Shown piece by piece: positions 1 to 64,000 of a stretch of 64,000 bases of DNA. The notes beneath the pieces are model-generated. The model saw only the letters and a list, made by a program, of their open reading frames with translations, had not been told where the DNA came from and ran no database searches. Position numbers and translations under genes: made by a program. The stretch is from NCBI RefSeq assembly GCF_014647475.1, contig NZ_BMPG01000006.1, forward strand, positions 1 to 64,000, given 5' to 3'. Within the stretch, counting starts at the first letter, position 1, and every line of letters begins with the position of its first letter. Source of the DNA: Halocalculus aciditolerans (GTDB lineage: Archaea; Halobacteriota; Halobacteria; Halobacteriales; Halobacteriaceae).

Positions 1-1
1 T

Positions 2-1222
2 AAGGACCGTATCGGCATCATCCTCGAGCCGCTGAACAACTGGGCCGGTGTCTCGGAGGCGCTCGATGCCAAGCGGATCACCGTCGGTGGAACGCTCGGG
101 CTGAACCCCTTGGAGATCCGCGAGACGCCCGAGCACGTCCAGCGAGCGATGGGTGAGGACGCGAGTCCGTTCAACGAGAAGCTCGATGACGCGATGAGCT
201 TCCTTACCAACTTCTTCGCGTTGCGGGGCATCTCTCTGGGTGACCGCCGGACGACGTTGGAACTGGGTCTCAAGCGAGCGTACAAGCGCAACGGCATCAC
301 CGACGACATCTCGACGCACGGGAACCCGAGTCCGACGATTCGGGACATGATGGACGTCTTCGAGGAGATGGTCGACGAGCCCGAGGAATTCGTCGTCCGG
401 TCCGATGAGGAGGCGGGGAAGATCAAAGAGGACGCGACGTGGCTGCTCGACCAGCTCCGGCCCTTCGAGGAGGGCGGTCGGCACGCTAACCTCGGCCAAC
501 CCTCAGATTTCGACATCCGCGACGAGAAGGTCATCTATCTCGACCTCGCCCAGCAGGAAGGGAGCGTCGACAGTAGCACGGCGCTGACGATGCAGCTACT
601 CATCTCGTTGGTCTACGAGCGGGCGAAAGTCTCGGAGAAGGAGGTCGTGTTCTACATTGACGAAGCGCGGTACATCATGCAGGACGCCGCAAGCCTGGCG
701 TTCCTCGAGACGGTCTTCCGCCACCACCGCCATCACGACCTCTCGATCCGGCTGGTCACACAGACCGTTGACGAGTTCTTCGAACACGCCGAATCCGAGG
801 CGATTCTGGACCAGTGTGCGGTCAAGCAGTTCCACCGCCTCGACGGGATGGACGAGGAGTGGGCTGACGAGTTCGGGCTGAACTACGCACAGATGCGGTT
901 CGTCCAGGATGCTGTGCCAGGCAACGAGGACGCCGGCTTCTCCGAGGCGCTCGTTGGCGTCGACGGCGAGTGGCGCGGCATCCAGGTCAAAGCAATGCCC
1001 AAAGAGAAGCAGGTCATCGACTTCGACCCAACCTCCCAAGTTCGCTCCTCGCTACCCGGCGCCGGCGACAGCGCCGTCGATACTGAGATGTTGGAGTTCC
1101 AGGAAGAGCTCGAACACCGAGCAACGAACGGAACGAACGAAACGAGCGCACCGAACGAGGAACCAGACGCCGTCGAAGCTGAGCCAGACGGCGGGTCGAT
1201 GGAGGAGACCAACGATGGCTGA
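2..1222 (+). CDS. VirB4/TraC-type conjugation ATPase, C-terminal part
   Basis: The frame is open from base 2 and enters from beyond the left edge, so only the last ~406 residues are visible and the P-loop lies outside. The visible part has a hydrophobic strand ending in acidic residues (VVFYIDEAR, Walker B) and a following RLVTQT motif, the arrangement seen in VirB4/TraC and HerA-FtsK ATPases that power type IV DNA transfer at the membrane. The tail is acidic and Ser/Thr-rich, as usual in haloarchaea. Its stop overlaps the next ATPase gene by 8 bases, indicating translational coupling. Family assignment is confident; the precise role in the mating apparatus is inferred. Confidence 0.85.
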   Translation, partial: KDRIGIILEPLNNWAGVSEALDAKRITVGGTLGLNPLEIRETPEHVQRAMGEDASPFNEKLDDAMSFLTNFFALRGISLGDRRTTLELGLKRAYKRNGITDDISTHGNPSPTIRDMMDVFEEMVDEPEEFVVRSDEEAGKIKEDATWLLDQLRPFEEGGRHANLGQPSDFDIRDEKVIYLDLAQQEGSVDSSTALTMQLLISLVYERAKVSEKEVVFYIDEARYIMQDAASLAFLETVFRHHRHHDLSIRLVTQTVDEFFEHAESEAILDQCAVKQFHRLDGMDEEWADEFGLNYAQMRFVQDAVPGNEDAGFSEALVGVDGEWRGIQVKAMPKEKQVIDFDPTSQVRSSLPGAGDSAVDTEMLEFQEELEHRATNGTNETSAPNEEPDAVEAEPDGGSMEETNDG

Positions 1223-4200
1223 GTACCTGCGCGTTACGCCGACATCCGAGCGGCTTGACCCGGAGAGTATCCCCCGAGTCCTCGATAGCCTCCACAAACT
1301 GACCACGCCCGGCTCGTCGGGCCTCGGGGAGAAGCTGAACCCGCTCCACAGTGAGACACCACCCCGATTCGAGTTCCTCGCAATCAGTGATGGCCCGGAC
1401 GACCCGGTGGAGTTCTTCTACGGGGCCGATGCGCACCTCGATACGCTTGAGAAGCGCCTCCGTTCCATCTATCCGGCCACGTTCGACATCGAGCGCGTCG
1501 ACGTCGACGTTGCCGCTCGGCTCATTCAGCCAGTTGAGTTCACACCGCAGGAATTCGTCGACCACTACGAGGCCGGGCGGCTGCAGTACGAGTTTGGTCC
1601 GGCAGAACAGTACGTCATCGTCGACGAGGAATCAGTGGACTCCGAGTCAGCCGAAGCAGACCCCGTTGTCGACGGCGGTACGGCAGCCACGAAAGTCCCC
1701 GATCATCACGTGACTGTTGGGGACTCAGCCCTAGAACTAGCGCCGCCCGATGCACTTCCAGACGACGAGGAAGAGAGACGGGCCATCGAGAAGCCGACGA
1801 TGACACCGGCGGGAACGATTCTGGCTCGCCCGGCACAAGACGCTGTCTCGCCGCTCGGTGTCCGGTGGTGTGGCTCCGCGTCACGGAAGCAGGACTGGAT
1901 GACCTCGCTGACGCCGTTCACGGCAGAGGAAACTGACGGCGACCTCTCGTCCGTCGACGAACCCGGCGCGGCGCTGGCGTCGCTGATCGACCACCTGATG
2001 GAGGCGACAGCGCCGACCGCGTTCCAAGTGGTCTTCCAACGGCGTGCCAGCTGGCAGTCCGACGCGGAGGTGCGGAAAGAGGACCTCGTCGACGGCCGCG
2101 ACACGTTCTTCCAGGAGGTCGTCGGGTCGTTGCTCGAGGTCGAGGACCAGCGGAGCGACCAAAACGAACCGCAGATTAGTGAATCCGTCGAGAAGCGGAT
2201 CGAGTACATCGACGCGAAGAACGCCAAACGGTCGTTCACGGTCAACATCCGGGCCGTCGGCGTCCCTACCGACGACACCCGCGACGACCTCGATGGCCGG
2301 ATGGACTCGCTCCTCCCCGTATTCGACCCGCTTGATGGGCCGTTCTACGAGGTCGAGGGGCAACGCCTCCGGGACAGCGGCTTCCGTGAGAAAACGAAGG
2401 AAAAGAAGGCACGGGCCGCTCTTCAGCGCCTCCTCAACCGCGAGCTGACGACGGGGAGGGGGAAGACCCGACCCGAGCTGGTCCTCTGTGGGACGGAGCT
2501 CGCGAACTTCGTCCTCGTCCCCTCCTCCGAACAGTTGACCGTCGAAGGGACGCGGGGGACCAGGGCCGAACAGCAGAGTCGGAATCCGCTCCCGTGGCCG
2601 AACCCGGATCTGATCCAGCAGTTCCAAGACGGGATGGCCATTGGCTACGCGCTCGACGAAAACGGTGAACCACGGCCGGACCCGATCCGGATCCCGCCGG
2701 ACCTGTTGCCCACGCATTACGGGCGGTTCGCGTCGACTGGTGGCGGGAAGTCGAAGGCCATCATCAACGACGCCCTTTCGCTCCGCGAGACGACGGGTGG
2801 CCCCGTCGTCCTCGTCGATCCGAAGGGCGACGGGATGTGTGAGAACTACCTGCGCTGCCACTACGAGCGGTTCGGTGGCCTCGACGACGTCTACCACTTC
2901 CGCGTCCCGGAGACCATCCCCGCGTTCTCCTTCTTCGACATCCGGCCCGCGCTCGAAGCCGGTCGCAACCGTGAGGACGCGATTCAGGACAAGGTCGACC
3001 ACTTCCACGACATCCTCCGGATGATTATGGGCCGCGAGCAGTACGGCCAGGCGTTCGTCGCGAACGAGATTCTGAGCTACCTGATCAAGGCGCTGTTCGA
3101 CGAGGAGTACGGGAGCGACGTGTTCGGGCTGGACGATCTCTTCGCTGCTGCCCTCCGGATGCAGCGCGACCAGACGATTCCCCCGGTTTCTGCGGATAAC
3201 CAGAACATCGAGGAATCGCTGACGCGCCACTTCGCGAAGGACAACCACCAGTTCCAGGTGTCGATGGACGCCGTCGGGAACCGCCTCGACAAGCTCAAAG
3301 AGGACGCGCATCTCCGGCGGATCTTCAGCCACGTCCCCGAGCAGAACGACGCCGGGGAGTACGTCGACAACCGCTTCGACTTCCGCGAGTTCCTCGATGA
3401 AGACGCTACCATCATCTTCGACCTCGGCGACCTTCGGCCGGAGGCACAGCGGGCGATCACACTCCTGCTGTTGAGCAACCTCTGGGACGCCGTGCAGGTG
3501 CGCCGTCGCGATGGCCAGACCGACTACGAGAAGCTCACGAACCTCATCATCGAGGAGGCGGCGCCGGTCGCGTCGACGAAACTGGTCTCCGAGCAGCTAC
3601 TGCCCCAAGGCCGGTCGTTCGGCCTGAGTATGGGGCTCGTGATGCAGTTCCCTGAACAGGTGCGGAACCGGAACGAGCGAGCTTATGACGAGGTGCTGAA
3701 CAACATCAAGACGAAGCTCATCGGGAACATCTCGATCGAGCGCGACCTCGCGGAGTCGCTTGCCCACGAGGACCTCAGCCCGACCGAACTCCGCAACCGA
3801 ATCAACACGCTCCCAAGTGGCGAGTGGATCGCGCAACTCCCGAGTCCGTCGTTCGGGGAGACTGGTCCGCCGCCGTTTTCGCTGAAGCCGCTGCCGATTG
3901 CGCCGGGGCATCCAGAAAGCGATCAGCCGCTCACAGAGCCCCAGGAAGACCATTTCGAGTCCGTGTCCCGGCCACGGATGGTCGAGCGGACACAGGCCCA
4001 GTACGGGCTGACAGAGCCGACTGAGTCGACCACTTCCCCAGAGGAGACTGGCTGGGGGAGTTCGGGGGGTGAGACGACGGGCTCGGCTGCCGACGGCGAT
4101 GCAGCGATCGACCCGACGCAATCCGCGTTCATCAGCAAATCGACGACCGAGGACGCATCGACGTCGACTACCCAGCCCGAGACGGACAGCGACCCACATG

Positions 4201-5039
4201 GAGACGAGGCAGCGATGAGCCCCCTGTTCGGACAGGCCGCCGAGACGGACGAGGAGTCAGAAGATAACCAAGGAGCGCAGCCGGAGAACGGGGCAACGCC
4301 CGTCCAGGAAAGCAGCGTACCCGTTCCCGATGACGAACTCCGCCAACGCGGGCTCAGTCGAGACGACGTCCGGTTCCTGAATCGGGTCCTCGACGTGATG
4401 AACCGAGAGGACGACGAGTACACACTACTGGACAGGATGAGCCAGCTTCGGGACGAATACGACGACCTCCATATGGAGCAGCTCACGGAACAGAACCTCC
4501 TGGAAGCGGACTCCGCGGCGGGGCGCAAGTACTACACCGTCCTCCCGGACGGTCGAGACCTCCTCGGGAGAGAATTGAAGGCGGGACCAGGAGCGGGCGA
4601 TCTCGGCGAGAAAACGCCACACAAGGTTGGCGTCCGGCTCCTCGAGCTCTGGCTCCAGCAGCGGGACGACGTGGTTCGCGTGGAACCGTACTACGAAACC
4701 GACGACGGCACGGTACTGGACGTGGCCGGCTTCGACGCGGACGGCGATCTCGTCTGGGCCGGCGAAGCAGAGCTCGCGAGTAACAATCGGCACGCCCCGG
4801 TCGAGGATTACGACAAACTCAGCGCGGTGGATGCCGACGCGATCTGGGCCTTCAACAATCGCGAGACGGCGCTCGACGTCCTGGATAGCCTTGCCGACGC
4901 GGATCGGATCGACGAGCGGGTCAGCGGCCGGGCGGCACGGTCGTTCGCGACCATCAGAGACGCCGTCGACGACTTCGATGCTGCGGGCCTGACCACCGTT
5001 CGGGGCTTCAAAAATCTCGATCAAGAACTCAACCAATGA
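1215..5039 (+). CDS. VirD4/TraG-like coupling ATPase with C-terminal extension
   Basis: The ATG at 1215 is chosen because GGAGGAG lies 8 bases upstream and it overlaps the preceding stop; the open frame reaches further back but only as antisense-like low-complexity sequence. The 1274-residue product has a Walker A at about 506-513 (ASTGGGKS), a DPKGD motif just after it and a Walker B with paired Glu at about 780-781 (LIIEEA), as in conjugative coupling proteins that feed DNA to the secretion channel. A Ser/Thr/Glu-rich linker (about 930-1030) leads to a C-terminal region with a winged-helix-like part and a DxxGxxxxGDxVWxGEAE segment resembling a nuclease-type fold. That C-terminal role is a guess. 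It heads directly into the primase gene with a 4-base overlap. Confidence 0.85.
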   Translation: MAEYLRVTPTSERLDPESIPRVLDSLHKLTTPGSSGLGEKLNPLHSETPPRFEFLAISDGPDDPVEFFYGADAHLDTLEKRLRSIYPATFDIERVDVDVAARLIQPVEFTPQEFVDHYEAGRLQYEFGPAEQYVIVDEESVDSESAEADPVVDGGTAATKVPDHHVTVGDSALELAPPDALPDDEEERRAIEKPTMTPAGTILARPAQDAVSPLGVRWCGSASRKQDWMTSLTPFTAEETDGDLSSVDEPGAALASLIDHLMEATAPTAFQVVFQRRASWQSDAEVRKEDLVDGRDTFFQEVVGSLLEVEDQRSDQNEPQISESVEKRIEYIDAKNAKRSFTVNIRAVGVPTDDTRDDLDGRMDSLLPVFDPLDGPFYEVEGQRLRDSGFREKTKEKKARAALQRLLNRELTTGRGKTRPELVLCGTELANFVLVPSSEQLTVEGTRGTRAEQQSRNPLPWPNPDLIQQFQDGMAIGYALDENGEPRPDPIRIPPDLLPTHYGRFASTGGGKSKAIINDALSLRETTGGPVVLVDPKGDGMCENYLRCHYERFGGLDDVYHFRVPETIPAFSFFDIRPALEAGRNREDAIQDKVDHFHDILRMIMGREQYGQAFVANEILSYLIKALFDEEYGSDVFGLDDLFAAALRMQRDQTIPPVSADNQNIEESLTRHFAKDNHQFQVSMDAVGNRLDKLKEDAHLRRIFSHVPEQNDAGEYVDNRFDFREFLDEDATIIFDLGDLRPEAQRAITLLLLSNLWDAVQVRRRDGQTDYEKLTNLIIEEAAPVASTKLVSEQLLPQGRSFGLSMGLVMQFPEQVRNRNERAYDEVLNNIKTKLIGNISIERDLAESLAHEDLSPTELRNRINTLPSGEWIAQLPSPSFGETGPPPFSLKPLPIAPGHPESDQPLTEPQEDHFESVSRPRMVERTQAQYGLTEPTESTTSPEETGWGSSGGETTGSAADGDAAIDPTQSAFISKSTTEDASTSTTQPETDSDPHGDEAAMSPLFGQAAETDEESEDNQGAQPENGATPVQESSVPVPDDELRQRGLSRDDVRFLNRVLDVMNREDDEYTLLDRMSQLRDEYDDLHMEQLTEQNLLEADSAAGRKYYTVLPDGRDLLGRELKAGPGAGDLGEKTPHKVGVRLLELWLQQRDDVVRVEPYYETDDGTVLDVAGFDADGDLVWAGEAELASNNRHAPVEDYDKLSAVDADAIWAFNNRETALDVLDSLADADRIDERVSGRAARSFATIRDAVDDFDAAGLTTVRGFKNLDQELNQ

Positions 5040-5920
5040 CTTGGAGAGAGGCGACCCGCGAGGAGCTTTACGCCTACTACGCCGAGGAGTTCCCCCGCTA
5101 TCTGGACGATTTGCCGGAATTCATCACGGCGACCGGCCCGAAACAGTACGCCGTCGCCTTCCGAGAGCCCCACCCAGTGCGCAAAGACGAGGTGCCGGAC
5201 AAGGACTTCATCCGGCGGGATACGTGGCAAACAGATGCGTCGGGCGACCGAACGACGCCCGAGTTCGACGACTTCGAGGATGTCGTTGAGTTCATTCGGC
5301 ATCCAGCGCGCAACGACCCGCTGGGGCGGAGCGAGTTCGCGCTTGCTGATCCGGAGGTGCTGGAGAAACCGGACCCACGGCCCGACGCCGTCTACTACGC
5401 GCTGGATCACTGGGAACGACCCTGGGTCCTCCTCGTCGACATCGACGCCAAAGAGATCGCCCGAGACCGAGCGGACGAGATGGCCTCGGAGGCCGTCGCT
5501 GACCGGGACGACGATGCGCTCCTCGACGCTGCGGGTATCCTCGACGCCGCTCCCGAGGGGTATCCGTACGCCTTCGAAGATGTCGACCGCGCCATCGAAT
5601 ACGGGTTCGAGGTGCGCGACATCTTCGAGGACGATTTCGACGCCGAGGAGACGATGGTCGTCTACAGCGGGCAGGGTGTCCACGTCTACCTGCTGGATAC
5701 CGACCCGGCGCACCGATACGACGAGCAGAGTCGCGAGGTGTTGAACGACCTCCTTCTCGAGACGTACGACATCCCGATCGATCCCGTCGTGACGGCCGAC
5801 CGCCGGCGGGTCGCTCGCCTGCCCTATTCGCTCCACGCCGACGTCTGTAGCATCGTTCAACCAATCGAGAGCCCTGCGTTCGACGTTCGATCGGCGACGC
5901 CGGAGGTGATCGACGAATGA
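5036..5920 (+). CDS. Archaeo-eukaryotic primase (PriS-like) of the mobile element
   Basis: This 294-residue protein has the AEP signature: a VDID strand with D135 and D137 (metal-binding DxD), SGQGVHVY at 211-218 (the SxxxxH-type nucleotide-binding motif), and an Arg-rich DRRRVARLPYS stretch at 255-274 followed by a Cys. It probably makes RNA or DNA primers for replication or for complementary-strand synthesis after transfer. Shorter than chromosomal PriS, it lacks the zinc-stem Cys cluster. The ATG overlaps the upstream stop (ATGA), and its own stop overlaps the next gene in the same way, so priming is translationally tied to the conjugation ATPases. Primase family is well supported; the substrate is inferred. 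Confidence 0.8.
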   Translation: MTWREATREELYAYYAEEFPRYLDDLPEFITATGPKQYAVAFREPHPVRKDEVPDKDFIRRDTWQTDASGDRTTPEFDDFEDVVEFIRHPARNDPLGRSEFALADPEVLEKPDPRPDAVYYALDHWERPWVLLVDIDAKEIARDRADEMASEAVADRDDDALLDAAGILDAAPEGYPYAFEDVDRAIEYGFEVRDIFEDDFDAEETMVVYSGQGVHVYLLDTDPAHRYDEQSREVLNDLLLETYDIPIDPVVTADRRRVARLPYSLHADVCSIVQPIESPAFDVRSATPEVIDE

Positions 5921-7443
5921 GTCCGAGTACGCCCACCGACGACGAGGATATGGCGTATCGGGTTGCGGCACTCCCGCTGGAGTACGGTGAAACCCGCATC
6001 AACCAGCTGTTTACGCGTGGCTACAACCGATACGTCGTCGACGGCGAGGACCAACCCGAGGACCTCGTGAACGACGTCGAGCGGTTCGGGACGGCGGCGT
6101 TCAAAGAGCAGGTTCGTGCCGACGCCGCTGAGGAGCCGTTCGTCGACGAGCCGGGGACGCTTGCCGTGCTCGCGACGCTGAGCGCGGTCTGTGTGAAAGA
6201 GCACCCGAAGTTCGAGCACGCCTCGCCACGGAACATCCAGGTACTCTACGACATCCGAGAGCTGTACGTCAACAATCTTGCCTCACTCATCCGCGCCCAC
6301 GGCGATGGGTCGCTCCAACAGGACATCGCAGACGTGCTGTACAACAAGGAGCCCGGTGAAGATGGCCCGCATCCGGGTCGGGTCTGTACGGGCATCACAG
6401 AGATGCCGGAGTTCGGGGATGGCCTGTACCTCGAAATCCCGATGGCGGCGGCGTCACGCAAATGTCTCGTTCGAGCGGAGGGCGAGTCATCGACGGGGAG
6501 TGACGATGGCGGGGAGATACTGACGCGAGTGAAGGACAACAACCTGTACGTCCCGGTCGGTGATTTCGACAGCAAGTATCGGGACTACGCTGAGCGGGCA
6601 TTCAAGAAGCTCCTGCGGGTGCAAGAAGACGGACTCTCCGACGACCAGCTATCGTGGCTGACCACGAACGAGTCGGCGATTACGGAGCGGATCGACCACT
6701 TCCTCGAGACCGGCCATCACGAGCGAATCTGGCGGAACTGGGACCGTGGGGAGCGGACGATCCGAGTCCTCCGGCGGGCCCTGAGTGACGCGCCCGACGA
6801 CGTGGCGCAAAAGGGCGAGTTCCACACGGCGAAAGAGCTCTACCGAGCGGTCGAAGCGTACGACGCCGAGGATGAGTGGGAATCCTCTGTAACGGACTGG
6901 ATATCGAGTCCGAGCAGTCTCGCGAAGACGCTGGCCGACCACGAGTCCCACTCGGCCGTCACGATCGATCGCGACGGGCGCGTCAATACGTACCGAATCG
7001 GGCGAGCCGGAACCGGCGCCGAACAGATCGAAGTGCGAGAGATCGAGGACCTCTTCGAACTCCCCTGTATGGCGAATATGGAGGAGCGGCTACACGAGAA
7101 GAAGCCCGTCCGGAAGGACCTCTACAACTTCGCGCGGATGGTAATGTGGCTCCCGCAGTATCAGGACAGCAGCCTCGACGAGATCGTCGCGGACCTCAAG
7201 GACGTCTTCTCTCGGTGGCCGTGGTACGACGAGCAGGAGACCGAGTACCAAGTCCGCTACGAGTTCTCGAACACGATCGACGGCGACACGCCGTTGCCGA
7301 TGAACTGCGATAACGACGATCTGCAGCGCTACTGCATCGGCCAAGACCAGTGTCCCTACTCGATCTGGGGCAGTCTCCCGTTCCCGGATGAGATGTACGA
7401 GCAGGTTGAGGAGGAATCCGCCGGTCCCGCAGAGCAATTCTGA
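5917..7443 (+). CDS. Primase-associated protein, possible PriL-like partner
   Basis: This 508-residue protein is coupled to the primase by an ATGA overlap. Its last third has four spaced Cys residues (ELPC, then MNC, RYC and DQC near residues 370-490) in a C-x(long)-C-x9-C-x5-C-like pattern that recalls the iron-sulfur domain of the large primase subunit PriL. The rest is an acidic helical region with no motif I recognise. I infer that it works with the preceding catalytic subunit as an accessory or regulatory subunit. The Fe-S idea rests only on Cys spacing, so the family call (primase-associated) is firmer than the mechanism. Confidence 0.6.
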   Translation: MSPSTPTDDEDMAYRVAALPLEYGETRINQLFTRGYNRYVVDGEDQPEDLVNDVERFGTAAFKEQVRADAAEEPFVDEPGTLAVLATLSAVCVKEHPKFEHASPRNIQVLYDIRELYVNNLASLIRAHGDGSLQQDIADVLYNKEPGEDGPHPGRVCTGITEMPEFGDGLYLEIPMAAASRKCLVRAEGESSTGSDDGGEILTRVKDNNLYVPVGDFDSKYRDYAERAFKKLLRVQEDGLSDDQLSWLTTNESAITERIDHFLETGHHERIWRNWDRGERTIRVLRRALSDAPDDVAQKGEFHTAKELYRAVEAYDAEDEWESSVTDWISSPSSLAKTLADHESHSAVTIDRDGRVNTYRIGRAGTGAEQIEVREIEDLFELPCMANMEERLHEKKPVRKDLYNFARMVMWLPQYQDSSLDEIVADLKDVFSRWPWYDEQETEYQVRYEFSNTIDGDTPLPMNCDNDDLQRYCIGQDQCPYSIWGSLPFPDEMYEQVEEESAGPAEQF

Positions 7444-7536
7444 CTAATGGTACCTGTCGAATCCCAATTTATTGGGCGTTCTCGGGGTTGGATCATCCGC
7501 TAGTTCGTTAAGTGTAGTTAACAGCTGTTCCCTGAA

Positions 7537-8433
7537 TTACTCGACCTTAGAAAGCAGGTCAAGCATCTCCTGTTCGTACATTCCGTCGGTCGAGATATCG
7601 AACTCGGGTGGGTCGAAATCCAGTATCCCGGCGTCAAACCCCTCTGTAAGCTGTTCGTTCAACCGTTTCTCGCTTTCCGGATACACACCACCAATAGAGT
7701 AAAACACGTTCTCCTCAGCAAACCAGTCGATGTAGATCCCGCGGAAGTCCAAGTTTACCTCGTTCTCGATCTCCTCTTCTGCGTTCTCCGCAATCGCATT
7801 TAATGGAAGACTGAAGTAATACTCTGAGATTGAACCGGTGTTCCCAGTAGCGGGAGTCAAGGTGGTCTGTAAATCCCATTTCCAGCTGAAAGCTGTGGAA
7901 AGTCCATCTCCAATAACAGGGACCAGCCCTGCAAGAAACCCTCCACCTTCACTCACGGCTTTCCGGTGCCATTCTCCCCGGAATTCCAGCCGACCGTCCA
8001 AGACATCGTTCTCCATGAACTGTTCGAAGACATGTTCGGTAGTTGAATCTATATTTGAAACAGCTTCAGCCTCCTCTCCTTCTGTCCAGATCCCTTTCGT
8101 GTCTTCATCGTCGGTGGTGACACGAGCAGCCCAGATATGCTTGAGAGGTCTGACCCCATCGAACGGTGTGTCCTCTTCGATTGCGTCACGTACGGAAGTT
8201 CCGTGGAATGCATTCAAACCCCAGCTGGTTTTCTGAAGGTTCTCGATGTGTTTAGATTCCTCAAACTCGGGGAGTTCAGGATTGGTTGAAGACATCTCCC
8301 AACCATACGAATTCAGGTGATCTTCCGGTATCTTGGGCGGACGATCTGAGACGGAGTTTGCAGAAACAATCGTAGAAATAAACGGGGTTAGAGCAAGGGT
8401 GTAGCTAGAACGGATGAATTGTCTCCGTCTCAT
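7537..8433 (-). CDS. Tat-exported protein of unknown function
   Basis: The 298-residue product begins with a twin-arginine signal (RRRQFIRSS followed by a ~17-residue hydrophobic stretch and an AxA-like region around residue 25), the dominant export route in haloarchaea. There is no lipobox Cys, so the mature protein should be soluble or loosely attached outside the cell. The mature part is acidic and has no motif I recognise. It is convergent with the conjugation operon, 93 bases from it, and its codon use is more AT-rich than the operon, suggesting separate acquisition. A surface or mating-related role is possible but unsupported. Confidence 0.7.
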   Translation of the reverse strand: MRRRQFIRSSYTLALTPFISTIVSANSVSDRPPKIPEDHLNSYGWEMSSTNPELPEFEESKHIENLQKTSWGLNAFHGTSVRDAIEEDTPFDGVRPLKHIWAARVTTDDEDTKGIWTEGEEAEAVSNIDSTTEHVFEQFMENDVLDGRLEFRGEWHRKAVSEGGGFLAGLVPVIGDGLSTAFSWKWDLQTTLTPATGNTGSISEYYFSLPLNAIAENAEEEIENEVNLDFRGIYIDWFAEENVFYSIGGVYPESEKRLNEQLTEGFDAGILDFDPPEFDISTDGMYEQEMLDLLSKVE

Positions 8434-8555
8434 ATTAGCTTGCTAGATTGGCTCGATTTTATGAGTATTGCTCAATCCATCTATTCCCTTACAACCTGAT
8501 TGGCCTTCAATTTATCATCATCTGTATATTTTAGATTCGGTAACGAGGTGACTCC

Positions 8556-8570
8556 CCGTCGAGCAATTTT
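8556..8570. repeat. Direct repeat, copy 1 (CCGTCGAGCAATTTT)
   Basis: An exact 15-bp match to 8716-8730, 160 bp away. Both copies are preceded by a C-run and a GTAAC/GTTAC-like element. Possible binding site; no function can be read from it. Confidence 0.6.
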
Positions 8571-8715
8571 CAGCGCCTAACACGGCCAGAATCGAGAGAA
8601 TCGGAGGTGTTCCACGACTCGAAGTGCCGATACGGCGGACCTCGAGGGACTCAGAATAGGTGAAGCGGCGACCCTAAGGAATCCAGATACGACCGAAATC
8701 GCCTTCGTTACCCCG

Positions 8716-8730
8716 CCGTCGAGCAATTTT
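8716..8730. repeat. Direct repeat, copy 2 (CCGTCGAGCAATTTT)
   Basis: Second exact copy of the 15-bp repeat found at 8556-8570, in the same orientation within the same gene-free stretch. Confidence 0.6.
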
Positions 8731-8829
8731 TGAAATCACAGCATTACCTCGGAACTCGTCGAGGTAATTTCTACGCCCTCAAATCGGCCCGACGAGGTTC
8801 TTCTGCAATTTGAGTCCGTTATTCCGCCT

Positions 8830-8870
8830 TGCATATCGCGGATTTCGTCCAAAGAAAGAGGCGATATGCA
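8830..8870. repeat. Inverted repeat, 10-bp arms (TGCATATCGC)
   Basis: TGCATATCGC at 8830-8839 pairs perfectly with GCGATATGCA at 8861-8870 around a 21-base spacer. It could be an operator for a dimeric regulator; the loop is rather long for an RNA hairpin. Confidence 0.55.
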
Positions 8871-8981
8871 GTGTGCGAAGGCCGCCGGCTCTCTCAGGCC
8901 GAGGGGCCATCACAGGGGTAGCGGAACTACGGAAGTATCAGATTTAGCGCATTGGTTGACAGGGTGCGTTTCGGTGGGGTC

Positions 8982-9005
8982 TGTTGCCCCCGCGAGGGGG
9001 TGGCG
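8982..9005 (+). promoter_or_regulatory. GC-hairpin upstream element of gene 9033
   Basis: TGTTG followed by CCCCC-gcga-GGGGG (8987-9000) and a TGGCGGGG run, 33 bases before the ATG. Member of the family of T-rich plus C/G hairpin elements seen before many genes in this window. Confidence 0.5.
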
Positions 9006-9032
9006 GGGCGCATCACGTGCCCCCGATAGACG

Positions 9033-9473
9033 ATGGCTTCGGAACAACGCAGTAAGACACGAGCAGCGGATCACGCAGCAACTACCACTGACGGTGAGGC
9101 GCCGTGGGCGGACCTCGAGATGACGGTTCCGACCGACCGGAATCACGCGTCGGTCGTCGCGCTCGTGGAGTGTGCTCTCGTCGAACTCACGCACGAGGCC
9201 GTGGGCGCCGTCTTCGTCTCCCGGCAGGTCGGGCGGTCGACGCGGACGCAGTACGTCGCAGCCGACGACGTCGGCGAGCAGTTCCAGAAGCGGCACTTCG
9301 ACGACCGGCTGGGCTGGCACGGGACCACCGTCCCTCGACGAACCGTTCGCGACGAGCTCATCACTCAGCTCACGCGGTCGGCATCAACGACGGCGGAGCG
9401 GTCAGGTGAAGAAGCAGCCAGCGAGCCAGATACCTTCGTCGTGAAGCCAGTTCGAGAACTGCGAACGCCGTAG
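9033..9473 (+). CDS. Conserved-type haloarchaeal plasmid protein, function unknown
   Basis: A 146-residue hypothetical protein with an N-terminal Lys/Arg/Thr-rich tail and a central region (about 28-100) predicted mixed alpha/beta; no catalytic motif stands out. The third-position GC bias is strongly that of real haloarchaeal coding DNA. It sits behind a hairpin cassette and is followed after 9 bases by the first copy of the TTAACCAAC palindrome family. I do not recognise the family. Confidence 0.65.
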   Translation: MASEQRSKTRAADHAATTTDGEAPWADLEMTVPTDRNHASVVALVECALVELTHEAVGAVFVSRQVGRSTRTQYVAADDVGEQFQKRHFDDRLGWHGTTVPRRTVRDELITQLTRSASTTAERSGEEAASEPDTFVVKPVRELRTP

Positions 9474-9482
9474 CGGCTAGAC

Positions 9483-9524
9483 TTAACCAACATTCCGAAC
9501 CGATACCGGCACAGCGTTGGTTAA
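9483..9524. repeat. TTAACCAAC palindrome, copy 1
   Basis: TTAACCAAC (9483-9491) and GTTGGTTAA (9516-9524) form a perfect 9-bp inverted repeat around 24 bp. It begins 10 bp after the stop of gene 9033. One of nine copies in the window. Confidence 0.85.
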
Positions 9525-9657
9525 CGTTGCGGTTGGATCCACTCCCTTGCCCCCACCCACCGCCCGACTCCTCGAGTGAGTGTATCCTGGCGGCCGGGCG
9601 ATCCGAGGAGGTGCCGAATCTGTACGCCATGAGTTGTTTGTCGGCGCCGGAAGGCGT

Positions 9658-9681
9658 GCAGCGCGCAACAGCGTGCGCTGC
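9658..9681 (+). promoter_or_regulatory. Stem-loop immediately upstream of gene 9692
   Basis: GCAGCGC (9658-9664) and GCGCTGC (9675-9681) can form a 7-bp stem with a 10-base loop ending 10 bases before the ATG, after a TTGTTTG element. Its position suggests control of translation or a protein-binding site. Confidence 0.45.
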
Positions 9682-9691
9682 GTGACTCACC

Positions 9692-9982
9692 ATGCCTGGT
9701 CCCGATCCTCACGACGACACGAGTCGCGACTACGAACAGTTCGAGAAAGAACAGCTCGCCCAAGACCGCGACGCCATCGGCGTCGACACGGCGGACGTCG
9801 ACGACTCGACGGCCCAACGCCTGGTCAACGACCTCGTCGACGCGGACGTCGTCACTCTGGTTCCTGAAGACCAGGTGCTGGTTCACGAGCCGAGCGGCAC
9901 CACATTCGACTCGACGACGCAGCTGGCCGTCTTCCATCGTGGTTGGACGGCCGGCCGCGACGCCGACGGGGAGGACGAGTGA
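9692..9982 (+). CDS. Small acidic haloarchaeal protein, function unknown
   Basis: A 96-residue acidic protein (about a quarter Asp/Glu) with a predicted alpha/beta C-terminal half; no known motif seen. Its stop codon shares bases with the ATG of the following zinc-ribbon gene (TGATG), so the pair is translationally coupled and probably functionally linked. The coding bias is that of a genuine gene. Confidence 0.65.
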   Translation: MPGPDPHDDTSRDYEQFEKEQLAQDRDAIGVDTADVDDSTAQRLVNDLVDADVVTLVPEDQVLVHEPSGTTFDSTTQLAVFHRGWTAGRDADGEDE

Positions 9983-10317
9983 TGCAGCAGACCCTCGTCG
10001 GCTGTGCGTTCTGCGACGCCCCGCCCGGTACCGAGACTGGCGAGGCCCACACCTGGGGGCAAGACGAGCGGGTCACCCACCCGATCTGCATCGACTGCGC
10101 GATCCAGACAGAGCCGGATCCCGACGAGCGCGATCACGTCGCCTGTGACGGCTGTGGGTTAGTCGTCGACACGCTCGCAGCACTCACCCGGTTCCGGGTC
10201 GAACTGGGGCACCTGGAAGGCCCGTTGCAGCTGTGCGCCCGCTGTAGTCCGGGTGGTCTCGCGACGTACTGGACGCGCGACCTCGAGGAGCATCTCGTCG
10301 CGACGCCGACAGAGTGA
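9982..10317 (+). CDS. Double zinc-ribbon protein
   Basis: The ATG at 9982 overlaps the preceding stop; an upstream in-frame extension would be Arg-rich shadow sequence. The 111-residue product has four CxxC knuckles (CAFC, CIDC, CDGC and CARC), enough for two zinc sites. Such proteins are abundant on haloarchaeal plasmids and are usually thought to bind nucleic acid or partner proteins. Nothing in the sequence indicates an enzymatic role. It is the second gene of a two-gene unit with 9692. Confidence 0.7.
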   Translation: MQQTLVGCAFCDAPPGTETGEAHTWGQDERVTHPICIDCAIQTEPDPDERDHVACDGCGLVVDTLAALTRFRVELGHLEGPLQLCARCSPGGLATYWTRDLEEHLVATPTE

Positions 10318-10334
10318 CCCTAACACTCTTTACT

Positions 10335-10366
10335 GATTCGCTGTAAACTGTAATCAAGAACGAATC
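10335..10366. promoter_or_regulatory. Inverted repeat at promoter of wHTH-PIN operon
   Basis: GATTCG (10335-10340) and CGAATC (10361-10366) flank an AT-rich 20-bp stretch and the right arm abuts the GTG start at 10367. A good candidate for autoregulation by the wHTH protein of the operon. Confidence 0.45.
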
Positions 10367-10966
10367 GTGTCACGCCCCTCAAACCGCGCCGACGGCGACA
10401 TCGTCCAGGACTTCCTCTCGGTCGCGGACCTCCTCGAGGAGCCACAGCTCGCCCAGCTGTACGCGTACCTCACTCGGGAGGGGGAGGCGACCGTCCAGGA
10501 CGTGATGGACGACCTCGAACTCGCCCAGGGGACGGCCTACAGCTACGTCAACCGGCTCGTCGATGCCGGCGTCGTCGACGTCACCGACGACGAGCAGCCA
10601 CGCCGGTACGCCGCCCGTGAGATCGACCTGACCGTGACGACGGCCGCGGGCGACCGCGAGTACACGATCACGCCGGCGCTCATCGACGCCGTCGGCCGCC
10701 GCGAGACGGACGCCGACATCGACACCTACATCGACCGACATGGCGTCGCCGGCCTCGCGACCGCGCTCACCTACGCTATCGCCCGCGAACGCGGTGAGGT
10801 GACCCACCGGCTGATGGCGGAAGATCTGGACATCTCGCCGCTGGCGGCGGAGATGATTCTGCAGGCGCTCCGGCCCGTCGTCCATGAACACTACGACATC
10901 GAGGAGTCAGGGACGGGACTCGACGAGTTGGATATCGACAACGGCGACGCGGCTGACGACGCGTGA
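10367..10966 (+). CDS. Winged-helix regulator, likely antitoxin of the PIN gene
   Basis: The 199-residue protein starts at a GTG. Residues ~15-85 form a MarR-like winged helix (QLAQLYAYLTREGEATVQDV, then recognition helix and wing), followed by an all-helical acidic C-terminal domain. The next gene, a PIN-domain RNase, overlaps its stop by 4 bases (GTGA), the common antitoxin-toxin order in haloarchaea. It probably represses its own promoter, where an inverted repeat is visible, and neutralises the toxin. DNA-binding fold is confident; antitoxin role is from context. Confidence 0.7.
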   Translation: MSRPSNRADGDIVQDFLSVADLLEEPQLAQLYAYLTREGEATVQDVMDDLELAQGTAYSYVNRLVDAGVVDVTDDEQPRRYAAREIDLTVTTAAGDREYTITPALIDAVGRRETDADIDTYIDRHGVAGLATALTYAIARERGEVTHRLMAEDLDISPLAAEMILQALRPVVHEHYDIEESGTGLDELDIDNGDAADDA

Positions 10967-11471
10967 GCCGGCTCCACATCGCCGACACCGGCCTGTTCGT
11001 CGCGATGGGACAGCCGTCGAACAGCCGCTATCAGGCTGTTCGCCGATTCGCTCGCCGGAACGACGTCACCTTCGTCCTGCCCGAACGGGTGTACGAGGAG
11101 CTGACCGTCGACGATCCCGACGTCGAGGCGCCACCTATCGACGCTGCGATCGAGGAGGGCTGGGCGACGGTTGCGGCGCCGCTCGAGTTCTCCGAACCGA
11201 TTGTCTCGCGTGTGATGGACGGCGTCCAGCGGTACATCGCGAACGCCGACGACCGCCCTGCCGACGAGGTCGAACGTGCCGACGCCGCCCTCGCCGCCCT
11301 CGCTGCCCAGTATCTCAGCGCGGGGTCGGCGACCGAGGTGTACATCTCACGACCGATATCGCGGCCGGCGAGGGGGCCGAAACCGTGCTCGCGAGTGAGG
11401 GGTACGGTGACTCGATGACGTTCGTGAACGGGTTCCGGTTCATCGAGGACCTAGTCGCCAGCGACAGCTGA
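10963..11471 (+). pseudogene. PIN-domain ribonuclease toxin, frameshifted
   Basis: The frame starts at GTG 10963 with the PIN hallmark IADTG (first catalytic Asp) and continues through VLPERVYEEL and the ADAALAALAAQY helix. Near 11350, after EVYI, the reading frame switches: the in-frame continuation ends at 11418 with Arg/Pro-rich non-PIN sequence, while the next frame carries the expected TTDIAAGEGAE motif (last catalytic acid) and an ordinary PIN C-terminus to 11471. A one-base deletion explains this. The toxin is therefore probably inactive unless this is a sequencing error. The intact antitoxin-like gene precedes it. Confidence 0.75.
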
Positions 11472-11473
11472 CG

Positions 11474-11734
11474 CTATTCGGGGTCGAGGTCACGAGCGTC
11501 GAGGTCGCCGGCGAGATACTGCTCTCCCGTTCGCGTGATATCGTAGACGCCGTTGCCGAGGTGGACGAGGAGGCCGTATTCGACCAGCGTCTTGCAGCGG
11601 GCATTGATGTGTTGGCGGGAGAAGCGAACTCGATCGCTGTCTGCCATTTCCTTTGGGGTATCGGGGCCGGCTTCAGACAGATGCTCTAGAATGCGGTCAT
11701 CAGCGCGAGACATCCAGTCGGCGTCAAAGCGCAT
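11474..11734 (-). CDS. PhiH1-repressor-like winged-helix protein
   Basis: An 86-residue winged-helix protein (MSRADDRILEHLSEAGPDTP, recognition helix with FSRQHINARCKTL, wing YGLLVHLGNGVYDITRTG). This architecture is that of small haloarchaeal repressors related to the phiH1 repressor. It is convergent with the broken PIN gene (2 bp apart) and divergent from the HalOD1 gene; the shared AT-rich promoter region (11735-11855) contains AGTCAA/TTGACT half-sites at 11775 and 11806 that could be its operator. Target genes are unknown. Confidence 0.75.
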   Translation of the reverse strand: MRFDADWMSRADDRILEHLSEAGPDTPKEMADSDRVRFSRQHINARCKTLVEYGLLVHLGNGVYDITRTGEQYLAGDLDARDLDPE

Positions 11735-11855
11735 AATCGCTTGTGGTTGCGCCGACGCTATCCCGAACGCGCTAAGTCAACCAGAAAATCTTCAAGCAAC
11801 TACAATTGACTCATTGGTCTTTAAATGCCGGCCGTCCTAAGCGTCGAGCGTTGAG

Positions 11856-12119
11856 ATGAATTGCTCTTCAAGGACGGGACCTGGGGCATCGCCGAACCTC
11901 GTCGTCGAGATTATCGAGACGCTCGAAGCGTGTGGGTTGGATCGGGACGAGTACCAGCTGTACGACGCTGTCGACGTCGAAGCACTCGAGCAGATCTTGA
12001 ACTCGTCGGATGGAAACGTGGAAGTACAGTTCACGGTGGAAGGAATCCGCCTTGCGGTGACACCAGAGAGCGTCGACGTCCTGATCGACGACGAAGACTC
12101 GAATTCTACGGAGCAGTAG
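11856..12119 (+). CDS. HalOD1 output-domain protein
   Basis: This 87-residue protein matches the small halobacterial output domain HalOD1: LVVEIIETLE, then LYDAVDVEALEQIL and VQFTVEGIRLAVTPESVDVLI. In larger haloarchaeal signalling proteins the domain is C-terminal to receiver or PAS domains; stand-alone copies like this are common but of unknown function. It is divergent from a wHTH repressor, with the intervening 121 bp likely holding both promoters. Confidence 0.8.
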   Translation: MNCSSRTGPGASPNLVVEIIETLEACGLDRDEYQLYDAVDVEALEQILNSSDGNVEVQFTVEGIRLAVTPESVDVLIDDEDSNSTEQ

Positions 12120-12552
12120 CTAGATCGCGGTCAACATCGGGAATGGCACCCGAAAGCCCTCGGCCGCTCGACGCCCGCGACCGCCGCTGCGCGCCTCGTA
12201 CCTGCGGTGCTTGCGGGGTCGGGGGACGGCCGAGGCGGCCTCGCCCTTTCTGAGTCCACCAGGGCGGTGGATGGCTGGCCGAGCGACGTGGCCGGCTGGC
12301 CAGGTGTGTACGTACCGGCCCGCCCCGCTCGCCGCTGCCGCCCTCCGCGTCGCTCGCGACCGACCATTCCGGGCGTGCGGGCGCTCTCCGCACCGCCCGC
12401 GCCCGTTCCGGGCTAAAATGAATCTGGTCTCGACGCCAGCGGGTAAGCGCGAGGGGTTGCGCGGCGTAGCTGCTCACCCCCCACGCTTACTCCGCTGGCC
12501 GCTCGCTCCGGGCGGGTCGGCGCGCGGTCCTGGTTGGGGCCACCTCATGCAG

Positions 12553-12608
12553 GCGCGCTCTCGCTCGCGCCCGGTAGGGCGCTCGCGAAGGCGCGAGCGA
12601 GAGCGCGC
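12553..12608 (+). repeat. 19-bp perfect inverted repeat
   Basis: Positions 12553-12571 are the exact reverse complement of 12590-12608, with an 18-base loop. The arms are built of GCGC and CTCGCTCGC units. As RNA it would be a very stable stem; as DNA it could extrude a cruciform. Confidence 0.75.
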
Positions 12609-12639
12609 AGATGGTTCTGTCGGTCGTTGTCGCCGGAAA

Positions 12640-12699
12640 ACCGCGATGTAGTAGCATCGCGGTGTCGGCGCGTGAGCGCCTTCGGTCTTTGGTGAGACC
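12640..12699 (+). promoter_or_regulatory. Three tandem hairpins abutting the ATG of gene 12701
   Basis: ACCGCGATG-tagtag-CATCGCGGT (12640-12663), GGCGC-gtga-GCGCC (12667-12680) and GGTCT-ttggtg-AGACC (12684-12699) follow each other, the last ending 1 base before the ATG. This looks like a structured 5' leader that could hide or expose the start codon. Confidence 0.6.
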
Positions 12700-12700
12700 A

Positions 12701-13567
12701 ATGTCAAGTAACAGCTCTAGTAGCAAGGTCGTTACGGTGGATGAACAGGCATTCGAGAAAGCGGGCGGTCAGGCGGTCGATGAAGACGGCTTCCCGGTCG
12801 TCGACGAGACGCCGGAGTTCGAGGCGGCGGTCGAGCAGGAGACGCAGGCCAAGGTGGATGCGAACCACCCGGACGGGATCGCAGACACGAGCAAGGACCG
12901 GATTCACGGTGTCACCCTCGAACAGGAAGAGCGCATTCAGGCGCGGGAAGCCGAACTGGAGCGCATCAGTGCCCAGGCCGAGCTGGGAACGCAGGAGGGT
13001 CGCGAGCAGCGCACGCGAGAGGCCGTCAGCGAGCAGTGTGGTCGTGACGAGCCGGCGCCGACGGAGCGCACGGATCCCCGAGAGAGGCTGACGCAAGAGG
13101 AACTCGCGGAGGTCAACAAGCAAGCGATGCGGATCAGCGACGAAGTGAAGGGCGGCTGGTCGAGAGCGGTCGTCGCGAAGCAGCTGGCCGAGAAGGTGCA
13201 GCGCGGGCGGGACGTCACGAAGGCGGTGCTGGAAACCCTCGAAGAACTGAAGGCGGCGCCGGGGGCAATCGTGCCCATCGCGGACGTGCCGGACGTCCCG
13301 GTCGGCGAGGTGACGGTCGAAGGCGAGATAATCGAACTCTGGTCTCCCAGTAGTAGCGCGATTCAGCAAGTTGGGCTGATAGCGGATGATAGCGGGAAAA
13401 TCAAGTTCACCTGCTGGGAGAAATCCGGGCAGACGGTCGTGAGCGAAGGTGAGACGGTCCGGTTCCGGGCCGTCAAGAAGAACTGGTACCAGGGGCGGTG
13501 CAGCATCGCCATTACGGGCTGGAGCAGGATCGAATTCCCAGAGCGCGGTCGGTGGTGGGAAGAGTAG
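12701..13567 (+). CDS. OB-fold single-stranded DNA-binding protein (RPA-like)
   Basis: The ATG at 12701 is chosen because the sequence before it is a run of hairpins. The 288-residue protein has an acidic N-terminus, a Glu/Arg-rich coiled-coil-like region (about 60-140) and a C-terminal OB fold from about 205 (VGEVTVEGEIIEL, GLIADDSGKIKFTCWEKSG, VSEGETVRFRAVKKNWYQG, a typical five-strand RPA-type barrel). It likely coats ssDNA during replication or transfer. A T-tract 19 bp after the stop may terminate it. RPA-like fold is confident; the target process is inferred from the replicon context. Confidence 0.8.
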   Translation: MSSNSSSSKVVTVDEQAFEKAGGQAVDEDGFPVVDETPEFEAAVEQETQAKVDANHPDGIADTSKDRIHGVTLEQEERIQAREAELERISAQAELGTQEGREQRTREAVSEQCGRDEPAPTERTDPRERLTQEELAEVNKQAMRISDEVKGGWSRAVVAKQLAEKVQRGRDVTKAVLETLEELKAAPGAIVPIADVPDVPVGEVTVEGEIIELWSPSSSAIQQVGLIADDSGKIKFTCWEKSGQTVVSEGETVRFRAVKKNWYQGRCSIAITGWSRIEFPERGRWWEE

Positions 13568-13585
13568 GCGAGCGCGACGCCGTTC

Positions 13586-13591
13586 TTTTTT
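13586..13591 (+). terminator. T-tract terminator after OB-fold gene
   Basis: Six consecutive T residues follow a GC-rich stretch 19 bp after the stop; short T-runs act as terminators in archaea. Confidence 0.5.
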
Positions 13592-13786
13592 GCTGTGTGC
13601 CGGACCAACCCTAACCCCGCCGCCCCACCCTCCGCTCCGTGCTCGCTCCTAACGTCGCTGCGCGCGCAGCCACGACCTCGACAACGAATCACATGTCCCC
13701 CGGAGATCCAACGATTGAGCTGGCGACCGGAGTGGTACCATTTGACCCTCGTAAGAGAACTCAGAGAGTGATACCAAGATTAGTCA

Positions 13787-14236
13787 TCAGAGCATTGGTT
13801 CGTAGTCTGGGAAAACGTTCTCTGCCTTTTTGTTGACGGCCTCTGGTGGTTTGACTGGTTTATTGTCGTGTGATACGTAGTATCGTCCTTCATCGAGCTT
13901 CTGAATATGGTAATTTTCCCCATCCGCCGTTTCGACCATGACTCGCACCTCTTGTTCTTCGACGGTGTCGGTGGTGCCTGGATTGAGATGGTGAGAGAAA
14001 TTTGCTCTTTCAAAATACGGTTTCATCGTGGCTTGGACATCTTCTGGGAAGACATGTGCGCCGCTCACCAGAGTATACCTTCTTCCTCGTGCGTTCCGCA
14101 TATCGGCTTCCTGGATAATGACTGGACTGTCGTAATCGTCTTTGGTTTTCTGCAGTTCGTACCCTAAGTTGTCGTCGTCTTCGAGTTCTGAAGGGGCGGT
14201 TTTTACGAATACCGAGTTGATTGTTGCACCGACCAT
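13787..14236 (-). CDS. Hypothetical protein, last gene of microprotein operon
   Basis: A 149-residue acidic protein without recognised motifs; the middle has alternating beta-type strands (EEQEVRVMVETADGENYHIQKLDEG). GC content is lower than in neighbouring plasmid genes. It lies 140 bp downstream of the membrane-protein gene on the same strand and may be read from the same promoter near 15305. Confidence 0.6.
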   Translation of the reverse strand: MVGATINSVFVKTAPSELEDDDNLGYELQKTKDDYDSPVIIQEADMRNARGRRYTLVSGAHVFPEDVQATMKPYFERANFSHHLNPGTTDTVEEQEVRVMVETADGENYHIQKLDEGRYYVSHDNKPVKPPEAVNKKAENVFPDYEPML

Positions 14237-14376
14237 AGCTGAGTCACGTTGTCAAAGATTTCAGAATCGGTGGGCATCAACGTTTGGACTGAAAATCCTC
14301 GCCAACTGTTTGCTCGAAACCAACAGAATCAGAGGCAAGGGTTGTTTAATGATGGTACTAAGGTCACTGACTACCC

Positions 14377-14955
14377 TCAAAGTAGGTACTCCAATAACCC
14401 AGTACTCTGTATTAGTCTCGGAATAGGATGTAATAGAATCAACGTCAAGGAGACAGCAGTCAATTTCAAGCACTGATCCAGTTTCGCCATTTTCTCGTCG
14501 TTTCTGGTCCGGTTCCCTTTGAAGAACATATCTGGGTCATCAGTTTCCTCGTTCCCCGTAATCACGGTGAGATACGATTTAACAAGTTCCCGACGAACTG
14601 GTTCCGGCGGATCATCGATGTACTGCAGATAGTCTTCGATATTGAGGCCCGGACTGTGGTAGTCTCGGACCCAGAGAGCAGTAATGCCATTGAAGACTGA
14701 AATCAGTGCGACGGCCATCGCCGCGTAGTGCATAATGTTCAGGTGGGAAAAGATGCTGACTACAGAGACGATGATTGCGTCGACTGTCAGTACGGTACCG
14801 ATTTTGGATTCGACAGAGGTTCGCCGTTCTGCTTCTTCCTGGTATCGAAGCCGGATTTCTTCGAGGGCCAGCTGAGAAAGATCTACGTCATCGCTATTAC
14901 GGTCCCCATCGCTGTTGCCGTCTTGCTGTTCGTCGCTACCCTCGTCGTTTGTCAT
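14377..14955 (-). CDS. SLATT-like membrane protein
   Basis: The 192-residue protein has an acidic disordered N-terminus, a charged helix (about 28-52, LALEEIRLRYQEEAERRTSV), two adjoining transmembrane helices (about 53-95) and a third hydrophobic helix near the C-terminus (about 165-182). A helix-TM-TM-helix plan of this kind is typical of SLATT-type pore-like effectors found in nucleotide-signalling defence loci, but I see no sensor enzyme beside it, so the likeness is tentative. Its ATG follows directly on the stop of a zinc-ribbon microprotein gene, indicating co-translation. Confidence 0.55.
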   Translation of the reverse strand: MTNDEGSDEQQDGNSDGDRNSDDVDLSQLALEEIRLRYQEEAERRTSVESKIGTVLTVDAIIVSVVSIFSHLNIMHYAAMAVALISVFNGITALWVRDYHSPGLNIEDYLQYIDDPPEPVRRELVKSYLTVITGNEETDDPDMFFKGNRTRNDEKMAKLDQCLKLTAVSLTLILLHPIPRLIQSTGLLEYLL

Positions 14956-15054
14956 TCAAAACTTTCTGCCGCACTCGTCACAGGTCCGGTCGCCGTCGCC
15001 TTTCGAGATGGTATTGAAGCTGGACTCGTCCTTGCATCGGGGGCATACAGGCAT
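14956..15054 (-). CDS. Zinc-ribbon microprotein C (32 aa)
   Basis: A 32-residue protein with CPRC near the N-terminus and CDECG near the C-terminus, ending in Phe. It matches the plan of its two upstream neighbours (MPxCPxCKD ... CDxCGxxF), which is strong evidence that it is translated. Four Cys can hold one zinc. CPxC-type microproteins are known to be abundant in haloarchaea. Its TGA is directly followed by the ATG of the membrane protein gene. Confidence 0.75.
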   Translation of the reverse strand: MPVCPRCKDESSFNTISKGDGDRTCDECGRKF

Positions 15055-15064
15055 GGTTTTGTTG

Positions 15065-15175
15065 TTAGAAGGGTTCTCCGCAGTCGTCGCACGTTCGGTC
15101 GTCTTTCTCTTCTCCGTCCGCAAGCTGGGCGCTGTAGGTCAGTGCTCCGTCTTTACAGTCAGGGCACAACGGCAT
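15065..15175 (-). CDS. Zinc-ribbon microprotein B (36 aa)
   Basis: A 36-residue paralogue of its neighbours: MPLCPDCKD start, a short charged linker with DGEEKDDRT, and CDDCGEPF at the end. The four Cys (CxxC twice) predict a single zinc ribbon. It lies 10 bp upstream of microprotein C and 4 bp downstream of microprotein A. Too short for routine gene calling; paralogy is the evidence. Confidence 0.75.
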   Translation of the reverse strand: MPLCPDCKDGALTYSAQLADGEEKDDRTCDDCGEPF

Positions 15176-15179
15176 CGTT

Positions 15180-15272
15180 TTAGAACGTCTCCCCGCACTC
15201 GTCACACACCTGTTCTGCGTTCTGGATCAGGCCTTTCATCGCGTCATCTCGACAATCAGGGCAGAGAGGCAT
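15180..15272 (-). CDS. Zinc-ribbon microprotein A (30 aa)
   Basis: A 30-residue protein, MPLCPDCRDD at the start and CDECGETF at the end, first of three tandem paralogues. The ATG at 15272 lies about 33 bp from the centre of a TATA-like TTATTAA element, so the transcript would start only a few bases before the codon. A longer in-frame start at 15374 would place the TATA element inside the gene and is less likely. Confidence 0.75.
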   Translation of the reverse strand: MPLCPDCRDDAMKGLIQNAEQVCDECGETF

Positions 15273-15301
15273 TCTTTGTACCGGGTAGTACCCATTTACA
15301 G

Positions 15302-15308
15302 TTAATAA
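15302..15308 (-). promoter_or_regulatory. TATA element of microprotein operon
   Basis: TTATTAA on the minus strand, about 30 bp before the ATG at 15272, at the spacing of an archaeal promoter for a nearly leaderless mRNA. Confidence 0.5.
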
Positions 15309-15366
15309 GGATTTGGCGGCATCGGTCCCCCTGAAGGAGCTGCAGTCCCGCATAGAGTCTATTGTC

Positions 15367-15385
15367 CCCCTCAATGGGTGAGGGG
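15367..15385 (+). promoter_or_regulatory. GC hairpin upstream of tfb
   Basis: CCCCTCA (15367-15373) pairs with TGAGGGG (15379-15385) around a 5-base loop, 39 bases before the ATG. Resembles the other upstream hairpins in this window. Confidence 0.5.
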
Positions 15386-15424
15386 CTCACTGTACTGGCG
15401 AGTTCCCCGATCACGGTGAGAACG

Positions 15425-16351
15425 ATGGCAACCAGAGACATCTACGAAACTGGCTTCGACGAAGACGTCCGAACAGAATCGAGCACGAACCAATGCCCCG
15501 AATGTGACGGCCGAGTCACCACGAACGCGGTCGAAACAATCTGCGAAAACTGTGGGCTGGTCATCGACGAACAGCGCATCGATCACGGGCCGGAGTGGCG
15601 GGCGTACGACGACGAGGAGCGCGAGCGGACAGGCGCCCCACTTACTGCGGCTCGCCACGATCGCGGCCTGTCGACGGAAATCGGTCGCGGCACCGACGCG
15701 AAGGGGAACGAGATCTCGGGGCAGAAGCGACGGCGACTCGCGCGGATGCGCCGTGAGCAGACCCGTGGTCGCTGGCGGTCGAAAGCGGAACGGAATCTCG
15801 CCCACGGGCTGGGCGAAGTGCGCCGGCTGGCGAGCGCGCTCGAACTCTCCGATTCGGTCCGCGACCAGGCGTGTCAGCTCTTCCGGAGCGCCCAGAACGA
15901 GGATCTGCTTCGAGGCAGGTCCATCGAGGCTATCGCCGCGGCCAGCATCTACGGGGCATGTCGGTGCAACGGCCTCTCGTGGTTGGTGGATGACGTCAGC
16001 GAGATGGCCCGCGTTGCGGAGTCACGGGTCACGAACGGGTACAAGACGCTGAACGAAGAGCTGGGCCTCCCTGCCGAGCCCGTCTCCCCCAGCATGTTCG
16101 TGCCGCGCCTCGCTTCGGACCTCGAGTGTCCGGACGAAATCCGACAGCGGGCCCGAGCCCTCGCGGAACAGGCCGAGAAGCGCGGCGTCACGACGGGCGT
16201 CCATCCGGCCGGGTTCGCCGCGGCCTGCCTCTACAAGGCCGGTCGCGAAGAGGGTCGATGGCTGACGCAATCCGAGGCCGCGGACGTGGCGAACGCCTCG
16301 AAGGCGACTGTTCGGGCGCACCGGGATACGTTGGAGGAACAGGTCGCCTGA
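15425..16351 (+). CDS. tfb: Transcription initiation factor TFB
   Basis: The 308-residue protein has the TFIIB layout: N-terminal zinc ribbon (C24, C27, C40, C43), B-finger/linker (GPEWRAYDDEERERTGAP, slightly altered), then two cyclin-like repeats (about 115-205 and 215-305). It bridges TBP-TATA complexes and RNA polymerase. Haloarchaea carry several TFBs, often on plasmids, giving alternative promoter choice; this copy may favour the element's own promoters. ATG 15425 gives the standard N-terminus. A tnpB element sits about 100 bp downstream. Confidence 0.93.
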   Translation: MATRDIYETGFDEDVRTESSTNQCPECDGRVTTNAVETICENCGLVIDEQRIDHGPEWRAYDDEERERTGAPLTAARHDRGLSTEIGRGTDAKGNEISGQKRRRLARMRREQTRGRWRSKAERNLAHGLGEVRRLASALELSDSVRDQACQLFRSAQNEDLLRGRSIEAIAAASIYGACRCNGLSWLVDDVSEMARVAESRVTNGYKTLNEELGLPAEPVSPSMFVPRLASDLECPDEIRQRARALAEQAEKRGVTTGVHPAGFAAACLYKAGREEGRWLTQSEAADVANASKATVRAHRDTLEEQVA

Positions 16352-16454
16352 GACAGATCACTGTCTCTCCGACTGTACTACACATCGTTCTATCCACGCT
16401 ACGATTTAAACACGAAGACGAGCGAAGTTCTCTGTAGACTACTCTGTAAGCTAG

Positions 16455-16490
16455 CCCACCTAAAGAGGCGGACTTTCACCATGGACTCCC
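16455..16490 (-). ncRNA. Candidate omega-RNA scaffold at 3' end of tnpB
   Basis: TnpB guides normally derive from RNA overlapping the 3' end of the gene and the element's right end. Here the stop codon lies inside a 6-bp hairpin (loop CTTT). Position and fold fit, but extent and expression are unproven. Confidence 0.4.
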
Positions 16491-17689
16491 GCTCTAACCG
16501 AATCCGGTACGGGTTTGATCCCGTTCGCGTTCAGCATCCCGGTGTTCAAGCGCACGCCTACGGGTGCGCCTCCTTCGCCGCCAGTTTGGTTGCGAAGGAG
16601 TCGATAGCCGATGTTCTTCGCTGCGTTGTAGTCCGCGTGGTTCTCGTATCCACAGGATTGACAGCGGAAGGTGTCCTGCGACGGGCGGTTGTCCTCGTGG
16701 GTGAAGCCACACGACGAGCACCGTCGGGACGTGTTCTTCGGGTTCACCTGCTCAACCTGAATCCCGCGTCCCTCGGCCTTATACGAGACGTACTCGTACA
16801 GACGATTGAATGCCCACTCGTGGAACTTGCGGGCGTCGGGCATCCGATCGCGGATATCCGTCAGGTCCTCGAAGGCGATTACCGTGCAACCACTCTCGCT
16901 CGCTTCAGCGATGATGTCGTTCGCGATACGGTGAAGATACTGCTCGAAGCGCCCCGTCTCCTTGCGTCCGACCGCTTGGACGTTCTCGTGGGCCCACCGC
17001 GAACCACACTCCTGCAGCGACTTGCGGCGCTGGACGTACTTCGTTCGCCAGTGGTTGAGTTCGTCGGCAGACCAGAATGCGCCAGTCGAGGTAACGGCGA
17101 TGTTCTCGATCCCGAGGTCCACACCGAGAACCGTTCCGTTCTCGGCCGGTTTGGGATCGTCCACGTCCGCCTTTGTTCGGACGTGGAGGTAGAAGTCACC
17201 ACGGCGATAGTGGAGTGTCGCGCCTGTCGTCTCCCATCGTTCAGAACGCAGGTACTTCGAGTGGGGCGTGTCACGGGTTTTGTCGGGCAAGACGTACTCG
17301 GCGGTGACACGCCCATCGACGGTAGACAACACGGCGTGGTCGTCATGGAACGTGGCGTTGCGCTGGTTGTATTCGCAGAACGACGAGGAGAACGTCGGAA
17401 TCGAAGCGTACTCGCAGTTCTTCCACTCGGCGACGACGCTCTTGAGCGCGTCAACAGCACGGTTACGAGCCGATTGGACGTGGTTGCTGTGGAGTCGCGT
17501 CTGCTCGCGAACCTCGTCGTAGGTCATCTCATGCAGGACGGACGAACGGGTTTCAGCCCACTCTCCGTCCCACGCGGAGTCCACGACGTAATTGGCCGCC
17601 CACAGGAACTCGTCAATCGTCTCGTGGAGCAGGTCCGCCTGTTCGTCGGTCACGTCGAGTTTGACCGGGACAGTTCGACGGACCTCCAT
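16460..17689 (-). CDS. tnpB: TnpB RNA-guided nuclease
   Basis: The ATG at 17689 ([10 protein letters not shown]) is the standard start of haloarchaeal TnpB; a GTG three codons earlier is possible. The 409-residue protein retains the split RuvC triad D191 ([10 protein letters not shown]), E274 (IAFEDLT) and D353 ([11 protein letters not shown]) and the zinc ribbon CSSC...CQSC (C324, C327, C343, C346), so it looks catalytically intact. TnpB cuts DNA next to a target-adjacent motif under guidance of an RNA from the element's right end and helps the element persist. An AT-rich promoter (17711-17724) precedes it. Confidence 0.93.
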
Positions 17690-17833
17690 ACAACTCACAA
17701 CTCAATCTATGCTTAAATGTATTAATATGGTCAGGTGGGGGATGCTGCCCTCCACCGGCAACGGCGGTAGCGTAGGCATGCGAACACATTCGTTCCCTCA
17801 GCTGCGGGGATCGGTTTCCACAGGGTGGTATCT

Positions 17834-18715
17834 ATGAACGGTCGTTACTCCGACTTTGAGGAACTGCGGCCGACCGGCGAGGCGTCCCACATTCCGGACA
17901 CGAGGCTGGACGACGGCTGTGAGGGTTCCCCCCGTCGGCAACGCGTCGCGACGAGCTCTGGTGGCTACCCTGATGTGGCGACGGCCGCCGATGGCGAGTG
18001 CCGGTCCTGTGGGGCGTCAGTCCCAGACGGCCAGACGAAATGCCGGTTCTGTCTCACCAACCATCTCGGGAGTGACGCCACTCGCACGGACGAGGCCGCG
18101 TCGACGACGTGCCTCGGCATCGTCCACCTGGTCGTCGAGTCGACCACGTTCTACGGCGCCGTCGCGAAGGGCGGCGCCGCGGCGAACCTCCTCTCCGCCA
18201 ACGAGGCGGAGCCGGTCGTCGACGACTACACGCTCATCTACGACCTCGACGAGGCGCCGGCGCGCCAGCTGGCCGAGCAATGGCCCTCACTCCCCGACGC
18301 GGTACAGGTGTCGTCAGAGGAGGGAGAGCGGCTTCTCAGTGCCGCCCGTGACCGGACTGGGTGGCACAGGCAGGAAGCGTCGGAGCGCCAGGAGCAGGCC
18401 CCGACGCGGCTCTACGACCAGCGTGGGGACGGCATCCGCGACGCGTCGCGTCTCGACGCGGTCCTCGACGACGCCGACGACGCGGTGTGGCTGGTTCCAG
18501 CGATAGCGCTGACCGAATCCACTGGCGAGGCTGCGGCTGATCACCAGGAGTCGTCGGTACCGACGACGCAGGAACTCGACTGTCAAACCTGTGGACGGGC
18601 GACCGACCATCGGTTTAAGACCCACGAGTCGGTCCCGGATGCGGCGTGGACGGGACAACCGATCTGGGAGTGTCGGGTGTGTGGCTCGGCTCGCTACGGA
18701 CCCAGTCTCGAGTAG
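17834..18715 (+). CDS. Haloarchaeal plasmid protein with N- and C-terminal zinc knuckles
   Basis: A 293-residue protein with an N-terminal zinc ribbon (CRSC...CRFC, about 56-75), an alpha/beta centre (about 90-160, STTFYGAVAKGGAAANLL) and a second ribbon at the C-terminus (CQTC...CRVC). The paired ribbons flanking a globular domain suggest nucleic-acid or protein binding. GTG at 17825 is an alternative start. It lies just beyond the left end of the tnpB element and is followed 20 bp after the stop by palindrome copy 2. Function unknown. Confidence 0.7.
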   Translation: MNGRYSDFEELRPTGEASHIPDTRLDDGCEGSPRRQRVATSSGGYPDVATAADGECRSCGASVPDGQTKCRFCLTNHLGSDATRTDEAASTTCLGIVHLVVESTTFYGAVAKGGAAANLLSANEAEPVVDDYTLIYDLDEAPARQLAEQWPSLPDAVQVSSEEGERLLSAARDRTGWHRQEASERQEQAPTRLYDQRGDGIRDASRLDAVLDDADDAVWLVPAIALTESTGEAAADHQESSVPTTQELDCQTCGRATDHRFKTHESVPDAAWTGQPIWECRVCGSARYGPSLE

Positions 18716-18734
18716 CGCCAGTGCTGGGCGTCGA

Positions 18735-18776
18735 TTAACCAACACCCTGCGAGTAGCGTCGAGGTTCGTTGGTTAA
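18735..18776. repeat. TTAACCAAC palindrome, copy 2
   Basis: Perfect 9-bp arms (18735-18743, 18768-18776) around 24 bp, starting 20 bp after a stop codon. Confidence 0.85.
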
Positions 18777-18811
18777 GGCAGCGAGCTCCTGCAAGCCCGA
18801 CGCCAGTCTCG

Positions 18812-19042
18812 ATGGGGTGTCTTTCCGCGCCGGCGAGTGGTGAGGCGCTTCCGATGGAGCAAGAGTTCAAACAGGGCTACCGGATGCATCGTATACTCAG
18901 CAATCTCAACCGACTCGATGTCGATCGATTGGACGCCGCCGATCGAGAGCGAGTCGAGACCGCGAGAGACCTCCTGGAAGAGGTGAGCCTTCTCACGCGG
19001 CCGGGCGACGGAGCCGGGGTGGACGCCCACGCAGACTCCTAA
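18812..19042 (+). CDS. Small hypothetical protein
   Basis: Up to 76 residues; a start at ATG 18854 (MEQEFKQGYRMHRIL, 62 residues) is at least as likely because the first residues from 18812 look non-coding. The product is a charged helical protein (LNRLDVDRLDAADRERVETARDLLEEV) that could dimerise. It follows palindrome copy 2 and precedes a hairpin-cassette gene. Function unknown. Confidence 0.5.
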   Translation: MGCLSAPASGEALPMEQEFKQGYRMHRILSNLNRLDVDRLDAADRERVETARDLLEEVSLLTRPGDGAGVDAHADS

Positions 19043-19084
19043 CTGGCGTCGTCGGCCACGCCTCGGGAGGCACCTCTCACGTCG

Positions 19085-19112
19085 GTTTATCTCCCCCGAT
19101 AGGGGTGCGGGG
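19085..19112 (+). promoter_or_regulatory. T-rich plus GC-hairpin element of gene 19134
   Basis: GTTTATC, then CCCCC-gata-GGGG (19093-19105) and TGCGGGGG, 22 bases before the ATG. Confidence 0.55.
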
Positions 19113-19133
19113 GCGACCCCGTGAACTCCAGAC

Positions 19134-19514
19134 ATGGCGACACTGCAAGCTGCGACGACATCGACCGGCGCGATCGTATCGGATCCGCAGGCAGTCCGCG
19201 AGCTTTGTGAGAGCTACTGCTTCGGGACGCTCGACTGGGAGGTGACCGAAGACGGAGAGCTCACCATCTGGGGGTACGACGACTTCGAGGTGTACGAGGC
19301 GCGGGAGAACGGCCTCCCGGACTACGAAGGCGGGATCGTGACCCACGAATTCCTGCGAGAACTCGCCGACCACCTCGAAGCCAACGAAGAACTCGATATC
19401 CAGACGGCGGGGTTCACCAAATGCCGCTTCCCAGTCCTGGCCAAGCGGTACGTCGTTCGCCATGGCGAAGTCCTCCAGGCGGACCTCAGTTCCCCCGACC
19501 CGATCGACGAGTAG
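19134..19514 (+). CDS. Hypothetical acidic protein
   Basis: A 126-residue protein with aromatic-rich strands (GTLDWEVTEDGELTIWGY) and a helical middle (THEFLRELADHLEANEEL), plausibly an alpha-beta fold; two isolated Cys only. No known motif. Single gene with its own upstream hairpin cassette; the next gene 67 bp downstream has its own cassette too, so these are probably separate transcription units. Confidence 0.65.
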   Translation: MATLQAATTSTGAIVSDPQAVRELCESYCFGTLDWEVTEDGELTIWGYDDFEVYEARENGLPDYEGGIVTHEFLRELADHLEANEELDIQTAGFTKCRFPVLAKRYVVRHGEVLQADLSSPDPIDE

Positions 19515-19516
19515 CG

Positions 19517-19544
19517 TTGTTCGTCCCCCGGGAGGGGTGCGGGG
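19517..19544 (+). promoter_or_regulatory. T-rich plus GC-hairpin element of gene 19582
   Basis: GTTGTTCGT, then CCCCC-ggga-GGGG (19525-19537) and TGCGGGG, 38 bases before the ATG; near-identical in core to the element at 19093. Confidence 0.55.
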
Positions 19545-19581
19545 CGATCCAGTCGCGGTCGCCCCGTGAGGTGATTGCTCG

Positions 19582-20244
19582 ATGGGACACCGCGCACTCG
19601 TTGCGTACGAACGCACGGACGGACAGTACACGCTCCACTACAGCCATTGGGGGGCAGCGAACCTGAAGCTCAAGCACCGAATCTCGGCTGAGTCGCCGTT
19701 CGGTGGTGACGACACCGACTCCAAGTGGGCGAAACAGCTCCTCGCAGAGCTTGCTGATGGCCTCGAGGCAGATGCGGTCGACGGCTACCTCGCTGGCGAG
19801 GATCGTCCGTCGTCGGTCGTCGAGCCGAAGCCCCGCGCCACCGGGCTCACCCTCGACGAGATCGTCGCGGACCATCTCGACTACCTCCACCACGAGGCGT
19901 TCTTCGTGGTGTCGACGACGTTCGAGGTGACCGCCTATCGGACGCTGTGGTTCGGGCTCCAGTACGACTCGGAGACGGTCGAACAGGGAGAGACCGTCGG
20001 GAACGGCGCGCTCGCGACGGTGCGCTGGTACGACGGTGAGCCGGTCGGCGACGGCCACCTGCAGGGACAGTTCGCGGCCCTCAAAGACGTCGTCGGCGAC
20101 ATGCTCGACAAGGGCGTCTTCACGCCGTCGACGGCGAGACAGTACCTGAAACGGAAGCTGGCCGAGCGAGTCGGAGACCGACAGGAGCTGCTCATTCCGA
20201 CCGGAGAATTACCCTTCGAGAAGGCGAGTCTCAGCAAGCCGTAA
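19582..20244 (+). CDS. Conserved haloarchaeal plasmid protein (DUF6735-like)
   Basis: A 220-residue protein starting MGHRALVAYER, which I associate with a haloarchaeal domain of unknown function (DUF6735-like, from memory). It has an N-terminal beta-rich part (YTLHYSHWGAANLKLKHRI) and helical middle; no catalytic cluster is visible. The family recurs on haloarchaeal plasmids and proviruses. Function unknown. Confidence 0.65.
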   Translation: MGHRALVAYERTDGQYTLHYSHWGAANLKLKHRISAESPFGGDDTDSKWAKQLLAELADGLEADAVDGYLAGEDRPSSVVEPKPRATGLTLDEIVADHLDYLHHEAFFVVSTTFEVTAYRTLWFGLQYDSETVEQGETVGNGALATVRWYDGEPVGDGHLQGQFAALKDVVGDMLDKGVFTPSTARQYLKRKLAERVGDRQELLIPTGELPFEKASLSKP

Positions 20245-20281
20245 CACCACTTCCTTAGTGGATCCCGGGAAACACCCAAGT

Positions 20282-20566
20282 ATGTCAAATCAGCCTAAAG
20301 ACGGTGTTCGTGTTTGGCTTGTCGAGCGGACGTACTCCGATGACGAACAGAATCTGATCATCCTCACCTACGCAACACCCGATGGCGAACAGTACTATCG
20401 GAAGGAACGAGCACTAACCTCATTCACCGACGTCCGAGATACGACGGCAGCAGTCGACGCTGAACCCGACAATCTCGGCACGGTCGATGACCCCGACCTC
20501 CAGGAACAATACGCGGCCGAAGCGCAGCGAATGCAGGAGGTCCACGACCCGGACGACGTGATCTGA
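20282..20566 (+). CDS. Small hypothetical protein
   Basis: A 94-residue protein from ATG 20282. It begins with beta strands (VRVWLVERTYSDDEQNLIILTYATPDG) followed by an acidic helical tail, a fold seen in many small haloarchaeal plasmid proteins. No cassette hairpin precedes it. Function unknown. Confidence 0.6.
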   Translation: MSNQPKDGVRVWLVERTYSDDEQNLIILTYATPDGEQYYRKERALTSFTDVRDTTAAVDAEPDNLGTVDDPDLQEQYAAEAQRMQEVHDPDDVI

Positions 20567-20627
20567 TACCCGCCAGTAGACATCGCCCCGGGCCATGGGT
20601 TATGTCGTAGGAGGCCGTACACAGGGT

Positions 20628-21377
20628 ATGCGCGAACTCGTCTTCGCCCTCGAATACGAGCCGGGCTGTAACCGGGTGGCGGACGCCCTCGCCGACCACC
20701 CCGACGCCCGTGTCCGCTCGCTCTCGCTGCACGCCACTGCCGAGCGTCTCTGGCGGGTTGACCACGCCACCGGAACTCCTGAGGCGCTCGACGCCATCGA
20801 GGACGCCTTTCTCACCGGCGACTACTACGCTGACTGTCTCGCCACCGAGGACTGTGGCGCCACACAGACGACTCGTGTGCTGGATCGGACGGACGACACG
20901 CTCATCCTCTACTCCGACTGGGAGCGCACTCCGACCTGCGCCTCAGTTCCCCATATCGCTCGAGATCACCTCGGCGACGGCGTCTTGTTCGAGACCCGTC
21001 ACGAGGGGCGCCACTACACGTGGCGACTCATCCACTCCGGCGATGGTGACGTGGCGGCGTTCTTCGACGCTCTCGAAGTCGCCGTGGGGGAGTGTGCACA
21101 AATGGAGATGCTCCGCACAGCGGACACAACAACATCAGCTGGGGGACGCGACGGGACACCGAGCGGCCTACCGCCAGCCCAAGAGGCCGCTCTTCAGGCT
21201 GCGGTTGAACACGGCTATTACGAGTCGCCCCGCGAGGTCGACGTCGGCGAGCTCGCCGAGCATCTCGACGTGCCACGGTCAACACTCACCTACCGACTCC
21301 GTCGGGCGGAAGAACATTTGGCGAAGCAACATGTCGCCGGCGAGCGGGTAGCTGAAGAACGGCTGGCATCACACTGA
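20628..21377 (+). CDS. Bat-type HTH regulator beside metal exporter
   Basis: The 249-residue protein (ATG 20628) has an N-terminal ligand-sensing region of the haloarchaeal Bat/HTH-10 type and a C-terminal helix-turn-helix (about 180-240: QEAALQAAVEHGYYESPREVDVGELAEHLDVPRS..., shown here only in part; LTYRLRRAEEHLA). It ends 60 bp before a Zn/Cd-type ATPase gene in the same direction, with a perfect 14-bp palindrome between. It probably senses metal or stress and controls the exporter; Cys residues around 70-80 and 105 could bind metal. Confidence 0.7.
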   Translation: MRELVFALEYEPGCNRVADALADHPDARVRSLSLHATAERLWRVDHATGTPEALDAIEDAFLTGDYYADCLATEDCGATQTTRVLDRTDDTLILYSDWERTPTCASVPHIARDHLGDGVLFETRHEGRHYTWRLIHSGDGDVAAFFDALEVAVGECAQMEMLRTADTTTSAGGRDGTPSGLPPAQEAALQAAVEHGYYESPREVDVGELAEHLDVPRSTLTYRLRRAEEHLAKQHVAGERVAEERLASH

Positions 21378-21386
21378 CGCCAGTAG

Positions 21387-21400
21387 TTGGAATATTCCAA
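21387..21400. promoter_or_regulatory. Perfect palindrome operator candidate (TTGGAATATTCCAA)
   Basis: A 14-bp perfect palindrome 38 bp before the ATG of the metal ATPase, immediately followed by an AATAAA element. Likely operator of a dimeric metal-responsive repressor. Confidence 0.6.
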
Positions 21401-21437
21401 TAAAGACCTATCGAACTCCCGCTCCTACCGTGAAGTG

Positions 21438-23828
21438 ATGACAGAGAATCCGAATATAGCGGGACAGGCGAGCGGGGGCGGGCAGCGACAGGAGTTGACC
21501 GCCCGCTTCACCGTCCCCGAGATGGACTGTCCCTCCTGCGCCCAGAAGGTCGACAAGAGCCTCCAGCGCGTCGACGGCGTCGTCGACGCGACGCTCCAGC
21601 CGACCACCGGCACGGCGACTGTTACGTACGACCCTGACCGAATCAGCGAATCCGACGTGGTCCAAGCGATCGAAGGTGCCGGCTATGAGGTCGTCGGAGG
21701 TTCGGACGCCGAGAGCGATGAGCGAGAGGAGTCGGGCAATGGCGTCGACATCGCGCCACCGTCGGAGGTCTGGACGAGTCCCCGCGCGAAGAAGACGTGG
21801 CTCGGCGCGGCGTTCGTCACGCTCGGTCTCCTCTTCGAGTTCCTCCTCACCGGGCAGAACGTCACAGTGGCGAGCGTCCTCGAGTACCCGCTCCATATCG
21901 CAGATGTTCTGTTCCTCGGCGCCGTCGCGGCCAGTGGCATCCCGGTCGTCCGTAGCGGGTACTACTCCGCGAAGAACCGAAGTCTGGACATCGACCTGCT
22001 GATGGGGACGGCGATCATCGCGGCGACCGGTATCGGCTACTTCGTCGAGGCCGCCACGCTGGCCGTCCTGTTCAGCATCGCCGAACTGCTCGAGGACTAT
22101 GCGATGGACAGGGCACGGGACTCCCTGCGCGAGCTGATGGAACTCTCGCCCGACGAGGCGACCGTCCGTCGCGATGGTGAGGAAGTGACCGTTCCCGCCG
22201 AGGAGGTCGACGTTGGCGAGACCGTCGTCGTCCGCCCCGGCGACAAGATTCCGCTCGACGGGACGGTCATCGACGGCGAGAGTGCAGTCGACCAGTCGCC
22301 GATCACGGGCGAGAGTGTCCCCGTCGACAAGGCTACCGGTGACGAGGTCTACGCCGGCGCGATCAACGAAGAGGGGTACCTCGAGGTAGAGGTTACCTCG
22401 ACCGCTGGCGATTCGACGCTCTCGCGCATCATCGAGATGGTACAGGGTGCACAGGCGAAGAAAACCGAGTCTGAGCAGTTCGTCGACCGCTTCTCGGGCT
22501 ACTACACGCCTCTCGTCGTCGCGCTGGCAATCCTGACCGCCGCCATCCCGCCGCTGGTCATTGCCGACCCGGTGTCGGTGGACCTCGCCGGATACGGATT
22601 CACCTTCGCGGGCAGCTGGCAGACGTGGTTCATCCGCGGGCTCACGCTGCTGGTGATCGCCTGCCCGTGTGCGTTCGTCATCTCCACACCCGTCTCGGTG
22701 GTGTCGGGCATTACTAGCGCCGCGAAGAACGGTGTCCTGATCAAGGGCGGCAACTATCTGGAGGCGATGGGCGAGGTCGATGCCGTTGCCGTCGACAAGA
22801 CCGGGACGCTCACCAAGGGCGAACTCGCCGTCACCGACGTCGTTCCGGTGGGTGACACCACGGAGGACGATCTGCTCCGTCGCGCCGCAGGGCTGGAGCG
22901 GCGCAGTGAGCATCCCATCGCCACGGCGATTCTCGCCCGCGCTGAAGAGGCAGGCGTAGGCAACCTGCCCGACCCGACTGGCTTCGAGAGCCTCACCGGG
23001 AGGGGCATCCGCGGCGAGATCGACGGCGAGACGTACTATGCGGGTAAGCCAGCGCTCTTCGAAGAGCTCGGCTTCGACCTCGCTCGGGCACGCCGCGAAA
23101 CGGACGGCGGCGTCATGGCGGAAGAGGCGGCCGAGGTCGACGACGGGGCGTTCGCCGAGGATGCCCTCTCCGCGCTGGAGCAGGAGGGCAAGACGGTCGT
23201 TATCGTCGGGACGGAGTCGGAACTGCTGGGTGCAATCGCCATCGCCGACGAGGTGCGCCCGGCCTCAAAGCGGGCCGTCGAACGCCTGCACGAGTTGGGC
23301 GTCAAGCGCGTGGTAATGTTGACCGGCGACAACGAGGGAACTGCCCGCGCTATCGCCGAGCAGGTCGGTGTCGATGAGTATCGCGCAGAACTCCTGCCCG
23401 ACGAGAAGGTCGACGCAGTCGAGGAGTTGCAGGCGGGGTACGGCGAGGTGGCGATGGTCGGTGACGGCATCAACGACGCGCCCGCGCTCGCCACCGCAGA
23501 GGTCGGCATCGCGATGGGCGCAGCCGGCACCGACACCGCTCTTGAGACGGCCGATATTGCGTTGATGGGCGACGACGTCGGGAAGCTCCCGTACCTGTAC
23601 GACCTGTCGCGTACGGCCAACGGCGTGATCCGGCAGAACATCTGGGCGAGCCTCGGCGTAAAGCTCCTGCTGGCGCTGGGCGTGCCGCTGGGTCTGGTCA
23701 GCGTTGCGTTGGCGGTCGTTGTCGGTGATATGGGGATGAGCCTCGGTGTCACCGGGAACGCGATGCGGTTGTCGCGAATCGCGCCTGAACGCATGGACGG
23801 TAAGACTGGCCAAGAAATGGGTGTATGA
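21438..23828 (+). CDS. Heavy-metal P1B-type ATPase (Zn/Cd/Pb type)
   Basis: The 796-residue membrane ATPase starts at ATG 21438. It has an HMA domain with C31-P-S-C34, membrane helices, a TGES-type actuator loop (ITGES), CPC at 409-411 in the ion path, the phosphorylation site DKTGT with D453, a SEHP motif and the GDGINDAPA hinge. The last helices contain DMGMSLGVTGNAMRL, where the Asp after VVG marks the Zn2+/Cd2+ subgroup rather than copper pumps. It exports divalent metal from the cytoplasm. Cargo gene with its probable regulator upstream. Confidence 0.93.
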   Translation: MTENPNIAGQASGGGQRQELTARFTVPEMDCPSCAQKVDKSLQRVDGVVDATLQPTTGTATVTYDPDRISESDVVQAIEGAGYEVVGGSDAESDEREESGNGVDIAPPSEVWTSPRAKKTWLGAAFVTLGLLFEFLLTGQNVTVASVLEYPLHIADVLFLGAVAASGIPVVRSGYYSAKNRSLDIDLLMGTAIIAATGIGYFVEAATLAVLFSIAELLEDYAMDRARDSLRELMELSPDEATVRRDGEEVTVPAEEVDVGETVVVRPGDKIPLDGTVIDGESAVDQSPITGESVPVDKATGDEVYAGAINEEGYLEVEVTSTAGDSTLSRIIEMVQGAQAKKTESEQFVDRFSGYYTPLVVALAILTAAIPPLVIADPVSVDLAGYGFTFAGSWQTWFIRGLTLLVIACPCAFVISTPVSVVSGITSAAKNGVLIKGGNYLEAMGEVDAVAVDKTGTLTKGELAVTDVVPVGDTTEDDLLRRAAGLERRSEHPIATAILARAEEAGVGNLPDPTGFESLTGRGIRGEIDGETYYAGKPALFEELGFDLARARRETDGGVMAEEAAEVDDGAFAEDALSALEQEGKTVVIVGTESELLGAIAIADEVRPASKRAVERLHELGVKRVVMLTGDNEGTARAIAEQVGVDEYRAELLPDEKVDAVEELQAGYGEVAMVGDGINDAPALATAEVGIAMGAAGTDTALETADIALMGDDVGKLPYLYDLSRTANGVIRQNIWASLGVKLLLALGVPLGLVSVALAVVVGDMGMSLGVTGNAMRLSRIAPERMDGKTGQEMGV

Positions 23829-24014
23829 ACCCATGAAGACTAGCGAGAAAGACAGTGCCACCTTATGCAGAACTGTGTCACTCGTCGAACACGAGAGCAA
23901 CGAGCTCTCTGAACCCCTTCGGGCAGGTCCAACGAACACGTCGAACTGCTCGAATCCCGTCTCCCGAGAACGGGAACAAGAATAAGGTTACTCCGTTTGA
24001 AATCTTCCACAATA

Positions 24015-26804
24015 ATGAACCCTTTCAATGCGATCCGCGAGTTCGAAGCCGATGGAACGACCTACAAAATGGCCGACCTCACCGTCCTCGAAGAGGAAGG
24101 CCTCTGTGAACTTGACAAACTCCCGGTCAGTATCCGTGTTATGCTTGAATCCGTCCTCCGTAACGCCGACGGGGAGGACATTACCGAGGACGACATCCGG
24201 GCCCTCGCTGGCTGGCAACCGGACGTTCCCGACGCCGACATCCCGTTCCAGCCGTCCCGGGTTATCCTCCAGGACCTCACCGGCGTCCCCGCCGTTGTAG
24301 ACCTCGCGGCACTCCGATCGGCCGTCGAACGCAAGGACCGCGACCCAACCCTCGTCGAACCCGAAGTCCCCATCGACCTGGTCATCGACCACAGCGTCCA
24401 AGTGGACTACTTCGGCAACGAGGACGCCTACGAGAAGAACGTCGAACTCGAATACGAGCGCAACAGCGAACGGTACCGGGCGCTGAAGTGGGCGCAAAAC
24501 GCCTTCGACGACTTCAGTGTCGTGCCGCCAGGGACGGGTATCGTCCACCAGGTGAATCTGGAGTATCTCGGGCAAGTCGTCCACGAACGCGAGCAGAACG
24601 GCGAGAACTGGCTGTTCCCAGACACCCTCGTCGGGACCGACAGCCACACGCCGATGATTGGTGGCATCGGCGTCGTCGGCTGGGGCGTCGGCGGTATTGA
24701 AGCCGAAGCCGCGATGCTCGGCCAGCCCATCACGATGAACCTCCCCGAGGTTGTCGGCGTGAAACTCACAGGTGAACTCCCCGAGGGTGCGACGGCGACT
24801 GACCTCGTACTGCACGTCACCGAACTGCTGCGGGATGTCGGTGTTGTCGATCGATTCGTTGAGTTCTATGGGCCCGCCGTGGAGACGCTGACTGTTCCTG
24901 ATCGGGCGACAATCGCGAATATGGCGCCCGAGCAGGGCTCGACCATCAGCATGTTCCCCGTCGACGAGGCCACCTTGGACTACCTCGAACTGACGGGCCG
25001 CGACGAGGACCACATCGAGCTCGTCCGAAAGTATCTGGACGCCCAGGGGCTGTTCGGTGAGCAGAACCCCGAGTACACCGAGACGGTCGAACTGGACCTC
25101 TCGACCGTGACGCCGAGTCTCGCCGGCCCCAAGAAACCCCAGTCCCGCGTCGAGATGGGTGACATGCGAACCCACTTCCGGGAATTACTCCACGGCGAGT
25201 TCGAGGACGAACTCGACGACGCTGACGAGGAGGCGCTGGCCCGGTGGCTCGGTGAGAGCGACCAATCGATGGGGCAGACCGACGGCGGCAAGGCGGTCGT
25301 GGACACCGGTCGAGACCGCCCCGACCTCGACCCTCTCACGAAGCGCGCCTCCGTGAATATCGACGGCAACGACGTCGAAATCGGGCACGGGAGCGTCGTC
25401 GTTAGCGCCATCACCAGCTGTACCAACACGTCGAATCCCTCCGTGATGCTGGCAGCCGGGCTCCTGGCGAAAAACGCCGTCGAGCGTGGCCTCGACGTCC
25501 CGGACTACGTTAAAACAAGCCTCGCGCCCGGCAGCCGCGTCGTCACCCAGTACCTCGAAGCATCGGGGCTGTTGCCATACCTCGAAGACCTGGGTTACAA
25601 CGTCGTGGGCTACGGCTGTACGACCTGCATCGGGAACGCAGGGCCGCTCCCGGAGCCGATCGAGACCGCTATCGACGAACACGACCTCTGGACGACGAGC
25701 GTACTCTCCGGGAATCGGAACTTCGAGGCGCGCATCCATCCAAAAGTGCGCGCGAACTACCTCGCCAGCCCGCCGCTGGTGGTGGCGTACGGGCTCGCTG
25801 GGCGGATGGACATCGATCTGGAGCACGACCCGCTGGGGTACGATGACGACGGAAACCCAGTCTATCTGGCGGACCTCTGGCCAGACAGCGACGAGATCCA
25901 CGAAGCCGTCCACGACTTCGTCGACCCGTCGATGTTCGAGGAGAAGTACGCCGAAGTGTTCGAAGGCGACGAGCGATGGGACGCGCTGGAGGCCCCGACC
26001 GGCGAGGTCTACGAGTGGGACGAGGACTCGACATACATCCGGGAGCCGCCGTTCTTCAAAGATTTCCCGCTGGAGAAACCCGGCGTCTCTAACGTCGAGG
26101 ATGCACGGTGTCTGCTAACGCTGGGTGACACGGTTACGACTGACCACATCAGTCCTGCCGGGCCGTTCGGGACGGATCAGCCGGCCGGCCAGTGGCTGAT
26201 GGACCACGGTGTCGAGCCCCACGAGTTCAACACGTACGGTGCCCGCCGGGGTAACCACGAGGTGATGATGCGGGGCACGTTCGCCAACGTCCGCATCGAG
26301 AATCAGATGCTCGACGACGTCGAGGGCGGGTACACCATCCACCATCCGACTGGTGAGCAGACGACCGTGTTCGAGGCCAGCCAGCGGTACCGCGAGGAGG
26401 GAACTCCACTCGTCGTGATGGCGGGCGAGGAGTTCGGGACTGGGTCGAGCCGTGACTGGGCGGCGAAGGGGACCGACCTTCTCGGTGTTCGTGCGACCAT
26501 CGCGGAAAGCTACGAGCGCATCTATCGGGACAATCTCGTCGGAATGGGTGTGTTGCCGTTGCAGTTCCAGGACGGTGACTCCTGGGAGGCGCTTGGATTG
26601 GACGGGTCAGAGGTCTACACGATCTACGGGTTGGACGACGAGTTGGAGCCGATGGCCGAGTTGACGGTGACTGCGGAGCGGTCGGACGGGTCGTCGGTTG
26701 AGTTCCCGGTGACGGCCCAGGTGGGCACACCTGCCGGGGTGCGATACATCGAACACGGCGGCATCCTACACTACGTCCTTCGACAGCTGCTAACCGAATC
26801 GTGA
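24015..26804 (+). CDS. acnA: Aconitate hydratase
   Basis: A 929-residue aconitase of the AcnA/IRP1 type, starting at ATG 24015. The three cluster ligands are present: C469 (SCTNTSNP) and C535/C538 (GCTTCIGNAGP). The C-terminal swivel domain carries GTGSSRDWAAKG. It converts citrate to isocitrate in the TCA cycle in the cytoplasm. Finding a central metabolic enzyme next to a metal exporter on a plasmid-like element is odd; it could be a second copy protecting a metal-sensitive Fe-S step, or part of an essential replicon. No regulator is apparent. Confidence 0.95.
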   Translation: MNPFNAIREFEADGTTYKMADLTVLEEEGLCELDKLPVSIRVMLESVLRNADGEDITEDDIRALAGWQPDVPDADIPFQPSRVILQDLTGVPAVVDLAALRSAVERKDRDPTLVEPEVPIDLVIDHSVQVDYFGNEDAYEKNVELEYERNSERYRALKWAQNAFDDFSVVPPGTGIVHQVNLEYLGQVVHEREQNGENWLFPDTLVGTDSHTPMIGGIGVVGWGVGGIEAEAAMLGQPITMNLPEVVGVKLTGELPEGATATDLVLHVTELLRDVGVVDRFVEFYGPAVETLTVPDRATIANMAPEQGSTISMFPVDEATLDYLELTGRDEDHIELVRKYLDAQGLFGEQNPEYTETVELDLSTVTPSLAGPKKPQSRVEMGDMRTHFRELLHGEFEDELDDADEEALARWLGESDQSMGQTDGGKAVVDTGRDRPDLDPLTKRASVNIDGNDVEIGHGSVVVSAITSCTNTSNPSVMLAAGLLAKNAVERGLDVPDYVKTSLAPGSRVVTQYLEASGLLPYLEDLGYNVVGYGCTTCIGNAGPLPEPIETAIDEHDLWTTSVLSGNRNFEARIHPKVRANYLASPPLVVAYGLAGRMDIDLEHDPLGYDDDGNPVYLADLWPDSDEIHEAVHDFVDPSMFEEKYAEVFEGDERWDALEAPTGEVYEWDEDSTYIREPPFFKDFPLEKPGVSNVEDARCLLTLGDTVTTDHISPAGPFGTDQPAGQWLMDHGVEPHEFNTYGARRGNHEVMMRGTFANVRIENQMLDDVEGGYTIHHPTGEQTTVFEASQRYREEGTPLVVMAGEEFGTGSSRDWAAKGTDLLGVRATIAESYERIYRDNLVGMGVLPLQFQDGDSWEALGLDGSEVYTIYGLDDELEPMAELTVTAERSDGSSVEFPVTAQVGTPAGVRYIEHGGILHYVLRQLLTES

Positions 26805-27115
26805 CGCTTTCAAAGTGTCTCCTCGACCAGTAAGATCGCGAATTTCCGATTCCGTCGCTCGGAATTAGCGTAGCCCTCTGAAACGGCACACCGTGTTTTG
26901 TGCGTGAATACATATCAAGAGTGTTTCCAGTTCAATCAACGGTAAAATGACCATCGTAGCTTTCACACCCGATGCCGTAGCGATCACCGTCGAGTGGGCG
27001 AACAATATCCTGTGATCGAGTGAGGCCAGAGTTGTTTATTCCGCGCCGGTGATGGGTGCCGGCGCAGCTGGAGCGACCAACGACACCCGTGCGTCGGCGT
27101 TTCGAGGTGTCCAAG
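26805..27115. other. 311-bp intergenic region
   Basis: No convincing gene. A 22-codon ATG frame (26947-27015) is too short and isolated to call. The right side holds the GC hairpin at 27043-27065. Confidence 0.5.
27043..27065 (+). promoter_or_regulatory. GCGCCGG hairpin upstream of gene 27116
   Basis: GCGCCGG (27043-27049) and CCGGCGC (27059-27065) enclose the loop TGATGGGTG, after GTTGTTTATT. The 23-bp hairpin is identical to that at 29152-29174. Confidence 0.6.
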
Positions 27116-27607
27116 ATGCATATGGTGATATACGCACTCGTAGAGGCATCGACGCACGACGACGCGCTGTCCACCGGAAAGTCGGTGTTCGACCGCCTGG
27201 TCGGCGCGGACCCACACGCCGGCGCCGTCTTCGATTACTATGTGACCTTCGACGAGGAGGACACGTCCGTTGCGGGGAAGGCACGATGGGGGGGGTTGCC
27301 GACGGCAGCCCCCGTCGACTCCGATGACGGCCAAGACCTGCTCGAGTGTGGCTGGGAGGCGACGAAGGAGGAATTCGAGCGTAATCTCGACCGGGTGAAG
27401 GAGGCCATCGACGAGCTCTCCGACGAGGAGATCATGCGCGACGAGGACCTCGCCCGGCACGCCTTCCACCAGGTCGGTGCGTACGACGGCCCGACGATCT
27501 TCCTGTACACCGAACACGGAACCGGCATTCGCCACCGTGGACAGTTGGACCGACTCCTCGAGGAGAATGAAGAGCTCTGGATCGTGCCCGCTGACGTCCA
27601 CTTCTAA
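27116..27607 (+). CDS. Hypothetical haloarchaeal plasmid protein
   Basis: The ATG at 27116 (MHMVIYALVEASTHDDAL) is chosen; 27122 is an alternative. The 163-residue protein has a beta-alpha start (VIYALVEASTHDDALSTGKSV), an acidic helical centre with a run of charged residues and a C-terminal strand pair (DGPTIFLYTEHGTG, ELWIVPADVHF). It looks like a ferredoxin-like or barrel fold, without a recognised active site. The next gene begins 3 bp after its stop, so the two form an operon. Confidence 0.65.
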   Translation: MHMVIYALVEASTHDDALSTGKSVFDRLVGADPHAGAVFDYYVTFDEEDTSVAGKARWGGLPTAAPVDSDDGQDLLECGWEATKEEFERNLDRVKEAIDELSDEEIMRDEDLARHAFHQVGAYDGPTIFLYTEHGTGIRHRGQLDRLLEENEELWIVPADVHF

Positions 27608-27610
27608 CCA

Positions 27611-27976
27611 ATGCCTCGCATCACCAACTGGCGACGCGAGAGCCGCTCGCCGACGCTTGCGTATCGGAACACCGAGACCGGGGCGCGAGCCGTCCTGCAT
27701 CGAGCCCCGGACTCCTACCGGTACAAATGGCGTGGGGCAATCCTCATCGACGGCTACCCGGTCTGGTCGCGGGGATACGAGACGAAGGATGCGACATCGT
27801 TCCGTGACGAGCTCCGGGAGCGGCCCGCACCGGACCTCAGCTGCCCGGAGTGTCCGAACGACGACGTTCGCGTCGGCGAGAAGGCGGCAGACGGGGCGAA
27901 AGTCCAGCGGTGGTATGACTGCCCCGATTGTGGGTACGAAGCCCCCTCACGCATCGTCTACGGCGCCGAACGGTGA
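27611..27976 (+). CDS. Zinc-ribbon protein, second gene of pair
   Basis: A 121-residue protein with a basic N-terminal half and a C-terminal zinc ribbon of TFIIS type (CPEC, 20 residues, CPDCGYEAPS). The ribbon suggests nucleic-acid binding. It is 3 bp downstream of 27116 and surely co-transcribed. Function unknown. Confidence 0.7.
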   Translation: MPRITNWRRESRSPTLAYRNTETGARAVLHRAPDSYRYKWRGAILIDGYPVWSRGYETKDATSFRDELRERPAPDLSCPECPNDDVRVGEKAADGAKVQRWYDCPDCGYEAPSRIVYGAER

Positions 27977-27992
27977 GTGAGCGCTGGGCGCT

Positions 27993-28024
27993 GTTTTTCG
28001 GCCGGGCACGAGGTAGTGGCCCGG
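27993..28024 (+). promoter_or_regulatory. T-tract plus GC-hairpin element of gene 28046
   Basis: GTTTTTCG followed by CCGGGC (28002-28007) pairing with GCCCGG (28019-28024), 21 bases before the ATG. The T-tract may also terminate the upstream pair. Confidence 0.5.
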
Positions 28025-28045
28025 TACGACCGGGTGAGTTAACAA

Positions 28046-28441
28046 ATGAGTCTCGAAGTACTTGACCGACACAGCGAGGCACTGTTCGAGTTCCTCTGGT
28101 GTCCCGTCTGCGGACAGGAGGTCTTCACTCACATCCCCTTCGAGGGGGTGTTCTGCAAGAACTGCAACACCCAGGTCGAACTCCAAGAATCCCGAGAGAC
28201 GCGCGGCTACGAGGAGGCCGTGCTCGCCTGCTTCGATACAACCACGACCTGGAACCTCCACGTCGACGAGAAACTGCGCCGCGACCTGCCTGATGGGTCG
28301 GCGCGCGTGAAAATCTTCGGCGCACCGGGCGCCTACAAGGTCGACTGGTGGAGTCCAGAGCCGGGTGAAGACTGGGAACCTGTGGAGCGCGGGGAGTTCG
28401 ACGACGTCGAGGAACCAGGGAAGGTGTCACACCTCGCATAA
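28046..28441 (+). CDS. Zinc-ribbon hypothetical protein (DUF7567-like)
   Basis: A 131-residue protein with an N-terminal ribbon (CPVC...CKNC, residues 19-44), a central beta domain (NLHVDEKLRRDLPDGSARVKIF) and an acidic tail. From memory it resembles a haloarchaeal DUF7567-type family of unknown function. It stands alone behind a hairpin cassette and converges with the next gene. Confidence 0.65.
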   Translation: MSLEVLDRHSEALFEFLWCPVCGQEVFTHIPFEGVFCKNCNTQVELQESRETRGYEEAVLACFDTTTTWNLHVDEKLRRDLPDGSARVKIFGAPGAYKVDWWSPEPGEDWEPVERGEFDDVEEPGKVSHLA

Positions 28442-28448
28442 CCACCAG

Positions 28449-29054
28449 TTAGGCCGTTTTCGGTTCAAGCAGTGATTCCATGTTTTCCTGCAATTCGTCG
28501 TACCCCTCAAACTCGAATAGCTCAGGGATTCGGGCTGTCGCTTGCGCTTTTTGTACTTTTTCACGGGCTCGACCAGCGTGACTACGTACAGTCCCGGTCT
28601 TCACGTCAAGCGCATCGGCGATTACGTACTCGTTCTTATTTGCTTCACGCATCACGTAGGTCAAAAACTGCTTTTTCGTGAGGGTGGAGTTATCCAGCAG
28701 TTCCTGATACTGTTCCCGATACGCCTCCACATATTCACGGGAGAATTCAGCTGCGACGTGAAATCCACCCCCAGAGGCAACTTCGCCGAGGACCCCAGGC
28801 CCACGGTTTGTTCCGACATAGAATTCCTCTTCCTCCGCATCCCAGTGTATATCGGGGATTACAAAATCAATCCCCATCGGTGATTCACGAAGGAATTCCA
28901 GCTTTTTCTCTTTCTCAGGATTGTTCTCCCAGTTACTAACAACCTGTTCGAGTGCCATACGGGAGAGATTGGCATCAAGTCCGGGGTGACCATCACGGAG
29001 AAGAACGGCTAAATCTCGGTCAGTAATCGTGTCTTGGTCTGCACTGTCGGACAT
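28449..29054 (-). CDS. Sigma-70 region 4-like HTH regulator
   Basis: The ATG at 29054 (MSDSADQDT) is preferred over 29078 because a TATA box at 29085-29096 places the transcript start near 29065. The 201-residue acidic protein ends in a helix-turn-helix (LTKKQFLTYVMREANKNEYV, IADALDVKTGTVRSHAGRAREKV) like sigma-70 region 4/LuxR modules found in haloarchaeal regulators. The N-terminal ~120 residues may be a sensor. An inverted repeat over the start point suggests autoregulation. Targets unknown. Confidence 0.7.
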   Translation of the reverse strand: MSDSADQDTITDRDLAVLLRDGHPGLDANLSRMALEQVVSNWENNPEKEKKLEFLRESPMGIDFVIPDIHWDAEEEEFYVGTNRGPGVLGEVASGGGFHVAAEFSREYVEAYREQYQELLDNSTLTKKQFLTYVMREANKNEYVIADALDVKTGTVRSHAGRAREKVQKAQATARIPELFEFEGYDELQENMESLLEPKTA

Positions 29055-29057
29055 AGT

Positions 29058-29096
29058 GATTACTGATAGGGTAATCAAACAAAGTATTTATATTTT
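29058..29096 (-). promoter_or_regulatory. Promoter and operator of HTH gene 28449-29054
   Basis: A TATA-like AAAATATAAATA (minus strand, 29085-29096) precedes an inverted repeat GATTAC/GTAATC (29058-29063, 29071-29076) that covers the predicted start point. Confidence 0.5.
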
Positions 29097-29151
29097 GGGG
29101 TGGTGCAGAAGGCGAGGTGCTACAGATCGTGGACATACAGAGTCTATTGTT

Positions 29152-29174
29152 GCGCCGGTGATGGGTGCCGGCGC
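29152..29174 (+). promoter_or_regulatory. GCGCCGG hairpin upstream of gene 29195
   Basis: Identical over all 23 bp, stem and loop, to 27043-27065, and again preceded by a TTGTT element. It ends 20 bp before the ATG. Confidence 0.6.
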
Positions 29175-29194
29175 ACACGTGCCGGCGATGATCG

Positions 29195-29767
29195 ATGTCG
29201 ACACGGAGTCAACTCAGATTCGTCGAACGAGTGGACCAGGACGGCGAACCAACCGATAACGACCGCGTCGCGCAAGTGTACCGACATTCGGACGGCTACC
29301 CGGAGAGCGTGCTTCGCGATCTTGCGCAGTTGAAGGAACTTCTCGACGCGACCCGTGCCGAGCGAGGACCGGGTTACACGGCAGCGTCGTTCGTGTTCCT
29401 CGACAAGCTCTCGACAGTCGACCTGTATCTGGATGGTGACGCAGATCGAACAATCGACGCAACACAGCCAGCGGATCTCCTCGAGCCGGACAATATGGAG
29501 CACCTCGACCAGCCGATGTTCCTGCTGGGACACGGTGTCGAGAACCCGGCTGTCGGCATCCACGGCGACGAGGAGTACCTCTACGTCGTTGAACTCCCGA
29601 CCCGGAACCCATTCGAGGAGCCGTCCGAGTGGACGGTCAAGGTGAGTGGTCATTCCGCGTTCCCCCGGTGGGATGGTCCGACCGAGGACGCCTTCGAGCG
29701 GGCCAGCTGGCAGTTCCACGGCCCGCTTGAGCACGCGCTCGAAGAGCTGGTCGCTGAGCCAGCGTGA
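29195..29767 (+). CDS. Hypothetical haloarchaeal plasmid protein
   Basis: A 190-residue acidic protein with a helical N-terminal part (VLRDLAQLKELLDATRAER) and beta-rich C-terminal half (EYLYVVELPTRNPFEEPSE). No motif recognised. It shares its upstream hairpin with gene 27116, hinting that the two are co-regulated. It converges with the Mrr-like nuclease gene. Confidence 0.65.
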   Translation: MSTRSQLRFVERVDQDGEPTDNDRVAQVYRHSDGYPESVLRDLAQLKELLDATRAERGPGYTAASFVFLDKLSTVDLYLDGDADRTIDATQPADLLEPDNMEHLDQPMFLLGHGVENPAVGIHGDEEYLYVVELPTRNPFEEPSEWTVKVSGHSAFPRWDGPTEDAFERASWQFHGPLEHALEELVAEPA

Positions 29768-29780
29768 ACACTTAGCCTGC

Positions 29781-31145
29781 TCAGATGATGCCGCCGATGA
29801 CGAGTAGTCCGACGACAAGCAGCACCGTCGCGACAACGCTTCCCCCGGCTAGCCACTTGTTCTCCATCGCCTTCTCGTGAAGCGGCATATCGGCGTACTC
29901 CTCGCGGAACGCCTCGAGATTCTCCTCGTCGTAGAAGTACTTCGTCTTCAGCGCGAACCGTTCCGTCACCGCACAGCCCGTACAGATCGGCTCGCCTTCC
30001 AGCCGCTCCGTTTTGATGTGGCTGGAGCAGGCGATTGCCCCGCAGTTCGGACAGTAGGTGTACGTCTCGTCGACGCCGCTCGTGTCACAGTGGACGCACT
30101 GATGGATGCCGTCCTCGGCGGTTACTCGTGACGGGCCTGCCGCGTAGTACTCGTAGGGGTAGGTGTACTCCTGGAGCTCGGTCGTCTGTCGAACCTCGGG
30201 GAGGTACACCGGCTCAATCGACTGGACGGAGATGTCCGAGCGGTTCGGCTCGCAGGTCTTGTTGTACGTGACGTTGTTGTCGCCCGTGTAGGTCACCGTC
30301 GTTGTGTGGTGCTGCTGGAGCCGCTCGACGGCCCACTCCTTGTACTCCGTCTGGGTCTGCCCGAACCGCCGCTCCTCGACGTCGTCGAACACCTCGCCGA
30401 ACTGCTCGGTGTCGAGGTCGACCGTCGCGTGGAAGTTCTCGGTGACCAGCGTCGCGACGTCTTCGTCGACGACCTGTGGCTGTCCGCGCTCGGCGTGGGC
30501 TACGAATCGCGTCCGGTCGTTGATCCGGTGGATGACGCCCACCGACGTCTCGAAGACGGCGTTCGTGTCCGCGGTGACCGCGACCACCGGGCGGAAAGTC
30601 ACCGACGAATGCGTTTCTGGGAGGTCGGCGGCCTCAATGTTCTCGACGTCGCGGAACGCCTCCGCGACGGCCGCGTCGACGTCGACGGCCGGGTCGTACG
30701 GGCGGAGCGTCTCGTCGCAGAGGATCTCGATGCGCCCGTTGTAGAGGTCGAGGCCGATCTCGTCGGCGATCTCCCGGAGGTCCTCGCCGTCGAGCAGCTC
30801 GATTGGATGGGGGTCGTCGTTTTGCTGGAGTCGGTTTGCGTACTCCTGAGCAGGGTTCGTGAACCGGCCGGTCGTGACGACCATCCCGCGTTTCGGGCCG
30901 TCGAAGTCGAAGGTCGCGATGGCGGAATGGAGCTTCTGGACGACCGGCCGTCCGACCGTCCCCGTGTGCTTGCACTCGACGATGATCGCACGCCGCGTGC
31001 CGTCGACGACCTCCTCCATGATGACGTCGCGACCCTCGTCAGCCGTGCGGTCGGCCTGGCGGACGTTCTCGTAGCCGAGGTTTCGGAACACGTCCTCCAT
31101 CACGTCCTCGAACTCGAACCCCGAGAGATCGTCCAGTACAGCCAT
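29781..31145 (-). CDS. Membrane-anchored Mrr-type restriction endonuclease
   Basis: ATG 31145 is chosen over a TTG two codons earlier. Residues ~8-110 form an Mrr/PD-(D/E)xK domain: FEDVMEDVFRNLGY, EGRDV (catalytic Asp) and VECKH (ExK), then a Gln-containing helix (VVQKLHSAIATF). The middle is beta-rich, followed by two zinc ribbons (CVHC...CPNC and CSSH...CTGC, about 345-395) and a C-terminal transmembrane helix (about 428-452). The nuclease may therefore face incoming DNA at the membrane. Mrr enzymes cut modified foreign DNA; 454 residues is longer than classical Mrr. Confidence 0.8.
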   Translation of the reverse strand: MAVLDDLSGFEFEDVMEDVFRNLGYENVRQADRTADEGRDVIMEEVVDGTRRAIIVECKHTGTVGRPVVQKLHSAIATFDFDGPKRGMVVTTGRFTNPAQEYANRLQQNDDPHPIELLDGEDLREIADEIGLDLYNGRIEILCDETLRPYDPAVDVDAAVAEAFRDVENIEAADLPETHSSVTFRPVVAVTADTNAVFETSVGVIHRINDRTRFVAHAERGQPQVVDEDVATLVTENFHATVDLDTEQFGEVFDDVEERRFGQTQTEYKEWAVERLQQHHTTTVTYTGDNNVTYNKTCEPNRSDISVQSIEPVYLPEVRQTTELQEYTYPYEYYAAGPSRVTAEDGIHQCVHCDTSGVDETYTYCPNCGAIACSSHIKTERLEGEPICTGCAVTERFALKTKYFYDEENLEAFREEYADMPLHEKAMENKWLAGGSVVATVLLVVGLLVIGGII

Positions 31146-31207
31146 CCTCAATTATGTGGACAGTACGTTGCAACTGCCAAATACGTTGCCGAACGCTACG
31201 CCATCCT

Positions 31208-31237
31208 GTTTGTTGAACCCCTGAGAGGGGTGCGGGG
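31208..31237 (+). promoter_or_regulatory. T-rich plus GC-hairpin element of gene 31264
   Basis: GTTTGTTGAA then CCCC-tgaga-GGGG (31218-31230) and TGCGGGGG, 27 bases before the ATG. Confidence 0.55.
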
Positions 31238-31263
31238 GTCACCGAACCGCCCGCGAGCAACGA

Positions 31264-31950
31264 ATGAACGGGAATGTACCTATGGCCAGTTCGGAATCGG
31301 TTCCAGTAGCATCGCCCGCACAGTCTCACCGAGACGCAGTCGAATACGTCGGCTTCCGCGTCGACGGCCAAGCCGTCGTCCTGAACCTCTCGGAGCATCG
31401 GCGACTCTCTCTCGAGCGCAGTCTGGACCTCGTCAACCACAGTCCAAGCGGGTTCGAGTGGGGGTATAGTGGTAGCGGGCCCGCCCAGCTCGCGTGCGCG
31501 CTCCTCCTCGACTACTACGACGATGAGCAGTTCGCCCGTGAGCACTACATCGCGTTCCGGAATCAGGTGGTTTCGCAGCTGGAGTGCGACGGTGCCGCGG
31601 CGTGCTGGCACCTCCCCGGCGAGGAGATCGACGCCGCGATGGCGACCCTTACCGACGACGTCGTCGCCCTCGCCGACGGCGGACGGCCGTCACCGACGCT
31701 TCCCGAGAACTGGCGAGCCGTCTCTCGCCCTGATCGAAGAGTGTTCCAGCGCGCTGATCGCGACCACTACATCGTGATCGGGGATGGAAGCGACGAGTGG
31801 CTGGTCGTGCTCTGCAGCCAGGGTGACCGGGCATATCCTGCCCCGCTCGCACATCGGACAGTTGTCGAGGGGGCTGACGTGGAACAGGTAATCCAAGAAC
31901 TCGCCGAAGAGAGCAACGACCTCATCGAACCCCCGGAGGGGGAGCACTGA
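31264..31950 (+). CDS. DUF6166-like protein
   Basis: The 228-residue protein contains the block FEWGYSGSGPAQLACALLLDY, seen in small DUF6166-type proteins of archaea and bacteria that are common on mobile elements (family from memory; block given in part: WGYSGSGPAQLA). A basic linker and a second beta-rich domain follow. Another start exists at 31282. Its stop overlaps the ATG of a 43-residue gene (TGATG), which in turn overlaps the next, forming a three- to four-gene unit. Confidence 0.65.
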   Translation: MNGNVPMASSESVPVASPAQSHRDAVEYVGFRVDGQAVVLNLSEHRRLSLERSLDLVNHSPSGFEWGYSGSGPAQLACALLLDYYDDEQFAREHYIAFRNQVVSQLECDGAAACWHLPGEEIDAAMATLTDDVVALADGGRPSPTLPENWRAVSRPDRRVFQRADRDHYIVIGDGSDEWLVVLCSQGDRAYPAPLAHRTVVEGADVEQVIQELAEESNDLIEPPEGEH

Positions 31951-32081
31951 TGGAGACGCTTCGACTGGCGCGAGCCACCCACCAGCTCCTCGAACGAGGT
32001 GTCGAGGCGCTCGAGAAAATCGGGCGCGAACTGGAGCGATACAACGACCGACAGGAGCGCACCGACGACACCGACTCGTGA
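31950..32081 (+). CDS. 43-residue helical microprotein
   Basis: A small gene wedged between two others with overlaps at both ends (TGATG at the start, GTGA at the stop), which argues that it is translated. The product METLRLARATHQLLERG... is a single charged amphipathic helix ending in Asp/Thr-rich residues. It may bind one of its neighbours' products. Function unknown. Confidence 0.6.
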   Translation: METLRLARATHQLLERGVEALEKIGRELERYNDRQERTDDTDS

Positions 32082-32743
32082 CCGAAACTCACTCTCTAGA
32101 CCAAATACGGAGTACCGGATTCCAGTATACGCCTACCCCCGATGGGTGTTCGTGTCCCATCCATCGGGAAGGCCAGCCGGTCACGGCGCCGCTCGGTTTG
32201 GGGTTCGCAGAGCGCGTCCATATCGAATCGATCCCGCGCCACGTCGCCGGCGCGATCTACGAAGCGCATCACTCCTATATGGACGATATCCCCCGGACGA
32301 ATCTCGTCCATCACGGACTCTGTTACCAGGACCAGCTACTAGGTGCGATTACGTGGCGCTATCCGCTGATTCGCTCGCTGGAGTACGACGGGACGCGATT
32401 CGAGGGTGACGAAATCGTCGAGGCAGCACGGATTTGCATCGGCGTCGACTTCCCCAATCTCGCCTCTGCCGCCCTCGCCCGGTCGATGGAACGATTCGTG
32501 CGTCGGCACGGTCGGCGACGAGGCGTTCGGCTCCTGCTGACGTTCGTGCGAGCCGACTTCGACGGCTCGATGATCAAAGCGCTCAGAGACAAGGGCTGGC
32601 ACTGTGCCGGTAAAACGGACCCCGGCCAAGCGGGAAATCGCCCCGATAAGCAGATCCGAGAGCAGCCGAAGTGGCGGTTTCTCTGCGAGGTCCCAGCTGA
32701 GTCCGACCGGGAACAGGCCTCACTCGGGAGGTGGTCCCCGTGA
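32078..32743 (+). CDS. GNAT/Mom-like acyltransferase-fold protein, tentative
   Basis: The 221-residue protein starts at a GTG that overlaps the preceding stop. The centre has LVHHGLCYQDQLLGAITWRYP, then an acidic stretch (FEGDEIVEAARICI) and NLASAALARSMERFVRRHG, a pattern reminiscent of Mom-type DNA-modification proteins and GNAT folds (strand, then R/GxxL helix). That likeness is weak. CxC/H residues at 24-28 (CSCPIH) could bind zinc. It is in one operon with the two genes before and the zinc-finger gene after it. Confidence 0.55.
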   Translation: MTETHSLDQIRSTGFQYTPTPDGCSCPIHREGQPVTAPLGLGFAERVHIESIPRHVAGAIYEAHHSYMDDIPRTNLVHHGLCYQDQLLGAITWRYPLIRSLEYDGTRFEGDEIVEAARICIGVDFPNLASAALARSMERFVRRHGRRRGVRLLLTFVRADFDGSMIKALRDKGWHCAGKTDPGQAGNRPDKQIREQPKWRFLCEVPAESDREQASLGRWSP

Positions 32744-33282
32744 CCACGAATGCCAGTCTCGATGAATTCGTAGCGGAGCCAGATTCGGACAGCCAGACAG
32801 ATGACGGCCCATCGGTCGTCGACCAGCTGTTGAAGCCGGTATCGCCGTCGCTCGGACTGCAGCTCGTCCCCGGCAGGGGTGACCCATTATACCTCCAAAA
32901 CAGGGGGACCGAACGCTACCTGTTCCGAGATGACCACGAGCGATGGTTCATCCTCCAGCCCTCAGCCAAGAAATCGGTCGATGACTTCGTTCGCTGGGTG
33001 TATCTCCCCGAGGACAAGCCAACCGAGATCGCCCGAACAGCGATGGGGCAACGAACGGTTCTCGGCTACAGGTACGTTACGCGGAGCGAGGCCCCCGAGC
33101 CGGTGGCGACGACGGTGACAGCGATGTTCGTCAGCGAGCCTTGGCCCGATGCCACCTACGAGTGTGGATCCTGTAGTAGAGAGTTCGACTCACCGCATAG
33201 TCACGCTCGGCATTGCTGGGAAGCACACCCCTGGGTTCCAAATCCTGAGCAGGTCCGGGTACGGAGAGACGAATCTGAGTAG
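32740..33282 (+). CDS. C2H2 zinc-finger hypothetical protein
   Basis: GTG 32740 overlaps the previous stop and has GGGAGGTG just upstream. The 180-residue product has a mixed alpha/beta body (YLFRDDHERWFILQPSAKKS) and a C-terminal C2H2 finger (CGSC...HSHARHCWEAH, about 140-165), a type frequent in haloarchaea. Last gene of the operon that begins at 31264; palindrome copy 3 starts 38 bp after its stop. Confidence 0.65.
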   Translation: MTTNASLDEFVAEPDSDSQTDDGPSVVDQLLKPVSPSLGLQLVPGRGDPLYLQNRGTERYLFRDDHERWFILQPSAKKSVDDFVRWVYLPEDKPTEIARTAMGQRTVLGYRYVTRSEAPEPVATTVTAMFVSEPWPDATYECGSCSREFDSPHSHARHCWEAHPWVPNPEQVRVRRDESE

Positions 33283-33319
33283 TTCCGACATCTGATCCGA
33301 GCCGCGGACTGGATCTGGA

Positions 33320-33361
33320 TTAACCAACACTCCCCGCCATTCAGAGACGGGCGTTGGTTAA
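33320..33361. repeat. TTAACCAAC palindrome, copy 3
   Basis: Perfect arms (33320-33328, 33353-33361), 24-bp spacer, 38 bp after a stop and only 10 bp before a T-tract/GC-hairpin element. Confidence 0.85.
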
Positions 33362-33370
33362 CGTGGTGTT

Positions 33371-33395
33371 GTTTTTGCGCCCGGGAGAGGGGCGC
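33371..33395 (+). promoter_or_regulatory. T-tract plus GC-hairpin element of gene 33409
   Basis: GTTTTT then GCGCCC (33377-33382) pairing with GGGCGC (33390-33395) around GGGAGAG, 14 bases before the ATG. Confidence 0.55.
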
Positions 33396-33408
33396 AGGGC
33401 GCGAGACG

Positions 33409-34614
33409 ATGCAGTCGCACGTCGACGAGGATTCCTCAAGTGAGGTGACTGAGATGAAAGATCCAGAGTCCAGAACCATCTTCGCTGGCGTCGATGGGCG
33501 TACCGACACCGAACTACCAGAGTGGTACCGAGAGCAACACGGGGATGCAGACCCTGTGACCTTCGCCGAGGCGATTCGCGATCTTCCGCAGGCCGTCGAG
33601 ACGACCGTGGCGTACCAGAATCCGTACACCGACGAGTGGGTCGAGACGGAGCGGTTCAACGCGCTCGTCGAGCCGAGTCGAGCCCAGGAGCAGGCCCGAG
33701 ATGATGACGCGGAGACGGACCCGTTGTTCCACGTTCCCACGGACAGCTACTCGATCATCAACCCGGTCGACGTCTACGGGCCGCTGGAGGAGGTCCTCCG
33801 CGAGGAGACCATCGACGGGACGCCGCTGGGTGAGGTGATGTTCGGCGAGATTCGGCGCTACCGGGGCGGCGGCGAGGTCCACATGGACATCATGTTCGAC
33901 GGCCTCGAGGTGCGCCTTCCTGGCCGGTCGGACCCAATCACGATGGGCGTCACGTCTGGCTACGACTTCTTCGGCGAGCACGCCGTCTACGTGGAGGGGT
34001 TCGCCCAGGACGGCTACTGCTCGAACACGATGCGCTCGCTCACCGACAAGGAGGTTATCAAGCACGTCGGCGACGTGCGGAACTTCCGCACCTGGTGGGA
34101 GGAGCTCCTCGCACAGGTCGAACTCGTCGCGGACGACCTCTTCGAGTTCATCCGGGACGCCCAGGATATCGACCTCGACTTCTCGGAGCTCCCGTTCACC
34201 GTCACGGAGTTCTACACCCTGTTGGGGTTCCCGGACTACCTGGCCGAGCGTGCCGCTGGCGATGCAGAAGCCAATGCGGTGTCCCCCTTCGAGATCGATA
34301 TGTGGACGCTGCATTCCGGTGCGACGTACGCGCTCACCCACTTCTTCCAGGGGAAAGAAGGGGCGTCTCTCGATCAGTACGTCCGCATTGCCAACGACAT
34401 CCTGTTCAATCCGGAAGGCACGATTGAGCGCGTCGAGCAGGCGTACGAGCAGCAGCTAGAGGCGGACGGTGACGACGGGTCACAGGCCTCGCTGGCCGGC
34501 GAACGAGCGCTGGCGAGCATCGAGCGCGTCAGCGACGACCTGCAGGAGAAAGTCGAACAGTTCGAAGAACGCGAGGACGCGCTGCGTGAGCGGTTCCAAG
34601 AGGCGATGGGCTAA
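33409..34614 (+). CDS. DUF932-like phage/plasmid protein
   Basis: A 401-residue protein. The central part (about 105-240) with FHVPTDSYSIINPVDVYGPL, GEIRRYRGGGEVHMDIMFDG and SGYDFFGEHAVYVEGFAQDG resembles the DUF932 family encoded by phages and plasmids, whose role is unknown. The C-terminus is a Glu-rich coiled coil (ERVSDDLQEKVEQFEEREDA). It follows palindrome copy 3 and a cassette hairpin, so it starts a transcription unit. Confidence 0.6.
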   Translation: MQSHVDEDSSSEVTEMKDPESRTIFAGVDGRTDTELPEWYREQHGDADPVTFAEAIRDLPQAVETTVAYQNPYTDEWVETERFNALVEPSRAQEQARDDDAETDPLFHVPTDSYSIINPVDVYGPLEEVLREETIDGTPLGEVMFGEIRRYRGGGEVHMDIMFDGLEVRLPGRSDPITMGVTSGYDFFGEHAVYVEGFAQDGYCSNTMRSLTDKEVIKHVGDVRNFRTWWEELLAQVELVADDLFEFIRDAQDIDLDFSELPFTVTEFYTLLGFPDYLAERAAGDAEANAVSPFEIDMWTLHSGATYALTHFFQGKEGASLDQYVRIANDILFNPEGTIERVEQAYEQQLEADGDDGSQASLAGERALASIERVSDDLQEKVEQFEEREDALRERFQEAMG

Positions 34615-34711
34615 GAGCAGTCGGAGAGAAAATTCGCCAGGCGTGCTTCCGTTCTAGGGGCTGGAATCCACTGCTGACAGTATTAAGTGAGTAGGGGCGT
34701 ACCCAGAGACC

Positions 34712-35023
34712 ATGTCTATTGAGCATAATCCGACTCTCGACGCGCGAGAGCCACAGCAGGGGGATATAGAGACTTTTGAAGAGTTGGAGGGTGGTGACTC
34801 GGTCAAATTCTTTGAATGGCCCGTCGAGCCGTTGACCGTGATCGGCTGGGAAGAAGACGATAATGTCGGGAAGCGGGTACGAGTTGAAGCAGAAGGCGGC
34901 GAGTCGTTTCTCTACCAGGTAAACGGCCACCTCTGGCATTACGTCCCTGAGGACGAGTTCGCCGGCGAGAATAACCCGTACCCTGTTCAGAACCTCGTTT
35001 TGCTCGAATCCTCGGAAGTCTGA
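34712..35023 (+). CDS. Small beta-rich hypothetical protein
   Basis: A 103-residue acidic protein, mainly beta (VKFFEWPVEPLTVIGWEEDD, GKRVRVEAEGGESFLYQVNG), plausibly a small barrel. No motif known. A TATTAAG element lies about 33 bp before the ATG. Confidence 0.6.
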   Translation: MSIEHNPTLDAREPQQGDIETFEELEGGDSVKFFEWPVEPLTVIGWEEDDNVGKRVRVEAEGGESFLYQVNGHLWHYVPEDEFAGENNPYPVQNLVLLESSEV

Positions 35024-35163
35024 CTGGGCTTCGAGACAGCACGAATCCTGTCGTGGCGGGCCTCTATTTTGAGGGTCCCAACCGCAGAGGCTACACCTTC
35101 CCAAGATCTACTGCTTCAATTCTCTGCTGTTGCTCGTGCCCTCGATAGGTGGAGGCATCCGTT

Positions 35164-35385
35164 ATGGGTACTTCTACAGATGACTCAGAGGCGTCAGACG
35201 AATTTCCGCCTGAAAAGCGGCTTGAAGCACCGAACACGCGCCTGATCAAGGCAGGGATCGCGACGATTCCGGATATGGAAACTCTCCAGGAGTGTGTTGC
35301 CTACGAGAACGCCCACCAGAACCGAACGCAGATTCTGCGCCGGCTCAAGTGGAAGGCTGAAGAGCTGCGTGAGAACGAAGAGTAG
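35164..35385 (+). CDS. Small helical hypothetical protein
   Basis: A 73-residue protein from ATG 35164 with an acidic start and a helical, basic C-terminal half (ECVAYENAHQNRTQILRRLKWKAEEL) that could bind nucleic acid. Similar small proteins occur on haloarchaeal plasmids. Palindrome copy 4 begins 10 bp after its stop. Confidence 0.6.
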   Translation: MGTSTDDSEASDEFPPEKRLEAPNTRLIKAGIATIPDMETLQECVAYENAHQNRTQILRRLKWKAEELRENEE

Positions 35386-35394
35386 GCTCTATTC

Positions 35395-35438
35395 TTAACC
35401 AACACCCTCCGCGTGAGTTCCTCAATATTGTTGGTTAA
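35395..35438. repeat. TTAACCAAC palindrome, copy 4
   Basis: Perfect arms (35395-35403, 35430-35438) around 26 bp, 10 bp after a stop and followed by a T-tract/GC-hairpin element. Confidence 0.85.
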
Positions 35439-35452
35439 TCGGCTGTGCCTCG

Positions 35453-35482
35453 GTTTTTCGGGGCCCCTGAGAGGGTGTGGGG
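35453..35482 (+). promoter_or_regulatory. T-tract plus GC-hairpin element of gene 35512
   Basis: GTTTTTCGGGG then CCCCTGAGAGGG (35464-35475) and TGTGGGGC, 30 bases before the ATG. Confidence 0.55.
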
Positions 35483-35511
35483 CAGCCAGCAGCGGCCTCG
35501 CGAGCCTAATC

Positions 35512-36513
35512 ATGTCCCTCGAGCTGAGCTCCAGCGCCAGCACCGCCCGTGAAATCGCCGCCGCCAGACAAGCAGACTATGTGGCGTTTCTGCATCGAGC
35601 GCCGTTCGTCGTCGACGCTGTCGAACTCGGCTTCCTTCCCGGCTTTCGCGAGGACTGTGGGTACCAAGAGACGCAGTATCAGAACCTCAGCCTCCCCGTC
35701 GGGATGCTCGACAACGATTTCCGGAATCCCGATCTGGATAGATTCGTCGACCGCTTCTTCGAGTACGAACCAGAGGTCGGGGTCATCGGGGACGTCGACG
35801 AAATCGACGACGTCGACGCCCACGTCGCTGCTGCTCGTGAGATCCAAGCGAGCTATCCCGAGGCCGAGCTCATCGTCGTTCCGAAGTCGCGGGCCGTGAT
35901 CGACGCGATACCCGAGACCCTCGTCCTCGGGTATTCACGGGGATACGCCGACCGCCTGGCCCACGAGTTCTCCGACCCAGCCGATTGGAGAGGGCGGCGC
36001 GTCCACATCCTCGGCGGGAGTCCGCCCAAGCAGCTCGATGCCATTCGACAGCTGACCAGACCGACACTCACGGACGAGCCACCAGCCGACATCGTCGGCG
36101 TCGACTGGAACGGGCTGCATCGCGGCGCGCAGTTCGGTGAGTTCTGGACGGCCGACGGCTGGGACGACAGCGGTCGCGACGCCGACCACGTCACCGTGCG
36201 AAAGACGGTGCGCCACAGCCTCGCTCGCGTCCGTGAGTTTTGGAGGGCCCACGGAATCTGGCCCGAAACGACACCGCAAAACGAGGGGCTCGACGTCGAG
36301 TACGAGGGTCCGAGTCCTGCCGATCTCGAGGACGCTGCCTGTACCGAGTGCGGGACGAACGTCTGGCGAACTCGCCGCGGCCCGTACGTGGCCGAATACG
36401 ATACCGGCGCAATCTGTGGATACTGCAGCTACGAGTGCTACTTCAACCACCGTCACCGGAACAACCTGGAGGAAATCGTCGGCGAGCAGAGCGTCTACCT
36501 CCCGTCGGCGTGA
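35512..36513 (+). CDS. DUF6610-like protein, possible TGT-like TIM barrel
   Basis: ATG 35512 lies the usual distance from the cassette hairpin. The 333-residue product has GMLDNDFRNPDLDRFVDRF, EVGVIGDVDEID, VLGYS, VHILGGSPPKQ and VGVDWNGLHRGAQ, an order of strands and Gly-rich loops recalling tRNA-guanine transglycosylase-type barrels and their DNA-acting relatives. A C-terminal zinc site (CTECG...CGYC...C) is present. I recall a haloarchaeal family DUF6610 with this sequence pattern; enzyme activity, if any, is inference. A role in base modification would suit a mobile element. Confidence 0.5.
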   Translation: MSLELSSSASTAREIAAARQADYVAFLHRAPFVVDAVELGFLPGFREDCGYQETQYQNLSLPVGMLDNDFRNPDLDRFVDRFFEYEPEVGVIGDVDEIDDVDAHVAAAREIQASYPEAELIVVPKSRAVIDAIPETLVLGYSRGYADRLAHEFSDPADWRGRRVHILGGSPPKQLDAIRQLTRPTLTDEPPADIVGVDWNGLHRGAQFGEFWTADGWDDSGRDADHVTVRKTVRHSLARVREFWRAHGIWPETTPQNEGLDVEYEGPSPADLEDAACTECGTNVWRTRRGPYVAEYDTGAICGYCSYECYFNHRHRNNLEEIVGEQSVYLPSA

Positions 36514-36523
36514 TTTCGCGACC

Positions 36524-36552
36524 GGTTTTTCGTGCCCCCCGAGAGGGCGAGG
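36524..36552 (+). promoter_or_regulatory. T-tract plus GC-hairpin element of gene 36585
   Basis: GGTTTTTCGTG then CCCCCC-gaga-GGG (36535-36547), 33 bases before the GTG start and directly after the preceding gene. Confidence 0.5.
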
Positions 36553-36584
36553 GCTCCTTCGAAAGCTCTCAGAGGTGACTTCCA

Positions 36585-36932
36585 GTGAGTCAACAACAGA
36601 GTCCCGACAACGTCTCGATCGACGAGATCCCGGTCGATATCAACAACACGCAATCAGCGGAGGTCGATTCCGCCGACGTGCCCGACGAAATCGAATCCAT
36701 CACCCGTGGGCTCGCCGGTGAGCAGCCGCCGACGAATCCCATAGTGGTTCTCAAGGCGGCCCGGTGGTGGTACATTCACGGCAAGGGCGGCACGGATCCC
36801 GCCTTCAAATGGGCCATCGAGTGGGCACGTCACCTTGCGACCGACACCCCCAGTAACGTCGAACGGTTCGACGAGTTCCTCGAGTACCTCGTCACGGTCG
36901 GCTTTGCAGACGAACGCCACGAGCTCCGCTGA
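36585..36932 (+). CDS. Small hypothetical protein
   Basis: A 115-residue protein starting at GTG. Residues ~50-115 (NPIVVLKAARWWYIHGKGGT, FKWAIEWARHLATDTP) form a compact Trp-rich helical domain, typical of a conserved haloarchaeal plasmid family I cannot name. A T-tract follows 12 bp after the stop. Function unknown. Confidence 0.6.
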   Translation: MSQQQSPDNVSIDEIPVDINNTQSAEVDSADVPDEIESITRGLAGEQPPTNPIVVLKAARWWYIHGKGGTDPAFKWAIEWARHLATDTPSNVERFDEFLEYLVTVGFADERHELR

Positions 36933-36942
36933 CCGACAGAGC

Positions 36943-36972
36943 GGTTTTTTGAACGCCCCTGAGGGGTGCGGC
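36943..36972 (+). promoter_or_regulatory. T-tract plus GC-hairpin element of gene 37020
   Basis: GGTTTTTTGAACG then CCCC-tga-GGGG (36956-36966) and TGCGGCGCGG, 47 bases before the ATG. Confidence 0.55.
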
Positions 36973-37019
36973 GCGGTCTGAGCAGACGCAGTTGCCGTGA
37001 ACTTGATTCGGTGATCACG

Positions 37020-37946
37020 ATGTCTACGACCAGAGACTCGTCGGTCTCCTTCGACCAGACCGACACGCGATCAGACGAGATGAACAGTACGATCGAACAG
37101 TGGATCGACGACCTCGTCGCCGGCGTCGACGACGCGCAGGCCAGCGCGGAGTTCCAGGAGTGGCTGGACGTCCAGAGTCGTTTCCACGACTACTCGTATC
37201 GGAACACGCTCCTCATCAAGCGGCAGTGTCCCGAGGCGAGCCGGGTGGCGGGCTACCGGACGTGGCAGGAGGAGTTCGACCGCCACGTCAAGGAGGGTGA
37301 GTCGGCCATCTGGATCTGGGCGCCGATCATCACCAAGCAGTGCCCGGAGTGCGAGAATTCGCCGAGCTACCACGAGGAAAGCGACTGTGAGTACGACGAG
37401 ACGCCGCCCGAGGAGTGGTCCGAGGGGCTGGTCGGGTTCAAGCCCGCGCCGGTGTTCGACGTCTCCCAGACCGAGGGCGAACCGCTTCCCGACCTAGACA
37501 CAGAAGCGACTGGGGACGCCGGCGACCTCGTCGAACAGTTGACTGGCGCCGCTGATGAGCTCGGCGTGACGGTGCGGATCGTTCCCGACGAAGACTGGAC
37601 CCACGGCGAGGCGAAGGGTATCTGTGAGCAGCTGAGCCTCGTCGAGGTCCAACCGCTCGTCGAGGTGCGTGATCGGGCGAACGAGGCCGACCTCGCGCGA
37701 ACGCTGATTCACGAGTACGCCCACGCCCTGCTCCACTTCGACGTCGACGACGACACCGAACGGGCAAAACGCGAGGTCGAGGCTGAAGCCGTCGCGTACG
37801 TTGTCGGTCGCTACTGCGGGCTCGACACTAGCGGGTCAGCGTTCTACCTCGCTGCGTGGGAGTCGGACGATCCCGAGGTCGTTAGCGAGCGCCTCGGCCG
37901 GATTAGTCGAACGGCAGAAGAACTCATCGACGTTCTCGAGGAATAA
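37020..37946 (+). CDS. ArdC-like ssDNA-binding antirestriction/metallopeptidase protein
   Basis: The ATG at 37020 is chosen from the cassette position. The 308-residue protein has an ArdC-N-like ssDNA-binding domain (about 22-145: RNTLLIKRQCPEASRVAGYR, TWQEEFDRHVKEGESAIWIW) with an inserted Cys cluster (C108, C111, C123) and a C-terminal zinc peptidase domain with HEYAH at 231-235 and a downstream Glu-rich helix. ArdC proteins shield incoming single-stranded plasmid DNA from host restriction during conjugation, which fits the transfer operon at the left of the window. Confidence 0.8.
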   Translation: MSTTRDSSVSFDQTDTRSDEMNSTIEQWIDDLVAGVDDAQASAEFQEWLDVQSRFHDYSYRNTLLIKRQCPEASRVAGYRTWQEEFDRHVKEGESAIWIWAPIITKQCPECENSPSYHEESDCEYDETPPEEWSEGLVGFKPAPVFDVSQTEGEPLPDLDTEATGDAGDLVEQLTGAADELGVTVRIVPDEDWTHGEAKGICEQLSLVEVQPLVEVRDRANEADLARTLIHEYAHALLHFDVDDDTERAKREVEAEAVAYVVGRYCGLDTSGSAFYLAAWESDDPEVVSERLGRISRTAEELIDVLEE

Positions 37947-37963
37947 TTCTCTCGCCCATTCGA

Positions 37964-38004
37964 TTAACCAACGGAGGGATGCGTAGTTTTGTATTGTTGG
38001 TTAA
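37964..38004. repeat. TTAACCAAC palindrome, copy 5
   Basis: Perfect arms (37964-37972, 37996-38004) around 23 bp, 17 bp after the stop of the ArdC-like gene and between two convergent genes. Confidence 0.85.
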
Positions 38005-38074
38005 TGTGATGTCGCCATTCTTTCAGTCAATTCTACGTCCTAATCAGGAGGTCAAATTCGGAGACCAGTTCCTG

Positions 38075-38833
38075 TTATTGTTCAATGAGCTGTTTTTGCT
38101 CTTCGAGCGTTTCCTCGTGGTCTTCAACAGCACCTTCCCGAGCCTCTGCATCACCACTGAGGCGGTCTGACAATTCTTTGAGACGGTCTTGTTTCCCATA
38201 GAGGACGAGCGTGTCGTCCGGTTTTGTCTCCGTATCTGGTTGTGGGGCACCAATATATGAATCATCACGACGGATGCCGAGTATCAACACCCCTTCGCGT
38301 GGTAAATCCAGCTCCGAAATCGACCCCCCTGCCAGCCAATCCCCCTCGCTGATTTCCACCTCCGCCACACGATATTCACGTTGCAATCCGAGTAACTGGG
38401 CATAATCCGAGATCTCCAACTCTGTCGTCTCACTCAGCGCCCACTCAATAAGTGGCGTCACGAGGCGGTTGAACCACCGACTCCGTGCGAACAGAATGAT
38501 CACACCGGCGCCACCGAGAATGTACAGTAAGTTCAACAGGTCGTCGCCACCAGTTCGCGTGAACGAAAGGATAAGTGACGAAATTGCACCGAGGAGCCCA
38601 ATACTGCCGAGCCGAATGAGCGCCTTCACGGTTTTGCGGCGGCCGACGGTGGTGATAGCCTGTTCTGCCTCTTCGGTCGTATATCCGGCTCCAGAGAACG
38701 CCGACGTGGCCTGGAAGGAGGCCACATCTGGTGAAAGGCCCGTCATTTCCAGCGCAATCGAGCCGGTACGCACAATCAACAACGACAGTGCGAAGATGAT
38801 CAGTAGTGACAGTATTGAGTACGTGGCAGCCAT
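38075..38833 (-). CDS. Membrane protein with TrkA-C (RCK-C) domain
   Basis: ATG 38833 gives a 252-residue protein with three hydrophobic helices (about 2-22, 68-85, 95-112). A loop SAFSGAGYTTEEAE between the first two resembles the pore loop of Trk/Ktr potassium transporters, but the protein is far too short to be a full channel. Residues ~150-225 form a TrkA-C ligand-binding domain (GDWLAGGSISELDLPREGVL, DDTLVLYGKQDRLKEL), followed by a Glu/Gln-rich tail. It may tune ion transport or sense nucleotides. AT-richer than neighbours. Confidence 0.7.
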   Translation of the reverse strand: MAATYSILSLLIIFALSLLIVRTGSIALEMTGLSPDVASFQATSAFSGAGYTTEEAEQAITTVGRRKTVKALIRLGSIGLLGAISSLILSFTRTGGDDLLNLLYILGGAGVIILFARSRWFNRLVTPLIEWALSETTELEISDYAQLLGLQREYRVAEVEISEGDWLAGGSISELDLPREGVLILGIRRDDSYIGAPQPDTETKPDDTLVLYGKQDRLKELSDRLSGDAEAREGAVEDHEETLEEQKQLIEQ

Positions 38834-38944
38834 ACCTAGTGGAGCGTTCCCATATCTGTAAATAGCACCGCCTACGCGAACACTACACCCTTCGTGCCTA
38901 TAAGCAGTCATTCTGAGTGAAAACCAGTCCATCAGCTACACGGA

Positions 38945-38970
38945 ATTTTTTCTGCGCCCGCGGAGGGGCG
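38945..38970 (+). promoter_or_regulatory. T-tract plus GC-hairpin element of gene 38998
   Basis: AATTTTTTCTG then CGCCC (38955-38959) pairing with GGGCG (38966-38970), 27 bases before the ATG. Confidence 0.55.
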
Positions 38971-38997
38971 GAGGCGCGTTCTGACCTCCGTCGAATA

Positions 38998-39813
38998 ATG
39001 ACTGAACCCTATCTCACGACGGTCCTCGAGGAATCCGAGCACGTTGCCGAGCAGCACGACCAGGTCGCTCGTACGACAGACAACCAAGCCCACGAGTACC
39101 TCCGATACGCCGTTCTTCGGGTACTCGAAGGCGAGGCGGACCACCTCCCAGCAGACTGGACGCCGATCGACGGCGTGACCGTCGGCTACGGGAGCGACGA
39201 GGCGATGTTCAACAGCTGGGGCTCCAGCGAAGACTGGTGGGAGACCGTCCCGCCGCAGGAGGCGTGTACCCGCTTCCGGGTGTTCTTCCCGGACGACCAC
39301 CAGACGGTTCCCCGCGATATCGTCGACGTGATGGCCGCGCTCGGGGCCTGGCGAGTGTGGACCGGGAGCGCAGCCGCGTGCGGCTCCTACGACCATCGCG
39401 AGCGCCGCGAGGTCCACTACCTGTGGCCGGAGGGCCATCCGGTGGAGGAAGTGTTCCACGAGCGGCTCAGTGGCCCTGCGGAAGCCGTCGCTCCCGACGG
39501 TGGCCGAACGGGCGACGTTCGCGACCGACTGGTCGTCGACGAGAACGCAGAGTCACAGGACGATCTCGAGCCGCGCACGAGGCGTGCCGTCGCCGAAGCG
39601 ATGGACGTCTCACTCCTCTCGAAGGGGGGCCGCTACGAGGTGCAGTCCGCGTCCGGCAACAGGTACGAGGTCGACGTCATCGACGAGTCGTGTACCTGTC
39701 CCGACTGGCAGCAGCGCTCACCCGAGGGCGGCTGCAAACACCTGCGTCGCGTCGATCACGAGATCAAACGGGGTCGCGTGCCCCGCCCAGACGGCCGCCT
39801 TCCCTCCCCTTAG
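38998..39813 (+). CDS. SWIM zinc-finger protein
   Basis: ATG 38998 is chosen from the cassette. The 271-residue protein ends in a SWIM finger (CTCPDWQQRSPEGGCKH, the CxCx(n)CxH pattern, about 236-252) followed by a basic stretch. The N-terminal ~170 residues contain an aromatic-rich part (SWGSSEDWWETVPPQEACTR) of unknown fold. SWIM domains bind DNA or proteins and occur with transposases, helicases and recombination factors. Partner unknown. Confidence 0.75.
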   Translation: MTEPYLTTVLEESEHVAEQHDQVARTTDNQAHEYLRYAVLRVLEGEADHLPADWTPIDGVTVGYGSDEAMFNSWGSSEDWWETVPPQEACTRFRVFFPDDHQTVPRDIVDVMAALGAWRVWTGSAAACGSYDHRERREVHYLWPEGHPVEEVFHERLSGPAEAVAPDGGRTGDVRDRLVVDENAESQDDLEPRTRRAVAEAMDVSLLSKGGRYEVQSASGNRYEVDVIDESCTCPDWQQRSPEGGCKHLRRVDHEIKRGRVPRPDGRLPSP

Positions 39814-39824
39814 TCGTGACCAGA

Positions 39825-40628
39825 CTACTCCACGGGACGGACTGTGTCGCCATCCCGACGGACCCGGTCGAACGTTGAGAGATACGCGAGCCGGTCGTGA
39901 ACCTCGTCGGTGTCCAGCTCCAGTTCGGCGGCCAGTTCGTCGACGGTCATCGGCTCGTCGAGTGCTTGGAGGACTTCGAGCCCCCGGTAGTACCTGTTCG
40001 TGAGCTCCTGGACGCGGGCCTCGATCGGTGTGGTCACTCCGTACCGCTCCTCGAGTTCGACCAGCGCCTCGTTCGCGAACGTGGCGAACTGATCGTCCCC
40101 CAGGCGTTCGATCTGGGCTTCGAGTTCATCCCGGACGACGTCGTAATCGAGGCCGGCCTGCACGAGCATATTCATGTCCTCGATGTCGTCGTCGCGGCCT
40201 GCGATCGCTTTGAACAGGAAGATATCCTCGTTACTGACCAACCGAACCGTCAGTCGATCCGTGTTGAGGAACGGCTCGCTGCGCTCTTGCATCCCGTCGG
40301 TGAGCACGAGCTTGTTCGCGACCTGCTGGTTGAAGATGTCGAGGCGACACCCGTCGTCGTTCTCGACGCAGCTCGTCGCGCCAAGCGCCCGATAATCTGG
40401 ATCCAGCGACTGGACCTCCGCATACCCGAGATCCATCAGGACGGCCCACAGCTGACCGTATGCGTCGCCATCCGGGACGACCAGGTCGATGTCTTTCGTC
40501 GCCCCCTTGAGGTCGCGCAGCGACATCGCGCCACCACCAATCAGGTAGACCGTGAGCGGTTCAGATAGCCCGTCCCCGATCCGCTGGAATTCGTTCTCGA
40601 TGTACTCGCGTCCGAATGTTGGTCTCAT
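39825..40628 (-). CDS. Nucleotidyltransferase, AbiEii-like toxin candidate
   Basis: The 267-residue protein has an NTase core (VYLIGGGAMSLRDLKGATKD followed by IDLVV: GG then DxD) as in AbiEii/MNT proteins, and a C-terminal winged helix (MTVDELAAELELDTDEVHDR). Its ATG overlaps the stop of the upstream regulator gene by 4 bp. AbiE-type pairs act as toxin-antitoxin or phage-exclusion systems in which the NTase modifies tRNA or nucleotides. The pair is also compatible with a stand-alone regulatory role. TA function is inferred from fold and arrangement. Confidence 0.7.
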   Translation of the reverse strand: MRPTFGREYIENEFQRIGDGLSEPLTVYLIGGGAMSLRDLKGATKDIDLVVPDGDAYGQLWAVLMDLGYAEVQSLDPDYRALGATSCVENDDGCRLDIFNQQVANKLVLTDGMQERSEPFLNTDRLTVRLVSNEDIFLFKAIAGRDDDIEDMNMLVQAGLDYDVVRDELEAQIERLGDDQFATFANEALVELEERYGVTTPIEARVQELTNRYYRGLEVLQALDEPMTVDELAAELELDTDEVHDRLAYLSTFDRVRRDGDTVRPVE

Positions 40629-41554
40629 TGTGGTAGTGGCACCTCGTAGTCAGCCGCCAGCTCCTGGAACTCGCCCCACTCCGGGAGCCGGTCGTCGTCG
40701 TCGACCTCGCCGTGCGTCTCGAGGTAGCGGAGCAAGGCGTCGATTTCGTCTTCGAGGGCATACTTCGCCGCCTGCTCTCGGAGGTCCGCCTCGTCGACGT
40801 CGACGTGGCTGAGCAGGAGGAGACAGTACGAGCGGTGGCGGCTGCCGTCGTCGATCAGCAGCATGTGACAGCAGAGCTCCGCCGGCGAGACTGCGTCGAG
40901 GTCCTCGGAATAGACGTAGTAGCGATGGCCCGTGAGCAGGAACTGGAGGTCAAAGGCTGCGAACCGAGCGAGGCCGGTTTCGTGGAACTCCTCCGCATCG
41001 ATCTCCGTCTCGGCCTGCGCGAGGAATTCGTCGTAGTCCTCCCAGAGAATCGTCCCCTTCGTGGCGACGGCTTCGAGGCGTTGACGATGCAGATGGTGTG
41101 CGAGCTCACGGGCGAACTCGTGGAGGCGGTCGAAGTCGCCGTTGAACTCGTAGCGGCCGTCGGCCGTCCCGACGAGACCACGGTCGCGAAACCGCTTGAG
41201 GACCCGGTTGACCGTGTTGCGGTAGTTGTCGCTCCGGTCGGCGATCTCAGAGACGGTTCGCGGCTGGTCGAGGTAGTACAGCACTTCGAGTGCCTTGCCC
41301 GTCAGCAGTTCGGGGAAATCGATGTGGGAGTGCTGGCGGACGAGGTCCCGGTAGAGTTCGACGGCGCGAGCATCCGACGGAATAACTCGTTTTCGCCGGC
41401 CGTCGCGTTCCGTGTAGACCAGCCCCTTCTCAACGAGGTCGGCGACGGCACGAGAGAGGTAGCTCTCGCTGTGGTCGAGCTTCGTCGCGAGCTCGGAGAT
41501 CGTGTCGCCGCGGTCGACCATGGCGAGGACCTCGAGTTCGATGCGCCGGAGCAC
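40625..41554 (-). CDS. Two-winged-helix regulator, AbiEi-like antitoxin candidate
   Basis: The 309-residue protein starts at GTG 41554, placed about 25 bp from the TATA box centred near 41581, so the mRNA should be leaderless. It has two successive winged helices (about 1-60 and 78-120: TVSEIADRSDNYRNTVNRVL) and a C-terminal alpha domain. It is translationally coupled to the nucleotidyltransferase gene. The TATA box is embedded in a perfect inverted repeat, as expected if this protein represses its own promoter. Confidence 0.7.
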   Translation of the reverse strand: MLRRIELEVLAMVDRGDTISELATKLDHSESYLSRAVADLVEKGLVYTERDGRRKRVIPSDARAVELYRDLVRQHSHIDFPELLTGKALEVLYYLDQPRTVSEIADRSDNYRNTVNRVLKRFRDRGLVGTADGRYEFNGDFDRLHEFARELAHHLHRQRLEAVATKGTILWEDYDEFLAQAETEIDAEEFHETGLARFAAFDLQFLLTGHRYYVYSEDLDAVSPAELCCHMLLIDDGSRHRSYCLLLLSHVDVDEADLREQAAKYALEDEIDALLRYLETHGEVDDDDRLPEWGEFQELAADYEVPLPQ

Positions 41555-41568
41555 GGTGTAACATAGTA

Positions 41569-41594
41569 CGAAACTTGTATATAAAGAAGTTTCG
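41569..41594 (-). promoter_or_regulatory. TATA box inside a perfect inverted repeat
   Basis: CGAAACTT (41569-41576) and AAGTTTCG (41587-41594) flank GTATATAAAG. A repressor on the arms would cover the TATA box and block TBP/TFB. Confidence 0.7.
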
Positions 41595-41637
41595 AGTAGT
41601 GTTACAATCAGCAGGCACGAGAGCCGTCTCTATCGTC

Positions 41638-41678
41638 TTAACCAACAAAACTATGGGTTCATGGGCCGTGTTGGTTAA
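41638..41678. repeat. TTAACCAAC palindrome, copy 6
   Basis: Perfect arms (41638-41646, 41670-41678) around 23 bp, between divergent genes and only 14 bp before the ATG at 41693. Confidence 0.85.
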
Positions 41679-41692
41679 CACGAGAGTAGCCG

Positions 41693-42016
41693 ATGTCCTA
41701 CGAACCCCCGACCCCACCGGCGAACCTCCCGACGGAGATCGTCAACACGCTCAACGAGTCGAGCCCGGAGCAGCTCCGAGACGTTGCGACGTACGCTGAG
41801 GCGCTCGCCGAGCACAAGGAACGAGAGGCCCGTCTCGAGGAGTCGGCAGATCAAGAAGAGGTCGAGGAGCGCCCCGATGACCTCCCAGACGACGTGCCGG
41901 CGAAGGCGACGATCACGATCAAGGAGATCAACGACAACCGCTACTACTACTGGCAGTGGCGGGAAGGCGATTCGGTGACGTCGAAGTACAAAGGGCCGGT
42001 GAATCCCGACGAGTAG
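41693..42016 (+). CDS. Small acidic protein next to replication origin
   Basis: A 107-residue protein: helical N-terminal half (EIVNTLNESSPEQLRDVATY, AEALAEHKEREARLEE) and a C-terminal strand pair with aromatic residues (NRYYYWQWREGDSVTSKYKG). The C-terminal motif recalls short plasmid proteins of unknown function (DUF6788-like). It borders the iteron origin, so a replication or copy-number role is possible but not shown. Confidence 0.6.
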   Translation: MSYEPPTPPANLPTEIVNTLNESSPEQLRDVATYAEALAEHKEREARLEESADQEEVEERPDDLPDDVPAKATITIKEINDNRYYYWQWREGDSVTSKYKGPVNPDE

Positions 42017-42073
42017 ACGAGATGGAACTGTAGCCTGATGTTCGTTTCAACGTGATTCGTAGCGTAGCAGATG

Positions 42074-42233
42074 ACACCCCCCAGAGTGTGAATGGGATCG
42101 GTTTACCCGACACCCCTCGGTGTGAATGGGCTACCAACCGCCGATCTCTAACGAGACTTCACGCCGAGAGAAGACAGAGCAACACGCGGATAGATTACGC
42201 CTCGTTTACCCCCACACCCCTCAGTGTGAATGG
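42074..42233. repeat. Origin iterons, three direct copies
   Basis: Copies at 42074-42096, 42110-42130 and 42214-42233, each ACACCCC, 2-4 bases, then GTGTGAATGG. Likely binding sites of the adjacent Orc1/Cdc6 protein. Confidence 0.75.
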
Positions 42234-42379
42234 TCCACCACCCAGGGTACCGCGATTAAGAAGGCATTAACAGCTGAAGTCCTCACGCCGTAGGGAGGGT
42301 TCTCGCCTCAGTGGCGAACCTTCGGCTTCGGCACAAGGCCTCGCCTTTTAGAATACATCCACTCGGAGAGCTGTTTAGA

Positions 42380-42405
42380 CTGTAGTATAATAAAGATAAC
42401 TACAG
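42380..42405. other. AT-rich inverted repeat, unwinding-element candidate
   Basis: CTGTAGT (42380-42386) and ACTACAG (42399-42405) enclose ATAATAAAGATA, the most AT-rich part of the origin region. Confidence 0.5.
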
Positions 42406-42551
42406 CTGCGGTGCGGTGCAGTAGCGGTTCGGGTCAGCTACCGTGGCAGAACGTGTAAGCCGCTCTTCGGGCCGTACTAGGTTCTTCAGACGAACGAGAC
42501 TACCTCCTCGACTCGCGCTCTATCTCTACAACCGTCGTATCCTATGGGGGA

Positions 42552-42570
42552 CCATTCACACCGAGGGGTG
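42552..42570. repeat. Origin iteron, inverted copy
   Basis: CCATTCACACCGAGGGGTG, the reverse orientation of the iterons at 42074-42233, at the 3' end of orc1/cdc6. Confidence 0.75.
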
Positions 42571-42576
42571 GGGGTG

Positions 42577-43845
42577 TCACCATCCCATCAACGTCTGGAG
42601 TTCCGGCGTTGAGTTGATCAGTCCAGTTCGCGTACTCTCAACGTCTCCTTGGAGCGAATACGACCTGAACTTCCCCTGATCTCCGCCTTCCTTCTTTTTC
42701 GATTCGAGAACTCCTGTCGTCACGTGCTTGTTCAGAAGCTCAAGCGCACGATTGTACCCCTTGGGCTCTACTTCGACGTCCCGTGCTACTGTTTGGTAAA
42801 CCTCGTGAATCTCTGACGTCCGGAACCATTCTTTCTCCGGGTTATTCCGGTCAAGACGCGTGAGAGCAAACAGGAGTAATTTCCCGGACAACGGAGTCCC
42901 TTTCACCATCTCCATAAAGAGTTCAACTTCGACGAGTTCGTCAGCTTCGAGCACGTGATTCGCGGTCACGATATCGTCGCCTTCTTCGTCGGCGATCTCG
43001 CCCGCATTCCGGAACAATCGGACTGCCCGTCGAGCGTCACCGTGTTCTTCAGCTGCGAGTTCAGCCGTGGTTGGAATCACCTCGTCATCGAGGACACCGT
43101 CGTAAAATGCGTCCCGTCGATTTTCGAGGATTGCAATGAGCTGGTCTTCTTCGTACGGTGTGAACGTTCGGTGTTCTGGCTGGAGAGTCGATTGTACCCG
43201 TGACTCAATTTCGCCTTTGAATTCGATGTCGTTCGAAATCCCGATTGTAACGACTGGGAAGTCAACGTCGTCTTTTGATTGTGTCCGTGATAGCGTGTAG
43301 AGGACCTCGTTGACTTCTCCGTGCTTGTCGATTTCATCAATGATGACGACGAGGCCGCCAGAGAACTCCCTCTGAACAACGGGCCACAATTTCTGATCCC
43401 GATAATGCTCGGCTGAGAGGCCTTGATAGGGGACATCAAGCGGGTTCTCTGCTTTCGCGTTCACCTGCTCTGCAATCTTTCGGAAGGTGGAGGTATACGT
43501 AGAGATGGGGTCCGGGTTAATGTAGGCGGTAACGATCGGGGAGTCCGTTCCTGCAGTTGCTGCTTCAAGCCGCTCGCAGACGTGTCTTGCAACTAGTGTC
43601 TTCCCCGTCCCGGTTTCTCCCCACTCCAGGACGTTATCCGGGACGCTATTTGTCCGCATCTTTCGGAGATTCTTGGCCAAGAACGTGATATGGTCGTCTC
43701 GTCCGACAATTCGATTGGCGTCAGGAACGTTATCGATCTTGAGCAACCACGGTTTCTCAAAAATATCCGATTCATCTTCGCTATCGCCCTCGTCGACATT
43801 TAATATCTCGTCGACGGTGGTTTGTGTGGAATTGTTGTTTGGCAT
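42577..43845 (-). CDS. cdc6: Orc1/Cdc6 replication initiator (iteron-flanked)
   Basis: A 422-residue AAA+ initiator: Walker A WGETGTGKT at 75-83, Walker B VVIIDEID, sensor-type TIGISND, and a C-terminal winged helix. It recognises origin repeats and loads the MCM helicase. The gene is bracketed by seven matching iterons (42074-42570 and 43861-43963), marking it as the initiator for this origin. The Trp before the P-loop and the long acidic N-terminus (about 30 residues) set it apart from chromosomal Orc1. Low-GC compared with flanks. Confidence 0.92.
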   Translation of the reverse strand: MPNNNSTQTTVDEILNVDEGDSEDESDIFEKPWLLKIDNVPDANRIVGRDDHITFLAKNLRKMRTNSVPDNVLEWGETGTGKTLVARHVCERLEAATAGTDSPIVTAYINPDPISTYTSTFRKIAEQVNAKAENPLDVPYQGLSAEHYRDQKLWPVVQREFSGGLVVIIDEIDKHGEVNEVLYTLSRTQSKDDVDFPVVTIGISNDIEFKGEIESRVQSTLQPEHRTFTPYEEDQLIAILENRRDAFYDGVLDDEVIPTTAELAAEEHGDARRAVRLFRNAGEIADEEGDDIVTANHVLEADELVEVELFMEMVKGTPLSGKLLLFALTRLDRNNPEKEWFRTSEIHEVYQTVARDVEVEPKGYNRALELLNKHVTTGVLESKKKEGGDQGKFRSYSLQGDVESTRTGLINSTPELQTLMGW

Positions 43846-43860
43846 GAGCGGACCAATTCA

Positions 43861-43963
43861 CCCCATTCACATATAGGTTGTCCACCCTCGGTGTGATTGA
43901 TTTGTCTCCATTCACACTCCGGGGGGTGTTCCAGAGAGCAGGACCCCCCAGAGTGTGAGTGGG
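43861..43963. repeat. Origin iterons upstream of orc1/cdc6
   Basis: CCCCATTCACA (43861, partial), CCACCCTCGGTGTGATTGA (43882-43900, variant), CCATTCACACTCC plus GGGGGGTGT (43908-43929) and CCCCCCAGAGTGTGAGTGGG (43944-43963). They overlap the gene's promoter, so Orc1 may repress itself. Confidence 0.7.
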
Positions 43964-44019
43964 ATCGACCTCGTCGCCCACTTGTGATTTTGCTCACCTC
44001 AGAAGAGATTTGAGACTAC

Positions 44020-46185
44020 TCATCCGTTCCGGGCTGCTGTAAACTCCGTCAGCTCCACCTCTCGTGTCTCCGCGAGTCTCCGTCGAATATCTGTACGATC
44101 CCACCCCAGCGGCAACAGCACGCTCTCAATCGCTCGAACCAGCTGCGTCTCGTAGTACGAGGCGTCGTAGGTCTCGATCTCCTCGTGGGCGAGGGCGACC
44201 CGGTCTCGCGAGGATTTCTCGTCGTCGACGACCACGTACTCGATATCTTGGCCCGGGTGGACTGCCAGGTCCTGCTCGCGGGCTCGCTTCAAGGCGGCCA
44301 CGTTCTGGGTATTCTGTGAGTACCCCTCCAGGGGCTTCGAGACACGGTTCCGTTCGACGAGCCGCTCCACTGCCACGTTGCCCGCCTGCAGTTCGTCGAT
44401 TGCTCGTTCGAGCCGTCCGAGCACCGCGTCCGGTGACCGCGTGGCATCGAGCCGGTCAAGACAGTCCCGCTGGACGTTCTCGATGAACGGCGGAGTGGAA
44501 CGCTGTCGGGCTTCGATGCCCCTGATCTTGAAGTCGTCGTCGCCGGCGACCTTCCCGAAGTACTTCGTTAGCGCGCCGGCGTCGCTCTCGCGCTGCGGGA
44601 CGAACGCCACCCAGTCGTAGTGGGCTTCGTGTTCGAGCCGAATCTCGACGCGTTCCGTGATCTCCGTCGCGAGCGTCTGGAGGTCCTCGCGGTCATCGTC
44701 GTTGACGTCGGGGTCCGGAGTCACCCAGATGGAGTCAACGATGCCGTGGACGACGCGCCAGCCGCCAGCTTCCAGTCGCTGTTTCGCCGTCAACAGAATC
44801 TCGCGAGCGAACGCGTTGATTGCCTCGTGGCACTCGATGCGGCCGAACTTCGCGTTGCTGAATCCCTGATAGCCGAAGCAGGCGACGAGAATCCACTTCA
44901 GCGCTCCCGACCGTCCCTCGAGCTCCGCCAGCCGGTCCTCGTCGGGGTCGTCCCGTTCCTTCTCGCGACGGATGGCCGCCTTGATCTCGTCGCGCGCGTC
45001 GATGATCGGCTGCAGCACGTCGGCGAGGTAGCCCCGGTCGTCGCAGATCGAGTATCCGAGGCCGGGGACGTCGTCGCGGTCGCCGTGGCAGTCACACCGG
45101 ATGACGTCCGGTGAGACGTTTCTGGTACAGATGATGTTCGGGTACAACGAGGAGAAGTCGAGTTCGTGGACATTCTCGTGGAAGCCGACCTCGGGCGCGA
45201 AGATGAACCCGCCGCGATCGGCATCGTGGAGCGTCCCCATCGGCTTGTAGAACTCGTGGCGCCAGGAGTTCCACGGGACGAGGACGCCGCGGTCGTGGGC
45301 CTCGCAGATCTGGATCGCCGTGAGGACGTTCCCGATCGACGCCCACGCGAGCTCTTGGACTGGCTTGTTCGAGCGCGACACGAGGTCGAGGACGCCGTTG
45401 AGGTTCGTCTCCCCGTAGAAGAACGTGTTCGACTCGTCGATGATCGCCCGCCCGGGGACGTTGTACCGCGCCGGCGAGTGACCGACGCGGCCGTAGCTCG
45501 AGTACGTCGACCGACTCGCGAGCTGCTGGTAGTCGACGCCCGGCCACCGACTCAGCGAGAAATCGTCGACGCCGGCGTCCGTCGCCATCTCGTACAGGGT
45601 CGGGACGATCTCGCTGGTTGAGCAGACTAGGACGTCCGGATTGTGCGCTTCGAGTGCCCCTTGGACGGCGGTCAGGATATCCGTCGGCGAGCCGGTGACG
45701 GTGTCGCCGGCGACAGACAACTCCCCATAGACGTCGTTGCTCGTTTCGGTCACCGGGACGCTGAGACGGAGCGTCGACAGCTCGCTCGCCGGCGTCGGAT
45801 CGGCGCCGGTCTCCAGACAGTATCGGAACTCTCGCGAGAAGTCGACGTTGAAACAGGCGAGATCCCCGACTGGATAGGCCGACAGCTGGCGCGCTTGACG
45901 AGCGAGTGGGGTGACGCGGTCGATGTGGGTGATGTCGACCGCGAGAACGGCCTCCTCGTCTCGTCGAAAGCCCGGCCGTCGCGCAACCATCTCGGTCGCG
46001 ACGACGTCTGGGTGCTGGTCGTACACCGACTGGAGTGTCGTGAGGTCGAGGTCGGACGCTGGGTCGCGAGGGGCGACGTAGAAGCGTGGAGTGTAGTCAT
46101 CGCGCTCGGTCGCGACGGCGCCGCCGGTGGTTGCCTCCCACTCCAGGACGCGGCCGTCATCCAGAAAGTCGATACTGAACGGCAT
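44020..46185 (-). CDS. polB: B-family DNA polymerase
   Basis: ATG 46185 (MPFSIDFLDDG) is preferred; a TTG 24 bases earlier is possible. The 721-residue protein has an N-terminal exonuclease-like region with poorly kept acidic motifs, motif A LDFSSLYPNII (catalytic Asp), motif B KWILVACFGYQGF, and motif C read as IVDSIWV in place of the usual DTDS. The second, metal-binding Asp of motif C is retained, so polymerase activity is possible; proofreading is doubtful. It probably replicates or repairs the element and is set beside two Orc genes. Confidence 0.88.
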   Translation of the reverse strand: MPFSIDFLDDGRVLEWEATTGGAVATERDDYTPRFYVAPRDPASDLDLTTLQSVYDQHPDVVATEMVARRPGFRRDEEAVLAVDITHIDRVTPLARQARQLSAYPVGDLACFNVDFSREFRYCLETGADPTPASELSTLRLSVPVTETSNDVYGELSVAGDTVTGSPTDILTAVQGALEAHNPDVLVCSTSEIVPTLYEMATDAGVDDFSLSRWPGVDYQQLASRSTYSSYGRVGHSPARYNVPGRAIIDESNTFFYGETNLNGVLDLVSRSNKPVQELAWASIGNVLTAIQICEAHDRGVLVPWNSWRHEFYKPMGTLHDADRGGFIFAPEVGFHENVHELDFSSLYPNIICTRNVSPDVIRCDCHGDRDDVPGLGYSICDDRGYLADVLQPIIDARDEIKAAIRREKERDDPDEDRLAELEGRSGALKWILVACFGYQGFSNAKFGRIECHEAINAFAREILLTAKQRLEAGGWRVVHGIVDSIWVTPDPDVNDDDREDLQTLATEITERVEIRLEHEAHYDWVAFVPQRESDAGALTKYFGKVAGDDDFKIRGIEARQRSTPPFIENVQRDCLDRLDATRSPDAVLGRLERAIDELQAGNVAVERLVERNRVSKPLEGYSQNTQNVAALKRAREQDLAVHPGQDIEYVVVDDEKSSRDRVALAHEEIETYDASYYETQLVRAIESVLLPLGWDRTDIRRRLAETREVELTEFTAARNG

Positions 46186-46322
46186 TTGTGGCTCTTTCGC
46201 CTCTACCAAACTGGACGATTGCGTGTCTAATAAGCTGAGGCGTGTCGTTTCCGAGTCTCAACCGAATAGCGGAAAATGCCTCTAACATCCGATCTTGTCG
46301 TTGTTTTGCGTGTGCTTTTTCA

Positions 46323-46343
46323 TTTCCGGGATGATTTCCGGGA
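46323..46343. repeat. TTTCCGGGA direct repeat pair
   Basis: TTTCCGGGA at 46323-46331 and 46335-46343. The same nonamer recurs upstream of the second orc1/cdc6 gene (52734, 52823 and a variant at 52884). Confidence 0.65.
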
Positions 46344-46355
46344 TCGCAGACAAGT

Positions 46356-46396
46356 TTAGCCAACAGGTTCGGTTGTTGGCATCATTCGTTGGTTAA
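46356..46396. repeat. TTAACCAAC palindrome, copy 7 (one mismatch)
   Basis: TTAGCCAAC (46356-46364) and GTTGGTTAA (46388-46396) around 23 bp, between divergent genes. Confidence 0.75.
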
Positions 46397-46534
46397 CTGC
46401 CAGATTTGATCGTCGCGTATCCTCCTTTAAATGCCATCAAAGCCTTTAGCTGCTGTCTCAATCCTGACCAAAATCATACTCTGGGTATATACAGACCAAA
46501 GACTTATTTGGTATCTGGAGTATGGTATTGGTAT

Positions 46535-47593
46535 ATGAGGCCGAATGTTGACATTCCGTGGTCCATCCATGGGAGAATCAAGGAGCACGCAGAGCAGACT
46601 GACCAAACAATCGAGGAAGCGTATATCGAGACCCTTGAGAACGGAGTCCGAGATCTTCCCGAACAGCGGGGAGAAGTCACTCTTCCACGCCCCGGTTACA
46701 ACGATTTTGGGCCACGACTTATTCGAACGCAAGGCACGGACTCCCCGGACATCAATGACTCAGTGACTTTCCATCCGTTTTTCCACCTCGGTGAGGACTC
46801 GATGGAAATCCGAACACGGACGGATGATATGGATGTCGATGAGTTCACAAACCGATTGGCAAAACTCCACAACGTAGGAAGACTCAGCACGTCTTGGTTC
46901 ACAGTTCATCAGCTGGGTGGAGCACTCGTCGGTCGGGGGCCTGCTAACCTTGCCACGGCAGTCAGAGAGGCCCACGCCACGTTCGCTGATGAGGACATTC
47001 CGACATACAAGAATGGACACCTCATCTATATTGCTAACCTCGCCTACGAAGACGAATACTTGCTTATCAGGGCGGAACTTCCCCGCCCATCCCGTGACAA
47101 ACAGCTACTTTCAAATGTAGAACTCCGGTTCATCACGGAAGGCGTTCCCGTTACTGGAGCACTCTATCAACGCCTGGCTCGCGCCTTTGGTTTTAATGAA
47201 CTATTCAATGCCACGGCATTCGATCTTCCACGAACGGGATTCAACGCACCAGAGGGTAGCACACCAGCTGTCACTGAACAGATCACCACGGAAGAGGAGA
47301 ACTACGACGACCCAAGTGTTAACGGGATTATCATCGAGAATCCATTACAGAATAACGACGATCTCCTTTCTCATCTCAAATCAGAACTTGGCGGATCTGA
47401 TCGATCTAAATCAGAAGCAGAACACCATATTGAGGTGTTAGCAAATTACGACGAGCTGTACTGTGATCTCACTCACAACCACGGATTGTCTGAGGATCGG
47501 GAGTATGAATTCAAGGGATTATCTGCGACATACATCAAGCCTCTTTTCAACCGAAACAGTACGTGGAATCTTACAGCCAGTGTCAGCTGGTGA
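46535..47593 (+). CDS. Hypothetical protein with RHH-like N-terminus
   Basis: The ATG at 46535 (MRPNVDIPWSIHGRIKEHAE) is preferred over 46406 because the upstream part lies in promoter-like AT-rich DNA. The 352-residue product starts like a ribbon-helix-helix DNA-binding segment (strand then EHAEQTDQTIEEAYIETLEN) and continues into a ~300-residue alpha/beta region with no recognised motif. AT content is higher than the surrounding replication genes, suggesting separate transfer. It may be a regulator or a phage-derived protein; function unknown. Confidence 0.6.
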   Translation: MRPNVDIPWSIHGRIKEHAEQTDQTIEEAYIETLENGVRDLPEQRGEVTLPRPGYNDFGPRLIRTQGTDSPDINDSVTFHPFFHLGEDSMEIRTRTDDMDVDEFTNRLAKLHNVGRLSTSWFTVHQLGGALVGRGPANLATAVREAHATFADEDIPTYKNGHLIYIANLAYEDEYLLIRAELPRPSRDKQLLSNVELRFITEGVPVTGALYQRLARAFGFNELFNATAFDLPRTGFNAPEGSTPAVTEQITTEEENYDDPSVNGIIIENPLQNNDDLLSHLKSELGGSDRSKSEAEHHIEVLANYDELYCDLTHNHGLSEDREYEFKGLSATYIKPLFNRNSTWNLTASVSW

Positions 47594-47773
47594 TTTCAGT
47601 ACGAACATCGGTTAAGACGTGTTTCTTTAAAATAAGACGAGTAAGGGTTATGAAGAGAAATTCCGACTCTCAATCTGAAGATTTACTCTTGGCAGAACTC
47701 TGGAATGGGGGGAGATATAGCTCTCAATCGATGGATCGAGCGACTGCATCATGAAGTGGGATTTCGAGTATCG

Positions 47774-48097
47774 TTATTGTCCTTCCTGGTCGTGATCGTC
47801 GTAGCGAGACTGCCTCTCGTGGTCCTCTCCGCTCCTTTCGACCGCGGCTTCGAGTTCCTCGAGGCGCTCTTCGTGGTCGTCGAGGCGCCCCTCCTGTTCG
47901 AGATCGATGCTGAGCAGCGCCGGCAGCAGCGGGTTCTGGTGGTTCAACAGCCCGCTCGCGTCGGCGTGCTCGCGGGCGTACTCGAACAGCCGGTCGAAGC
48001 GCGGCTGGTCGCGACGCCGCAGTGCCCGGCGGAATTCCGCCCACCGCTCTTCGATAGCCCGGAGCGCATCCCGGTAGGTTGGGTTCGTGCGCCCCAT
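47774..48097 (-). CDS. Small charged protein downstream of RecA-like gene
   Basis: ATG 48097 gives 107 residues (MGRTNPTYRDALRAIEERWA). It is a highly charged helical protein with a C-terminal Glu/Arg/His-rich coiled coil (DDHEERLEELEAAVERSGED). It starts 2 bp after the stop of the RecA-like gene and must be co-translated; a complex of the two is plausible. Family known only as hypothetical in haloarchaea. Confidence 0.65.
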   Translation of the reverse strand: MGRTNPTYRDALRAIEERWAEFRRALRRRDQPRFDRLFEYAREHADASGLLNHQNPLLPALLSIDLEQEGRLDDHEERLEELEAAVERSGEDHERQSRYDDHDQEGQ

Positions 48098-48099
48098 CG

Positions 48100-49044
48100 C
48101 TATCGGCCTCCTGTCCCGGTCGCGGTCCACGCATCGAGCAAGGGGTCCGCGGTGGCCGCCACCGTCTCACCGTCAGCTGTGACGCCTGTCCCGACACCCT
48201 CCGGAGTCGGCGTCGACGGCGTCGGAGTTGTCGGTTCCACGCCGACCTGCGTGGCGCGTGCCGCGAGCAGCTGCCGCCAGTACGCGAACGTCGTCTGGTA
48301 GTACGCGCCGTCGTCGACGGGATAGACGAGCGTCTCGAAGTCCTCGCCGACGACCCGTGGGCCCATCCGAGTTTGCTCGCACTCGAGGTGATGGTCGGTG
48401 ACCGTCGCGACTGGCTCGGTGAATTCGTTTCGTTCGTTTCGCGTAACGATCGCCGGGATGTCGTACCCATCGGCGTAGGTCGCCAACCGGGCGAGGGTTC
48501 GGGCCTGGAGGGTTTTCGCGTGAGTCTCGTCGAGGGTATCGTCGACGCGGTACTGGGCGTCGACGGCCGGCGCGACGATGAGGGCGGGCGTGTGGGGCGA
48601 TGTGTCCTCGTCACGACCTGGTGCCCCTCGACCGGCCGCCCCGGCATCGACGGTGGACCTCTGGATCGACTTGTTCACCGCTGACGGGAGACCACAGACG
48701 GCGCCGTAGTGCTGGTAGGCGGTAAAACCGCGTGCCACGTGGATTCGGTTGAGCAACCGTTGACTGGGCGCGATCTGAGCGAGTGTCGTCGTCGTCGCGT
48801 GTCCATTTGCGTCGACCCAGAAGGCGGGCCCGTCGTGCAGGAGGAGATGGTCGAGCACGAGCGACTGCATGATCGGGACGCCACGGCCTCCCTCGACGTC
48901 GAGCAGCGTGATGCCGTCGTCGAGCTGTGGCAGCAGCATCTCGTCTGTAGTCGGATCGGCCTGGTCAGCGAGGGACTGATTGCGGTCAGCTCCCCGTGTC
49001 GGCTGGTCCACCGCCAATCGGTTCGACGTTGAGTGTTCTCCCAT
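48100..49044 (-). CDS. RecA/RadA-fold protein with degenerate P-loop
   Basis: The 314-residue protein has the strand-helix pattern of the RecA fold: ITLLDVEGGRGVPIMQSLVL in the Walker A place (GGRG instead of GxxGxGKT), AFWVDANGHAT, RIHVARGFTAYQHY, and LIVAPAVDAQY in the Walker B place. Such RadA-like proteins are frequent on haloarchaeal plasmids and may act in partition, recombination or as DNA-binding scaffolds without ATP use. The C-terminal ~40 residues are Pro/Thr-rich. First gene of a two-gene operon. Confidence 0.6.
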   Translation of the reverse strand: MGEHSTSNRLAVDQPTRGADRNQSLADQADPTTDEMLLPQLDDGITLLDVEGGRGVPIMQSLVLDHLLLHDGPAFWVDANGHATTTTLAQIAPSQRLLNRIHVARGFTAYQHYGAVCGLPSAVNKSIQRSTVDAGAAGRGAPGRDEDTSPHTPALIVAPAVDAQYRVDDTLDETHAKTLQARTLARLATYADGYDIPAIVTRNERNEFTEPVATVTDHHLECEQTRMGPRVVGEDFETLVYPVDDGAYYQTTFAYWRQLLAARATQVGVEPTTPTPSTPTPEGVGTGVTADGETVAATADPLLDAWTATGTGGR

Positions 49045-49208
49045 ACTCGACTAGTTGTCTACGTTCCCGATAAGCCGCGGCGTGGCGCTTCCGTGTTTCA
49101 GGGAAGGGCTGGAAGGTATGTAGAACCGGACTCAGGCAACGGATTTCTGCCATCGTTTGACCGTTTCCGAGAACGTTTCCAGAGAGGAAGGCAGACAGCA
49201 TCGTCGGA

Positions 49209-49250
49209 TTAACCAACAGTCCAGAGGATCACGGCTCAATTGTTGGTTAA
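49209..49250. repeat. TTAACCAAC palindrome, copy 8
   Basis: Perfect arms (49209-49217, 49242-49250) around 24 bp, between the 3' end of gene 49322-50764 and the start of gene 48100-49044. Confidence 0.85.
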
Positions 49251-49321
49251 GACTCTCCGAACCCATGGTGATCTCGCCCTCACGTAATTCGGTTGACGGC
49301 CCCGCATATTCCCCGAGCCTA

Positions 49322-50764
49322 CTATCTGATGTGATCGACGATTGTTCTCAGCGCGGTTACATCGTCGTTATTGTACTGTTTGAGTCGATCCCAGTCTGGT
49401 TCTTCGCCGTCGAGGAGATATCGCGTGTACTTGCTCCCGACCACAAATCCATCGACGGTCGGGTCTTGATATTCAAAGCCGAGTGCGCTCGCTACGACGT
49501 CCAATTTATGCCGATTGAAGGGCCCGAATAGTTCCTGTTGGGAAGTTATCCCGAGATCGTGTGCTCGCTCCAGATGGTCGATCCCCTCATTGATGCCGTG
49601 TTCGTCGAATCTCCGACTGAGACACTGTTCGTCGAAGTAGTTCCCTCCGTAGTAGATGATTGGCTCGGAGCCGTGCTCATCAAGGTACTCAGACAGCTCC
49701 TGAAGGAGTGCTGACTCGTCGTCCGGCTCGAAGAATTGTCGGTACGCATCGTTCTGGTAACTGTAGGTGCCGACCAGCCAGATCCGATCCTGCTGAAGAT
49801 CCGTCTCTATGTCTAAGAGGAGCGGGTTCGTATCGTGAAGGTCGTCGAAGGCGGACTTGTTTAGAATCACGACCTCATCGTTTTCGAAAGCCTGTCGATG
49901 CGCAAGCCACCGGTCCACGTGCCATGACGAGGCTCCAGGGAGGGCTTCGAGTTCGGCACGCCGTTCTTCGGTAATCTCATCTGGGCTAGTGATCCCTAAC
50001 TCACTGAACTGTTCCACTCGGTTTCTCCCTACCTGGACGAGATCAGTCAGCCGGCTCCCTAGCAGATGGCGAGTGTCGTAGAACTCGTACTCGATAGACT
50101 CGTTCGAGGCGTCGATGGTGATGAGCGCGTACCTTCCTGGGTCGTCTACTCCGTCGTGGGACGCAATGTTGATCACCGTGCCGTACTCGAGGGCTTCAGC
50201 TCTGCCTCCGAATTGATGGCAATGACCGCAGACGGTAGCTGGGGGCTGGATGTCGTCTATGAAGCTCCTGACGGCCTTCGACCCGATATGTTGTTGCCCG
50301 AATCGCTTCCCGATATCGAGAATGCCGAAGGGAGGAGTGTGTGTGACAAGAATCGGAGTTCTGTCTTCACAAGCGGTGCGGTGTTCAGAAAGGTGCCGTT
50401 GGACGTCGTCCTCGGTATAGGTGATGAGACCAGGTCCCTGGGTTGATCCTTCCTGGCCGATGAACACGAGATCCTCGTAGATGTATGGTGTCCTGTGGAG
50501 GTCGGTGGTAAATTCCGAATCGAATTGCGGACCGGTTGACGGAGGGAAGTCGTCGTTTCCTCGGACATAGAGCGATTGTTGATGCTTCGTGAGGCGAGCA
50601 AGTTCTGCCAGATGATCTGTGTCAGTATCAGCGTTTTTGAAACGTGAAAGGTCGTCGCCGGCATACAGTAGTAGATCTGGAGTTGGTTCTACAGTTTCGA
50701 GAATGGTGTAGAGATCGTCAATAGGCTGAGAGCGCCAGTCAGATACAGCGAGAATGTGGGTCAT
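49322..50764 (-). CDS. Metallophosphoesterase-HhH-DEDD exonuclease fusion
   Basis: The 480-residue protein joins an N-terminal calcineurin-like phosphoesterase (VSDWRS, YAGDD, RGNDD, VTHTPP, CGHCHQFGG: the full D-GD-GND-H-GHxH set), a helix-hairpin-helix-like region (about 245-290, LGITSPDEITEERRAELEAL) and a C-terminal RNase H-like exonuclease (LLDIETD, YYGGNYFDE, YNNDDV: DEDD acids). The last part resembles YprB-type nucleases. Two nuclease modules joined by a DNA-binding linker suggest DNA end processing, repair or defence. Both active sites look intact. Confidence 0.75.
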   Translation of the reverse strand: MTHILAVSDWRSQPIDDLYTILETVEPTPDLLLYAGDDLSRFKNADTDTDHLAELARLTKHQQSLYVRGNDDFPPSTGPQFDSEFTTDLHRTPYIYEDLVFIGQEGSTQGPGLITYTEDDVQRHLSEHRTACEDRTPILVTHTPPFGILDIGKRFGQQHIGSKAVRSFIDDIQPPATVCGHCHQFGGRAEALEYGTVINIASHDGVDDPGRYALITIDASNESIEYEFYDTRHLLGSRLTDLVQVGRNRVEQFSELGITSPDEITEERRAELEALPGASSWHVDRWLAHRQAFENDEVVILNKSAFDDLHDTNPLLLDIETDLQQDRIWLVGTYSYQNDAYRQFFEPDDESALLQELSEYLDEHGSEPIIYYGGNYFDEQCLSRRFDEHGINEGIDHLERAHDLGITSQQELFGPFNRHKLDVVASALGFEYQDPTVDGFVVGSKYTRYLLDGEEPDWDRLKQYNNDDVTALRTIVDHIR

Positions 50765-50851
50765 TTTGGTTGAGCGTAGTTAGTGTACCCTCTTCTATCG
50801 TTTGTTAAGGGGGTACCGTTTGTCATTAGGAGATTCTTCGCCCCGTTGTCG

Positions 50852-50893
50852 TTAACCAACAACTCAGGCTTATCGGGACAATCTGTTGGTTAA
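50852..50893. repeat. TTAACCAAC palindrome, copy 9
   Basis: Perfect arms (50852-50860, 50885-50893) around 24 bp, between the divergent nuclease and SRAP genes. Confidence 0.85.
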
Positions 50894-50947
50894 CGGTGAG
50901 ATTCCTGTGCGACCACGTTGAAGATGCTTCCCTCCGAACTCATCGGT

Positions 50948-51634
50948 ATGTGTGGCCGGAACTCGCTCTTCATCGACCAAGCAGACCTTGAGGCCCGCTT
51001 CGATGCCGAGGTCGTCGCGGACGGAGGCTATACACCCCGATACAACATCGCGCCTGGCGACGACCTCCACATCGTCACGAACGAGGCTCCAGACGAGATC
51101 GACGCCTACCACTGGGGACTGATTCCGTTCTGGGCGGATGAGCCCGAGGAGGGTATCATCAACGCTCGCTCCGAGACTGCCGACGAGAAACGCGTCTTCG
51201 AGCGGGCATGGGAATCACGTCCTTGCCTCGTCCCCTCGTCAGGATTCTACGAATGGAAATCGCCGAACGGCGGTTCGAAACAGCCCTACCGGATTCATCG
51301 CGAGGACGATCCCGCGTTCGCGATGGCTGGGCTCTGGGACGTCTGGGAGGGCGACGACAAGACGATCTCGTGCGTCACGATTCTCACGACGGAGCCGAAC
51401 GACCTGATGAACTCAATCCACGACCGGATGCCGGTCGTCCTCCCGCAGGACGCGGAATCTGACTGGCTCGCCGCAGACCCGGACACCCGCAAGGAACTGT
51501 GCCAACCGTACCCGATGGACGATCTGGACGCCTACGAGATCTCGACGCGGGTCAACAACCCCGGCAACGACGATCCCCAGGTCATCGAGCCACTGGATCA
51601 CGAGCAATCGGGCCTCGGCGAGTTCAGTTCCTGA
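50948..51634 (+). CDS. SRAP-domain protein (HMCES/YedK family)
   Basis: ATG 50948 is fixed by the family: the initiator Met is removed to expose Cys2 (MCGRN). The 228-residue protein also has RYNIAPG, WGLIPFWA, NARSET, PSSGFYEW (catalytic Glu) and the HDRMPVVL His motif. SRAP proteins crosslink to abasic sites in ssDNA and shield them from breakage. It fits the surrounding replication and repair genes. Confidence 0.93.
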   Translation: MCGRNSLFIDQADLEARFDAEVVADGGYTPRYNIAPGDDLHIVTNEAPDEIDAYHWGLIPFWADEPEEGIINARSETADEKRVFERAWESRPCLVPSSGFYEWKSPNGGSKQPYRIHREDDPAFAMAGLWDVWEGDDKTISCVTILTTEPNDLMNSIHDRMPVVLPQDAESDWLAADPDTRKELCQPYPMDDLDAYEISTRVNNPGNDDPQVIEPLDHEQSGLGEFSS

Positions 51635-51652
51635 TAGCTGACGGGGTCACCG

Positions 51653-52681
51653 TTACTGCATCGGCGACGCCGTCGCCGAATCGACGAGCGAGTACTCTCG
51701 GTCCCGACTCGTCCCTTCCGCCTCGAGGAGATTGTACTGCTCCATCTTCGAGAGGTACGTGCGGATAGTCCGTTTCGTCCGCGGATCATCGACGTCCTCG
51801 GTATAGCGCTCGTGAATCTCGCTCGGCCCGACCGGGCCGTGCTCGCGTACGATGTCGTAGACGACGCGCTGGTGCGGCGTGAGCGAGTCGAGGCTCTTCT
51901 GCTTGATCTGGGCCCGAGCATCCTCGGCGGCGTCCAGGAGAATGTCGTCGGTGATGCGCTCGTGGTTCTCCCGATCGGCCTTGCCGGCAGCCGTTCGGAG
52001 GATGCCGATTGCGAGGCGAGCGTCGCCGGCGGCCGCGTCGGCGATCCGGTAGAGCTGGTCGTCGGTGATGACGTCCTCATCGAGTCCCCACTTCGCCCGC
52101 GCACTCAGAATGTCGTACAGCTGCTCGTCGTGGTACTTGTCCATCCGGACGTGTTCGCTGGAGCGCAGCCGGCTCACGAGGCGGTCGTCGACGCGGCTGA
52201 ACAGCTCCTCTTCCTTGTTCGCGATGCAGATGATCGCGAACTGTGGGAGGCTGTGGAGGTCGTAAATGACGCTGGGGTCCTCCAGTTGGTCGACCTCGTC
52301 GAGAATGACGACGGTTCGCGGGCCGTCATGCTGCTGGAGGCGATCGACGAGTTCGTCATGGGGCGTCGACTGCCGGTGGATGTCGATGGTTGCGCCGAGG
52401 TCGTCGAGGATCTGGTAGAGCGTCCGGAACCGGGTGTAGTTGCGCCAGCAGTTGACGTACGTGGTCTCGACGTCGAGGACCTCTTCGCGGAGCCTTTCGG
52501 TGACGAACTTCGAGATGCACGTCTTGCCGGCGCCGCTGGGTCCAGTGACGATGGCCGTGTCCGCGGGTTCCCCGTTCGTGATGGGCTCGAGAACGCTGGA
52601 GAGGTGGTTGACCTCGGCGTCGCGATGCTCAACTTCCCGAGGGACGAACCCGGCGCGGAGAACGCGAGCATCGCGGATCAT
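51653..52681 (-). CDS. cdc6: Second Orc1/Cdc6 family protein
   Basis: A 342-residue AAA+ protein with Walker A GPSGAGKT at 47-54, Walker B VVILDEVDQ, sensor FAIICIANKEE and a C-terminal winged helix (GPVGPSEIHERYTEDVDDPR). It differs clearly from the iteron-flanked Orc1 and lacks that gene's iterons; instead TTTCCGGGAA nonamers lie in its upstream region. It may serve a second origin or regulate the first. A TATA box (52711-52720) about 30 bp before the ATG implies a leaderless mRNA. Confidence 0.92.
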   Translation of the reverse strand: MIRDARVLRAGFVPREVEHRDAEVNHLSSVLEPITNGEPADTAIVTGPSGAGKTCISKFVTERLREEVLDVETTYVNCWRNYTRFRTLYQILDDLGATIDIHRQSTPHDELVDRLQQHDGPRTVVILDEVDQLEDPSVIYDLHSLPQFAIICIANKEEELFSRVDDRLVSRLRSSEHVRMDKYHDEQLYDILSARAKWGLDEDVITDDQLYRIADAAAGDARLAIGILRTAAGKADRENHERITDDILLDAAEDARAQIKQKSLDSLTPHQRVVYDIVREHGPVGPSEIHERYTEDVDDPRTKRTIRTYLSKMEQYNLLEAEGTSRDREYSLVDSATASPMQ

Positions 52682-52710
52682 TTGGTTCTACTGGAGTGAT
52701 TCACAACCAG

Positions 52711-52720
52711 CTATAAAAAG
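52711..52720 (-). promoter_or_regulatory. TATA box of second orc1/cdc6
   Basis: CTTTTTATAG on the minus strand centred ~34 bp before the ATG at 52681. Confidence 0.6.
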
Positions 52721-52733
52721 AATAACTGGGTCG

Positions 52734-52893
52734 TTTCCGGGAAGTGTTTCGGACATATCTGAGAACTGTATAAATTGGCTCACGTCGGGTGGTTCCGTGC
52801 TGTTTCTTTAGCTAACTCCTCATTTCCGGGAACGCCATTCATTCTCAAAGGTAGTCGATCTTGGTGTTCATAATTCAAGTCCGAATCCGGGAA
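52734..52893. repeat. TTTCCGGGAA repeats upstream of second orc1/cdc6
   Basis: TTTCCGGGAA at 52734-52743, TTTCCGGGAA at 52823-52832 and AATCCGGGAA at 52884-52893 in a 259-bp gene-free region. Candidate initiator-binding or operator sites. Confidence 0.55.
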
Positions 52894-52899
52894 AGACGG

Positions 52900-52905
52900 T
52901 ATATA
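52900..52905 (+). promoter_or_regulatory. TATA box of defence island operon
   Basis: TATATA about 38 bp before the ATG at 52941, giving a leader of roughly ten bases. Confidence 0.55.
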
Positions 52906-52940
52906 CGCTTTTGAACCTCTGCCACATTATCTGTTTTAAG

Positions 52941-54962
52941 ATGGAGCCCGAGAGCGATTTCACAGATTTGGAACTCCCTAGGGTCATCGACACCTCTTCT
53001 GATGACCTAATGCAGGATTTCTATATCCCCCTTCTCTCACGAGCTAAGGTCTATCGACGCGGTGTCGGATACTTCACTACAAATTGGGTCCGGTCTGCAG
53101 CACGAGGAATAGCGGAACTTGCTGAAAATGGCGGTACAGCGCAGTGGATAATGAGTCCTATTTTGGAAGAAGATGACTGGGAGGCTCTTAAGAAGGGGAA
53201 CCGTGCTAAAACGGATGAGGTCCTCCGAGAATCGCTAGATAGCACGATTTCTGATCTGCGGTATGATTTGGAGTATGAAACTCGCAATGCGATCGCGTGG
53301 ATGATCGCCGATGGTCTACTCGAAATCAAGCTAGCTGTTCCTTCGAAGAAGCTGTCGGGTGACTTCCACGATAAATTTGGGGTGTTCTATGACTGGAATG
53401 GGAATCGTGTTGCTTTCCATGGCTCCCAGAACGATAGCGAACAGGCTCTCCGGAATTACGAAGCATATACTATTGACTGTGATTGGATAAGCGACCGCGA
53501 TAATGAGGGGGTGAATATGCAAAAAAAGCGGTTTGAGAACCTTTGGGAAGGTCGAGATGAGAATGTCGGGGTCCATACAATCCCAGAGGGGGTTAAGGAG
53601 GGAATCGCTGAACTCCGGGATAATAACAATCGACCTTATGAACCGCCAGAATCAGTTGCTACCACCGAATCTGAAATTGTTCTCCGAGATTATCAACGGG
53701 ACGCTGTTGATTCCTGGTTCGAGAATGACAACAGGGGCCTATTCCAGATGGCAACTGGAACAGGCAAGACGTTCACAGCTCTAGCGGCACTTGATGAATA
53801 CACAGATACCGTAGATGATCCACTTCTTTGTGTAATTGCTGTCCCTCAGAAACACCTCGCTCGGCAGTGGGCCCAGGAGATGGAAACGTTCGGGCTTGAC
53901 CAACCAAAATTTGTCTATCACTCAGCTAATCCGGACTGGAAAAACGATCTCTCCCGAGCGGTTTCAAATTTAGAACTCGGAATCAAGAATTACGAATGCC
54001 TGATTACAACTCATCAAACATTCTCCGGAGAGCACTTTCGAGAGAAAGTGAGTCAGCTTTCTCGGGATACAATCCTCATCGGGGACGAAGTACACGGCCT
54101 GGGTTCCGAGGGTAGGCGAAAAGGCCTTCTTGATTCCTATGATGCGAGGATAGGGCTATCAGCGACTCCGGAGCGCTATTATGATGAAGAAGGTTCTAAC
54201 CACCTGCTTGACTATTTTGACGGGGTCATATACGAATACCCGTTAGAAGACGCCATTCCGCAGTATCTGACCCCATATCGGTATCATCCCATTATTGTTG
54301 AAATGGATGAAGACGAGTTGGAAGACTATCGTCAAATGACTCAGTCTGTAGTCGCATCAAGATACTCTGAAGATGCGGATGAAGAGACAACAAATATTCT
54401 CCAATCACAACGCGCAGAAATCGTTAAAGAAGCGATCAACAAGTACGATGTCCTCCGGGATATCCTTCGAGGTTTAGATGATATCAAGCACCTCCTAGTC
54501 TATACTAACTCAGAACAGATAGACACAGTCGGGTCGATTCTGAATGAATTTGGGGTTATGCATCATCGGTTTACTCATGAGGAGGGTGATGACCTGCGCG
54601 AGGAGTTACTCACCCGGTTTGGGGAGGGTGAATACGAGGCCCTTGTGGCAATGCGGTGTCTAGACGAAGGTGTTGACGTTCCCGCTACTAGGACAGCAAT
54701 CCTGATGGCTAATACCGGGAACCCGATGCAATTTATCCAGCGCCGAGGTAGGGTTCTTCGTCAAGCCCCCGGTAAGGATCGTGCGGATATCTATGACTTA
54801 CTCGTTGTTCCAACTCTTGAACCAGATGATGATATTGCGATGTCTGAACAATACATTCTCGAGAAGGAACTACGTCGCTTCGAGGAATTCGCTGAAACAG
54901 CCGAAAATGAATATGAAGCCCGCAACAAAATCGAAGACGTTCGTATCGCATATGGTATCTGA
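52941..54962 (+). CDS. PLD-nuclease/SF2 helicase of defence island
   Basis: ATG 52941 fits the TATA box. The 673-residue protein has an N-terminal phospholipase D-like domain (HDKFGVF with GSQNDS, about 155-185: a single HxK motif) and an SF2 helicase core: MATGTGKT (Walker A, ~270-277), GDEVHG (DEAD-type box), GLSATP (motif III) and QRRGRVLR (motif VI). The combination is typical of restriction-like defence helicases that translocate on DNA and cut. It heads the AT-rich cluster of ATPase, methyltransferase and deaminase-like genes. Confidence 0.88.
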   Translation: MEPESDFTDLELPRVIDTSSDDLMQDFYIPLLSRAKVYRRGVGYFTTNWVRSAARGIAELAENGGTAQWIMSPILEEDDWEALKKGNRAKTDEVLRESLDSTISDLRYDLEYETRNAIAWMIADGLLEIKLAVPSKKLSGDFHDKFGVFYDWNGNRVAFHGSQNDSEQALRNYEAYTIDCDWISDRDNEGVNMQKKRFENLWEGRDENVGVHTIPEGVKEGIAELRDNNNRPYEPPESVATTESEIVLRDYQRDAVDSWFENDNRGLFQMATGTGKTFTALAALDEYTDTVDDPLLCVIAVPQKHLARQWAQEMETFGLDQPKFVYHSANPDWKNDLSRAVSNLELGIKNYECLITTHQTFSGEHFREKVSQLSRDTILIGDEVHGLGSEGRRKGLLDSYDARIGLSATPERYYDEEGSNHLLDYFDGVIYEYPLEDAIPQYLTPYRYHPIIVEMDEDELEDYRQMTQSVVASRYSEDADEETTNILQSQRAEIVKEAINKYDVLRDILRGLDDIKHLLVYTNSEQIDTVGSILNEFGVMHHRFTHEEGDDLREELLTRFGEGEYEALVAMRCLDEGVDVPATRTAILMANTGNPMQFIQRRGRVLRQAPGKDRADIYDLLVVPTLEPDDDIAMSEQYILEKELRRFEEFAETAENEYEARNKIEDVRIAYGI

Positions 54963-55006
54963 GAAGATACATTGATATGCGTTTGTAGATATGGTTGCAG
55001 TATCGC

Positions 55007-55210
55007 ATGAATGACTCCGAGGTACATTCGTTAATCCTTGACCGTGTTGACGAGGTTGAGGATGACGATCTTCGGGCCTTCTTACGCGGGGTTTTGGAGC
55101 ATGAACGGGACATTCTGAAAGAGCCGCGAGCCGAGTACGCTGAGCAGTATAAAGAGCTCGTGGACAACTTTGTCGGGAACGAATCACTGCAGGAATTCGA
55201 CAATGAATAA
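55007..55210 (+). CDS. Small acidic protein between helicase and ATPase
   Basis: ATG 55007 gives 67 residues (MNDSEVHSLILDRVDEVEDD). It is a helical, Glu/Asp-rich protein and its end overlaps the start of the next gene by 8 bp. It may be a regulatory or adaptor subunit; no family recognised. Confidence 0.65.
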   Translation: MNDSEVHSLILDRVDEVEDDDLRAFLRGVLEHERDILKEPRAEYAEQYKELVDNFVGNESLQEFDNE

Positions 55211-57203
55211 CGTTCAGATATTCGAACTCGAAATAGAGGATTACCGGCAATATGAAGGAAATCAAACGATCCCCTTAGAGACCACGTCAGAGAAGCACAT
55301 CAACGTGATTGAGGGGCAGAATGGATCTGGCAAGTCAAACATTCTGAACGCGATTACGCTGTGTTTCTACGGGGAAGAAACCCATACTGATTCGAACGAT
55401 GACGAGGGCCTCGAGTCGGACCCGCTTGTTAACAAGAAGCGGCTGAAGGAATTGGAACCTGGTGAATCGATTCAAGGGCACATCGAGATCAAGCTGGGTA
55501 AAGGCGAACCCGAGTACGCCTTCCGACGAACTTTCTCGACAGCTCGTCAAGAAGATGCTGCAGAAGGAGACCGCGAGGAACGACAATTTAACAGCTCTAT
55601 AGGTGACCTTCGGTTACGCCAGCGGTTTGGGGGGAATGACTGGCGACCGAACCCGAACCCTGAAAATATTCTTCGCGAGATTCTCCCAACTCACGTCCAT
55701 GAATATTTCCTGTTCGATGGTGAACAGCTGGATGAGTTCTTCCAAACTGGATACACCGACCATGTACGGGCAGCTGTGCTCGATGTATCTCATATTGAAC
55801 TTCTGAATAGTGCTGTTAGTCATTTAGGGAAGGTACAGCGGGACTTTGAGAGTGAATCTTCCGAGCTAGGCGGTGATATACAAGAACTCCAGGAACGGAA
55901 GGAAGAAGCCTCACAAGAGCTAGAACGCCTGAAACAAAAGCGGGATGACTTAGAGGACGAGATTGACACCGCTGAGGGCAAAATAGATGACATCTATGAT
56001 GAGCTTGCGGGTAGTGCAGACGATGACGTTCGAGAGATGCAGCAGCGGCGTGTCTATCTGGAAGAACGCCTGGATGAACAGGAAGAGGAGCTTGTAGAGG
56101 CGAAAGAGGCTGTAGGGGCATCACTCGCCCGAGCGGGCGGGATTGCATACAACGCTGATGCCCTCCGATATGCTGTTTCTGAATTGGAAGAGTACGAATC
56201 GTCACAAAATGGTGTCCCTGGGCTAACAGAGGAATTACTTCGAGGGATTCTTTCTCGGGATACGTGTGTTTGTGGGACTGACTTGGCCGAATGTGACTCT
56301 TCACGAGAACACATTGAGGACCTGTTGGAAGAGCAAACTAGTGAAAGTCAAGATGCAATTGAGGGGCGGCTCCGGATGGAGCGAGCACTCCGTGATGGCG
56401 AATCGCTTATTGAAGATCTCCTGGCTGACCTCAGCGAGCTAGAGGATACACGGACAGCTATCGACGAGAACGAGACAGAACTGGCCAACATCTCTGCTCA
56501 GCTTGAAGACGAAGATATCATCGATAATGAACGCGCCCAGGAACTAGAGCAACGCCGTCGGGATATCCAAGGTAGAATCAGTAAGATGGAACGTGAAGTT
56601 GGGGAACTGAACGGGAAAATTGAACAACAGGAAGATGTCGTTGATGAGCGTCGGGAGGAGTGGAAACAGGCAATGCGCGAGCAGGACGAACATGACCTCC
56701 TTGTGAGACAGAGTGAGTTCATCGACAGTGCGACTGACAAACTCACTGAGATTAAACGAGAGATTCTGGAGCAGGTTCGAACGGAAACTGAACAACGGCT
56801 CGAACGGTACTATAACGATCTAATTTGGAAAGATGAAGATTATGAGGTCGTCCTCACTGAAGAGTATGAGGTCCGTCTCTACGGTCCGGACGGTCGAAAG
56901 AATCTAGGTTCACTATCTGCTGGCGAACGACAAGTGCTTGCTCTCTCGTTTATGGCTGCACTTTCCAAAATCAGCGGATTCTCCGCCCCTGTTGTCATCG
57001 ATACACCCTTGGGACGGATATCTAGCGAGCCGAAACAGCTTATCGCGCAGAACGTACCTGACTACCTGAATGATACCCAGGTCACGTTCCTCATGACTGA
57101 CGTCGAGTATAGTGAAGACGTCAGGGCGTACATTTCCAACGAGGTTGCGAATGAGTACCATCTTGAATTCCAAAACGGTGTAACACAGGTGACCGACCGA
57201 TGA
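55203..57203 (+). CDS. DndD/SMC-like coiled-coil ATPase
   Basis: ATG 55203 gives 666 residues. Walker A lies at 38-45 (GQNGSGKS), then two long coiled coils (about 215-300 and 390-540) around a Cys-containing hook (TCVCGTDLAEC), the ABC signature LSAGERQ and Walker B VVIDTPLG near 600-620. This is the plan of DndD/RecN-type ATPases, which in phosphorothioation and related defence systems sense DNA ends or modification state. No dndC sulfur-transfer gene is present, so classical phosphorothioation is unlikely. It is coupled to genes on both sides. Confidence 0.88.
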   Translation: MNNVQIFELEIEDYRQYEGNQTIPLETTSEKHINVIEGQNGSGKSNILNAITLCFYGEETHTDSNDDEGLESDPLVNKKRLKELEPGESIQGHIEIKLGKGEPEYAFRRTFSTARQEDAAEGDREERQFNSSIGDLRLRQRFGGNDWRPNPNPENILREILPTHVHEYFLFDGEQLDEFFQTGYTDHVRAAVLDVSHIELLNSAVSHLGKVQRDFESESSELGGDIQELQERKEEASQELERLKQKRDDLEDEIDTAEGKIDDIYDELAGSADDDVREMQQRRVYLEERLDEQEEELVEAKEAVGASLARAGGIAYNADALRYAVSELEEYESSQNGVPGLTEELLRGILSRDTCVCGTDLAECDSSREHIEDLLEEQTSESQDAIEGRLRMERALRDGESLIEDLLADLSELEDTRTAIDENETELANISAQLEDEDIIDNERAQELEQRRRDIQGRISKMEREVGELNGKIEQQEDVVDERREEWKQAMREQDEHDLLVRQSEFIDSATDKLTEIKREILEQVRTETEQRLERYYNDLIWKDEDYEVVLTEEYEVRLYGPDGRKNLGSLSAGERQVLALSFMAALSKISGFSAPVVIDTPLGRISSEPKQLIAQNVPDYLNDTQVTFLMTDVEYSEDVRAYISNEVANEYHLEFQNGVTQVTDR

Positions 57204-57658
57204 GTCAAGATACCGAAGACAGCTACGAGGAACGTGAACCCCGGCGTGACGTCCATATAGATAGCGAACGGCGAGAAATGTTTGAGGCGTTGCAGGAATC
57301 TGAGGATTCTCCCTTCTATCAGGCTGAGAATCACGATCTGTTCATGTTCGCCCTTGGATATGGGAGAGAGAACACAATGCCTGAAACGATAAAGAATGAA
57401 AAAGGCGCGTTTTTCGGGCGTGCGAGTCTCTCGGAACGCCAGCAGGCTGTTATCGAGGCTGTGGCAGTGAGTGAAGAGAGAGATGTTCGCGTTCTTCGTG
57501 ACCAGCGGATGGTCTATGAAATCGCAGAAGAGTACGCTAATGCGGGAATCGAATTGCTACACGGTCGAGTATTTGGTCCGGCAGATGACGAACCACGGCG
57601 GGAACTGGCTCTCGAGGTCAAAGAACAGTATCAGCCAGAGGAGGACGACGAACCGTGA
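57200..57658 (+). CDS. Small defence-island protein (Dnd-associated protein 4-like?)
   Basis: A 152-residue protein coupled to the ATPase gene by ATGA. HDLFMFALGYGRENTMPETI and the helix VIEAVAVSEERDVRVL recall the small proteins called dnd-associated protein 4, which accompany DndD-like ATPases; the resemblance is from memory and modest. It probably works with the ATPase. Confidence 0.55.
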   Translation: MSQDTEDSYEEREPRRDVHIDSERREMFEALQESEDSPFYQAENHDLFMFALGYGRENTMPETIKNEKGAFFGRASLSERQQAVIEAVAVSEERDVRVLRDQRMVYEIAEEYANAGIELLHGRVFGPADDEPRRELALEVKEQYQPEEDDEP

Positions 57659-57754
57659 GTCGTCGTCGAATATTATTGCGAAGTCCACTAGTAGTACCCC
57701 GAGAAACAAACGTAACAACGATGGAACCCCCACTCTGTCGGAGGGATCTGATTC

Positions 57755-59119
57755 ATGGATGAGAATCTATCTGAGGTTGATGAGGAAGTTCGAGGTGTCA
57801 TAGAAATTATAGCTCAGCACATCAGTCATCAAAACAATTCTACCTCTCTTACGGATTTCGTGGACGAAGTCGGGGAGGCTAGTAGTGTTGATGATCTGTA
57901 TGATTATCTCCTTGACAACCCGAAAGCTGCGGTCAATCTAGTCGGTGATTTAGAGGAGTACTTCGATCACCCTGCTCCTGACTTGGAGAAACTGAAAGAA
58001 GGACAAGGCGAATTCCCTGCTGATACTGAGCCTTGGTGGAATGTCGTAGAGGCCGACGCAGCGAAAATCCATCCCAAAGATGGAGGAAGTGAAAACCAAG
58101 AGAATGCGATCGATCTCGGCAAGAATTCCGTCGATCTTATCGTCACTTCTCCCCCTTATTGGCAAAAGCGAGACTATGGGACCGAAGACCAGCTGGGACA
58201 GGAGCCTGACCCGGATACCTATATCGAGAACTTAATCGATGCACTAGAGCACTGGAAAGTGTTTCTTCGGCCTACTGGGTCTGTGTTCCTTAACATCGGC
58301 GACACATACCATAATAAAAGCCTTCAGGGAATCCCTGGTCGGTTTGCAAGGGCGGCTCAAGAGGCGGGATGGACTATTCGGAACGAAATTCAGTGGGCTA
58401 AGGATAATGGAATCCCGTCTTCAGCCCAGGATCGGCTTGTCCCACGGCATGAGCCAATATTCCATTTAGTCCAAGACAAAGATAATTATTTCTACGACTT
58501 GCACGGCTATTCAGAGCTATACGGAAATGGATCTAACCCGGGAGACGTATGGCGCATCTCTCATGATCGAAATACTGGAGATCACCTTGCTCCTTTCCCA
58601 CGGGACCTAGTGCGGAGGGCAATCACGCTTGCATGTCCCCCTTCAATCTGTTCCGAGTGTAATGAGCCTCGACGTCGGGATACGAAGCGAGGATTAACAG
58701 AGCTCAATACGGATCGTCCGCAGGCAGAGCGGGCATTGGAAATTTACCATAATCACGACGAATTGACAGAGGACCATATCCGAGCCATTCAGGCCGTCGG
58801 GATTTCTGACGTGGGGAAAGCAGAGGAATTCCAAGTTGGTGCGGGAGCAAACGATGAAGATGTTCAGCGTCGTGCTAAGAAGGCAAAAGAAATTCTAGGT
58901 GGTTACTTCCGTGAGTTCACTTTCCCTGAGTGGACTACTGTCGGATGGACGAGCTGTGAGTGTGAGGATCCTGGTTGGACTAGGGGAACTGTCTTTGACC
59001 CATTTGCTGGCTCTGGAACCACCATCCAAGTTGCGAACAGTCTCGGATATAATGGATTTGGGACAGACTTAGATACTTCCAACTTCCAACAGGACCAAGC
59101 ACTGTCCACATACAAATGA
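57755..59119 (+). CDS. Beta-class DNA methyltransferase (N4C or N6A)
   Basis: The 454-residue protein has motif IV DLIVTSPPYW (about 126-135) before motif I FDPFAGSGTT (about 421-430), i.e. beta-class order, typical of N4-cytosine or N6-adenine methylases. A zinc-ribbon-like insert (CSEC...CECE, about 298-405) and an ~80-residue acidic N-terminal extension are present. It likely marks self DNA for the neighbouring helicase and ATPase. Its stop overlaps the next gene (ATGA). Target sequence cannot be read from here. Confidence 0.88.
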   Translation: MDENLSEVDEEVRGVIEIIAQHISHQNNSTSLTDFVDEVGEASSVDDLYDYLLDNPKAAVNLVGDLEEYFDHPAPDLEKLKEGQGEFPADTEPWWNVVEADAAKIHPKDGGSENQENAIDLGKNSVDLIVTSPPYWQKRDYGTEDQLGQEPDPDTYIENLIDALEHWKVFLRPTGSVFLNIGDTYHNKSLQGIPGRFARAAQEAGWTIRNEIQWAKDNGIPSSAQDRLVPRHEPIFHLVQDKDNYFYDLHGYSELYGNGSNPGDVWRISHDRNTGDHLAPFPRDLVRRAITLACPPSICSECNEPRRRDTKRGLTELNTDRPQAERALEIYHNHDELTEDHIRAIQAVGISDVGKAEEFQVGAGANDEDVQRRAKKAKEILGGYFREFTFPEWTTVGWTSCECEDPGWTRGTVFDPFAGSGTTIQVANSLGYNGFGTDLDTSNFQQDQALSTYK

Positions 59120-59724
59120 CGAGATACGTCCTGAAACCTGAAGTCGTACGAGATTGTCTCCACCGGTTAATCGATGCCCCTATCCACCGGATGTTTCCTG
59201 GATATCTTTGTCTCCAGCAACAATCCGGGCTCGATAACCGGAACACTGGACTCTCCTTTCCCTATAACGAATTTTTCGACGATTACCTCCGTGTCGGGGA
59301 GGATGATTCGGATAAGCCCTATTTTGTCCCCTTCAATCAATCAACAAACCCGTCGATGAGTTCTCTCTGGTATAATAAGAACGTCGCCGGTACATATGCA
59401 CCTTCCTCCCTTCGATCAACTGCCCCACTTATGCAAATCGCCGAAGTTGAGGAAGGAGGACATAATTCGAAATGGGGTATTGAAGATCGTCATTGGCAGC
59501 TTGCCCGCCACCACCTTTGTGATGACAATCAAATCCCCGCAGAATCTCTGTCTGCGTATCTGTTCCGCGACTATGGATTTGAGGTGGACGACCCTTCTGC
59601 TTATACTCTTGTTGAGACATTTATTGAGGAATTTGGCTACGAATTTGGTGGAGAAGCTTTCTCCCACTTGTACAGAACTAGTGATTCAGAAATAACGGAG
59701 GAGTCATTTGTCACCAATGACTGA
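59116..59724 (+). CDS. Unknown protein of defence island
   Basis: A 202-residue protein overlapped at both ends (ATGA with the methyltransferase; 8 bp with the deaminase-like gene), so it belongs to the operon. It has a Tyr/Pro-rich N-terminal part (FPGYLCLQQQSGLDNRNTGL) and a helical acidic C-terminal half. No family recognised; it could be a specificity or adaptor subunit. Confidence 0.6.
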   Translation: MTRYVLKPEVVRDCLHRLIDAPIHRMFPGYLCLQQQSGLDNRNTGLSFPYNEFFDDYLRVGEDDSDKPYFVPFNQSTNPSMSSLWYNKNVAGTYAPSSLRSTAPLMQIAEVEEGGHNSKWGIEDRHWQLARHHLCDDNQIPAESLSAYLFRDYGFEVDDPSAYTLVETFIEEFGYEFGGEAFSHLYRTSDSEITEESFVTND

Positions 59725-60178
59725 GCACACCCAAACACAGCTGGGAATTAGAAACACCCACCGTACACCGACTAAAATACGACGACTAACCCCTGATCAG
59801 CTCGGTATTCCTTCAAGTGGGGATGAACAAGATGAAGAAACACGCTGGGAGTCTCTGCGGGAAAAAGCGTTTGAGGCCAAAGATGAGTCAGGTGTTGGGG
59901 TAGCAGTCCGAACTGAGGATGGCTCTGTCTGGGCTGGAACTCGACTAACGAAAGGGATGTCTCATGATGTACATCCTCTCGAACTTGCAGTCTGGAAAGG
60001 GTTTGACAGCACTAAGCAACCAATTGTAGGTGTTGCAGTCGCGGATGAAGAGATGTCATCCCCTTGTGGACGCTGTCTTCAGGTTCTCAAAGATTATTCG
60101 TCTGAAGACGAAGTGATCATCCACATTACTAACGGTGAGCAGGTCGAAGAGACCGCTCTCGCCGATTTACTTCCCTAA
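59717..60178 (+). CDS. Cytidine deaminase-like protein with altered zinc ligand
   Basis: ATG 59717 is inside the end of the preceding gene. The 153-residue protein has the CDA fold signature: VGVAVRTEDGSVWAG, then HPLELAVWKGF where normal enzymes have (C/H)AE, then SPCGRCLQVLKDY with the usual PCGxC pair and a C-terminal LLP. The Glu of the first motif is kept but the adjacent zinc ligand is replaced (PLE). It may be inactive, use His, or act on a modified base. As last gene of the operon it is probably an effector or accessory. Confidence 0.7.
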   Translation: MTEHTQTQLGIRNTHRTPTKIRRLTPDQLGIPSSGDEQDEETRWESLREKAFEAKDESGVGVAVRTEDGSVWAGTRLTKGMSHDVHPLELAVWKGFDSTKQPIVGVAVADEEMSSPCGRCLQVLKDYSSEDEVIIHITNGEQVEETALADLLP

Positions 60179-60254
60179 TGTCTCCCGATCTGGACCAGGA
60201 GTCGGTGGTCATCACAGACACTAATTATCACCGTGGAGGCTCATATAAATAGAA

Positions 60255-60689
60255 ATGGTCGAAATCCCCAGCTCCCTTTGTTCTCTGTTTAGTACTCAGA
60301 TCGAAGAAGAGGATGGAACGTACTTAGTAGAAGTCCCCTCGAGTGAAGTGGATAATGAAGCGTTGTCAGCAAACGAAACGTATCGAGTGGCCATTCTAGA
60401 GTCCCAAGTCTCGACAGCGTCGTCGATGCAACCGGAGTCACAACAGCCTCCTTCTCGCGAGATTAAGAACCAATCCCCCTCGAAACCTCCTGTCGATGAG
60501 GGCGAGGTGCGCGACGTGACAATCGAAACCGTCGGGGATCAGGGAGACGGTATTGCGAAAGTCGAACGTGGGTACGTCGTGATCGTTCCCGGCGCTCAAC
60601 CCGGCGACGAGCCAACAGTCGAAATAGAACAAGTTCAGGAGAACGTCGCGTTTGCGAGGATCGTCGATAGCGACCCGCGAGCGCTCTAA
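60255..60689 (+). CDS. TRAM-domain protein
   Basis: The 144-residue protein ends in a TRAM domain (about 80-140: DVTIETVGDQGDGIAKVERG, YVVIVPGAQPGDEPTVEIEQ), an RNA-binding barrel used by tRNA and rRNA modification enzymes. Single-TRAM proteins are common small haloarchaeal proteins, thought to act as RNA chaperones. The N-terminal half is acidic and disordered. A TATA-like sequence lies very close to the ATG. Confidence 0.8.
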   Translation: MVEIPSSLCSLFSTQIEEEDGTYLVEVPSSEVDNEALSANETYRVAILESQVSTASSMQPESQQPPSREIKNQSPSKPPVDEGEVRDVTIETVGDQGDGIAKVERGYVVIVPGAQPGDEPTVEIEQVQENVAFARIVDSDPRAL

Positions 60690-60813
60690 CCCGCTGTACT
60701 TCTCTGGCTCGGTCTTCTCCTCGGTAAATCATCGGTGTGAGAAAGATCCATTCGAGTTGATCTGATGGAGGTGGTTCTGAAAGACAATTCACGGCTTTCT
60801 CCACCCGTTCGCG

Positions 60814-61323
60814 ATGGCACAACCTTCCAAGGCCGAACTTCAATCTATGACAAAGGAACCGATCGAGGTGCTTGACGACCTGGCCGACCAGGTCGCCGAT
60901 GAGTTTTAGGCGTACAGACAGCCGGACAAGTTCAAAGATGTCTCCCTCGTCATTGAAAATAGCGACGCGGAGCATCCGACATTGATCGTTCACGTCGATA
61001 GAGAGGATGCGGATTCCCTTACTGATCGTATTGATGAGTTCCTCCGCGAGCACGGTACCCGTACTGAACGGGAACGAAATTCAGCAACGGACGTCCGCGT
61101 GTTAGCGACGGTCGACTTGGTCGCGTTCATGGCGTTGTCGGACGGTGTGGACCAGGTCGTAGCCGCGACCGTGCACGCCGAAGAAGGAGAGATATCGGTG
61201 TGCGGCGCATACCGACAGTTACTGGCCGAGTACGGATCTGACGGCCTCGTGGTGCGCGGACCCGTCGACGATGAGCAAGCGTTCGAGGAGTCAATCACCG
61301 ATCTCCTGCCGAACGAACTCTAG
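60814..61323 (+). pseudogene. Degenerate cytidine deaminase-like gene split by amber stop
   Basis: ATG 60814 opens MAQPSKAELQSM... and runs to a TAG at 60907; the same frame then continues without interruption to 61323, so one nonsense codon splits a ~168-codon gene. The downstream part ends in VCGAYRQLLAEYG and LLPNEL, clearly related to the PCGxCRQ region of cytidine deaminases and to the gene at 59717, but both zinc Cys positions are changed. A separate start at ATG 60982 would give 113 residues. Most likely a decayed paralogue. Confidence 0.65.
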
Positions 61324-61340
61324 ACCAGCGCTTTTCGTCG

Positions 61341-62711
61341 TCAGTCACTTTTCAGATACTCGACTTCCATGTACTCTGTGACATCGAACGTGTCCAGCTC
61401 CGCTTTCACCGACTCTCTGGTTTCTCCGTCGATCAATGCGTCACCCAGCGGAAGTCCTTGGTCAAGCAGTGACGTGTAGGTGTCGAGCCAGTAGAAGACG
61501 TATATCGCGGCGCGGAGAATCGCCCACAACCACGCCTCCAGTTCGCTTGGTTCACGGTCGGGCTTCCCGCCGTGAGCCCACTGGTTCCGGAGTTCGTAAC
61601 CGCTGCTGATGTAGTCGGCGACGGTGATCGGGTCGAACATGTCTACGGCGTTCCCGATGAGAAAACCGGCGTACCGTGGTACGTCTCTGCTCGGGGTTTC
61701 GCCAGCGGTGAGCTGAATGAACAGTGATTCTAGGCCGAGAATCGTGAACGTGACCGTGTTATCCGGGATGCTCCACGTGTTGATCGCCCTGCCGTAGTGG
61801 CTGATAGCGAGGTTTCCTGGACCACTGAAATTGTAGAAGGCTGCGTACGGCGTCTCGTACGGTTCCGAGGATAATTCGAAGTACGGTTCCAGCAGGTCCA
61901 AGGTGGCCTGTATCTGCGGACCGTTCTTCTCGGTGATTTCAACTCCGAACCCGGTGGGCTGGCCGGATGACATCTTCCGCCCCCACTTGTGCATGCTGTA
62001 CGTTACAGGACTGATGTAGGTACGAAGGTCGCGCACCAACCCGCCGAGCGATAGGCTGATCGCTAACGTGTATAGGTTGATCGCCTGCATCGGCACCTTT
62101 GCCAGTAAGTCATTCTCTGTGAACTCAATGCGGAGGTAGGAGTCGTTGTACACACGGTGCCGGCCGCCGAACGTATCGGACATAAGTGGGAGGGAGTCCT
62201 CGCCCAGGACCACGCCGTCCTCGTAGTCGCGGACCTCGACCCCGTCCCGGATGCGCACCCGGTCGGTTTCGATGTCCAATCCTTCCAAGGGGGCGATCAG
62301 CTCAGCCTTCCCCTGGCCGTGGACGTCTGCGATGATGTTCTTGGTTATCCGGTCTTCTTGTTCCTGGTACGAATCTATGTGCTGCCCGGCTCGGCCGAAC
62401 GAGTCTTTGAAAAGGTTAGTCAGGTAGTGCTGGTCGATGGAATAGTCGTACTCCTCGCTAAGATGGTCCGCAAAGTCGATGGCTTCATCAACGTCGTCTA
62501 ACCACTCAACGTCTCGAACAACCGGGCCGAGGCTGGGGCGTTCGATCCGGACGTGCTTGGCTTCGCCGCCCGTTCCCTGTAGTTCGGAAACCTGCGTGCG
62601 CGGCAGGTCGACGTCGACGAGGATGTCCGCAGCCGCGTCGAGCAGGTCGTGCACCAGTTCCTCAAGCTGGTCGTCAGAATCCGCCACATCGGCGAAGTCA
62701 GAGATATCCAT
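61341..62711 (-). CDS. HEPN-motif protein 1 (ApeA-like?)
   Basis: The 456-residue protein has a beta-rich N-terminal half, a hydrophobic helical centre and near the C-terminus the HEPN RNase motif R375-NQWA-H380, followed by long helices (AWLWAILRAAIYVFYWLDTY). HEPN domains with Rx4H cut RNA and underlie many abortive-infection systems; ApeA is a similar-sized example. Its ATG overlaps the 3' end of a second HEPN-motif gene by 14 bp. Defence function is inferred. Confidence 0.7.
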   Translation of the reverse strand: MDISDFADVADSDDQLEELVHDLLDAAADILVDVDLPRTQVSELQGTGGEAKHVRIERPSLGPVVRDVEWLDDVDEAIDFADHLSEEYDYSIDQHYLTNLFKDSFGRAGQHIDSYQEQEDRITKNIIADVHGQGKAELIAPLEGLDIETDRVRIRDGVEVRDYEDGVVLGEDSLPLMSDTFGGRHRVYNDSYLRIEFTENDLLAKVPMQAINLYTLAISLSLGGLVRDLRTYISPVTYSMHKWGRKMSSGQPTGFGVEITEKNGPQIQATLDLLEPYFELSSEPYETPYAAFYNFSGPGNLAISHYGRAINTWSIPDNTVTFTILGLESLFIQLTAGETPSRDVPRYAGFLIGNAVDMFDPITVADYISSGYELRNQWAHGGKPDREPSELEAWLWAILRAAIYVFYWLDTYTSLLDQGLPLGDALIDGETRESVKAELDTFDVTEYMEVEYLKSD

Positions 62712-63243
62712 TCAGTCCCTCATCGCCGTTCCCGATCACACTGAACATGGCCTTCAAAGCTGTCTGGGCCTCTTCCTTCATCAAGTCGAATGGCGCGGTA
62801 TCTTGGTTGATTGCGCGAGCCTCCAGTGAATCATCGTCCACGCCCAGACGGAAATGGGCAGTCGGGTTCCGGACCTTCCGCACCCGATGTAGGACCTGTT
62901 TCTCTTCCGGTGTTATGAGGTGGCGCGATGCGGCTTCGTCGATCGCTGCGGCAGCACCCTTCTCCTTGATCTCGTCATCTCCCGCCCCATATAGGATGCC
63001 GATCAGTTCCTGTTCGACCACTGAGAGAGCGCTGATCATACTGGTTTGGAACAGGCCGAAGAGGTAGGCCTGCTGTGCTTCTTCGTAGAGATTGGAGGAT
63101 GAGAAGCCGCCGTGAAAGGCCCGGTACCCATCCGTGTTTGGGTGGTGTTTATCGATCCACTCCATCCGCTCAATCTGATGTTCTCGGTCCTTCTCGTGGA
63201 ACTCGTCAATCCACTCCGTGAACTTGTCGTCTTCCCCGGTCAT
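62698..63243 (-). CDS. HEPN-motif protein 2
   Basis: A 181-residue helical protein with R125-NPTA-H130, also an Rx4H HEPN motif, preceded by a long helix (YEEAQQAYLFGLFQTSMISA) of the DUF4145/Cthe-like type. It is the first gene of the pair and its end overlaps HEPN protein 1, so they are made together and may form a heterodimer in which one senses infection and both or one cut RNA. Confidence 0.7.
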   Translation of the reverse strand: MTGEDDKFTEWIDEFHEKDREHQIERMEWIDKHHPNTDGYRAFHGGFSSSNLYEEAQQAYLFGLFQTSMISALSVVEQELIGILYGAGDDEIKEKGAAAAIDEAASRHLITPEEKQVLHRVRKVRNPTAHFRLGVDDDSLEARAINQDTAPFDLMKEEAQTALKAMFSVIGNGDEGLNGYL

Positions 63244-63370
63244 CCGTTGAATGACCGAACCTCGGACCTCCTGCTAGTTAAGTGATAGCGAAGAATACAA
63301 TCATCTTCCTCTAAAACAGCGGTGCTGGTTGAGCAAACGGTTATTTATCAACCGCAGTGAAAACAGGGCA

Positions 63371-64000
63371 TGGATAAACTCGAGTGGGCCGTCGACACCG
63401 TCGACGGAACAACCTTCGAGAAGATCGCCGGCGAGGTACTGCGGAACGAAGGTTACGACGTTCACGAAAGCGGTGTGATCGGAACCGACGGCGGCTGGGA
63501 TGCTCGCATCGAGATCAACGGCCGAAAGGGAATCGGCCATGCCAGCGTCGACAACAACTGGAGAGGGAAGCTCCGCGACGACGCCGAAAGCGTGGAGGAA
63601 CTCGAGGAGGAGCAGAGCGAGTCCTTCGACCTCCTGGTGTTCGTGACGAACCAGCGCGTCACCGGACAGCAGGAACTGGATATGGAGGCAGAGATCGAAG
63701 AAGAGTATGGATGGGATCTGAAAATCCTGCACCGGCGGCATATCATCGGGATTACCGGTCATGAACGACCGGACCTCGCGGAGCGGCACTTCGGATTCAA
63801 CCCGAAGCGGAACGACGACCATCTGGACCAGATCATCGATCTACGGGACGAACGCCTTGACCTGATTTCCAACCGGGAAGGCGTGGCCAGCGACTTGGAG
63901 GAAGGCCCGACAGCGGTCGTCCACCTGATTCCGAACGGCGTTTTCAGCGGGAACTACCTCCAACAATCCGACGATCTCCCCGGACTTCCCCGGATGGGCA
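63371..64000 (+). CDS. Mrr-like endonuclease-fold protein, N-terminal part
   Basis: Only the first ~210 residues are inside the window; the frame runs off the right edge. It starts MDKLEWAVDTVDGTTFEKIA, followed by GYDVHESGVIGTDGGWDARI (restriction-endonuclease-like Asp) and a shared SVDNNWRGKLRDDAESVEEL block in place of the usual ExK, seen in Mrr-related proteins with modified active sites. Next comes a helix-rich region and a strand TAVVHLIPNGV that may open a second domain. Divergent from the HEPN pair, it may be part of the same defence locus. Confidence 0.7.

What the first reader, a model, noticed from the sequence alone, without database searches (positions are those of the whole stretch)
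49322..50764. Fusion of phosphoesterase, HhH and DEDD exonuclease
A complete calcineurin-like active site and a complete RNase H-like set (DIETD, NYFDE, NNDD) are joined by a helix-hairpin-helix-like linker. I know the parts separately (SbcD-like, YprB-like) but not this order in one chain. It is probably a DNA end-processing or defence nuclease.
Basis: partly seen in the sequence, partly recalled or inferred. Interest (0 to 1): 0.52.

Follow-up and report, generated by a model that had tools for sequence, protein, structure and literature searches.

The report
Plasmid-borne two-nuclease fusion protein
A salt-loving archaeon carries, on a mobile DNA element, one protein that joins two DNA-cutting-type enzymes through a DNA-binding hinge; near-identical and very distant copies occur in scattered archaea and a few bacteria, often as movable cargo, and it may help destroy or clean up DNA ends, for example of invaders.

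Summary
The fusion is real: one 480-aa ORF (window 49322-50764, minus strand) with a calcineurin-like metallophosphoesterase (MPE) half, a helix-hairpin-helix hinge and a C-terminal DEDDy exonuclease half; a confident model (pLDDT 90.7) supports all three. The MPE site is not fully canonical: motif I is DxR, not DxH, in 22 of 22 relatives, and GNH is GND in 21 of 22. The other metal-binding positions and the DEDD set are kept. Purifying selection holds it (dN/dS 0.07-0.22). The same architecture occurs, very patchily, in other archaea and a few bacterial MAGs. In the window it fills a sharply bordered cargo slot inside a plasmid-borne PolB2 translesion cassette (Cdc6-SRAP-[slot]-iRadA-PPB2-PolB2). 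In 20 cassettes without it, that slot holds other genes: GmrSD, short Argonaute plus REase, nucleotidyltransferase plus HTH, Fic, or an unknown 196-aa gene. The MPE half matches PADLOC's candidate PDC-S10; distant relatives lie beside restriction-modification genes, a HerA/PglZ cluster, or Ku plus ligase. Best reading: an exchangeable one-gene DNA end-processing nuclease, more likely anti-invader than part of the PolB2 machine; function untested. No described family with this architecture was found. New variant of a known kind; interest about 0.5.

The parts
49322..50764 (-). 480-aa MPE - HhH - DEDDy exonuclease fusion (P0001)
50075..50764 (-). metallophosphoesterase half, residues 1-230
   Evidence: Pfam Metallophos; model fits 2yvt Z 23.3 over 1-232; PADLOC PDC-S10 27-205, E 7.3e-19
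49865..50074 (-). helix-hairpin-helix hinge, about residues 231-300
   Evidence: HHH_5 in relatives; profile match to Rad51 N-terminal domain and L32e; helical in the model
49325..49864 (-). DEDDy 3'-5' exonuclease-like half, residues 301-480
   Evidence: RNase_H_2; MrfB; B-family polymerase proofreading domain 5mdn Z 16.9 over 311-480
49106..50914 (.). variable cargo slot that the gene fills; homology to MPE-less cassettes stops at its borders
   Evidence: iRadA-side border at 49105 in 14 of 20 cassettes, SRAP-side border 50900-50946 in 13 of 20
48100..49044 (-). iRadA-like gene (no Walker A) of the PolB2 cassette
   Evidence: assignment mainly by order and by PMC11791011
47774..48097 (-). 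PPB2-like gene, begins with MGRT
   Evidence: the MGRT motif is described in PMC11791011
44020..46209 (-). PolB2-type DNA polymerase; motif C reads IVDS, first Asp of DxD lost
   Evidence: PMC11791011 section 3.1
42577..43845 (-). Orc1/Cdc6 replication initiator of the cassette
   Evidence: 99% identical copies annotated orc1/cdc6
50918..51634 (+). SRAP (HMCES-like) gene flanking the slot (annotated copies start about 30 bases further in)
   Evidence: Pfam SRAP E 4.4e-68
51653..52681 (-). second Cdc6-type gene of the cassette
   Evidence: TIGR02928 above cut-off
52911..57203 (+). PbeA- and PbeC-like genes (archaeal phosphorothioation-linked defence), cargo on the far side of Cdc6
   Evidence: PADLOC E 9.1e-228 and 1.9e-220

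Best explanation
A one-gene DNA end-processing nuclease carried as exchangeable cargo. The HhH hinge holds DNA; the DEDDy half trims 3' ends; the MPE half, an atypical two-metal phosphodiesterase (DxR, GND), cuts or de-blocks ends that the exonuclease cannot start on. On haloarchaeal plasmids it occupies a slot otherwise used by restriction, toxin-type and unknown genes, so its most likely role is to degrade invading or competing DNA (or broken ends of it) rather than to serve the PolB2 machine beside it. Shown: fusion, folds, conserved catalytic positions (with two substitutions), purifying selection, slot borders and slot contents. Inferred: nuclease activity, substrate, division of labour, defence role.
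For: Domain and fold evidence. Conserved sites: D9, R11, D37, N70, H142, H181, H183 in 22 of 22 rows with the MPE part; D318 and E320 in 21 of 21; D468 in 20 of 20; Y464 in 12 of 12 short forms. dN/dS to 12 copies 0.07-0.22. The same C-terminal half (hinge plus exonuclease) is that of TIGR03491, whose N-terminal part is a RecB-like nuclease by the family's name; MPE stands in its place (only profile 214-460 matched), which suggests that MPE too is a nuclease. Slot: borders in 20 MPE-less cassettes; contents include GmrSD (L101, L111), HTH plus DUF6036 nucleotidyltransferase (L104, L106, L116), REase-APAZ plus short Argonaute plus Mrr-like (L120), Fic motif (L108), unknown 196-aa gene in 9. MPE half matches PADLOC PDC-S10 in P0001 (7.3e-19), L072, L092. 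Independence from PolB2: in L038 and L039 the gene is intact while iRadA and PolB2 are fragments; beside L040 (85% identical) no cassette gene is found. Neighbours of distant relatives: C5 methyltransferase (L077, L082), N4/N6 methyltransferase plus MvaI/BcnI (L089), GmrSD (L083), HerA plus PglZ-like plus GNAT (L080).
Against: No activity or phenotype is known. Two canonical MPE histidines are replaced, so that half could be weak, specialised or non-catalytic. Repair-type neighbours exist: Ku plus ATP-dependent ligase directly upstream in L092, HhH-GPD glycosylases within about 8 kb in L072, L077, L082, and the PolB2/SRAP genes in the window. The commonest slot occupant (9 of 20) is a gene of unknown function, so the slot is not shown to be defence-only. 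Neighbours were chosen by eye, in 12 of 21 non-cassette loci, without a background rate. PDC-S10 is only a candidate family. Other relatives lack the catalytic Tyr (8 of 8 rows that are not short forms).
Confidence: 0.48

Rival explanations
1. Accessory of the PolB2 translesion machine: the exonuclease half supplies the 3' end trimming or proofreading that PolB2 lacks, and the MPE half removes blocked ends, next to SRAP which protects abasic sites.
For: It lies directly upstream of iRadA-PPB2-PolB2 on the same strand in the window and in most close copies. PolB2 and its partners are damage-induced, and orc1/cdc6 and SRAP are enriched beside polB2 (PMC11791011, sections read). Pfam finds no proofreading exonuclease domain in the window's PolB. 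The best exonuclease fold match is a B-family polymerase proofreading domain.
Against: 20 of 20 examined further cassettes with a close iRadA lack the gene and hold other genes in that place. The gene is intact where iRadA and PolB2 are broken (L038, L039) or not found (L040). No polB2-like gene was found by tblastn beside any of the distant relatives. There is a 277-bp gap to iRadA. PMC11791011 does not mention a phosphoesterase or nuclease neighbour.
Confidence: 0.17
2. Double-strand break repair nuclease: it cleans DNA ends before joining, alone or with Ku and ligase, as Mre11 or MrfB-type enzymes do in other pathways; it travels on plasmids as a fitness gene.
For: Ku and an ATP-dependent ligase lie directly upstream in the Methanobacteriaceae locus L092, same strand, 209 bp from the ligase. 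MrfB, the nearest solved exonuclease, repairs mitomycin damage (PMC11194089, abstract start and passages). Mre11 is among the nearest MPE folds.
Against: One locus of 12 with scanned neighbours; extreme patchiness (1 of 151 genomes in the phylum of L092, the locus's own genome) argues against a core repair role. Canonical histidines are replaced.
Confidence: 0.2
3. The MPE half hydrolyses a nucleotide or cyclic nucleotide signal (as MPPED2 or GpdQ-type enzymes do, recalled) and the exonuclease half acts on RNA; the protein is a regulator, a toxin or an inhibitor of a signalling defence.
For: MPPED2 and GpdQ are close folds (Z 19.1 and 17.6). Toxin-type genes (Fic motif, nucleotidyltransferase plus HTH) use the same slot elsewhere.
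Against: The HhH hinge points to DNA. The same hinge and exonuclease are joined to a RecB-like nuclease in TIGR03491. No partner antitoxin or cyclase lies in the slot in the window.
Confidence: 0.12
4. An ordinary fusion without special role: passenger gene kept by the plasmid family.
For: Remnants and truncated copies exist (L041 to residue 401, G275 split, G136 and G140 remnants).
Against: dN/dS 0.07-0.22 over up to 15% protein divergence; catalytic positions kept in relatives at about 30% identity.
Confidence: 0.03

Closest known systems
TIGR03491, TM0106 family RecB-like putative nuclease (NCBIfam)
   Same: Hinge plus RNase_H_2 half: P0001 239-477 on profile 214-460, E 2.7e-15; relatives L072 and L076 even pass the family's cut-off on that half alone
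   Different: The N-terminal part (profile 1-213) is not matched; an MPE stands there. P0001 scores 56.3 bits against a cut-off of 97.45
MrfB / YprB exonuclease of Bacillus subtilis (8un9)
   Same: Best solved relative of the exonuclease half by profile (E 1.5e-6); DEDD acidic set
   Different: MrfB is DEDDh with His258 and has a C-terminal TPR domain (PMC11194089); here the fifth residue is Tyr464, there is no TPR, and an MPE and HhH precede
Mre11/SbcD and the aq_1956, TT1561, MPPED2 group of metallophosphoesterases
   Same: Same fold over residues 1-232 (2yvt Z 23.3; Mre11 chains Z 16 to 19)
   Different: DxR and GND in place of DxH and GNH; no Rad50/SbcC partner in the cassette; fused to HhH and exonuclease
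PADLOC PDC-S10 (candidate phage defence family)
   Same: MPE half, residues 27-205, E 7.3e-19
   Different: PDC-S10 model is 223 positions long and matches the MPE half only; P0001 adds HhH and exonuclease. No paper with this name found
PolB2 mutasome cassette (iRadA-PPB2-PolB2 with orc1/cdc6 and SRAP; PMC11791011)
   Same: Physical neighbourhood of the gene in the window and in close copies
   Different: The gene is an exchangeable occupant of a slot, not a constant member

Membership tests
TIGR03491 (TM0106) | whole-protein score above 97.45 bits | tested here: not met
   P0001 56.3 bits; relatives L072 118.2 and L076 117.6 pass, L074 89.1 and L092 90.9 do not
TIGR03491 (TM0106) | N-terminal RecB-like nuclease part | tested here: not met
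   profile below about position 210 unmatched in P0001 and in 4 of 4 MPE-type relatives scanned; MPE found instead
TIGR03491 (TM0106) | C-terminal HhH plus RNase_H_2 half | tested here: met
MrfB/YprB | DEDD acidic residues | tested here: met
   D318, E320, D378, D468
MrfB/YprB | His as fifth residue (DEDDh) | tested here: not met
   Tyr464 in 12 of 12 short-form rows; His258 in MrfB from PMC11194089
MrfB/YprB | C-terminal TPR domain | tested here: not met
   P0001 ends with the exonuclease domain at 479-480
Mre11/SbcD | calcineurin-like MPE fold | tested here: met
   Z 16 to 19 with Mre11 chains
Mre11/SbcD | canonical DxH and GNH motifs (recalled) | tested here: not met
   DxR in 22 of 22 rows, GND in 21 of 22
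Mre11/SbcD | Rad50/SbcC partner gene next to it | tested here: not met
   neighbours in the window and annotated copies are SRAP and iRadA; the SMC-like gene at 55170 is PbeC/DndD
PolB2 mutasome component | constant presence in the cassette | tested here: not met
   absent from 20 of 20 examined further cassettes, 20 of the 23 best iRadA rows (left out: the window itself, G221, G099)
PolB2 mutasome component | physical interaction | not testable with these tools
   -
PADLOC PDC-S10 | similarity to the family model | tested here: met
   E 7.3e-19 over 27-205
PADLOC PDC-S10 | MPE-only protein of about the model's length | tested here: not met
   480 aa with two further domains; model length 223
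anti-virus or anti-plasmid defence system | restriction of an invader | not testable with these tools
   needs plaque or transformation assays

The most novel reading that the evidence does not exclude
A previously undescribed, widely scattered one-gene anti-invader system: an HhH-tethered pair of a new metallophosphoesterase subclass (SDWR motif, Arg in place of the metal-binding His of motif I) and a DEDDy exonuclease that together degrade foreign DNA, spread as a cassette cargo that interchanges with GmrSD, short Argonaute and toxin-type modules on haloarchaeal plasmids.
Probability: 0.33. Interest if true: 0.65.

Novelty: new variant of a known kind. Interest (0 to 1): 0.5.

Why it matters
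If it is a nuclease, it is a compact case of two unrelated DNA-cutting folds working on one hinge, and of one module (HhH plus exonuclease) paired with alternative front nucleases. The haloarchaeal slot, with known defence genes among its alternative occupants and clean borders, is a natural experiment: candidate defence genes can be read off it and tested in Haloferax. The Arg-for-His change in a metal-binding motif, fixed across archaea and bacteria, is a testable biochemical oddity.

Tried and rejected
Viral origin: no relative in viral contigs (33 pattern matches, 0 confirmed) and no match over 80% of the query in the phage records (5 weak hits in the MPE half). Structure search against viral proteins gave only partial or generic matches. 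Genes near distant relatives were clustered by BLAST: apart from the family itself, mainly HhH-GPD glycosylases (L072, L077, L082), C5 methyltransferases (L077, L082) and GmrSD (L083 with slot gene L101) recur, plus one small gene shared by L086 and L089; the output was cut, so part of that list was not seen. A direct BLASTP of iRadA with the genome's RadA failed (one search used the wrong strand); a profile of 11 rows against RadA gave only a weak match (E 0.0011, probability 20.8%); the PDB profile search of iRadA gave nothing. So iRadA rests on gene order, the lost Walker A and PMC11791011. The long form (L081, 747 aa) was folded with 5 rows: pLDDT 76.3, pTM 0.58; not searched further. Six haloarchaeal proteins sharing only the C-terminal half have an N-terminal part that neither Pfam nor TIGR03491 names, so a RecB-like front there is not shown. 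PDC-S10 in print: one search, no paper. Literature for the fusion: nothing describing it; subscription papers are mostly not held.

Not done: a background rate for defence genes in the neighbourhoods; neighbours of L070, L073, L078, L079, L081, L084, L086, L087, L088 were not scanned for families; supplementary tables of PMC11791011 could not be read.

Full report
WHAT IS THERE. The ORF at 49322-50764 lies on the minus strand and codes for 480 residues. The window is bases 1-64000 of a 118,558-base contig of a genome of 27 contigs; its nearest named copies are haloarchaeal. Pfam finds Metallophos at 3-184 (E 5.6e-9) and RNase_H_2 at 316-479 (E 7.8e-22). An AlphaFold2 model from 15 family sequences has mean pLDDT 90.7 and pTM 0.83. 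Its residues 1-232 fit the metallophosphoesterases aq_1956 (2yvt, Z 23.3), TT1561 (Z 21.7), MPPED2 (Z 19.1) and Mre11 (Z 16 to 19); residues 311-480 fit the proofreading exonuclease domain of B-family polymerases (5mdn, Z 16.9, 161 residues, 2.4 A). The helical middle, 231-300, is a helix-hairpin-helix domain by relatives and profile: HHH_5 in L090 and L077, and Rad51 N-terminal domain and ribosomal L32e in a PDB profile search.

ACTIVE SITES. In an alignment of the family, the 22 rows that hold the MPE part all have D9, R11, D37, N70, H142, H181 and H183; D71 is kept in 21 (Ala in L078). The usual motifs of this superfamily are D-x-H and G-N-H (recalled). D318 and E320 are in 21 of 21 rows with that part; D378 in 19 of 20 (Glu in L077; alignment unsure in the long forms); D468 in 20 of 20; Tyr464 in 12 of 12 short forms, and Ala, Arg or Val in 8 of 8 other rows. 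The short form, to which the window's protein belongs, is therefore DEDDy.

RELATIVES. In 292 genomes of the class, 117 match the protein, but most only in the C-terminal half; 7 carry one unbroken match over almost the full length (G000, G066, G029, G045, G260, G258, G167), others are truncated, split or remnants (G232, G275, G203, G136, G140), and two more, G179 and G039, match only in the MPE half. Thirty-eight plasmid records match, 10 of them over at least 80% of the query, with identities of 85 to 97% in genera of several families. A scan of 84,980 species genomes gave 34 loci, 18 haloarchaeal and 16 others: MAGs named Nanoarchaeota, Nitrososphaeria, Nitrososphaerales and Thaumarchaeota, Methanonatronarchaeales, Methanobacteriaceae, Archaeoglobaceae, Calditenuaceae, Lokiarchaeota and another Asgard, Nitrospira, Acidobacteria, Bacteroidetes and unnamed archaea. 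Outside haloarchaea it is rare: 4 of 250 genomes of the class of L076, 1 of 151 in the phylum of the Methanobacteriaceae locus, 1 of 245 in the phylum of the Nitrospira locus, at E 1e-40 or better, the starting genomes counted. A tree of 19 rows groups Nanoarchaeota with Nitrososphaeria (100/99), Archaeoglobaceae among the long forms otherwise of Nitrososphaeria and unnamed archaea (100/100) and Bacteroidota with Lokiarchaeota (100/100), which suggests transfer, with the warning that MAG binning can mislead. A long form of 747-910 aa with an insertion in the MPE part exists.

SELECTION. Against 12 copies, dN/dS of the whole gene is 0.07 to 0.22; for the most distant, L040, it is 0.11 at dS 0.76. 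Values per domain are mostly below 0.3, with single higher values where differences are few (exonuclease part of L059 0.55, hinge of L062 0.64, hinge of L039 0.31).

WHERE IT SITS. Annotated copies show Cdc6 - SRAP - this gene - a 945-nt gene - a small gene - B-family polymerase - Orc1/Cdc6 or an AAA ATPase (others are partial or rearranged). The polymerase in the window has IVDS in motif C, the 945-nt gene lacks a Walker A motif, and the small gene begins MGRT. These are the marks that PMC11791011 (introduction and section 3.1 read; passages) gives for PolB2, iRadA and PPB2; that paper also reports orc1/cdc6 and SRAP near polB2. Its text holds no word beginning with 'phosphoesterase' or 'nuclease'. 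The iRadA identity is otherwise only weakly supported by sequence.

THE SLOT. iRadA relatives are much commoner than the fusion: 179 of 292 genomes match iRadA at E 1e-5, distant homologues included. I fetched 20 of the 23 best iRadA rows (91-95% identical), leaving out the window's own, G221 (too near a contig end) and G099 (not chosen). None of the 20 has the fusion; G066, lower in the list at 90%, has it. DNA similarity to the window stops at 49105, 61 bases before iRadA, in 14 of 20, at 138-149 bases in 5 and at 42 bases in 1; on the other side it stops at 50900-50946 in 13 of 20, the rest having no such whole SRAP neighbour. The gene thus fills a slot of about 1.8 kb with sharp borders. 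Slot contents elsewhere: an unknown 196-aa gene in 9 of 20; GmrSD-type genes in L101 and L111; HTH plus DUF6036 nucleotidyltransferase in L104, L106 and L116 (families scanned in L104, the other two by likeness of sequence; the DUF6036 match, E 3e-4, is below its Pfam cut-off); REase-APAZ plus short Argonaute plus an Mrr-like gene in L120; a Fic motif in L108; unknown in L105, L113, L117 and L118. L102, L109, L110, L112 and L115 carry further genes beside the 196-aa gene. On the other side of Cdc6 the cargo also varies: PbeA/PbeC in the window, TIR and restriction genes, DUF499 and DUF1156 genes, a Druantia gene; in L041 a ThiF/SAVED pair lies between Cdc6 and SRAP (annotations).

INDEPENDENCE FROM POLB2. 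In L038 and L039 iRadA and PolB2 are reduced to fragments while the fusion is intact; dN/dS to the window is 0.13 and 0.17, and between these two 0.35 from 22 differences. Beside L040, 85% identical, none of the cassette genes is found within the 14 kb held on each side. No window cassette gene other than the fusion was found by tblastn beside the distant relatives, apart from one weak match in L088.

NEIGHBOURS OF DISTANT RELATIVES. I looked at gene neighbourhoods in 21 non-cassette loci and scanned chosen neighbours in 12. Five have restriction, modification or defence-type genes: L077 (C5 methyltransferase, PDC-M33A), L080 (HerA, weak PglZ-like, GNAT; the set resembles the HerA capture system in PMC12839542, passages only), L082 (C5 methyltransferase), L083 (GmrSD), L089 (N4/N6 methyltransferase, MvaI/BcnI). 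One, L092, has Ku and an ATP-dependent ligase directly upstream. HhH-GPD glycosylases lie within about 8 kb in L072, L077 and L082. L071 has an integrase next to it; L074, L076, L090 and L040 gave nothing telling. There is no background rate, and the choice of proteins was by eye.

MECHANISM. The hinge and exonuclease half are those of TIGR03491, where the front part is a RecB-like nuclease by the family's name; here an MPE takes that place. By analogy the MPE is likely a nuclease or end-cleaning phosphodiesterase, the hinge a DNA grip and the DEDDy half a 3'-5' exonuclease. MrfB, the nearest solved exonuclease by profile, works on ssDNA and dsDNA ends (PMC11194089, passages). The slot, PADLOC PDC-S10 and neighbours favour an anti-invader role; Ku-ligase and the PolB2 cassette favour repair. 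I weigh anti-invader end-processing at 0.48, repair of breaks at 0.20, PolB2 accessory at 0.17 and nucleotide-signal or RNA enzyme at 0.12.

NOVELTY. No paper describing this architecture was found in the searched library; public annotation calls the copies 'ribonuclease H-like domain-containing protein', 'metallophosphoesterase' or 'hypothetical protein'. The parts are known, the combination and the DxR/GND subclass appear new: a new variant of a known kind. Other papers were seen only as passages (PMC10853773, PMC10818511, PMC12458937) or in search listings.

Noticed in passing
window 46406-47593: A 395-aa gene of unknown family on the plus strand sits between PPB2 and PolB2; in several of the 20 further cassettes PolB is also pushed 3.5-5.5 kb away from iRadA (L106, L108, L113, L116, L117, L120), so the PPB2-PolB2 gap looks like a second cargo slot.
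   Followed up: partly
window 52911-59724: PbeA/PbeC-like genes with a type II-like methyltransferase (57755-59119); L119 carries the same block at 99-100% protein identity, next to a cassette without the fusion, so cargo on the two sides moves separately.
   Followed up: partly
L103 9176-9766 (minus) and like genes in 8 more loci: An unknown 196-aa gene with no Pfam or PADLOC match is the commonest occupant of the slot that holds the fusion in the window: a candidate for the same kind of role.
   Followed up: no
L061 and L067; L062 and L063: Two cassette copies with the fusion lie on one plasmid in Halorientalis marina and in Halosimplex aquaticum; G090 has two iRadA copies on one contig.
   Followed up: no
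L080 7553-9658: The Halorientalis regularis copy has a C-terminal extension of about 200 residues with cysteine pairs that look like zinc ribbons (by eye).
   Followed up: no
L092 5502-9202: Ku, ATP-dependent ligase and the fusion in a row in a Methanobacteriaceae MAG: a possible archaeal end-joining operon with its own nuclease.
   Followed up: partly
L041 14001-15368: The Haloplanus copy matches only to residue 401 and continues with a different end, with a ThiF/SAVED pair inserted nearby.
   Followed up: no
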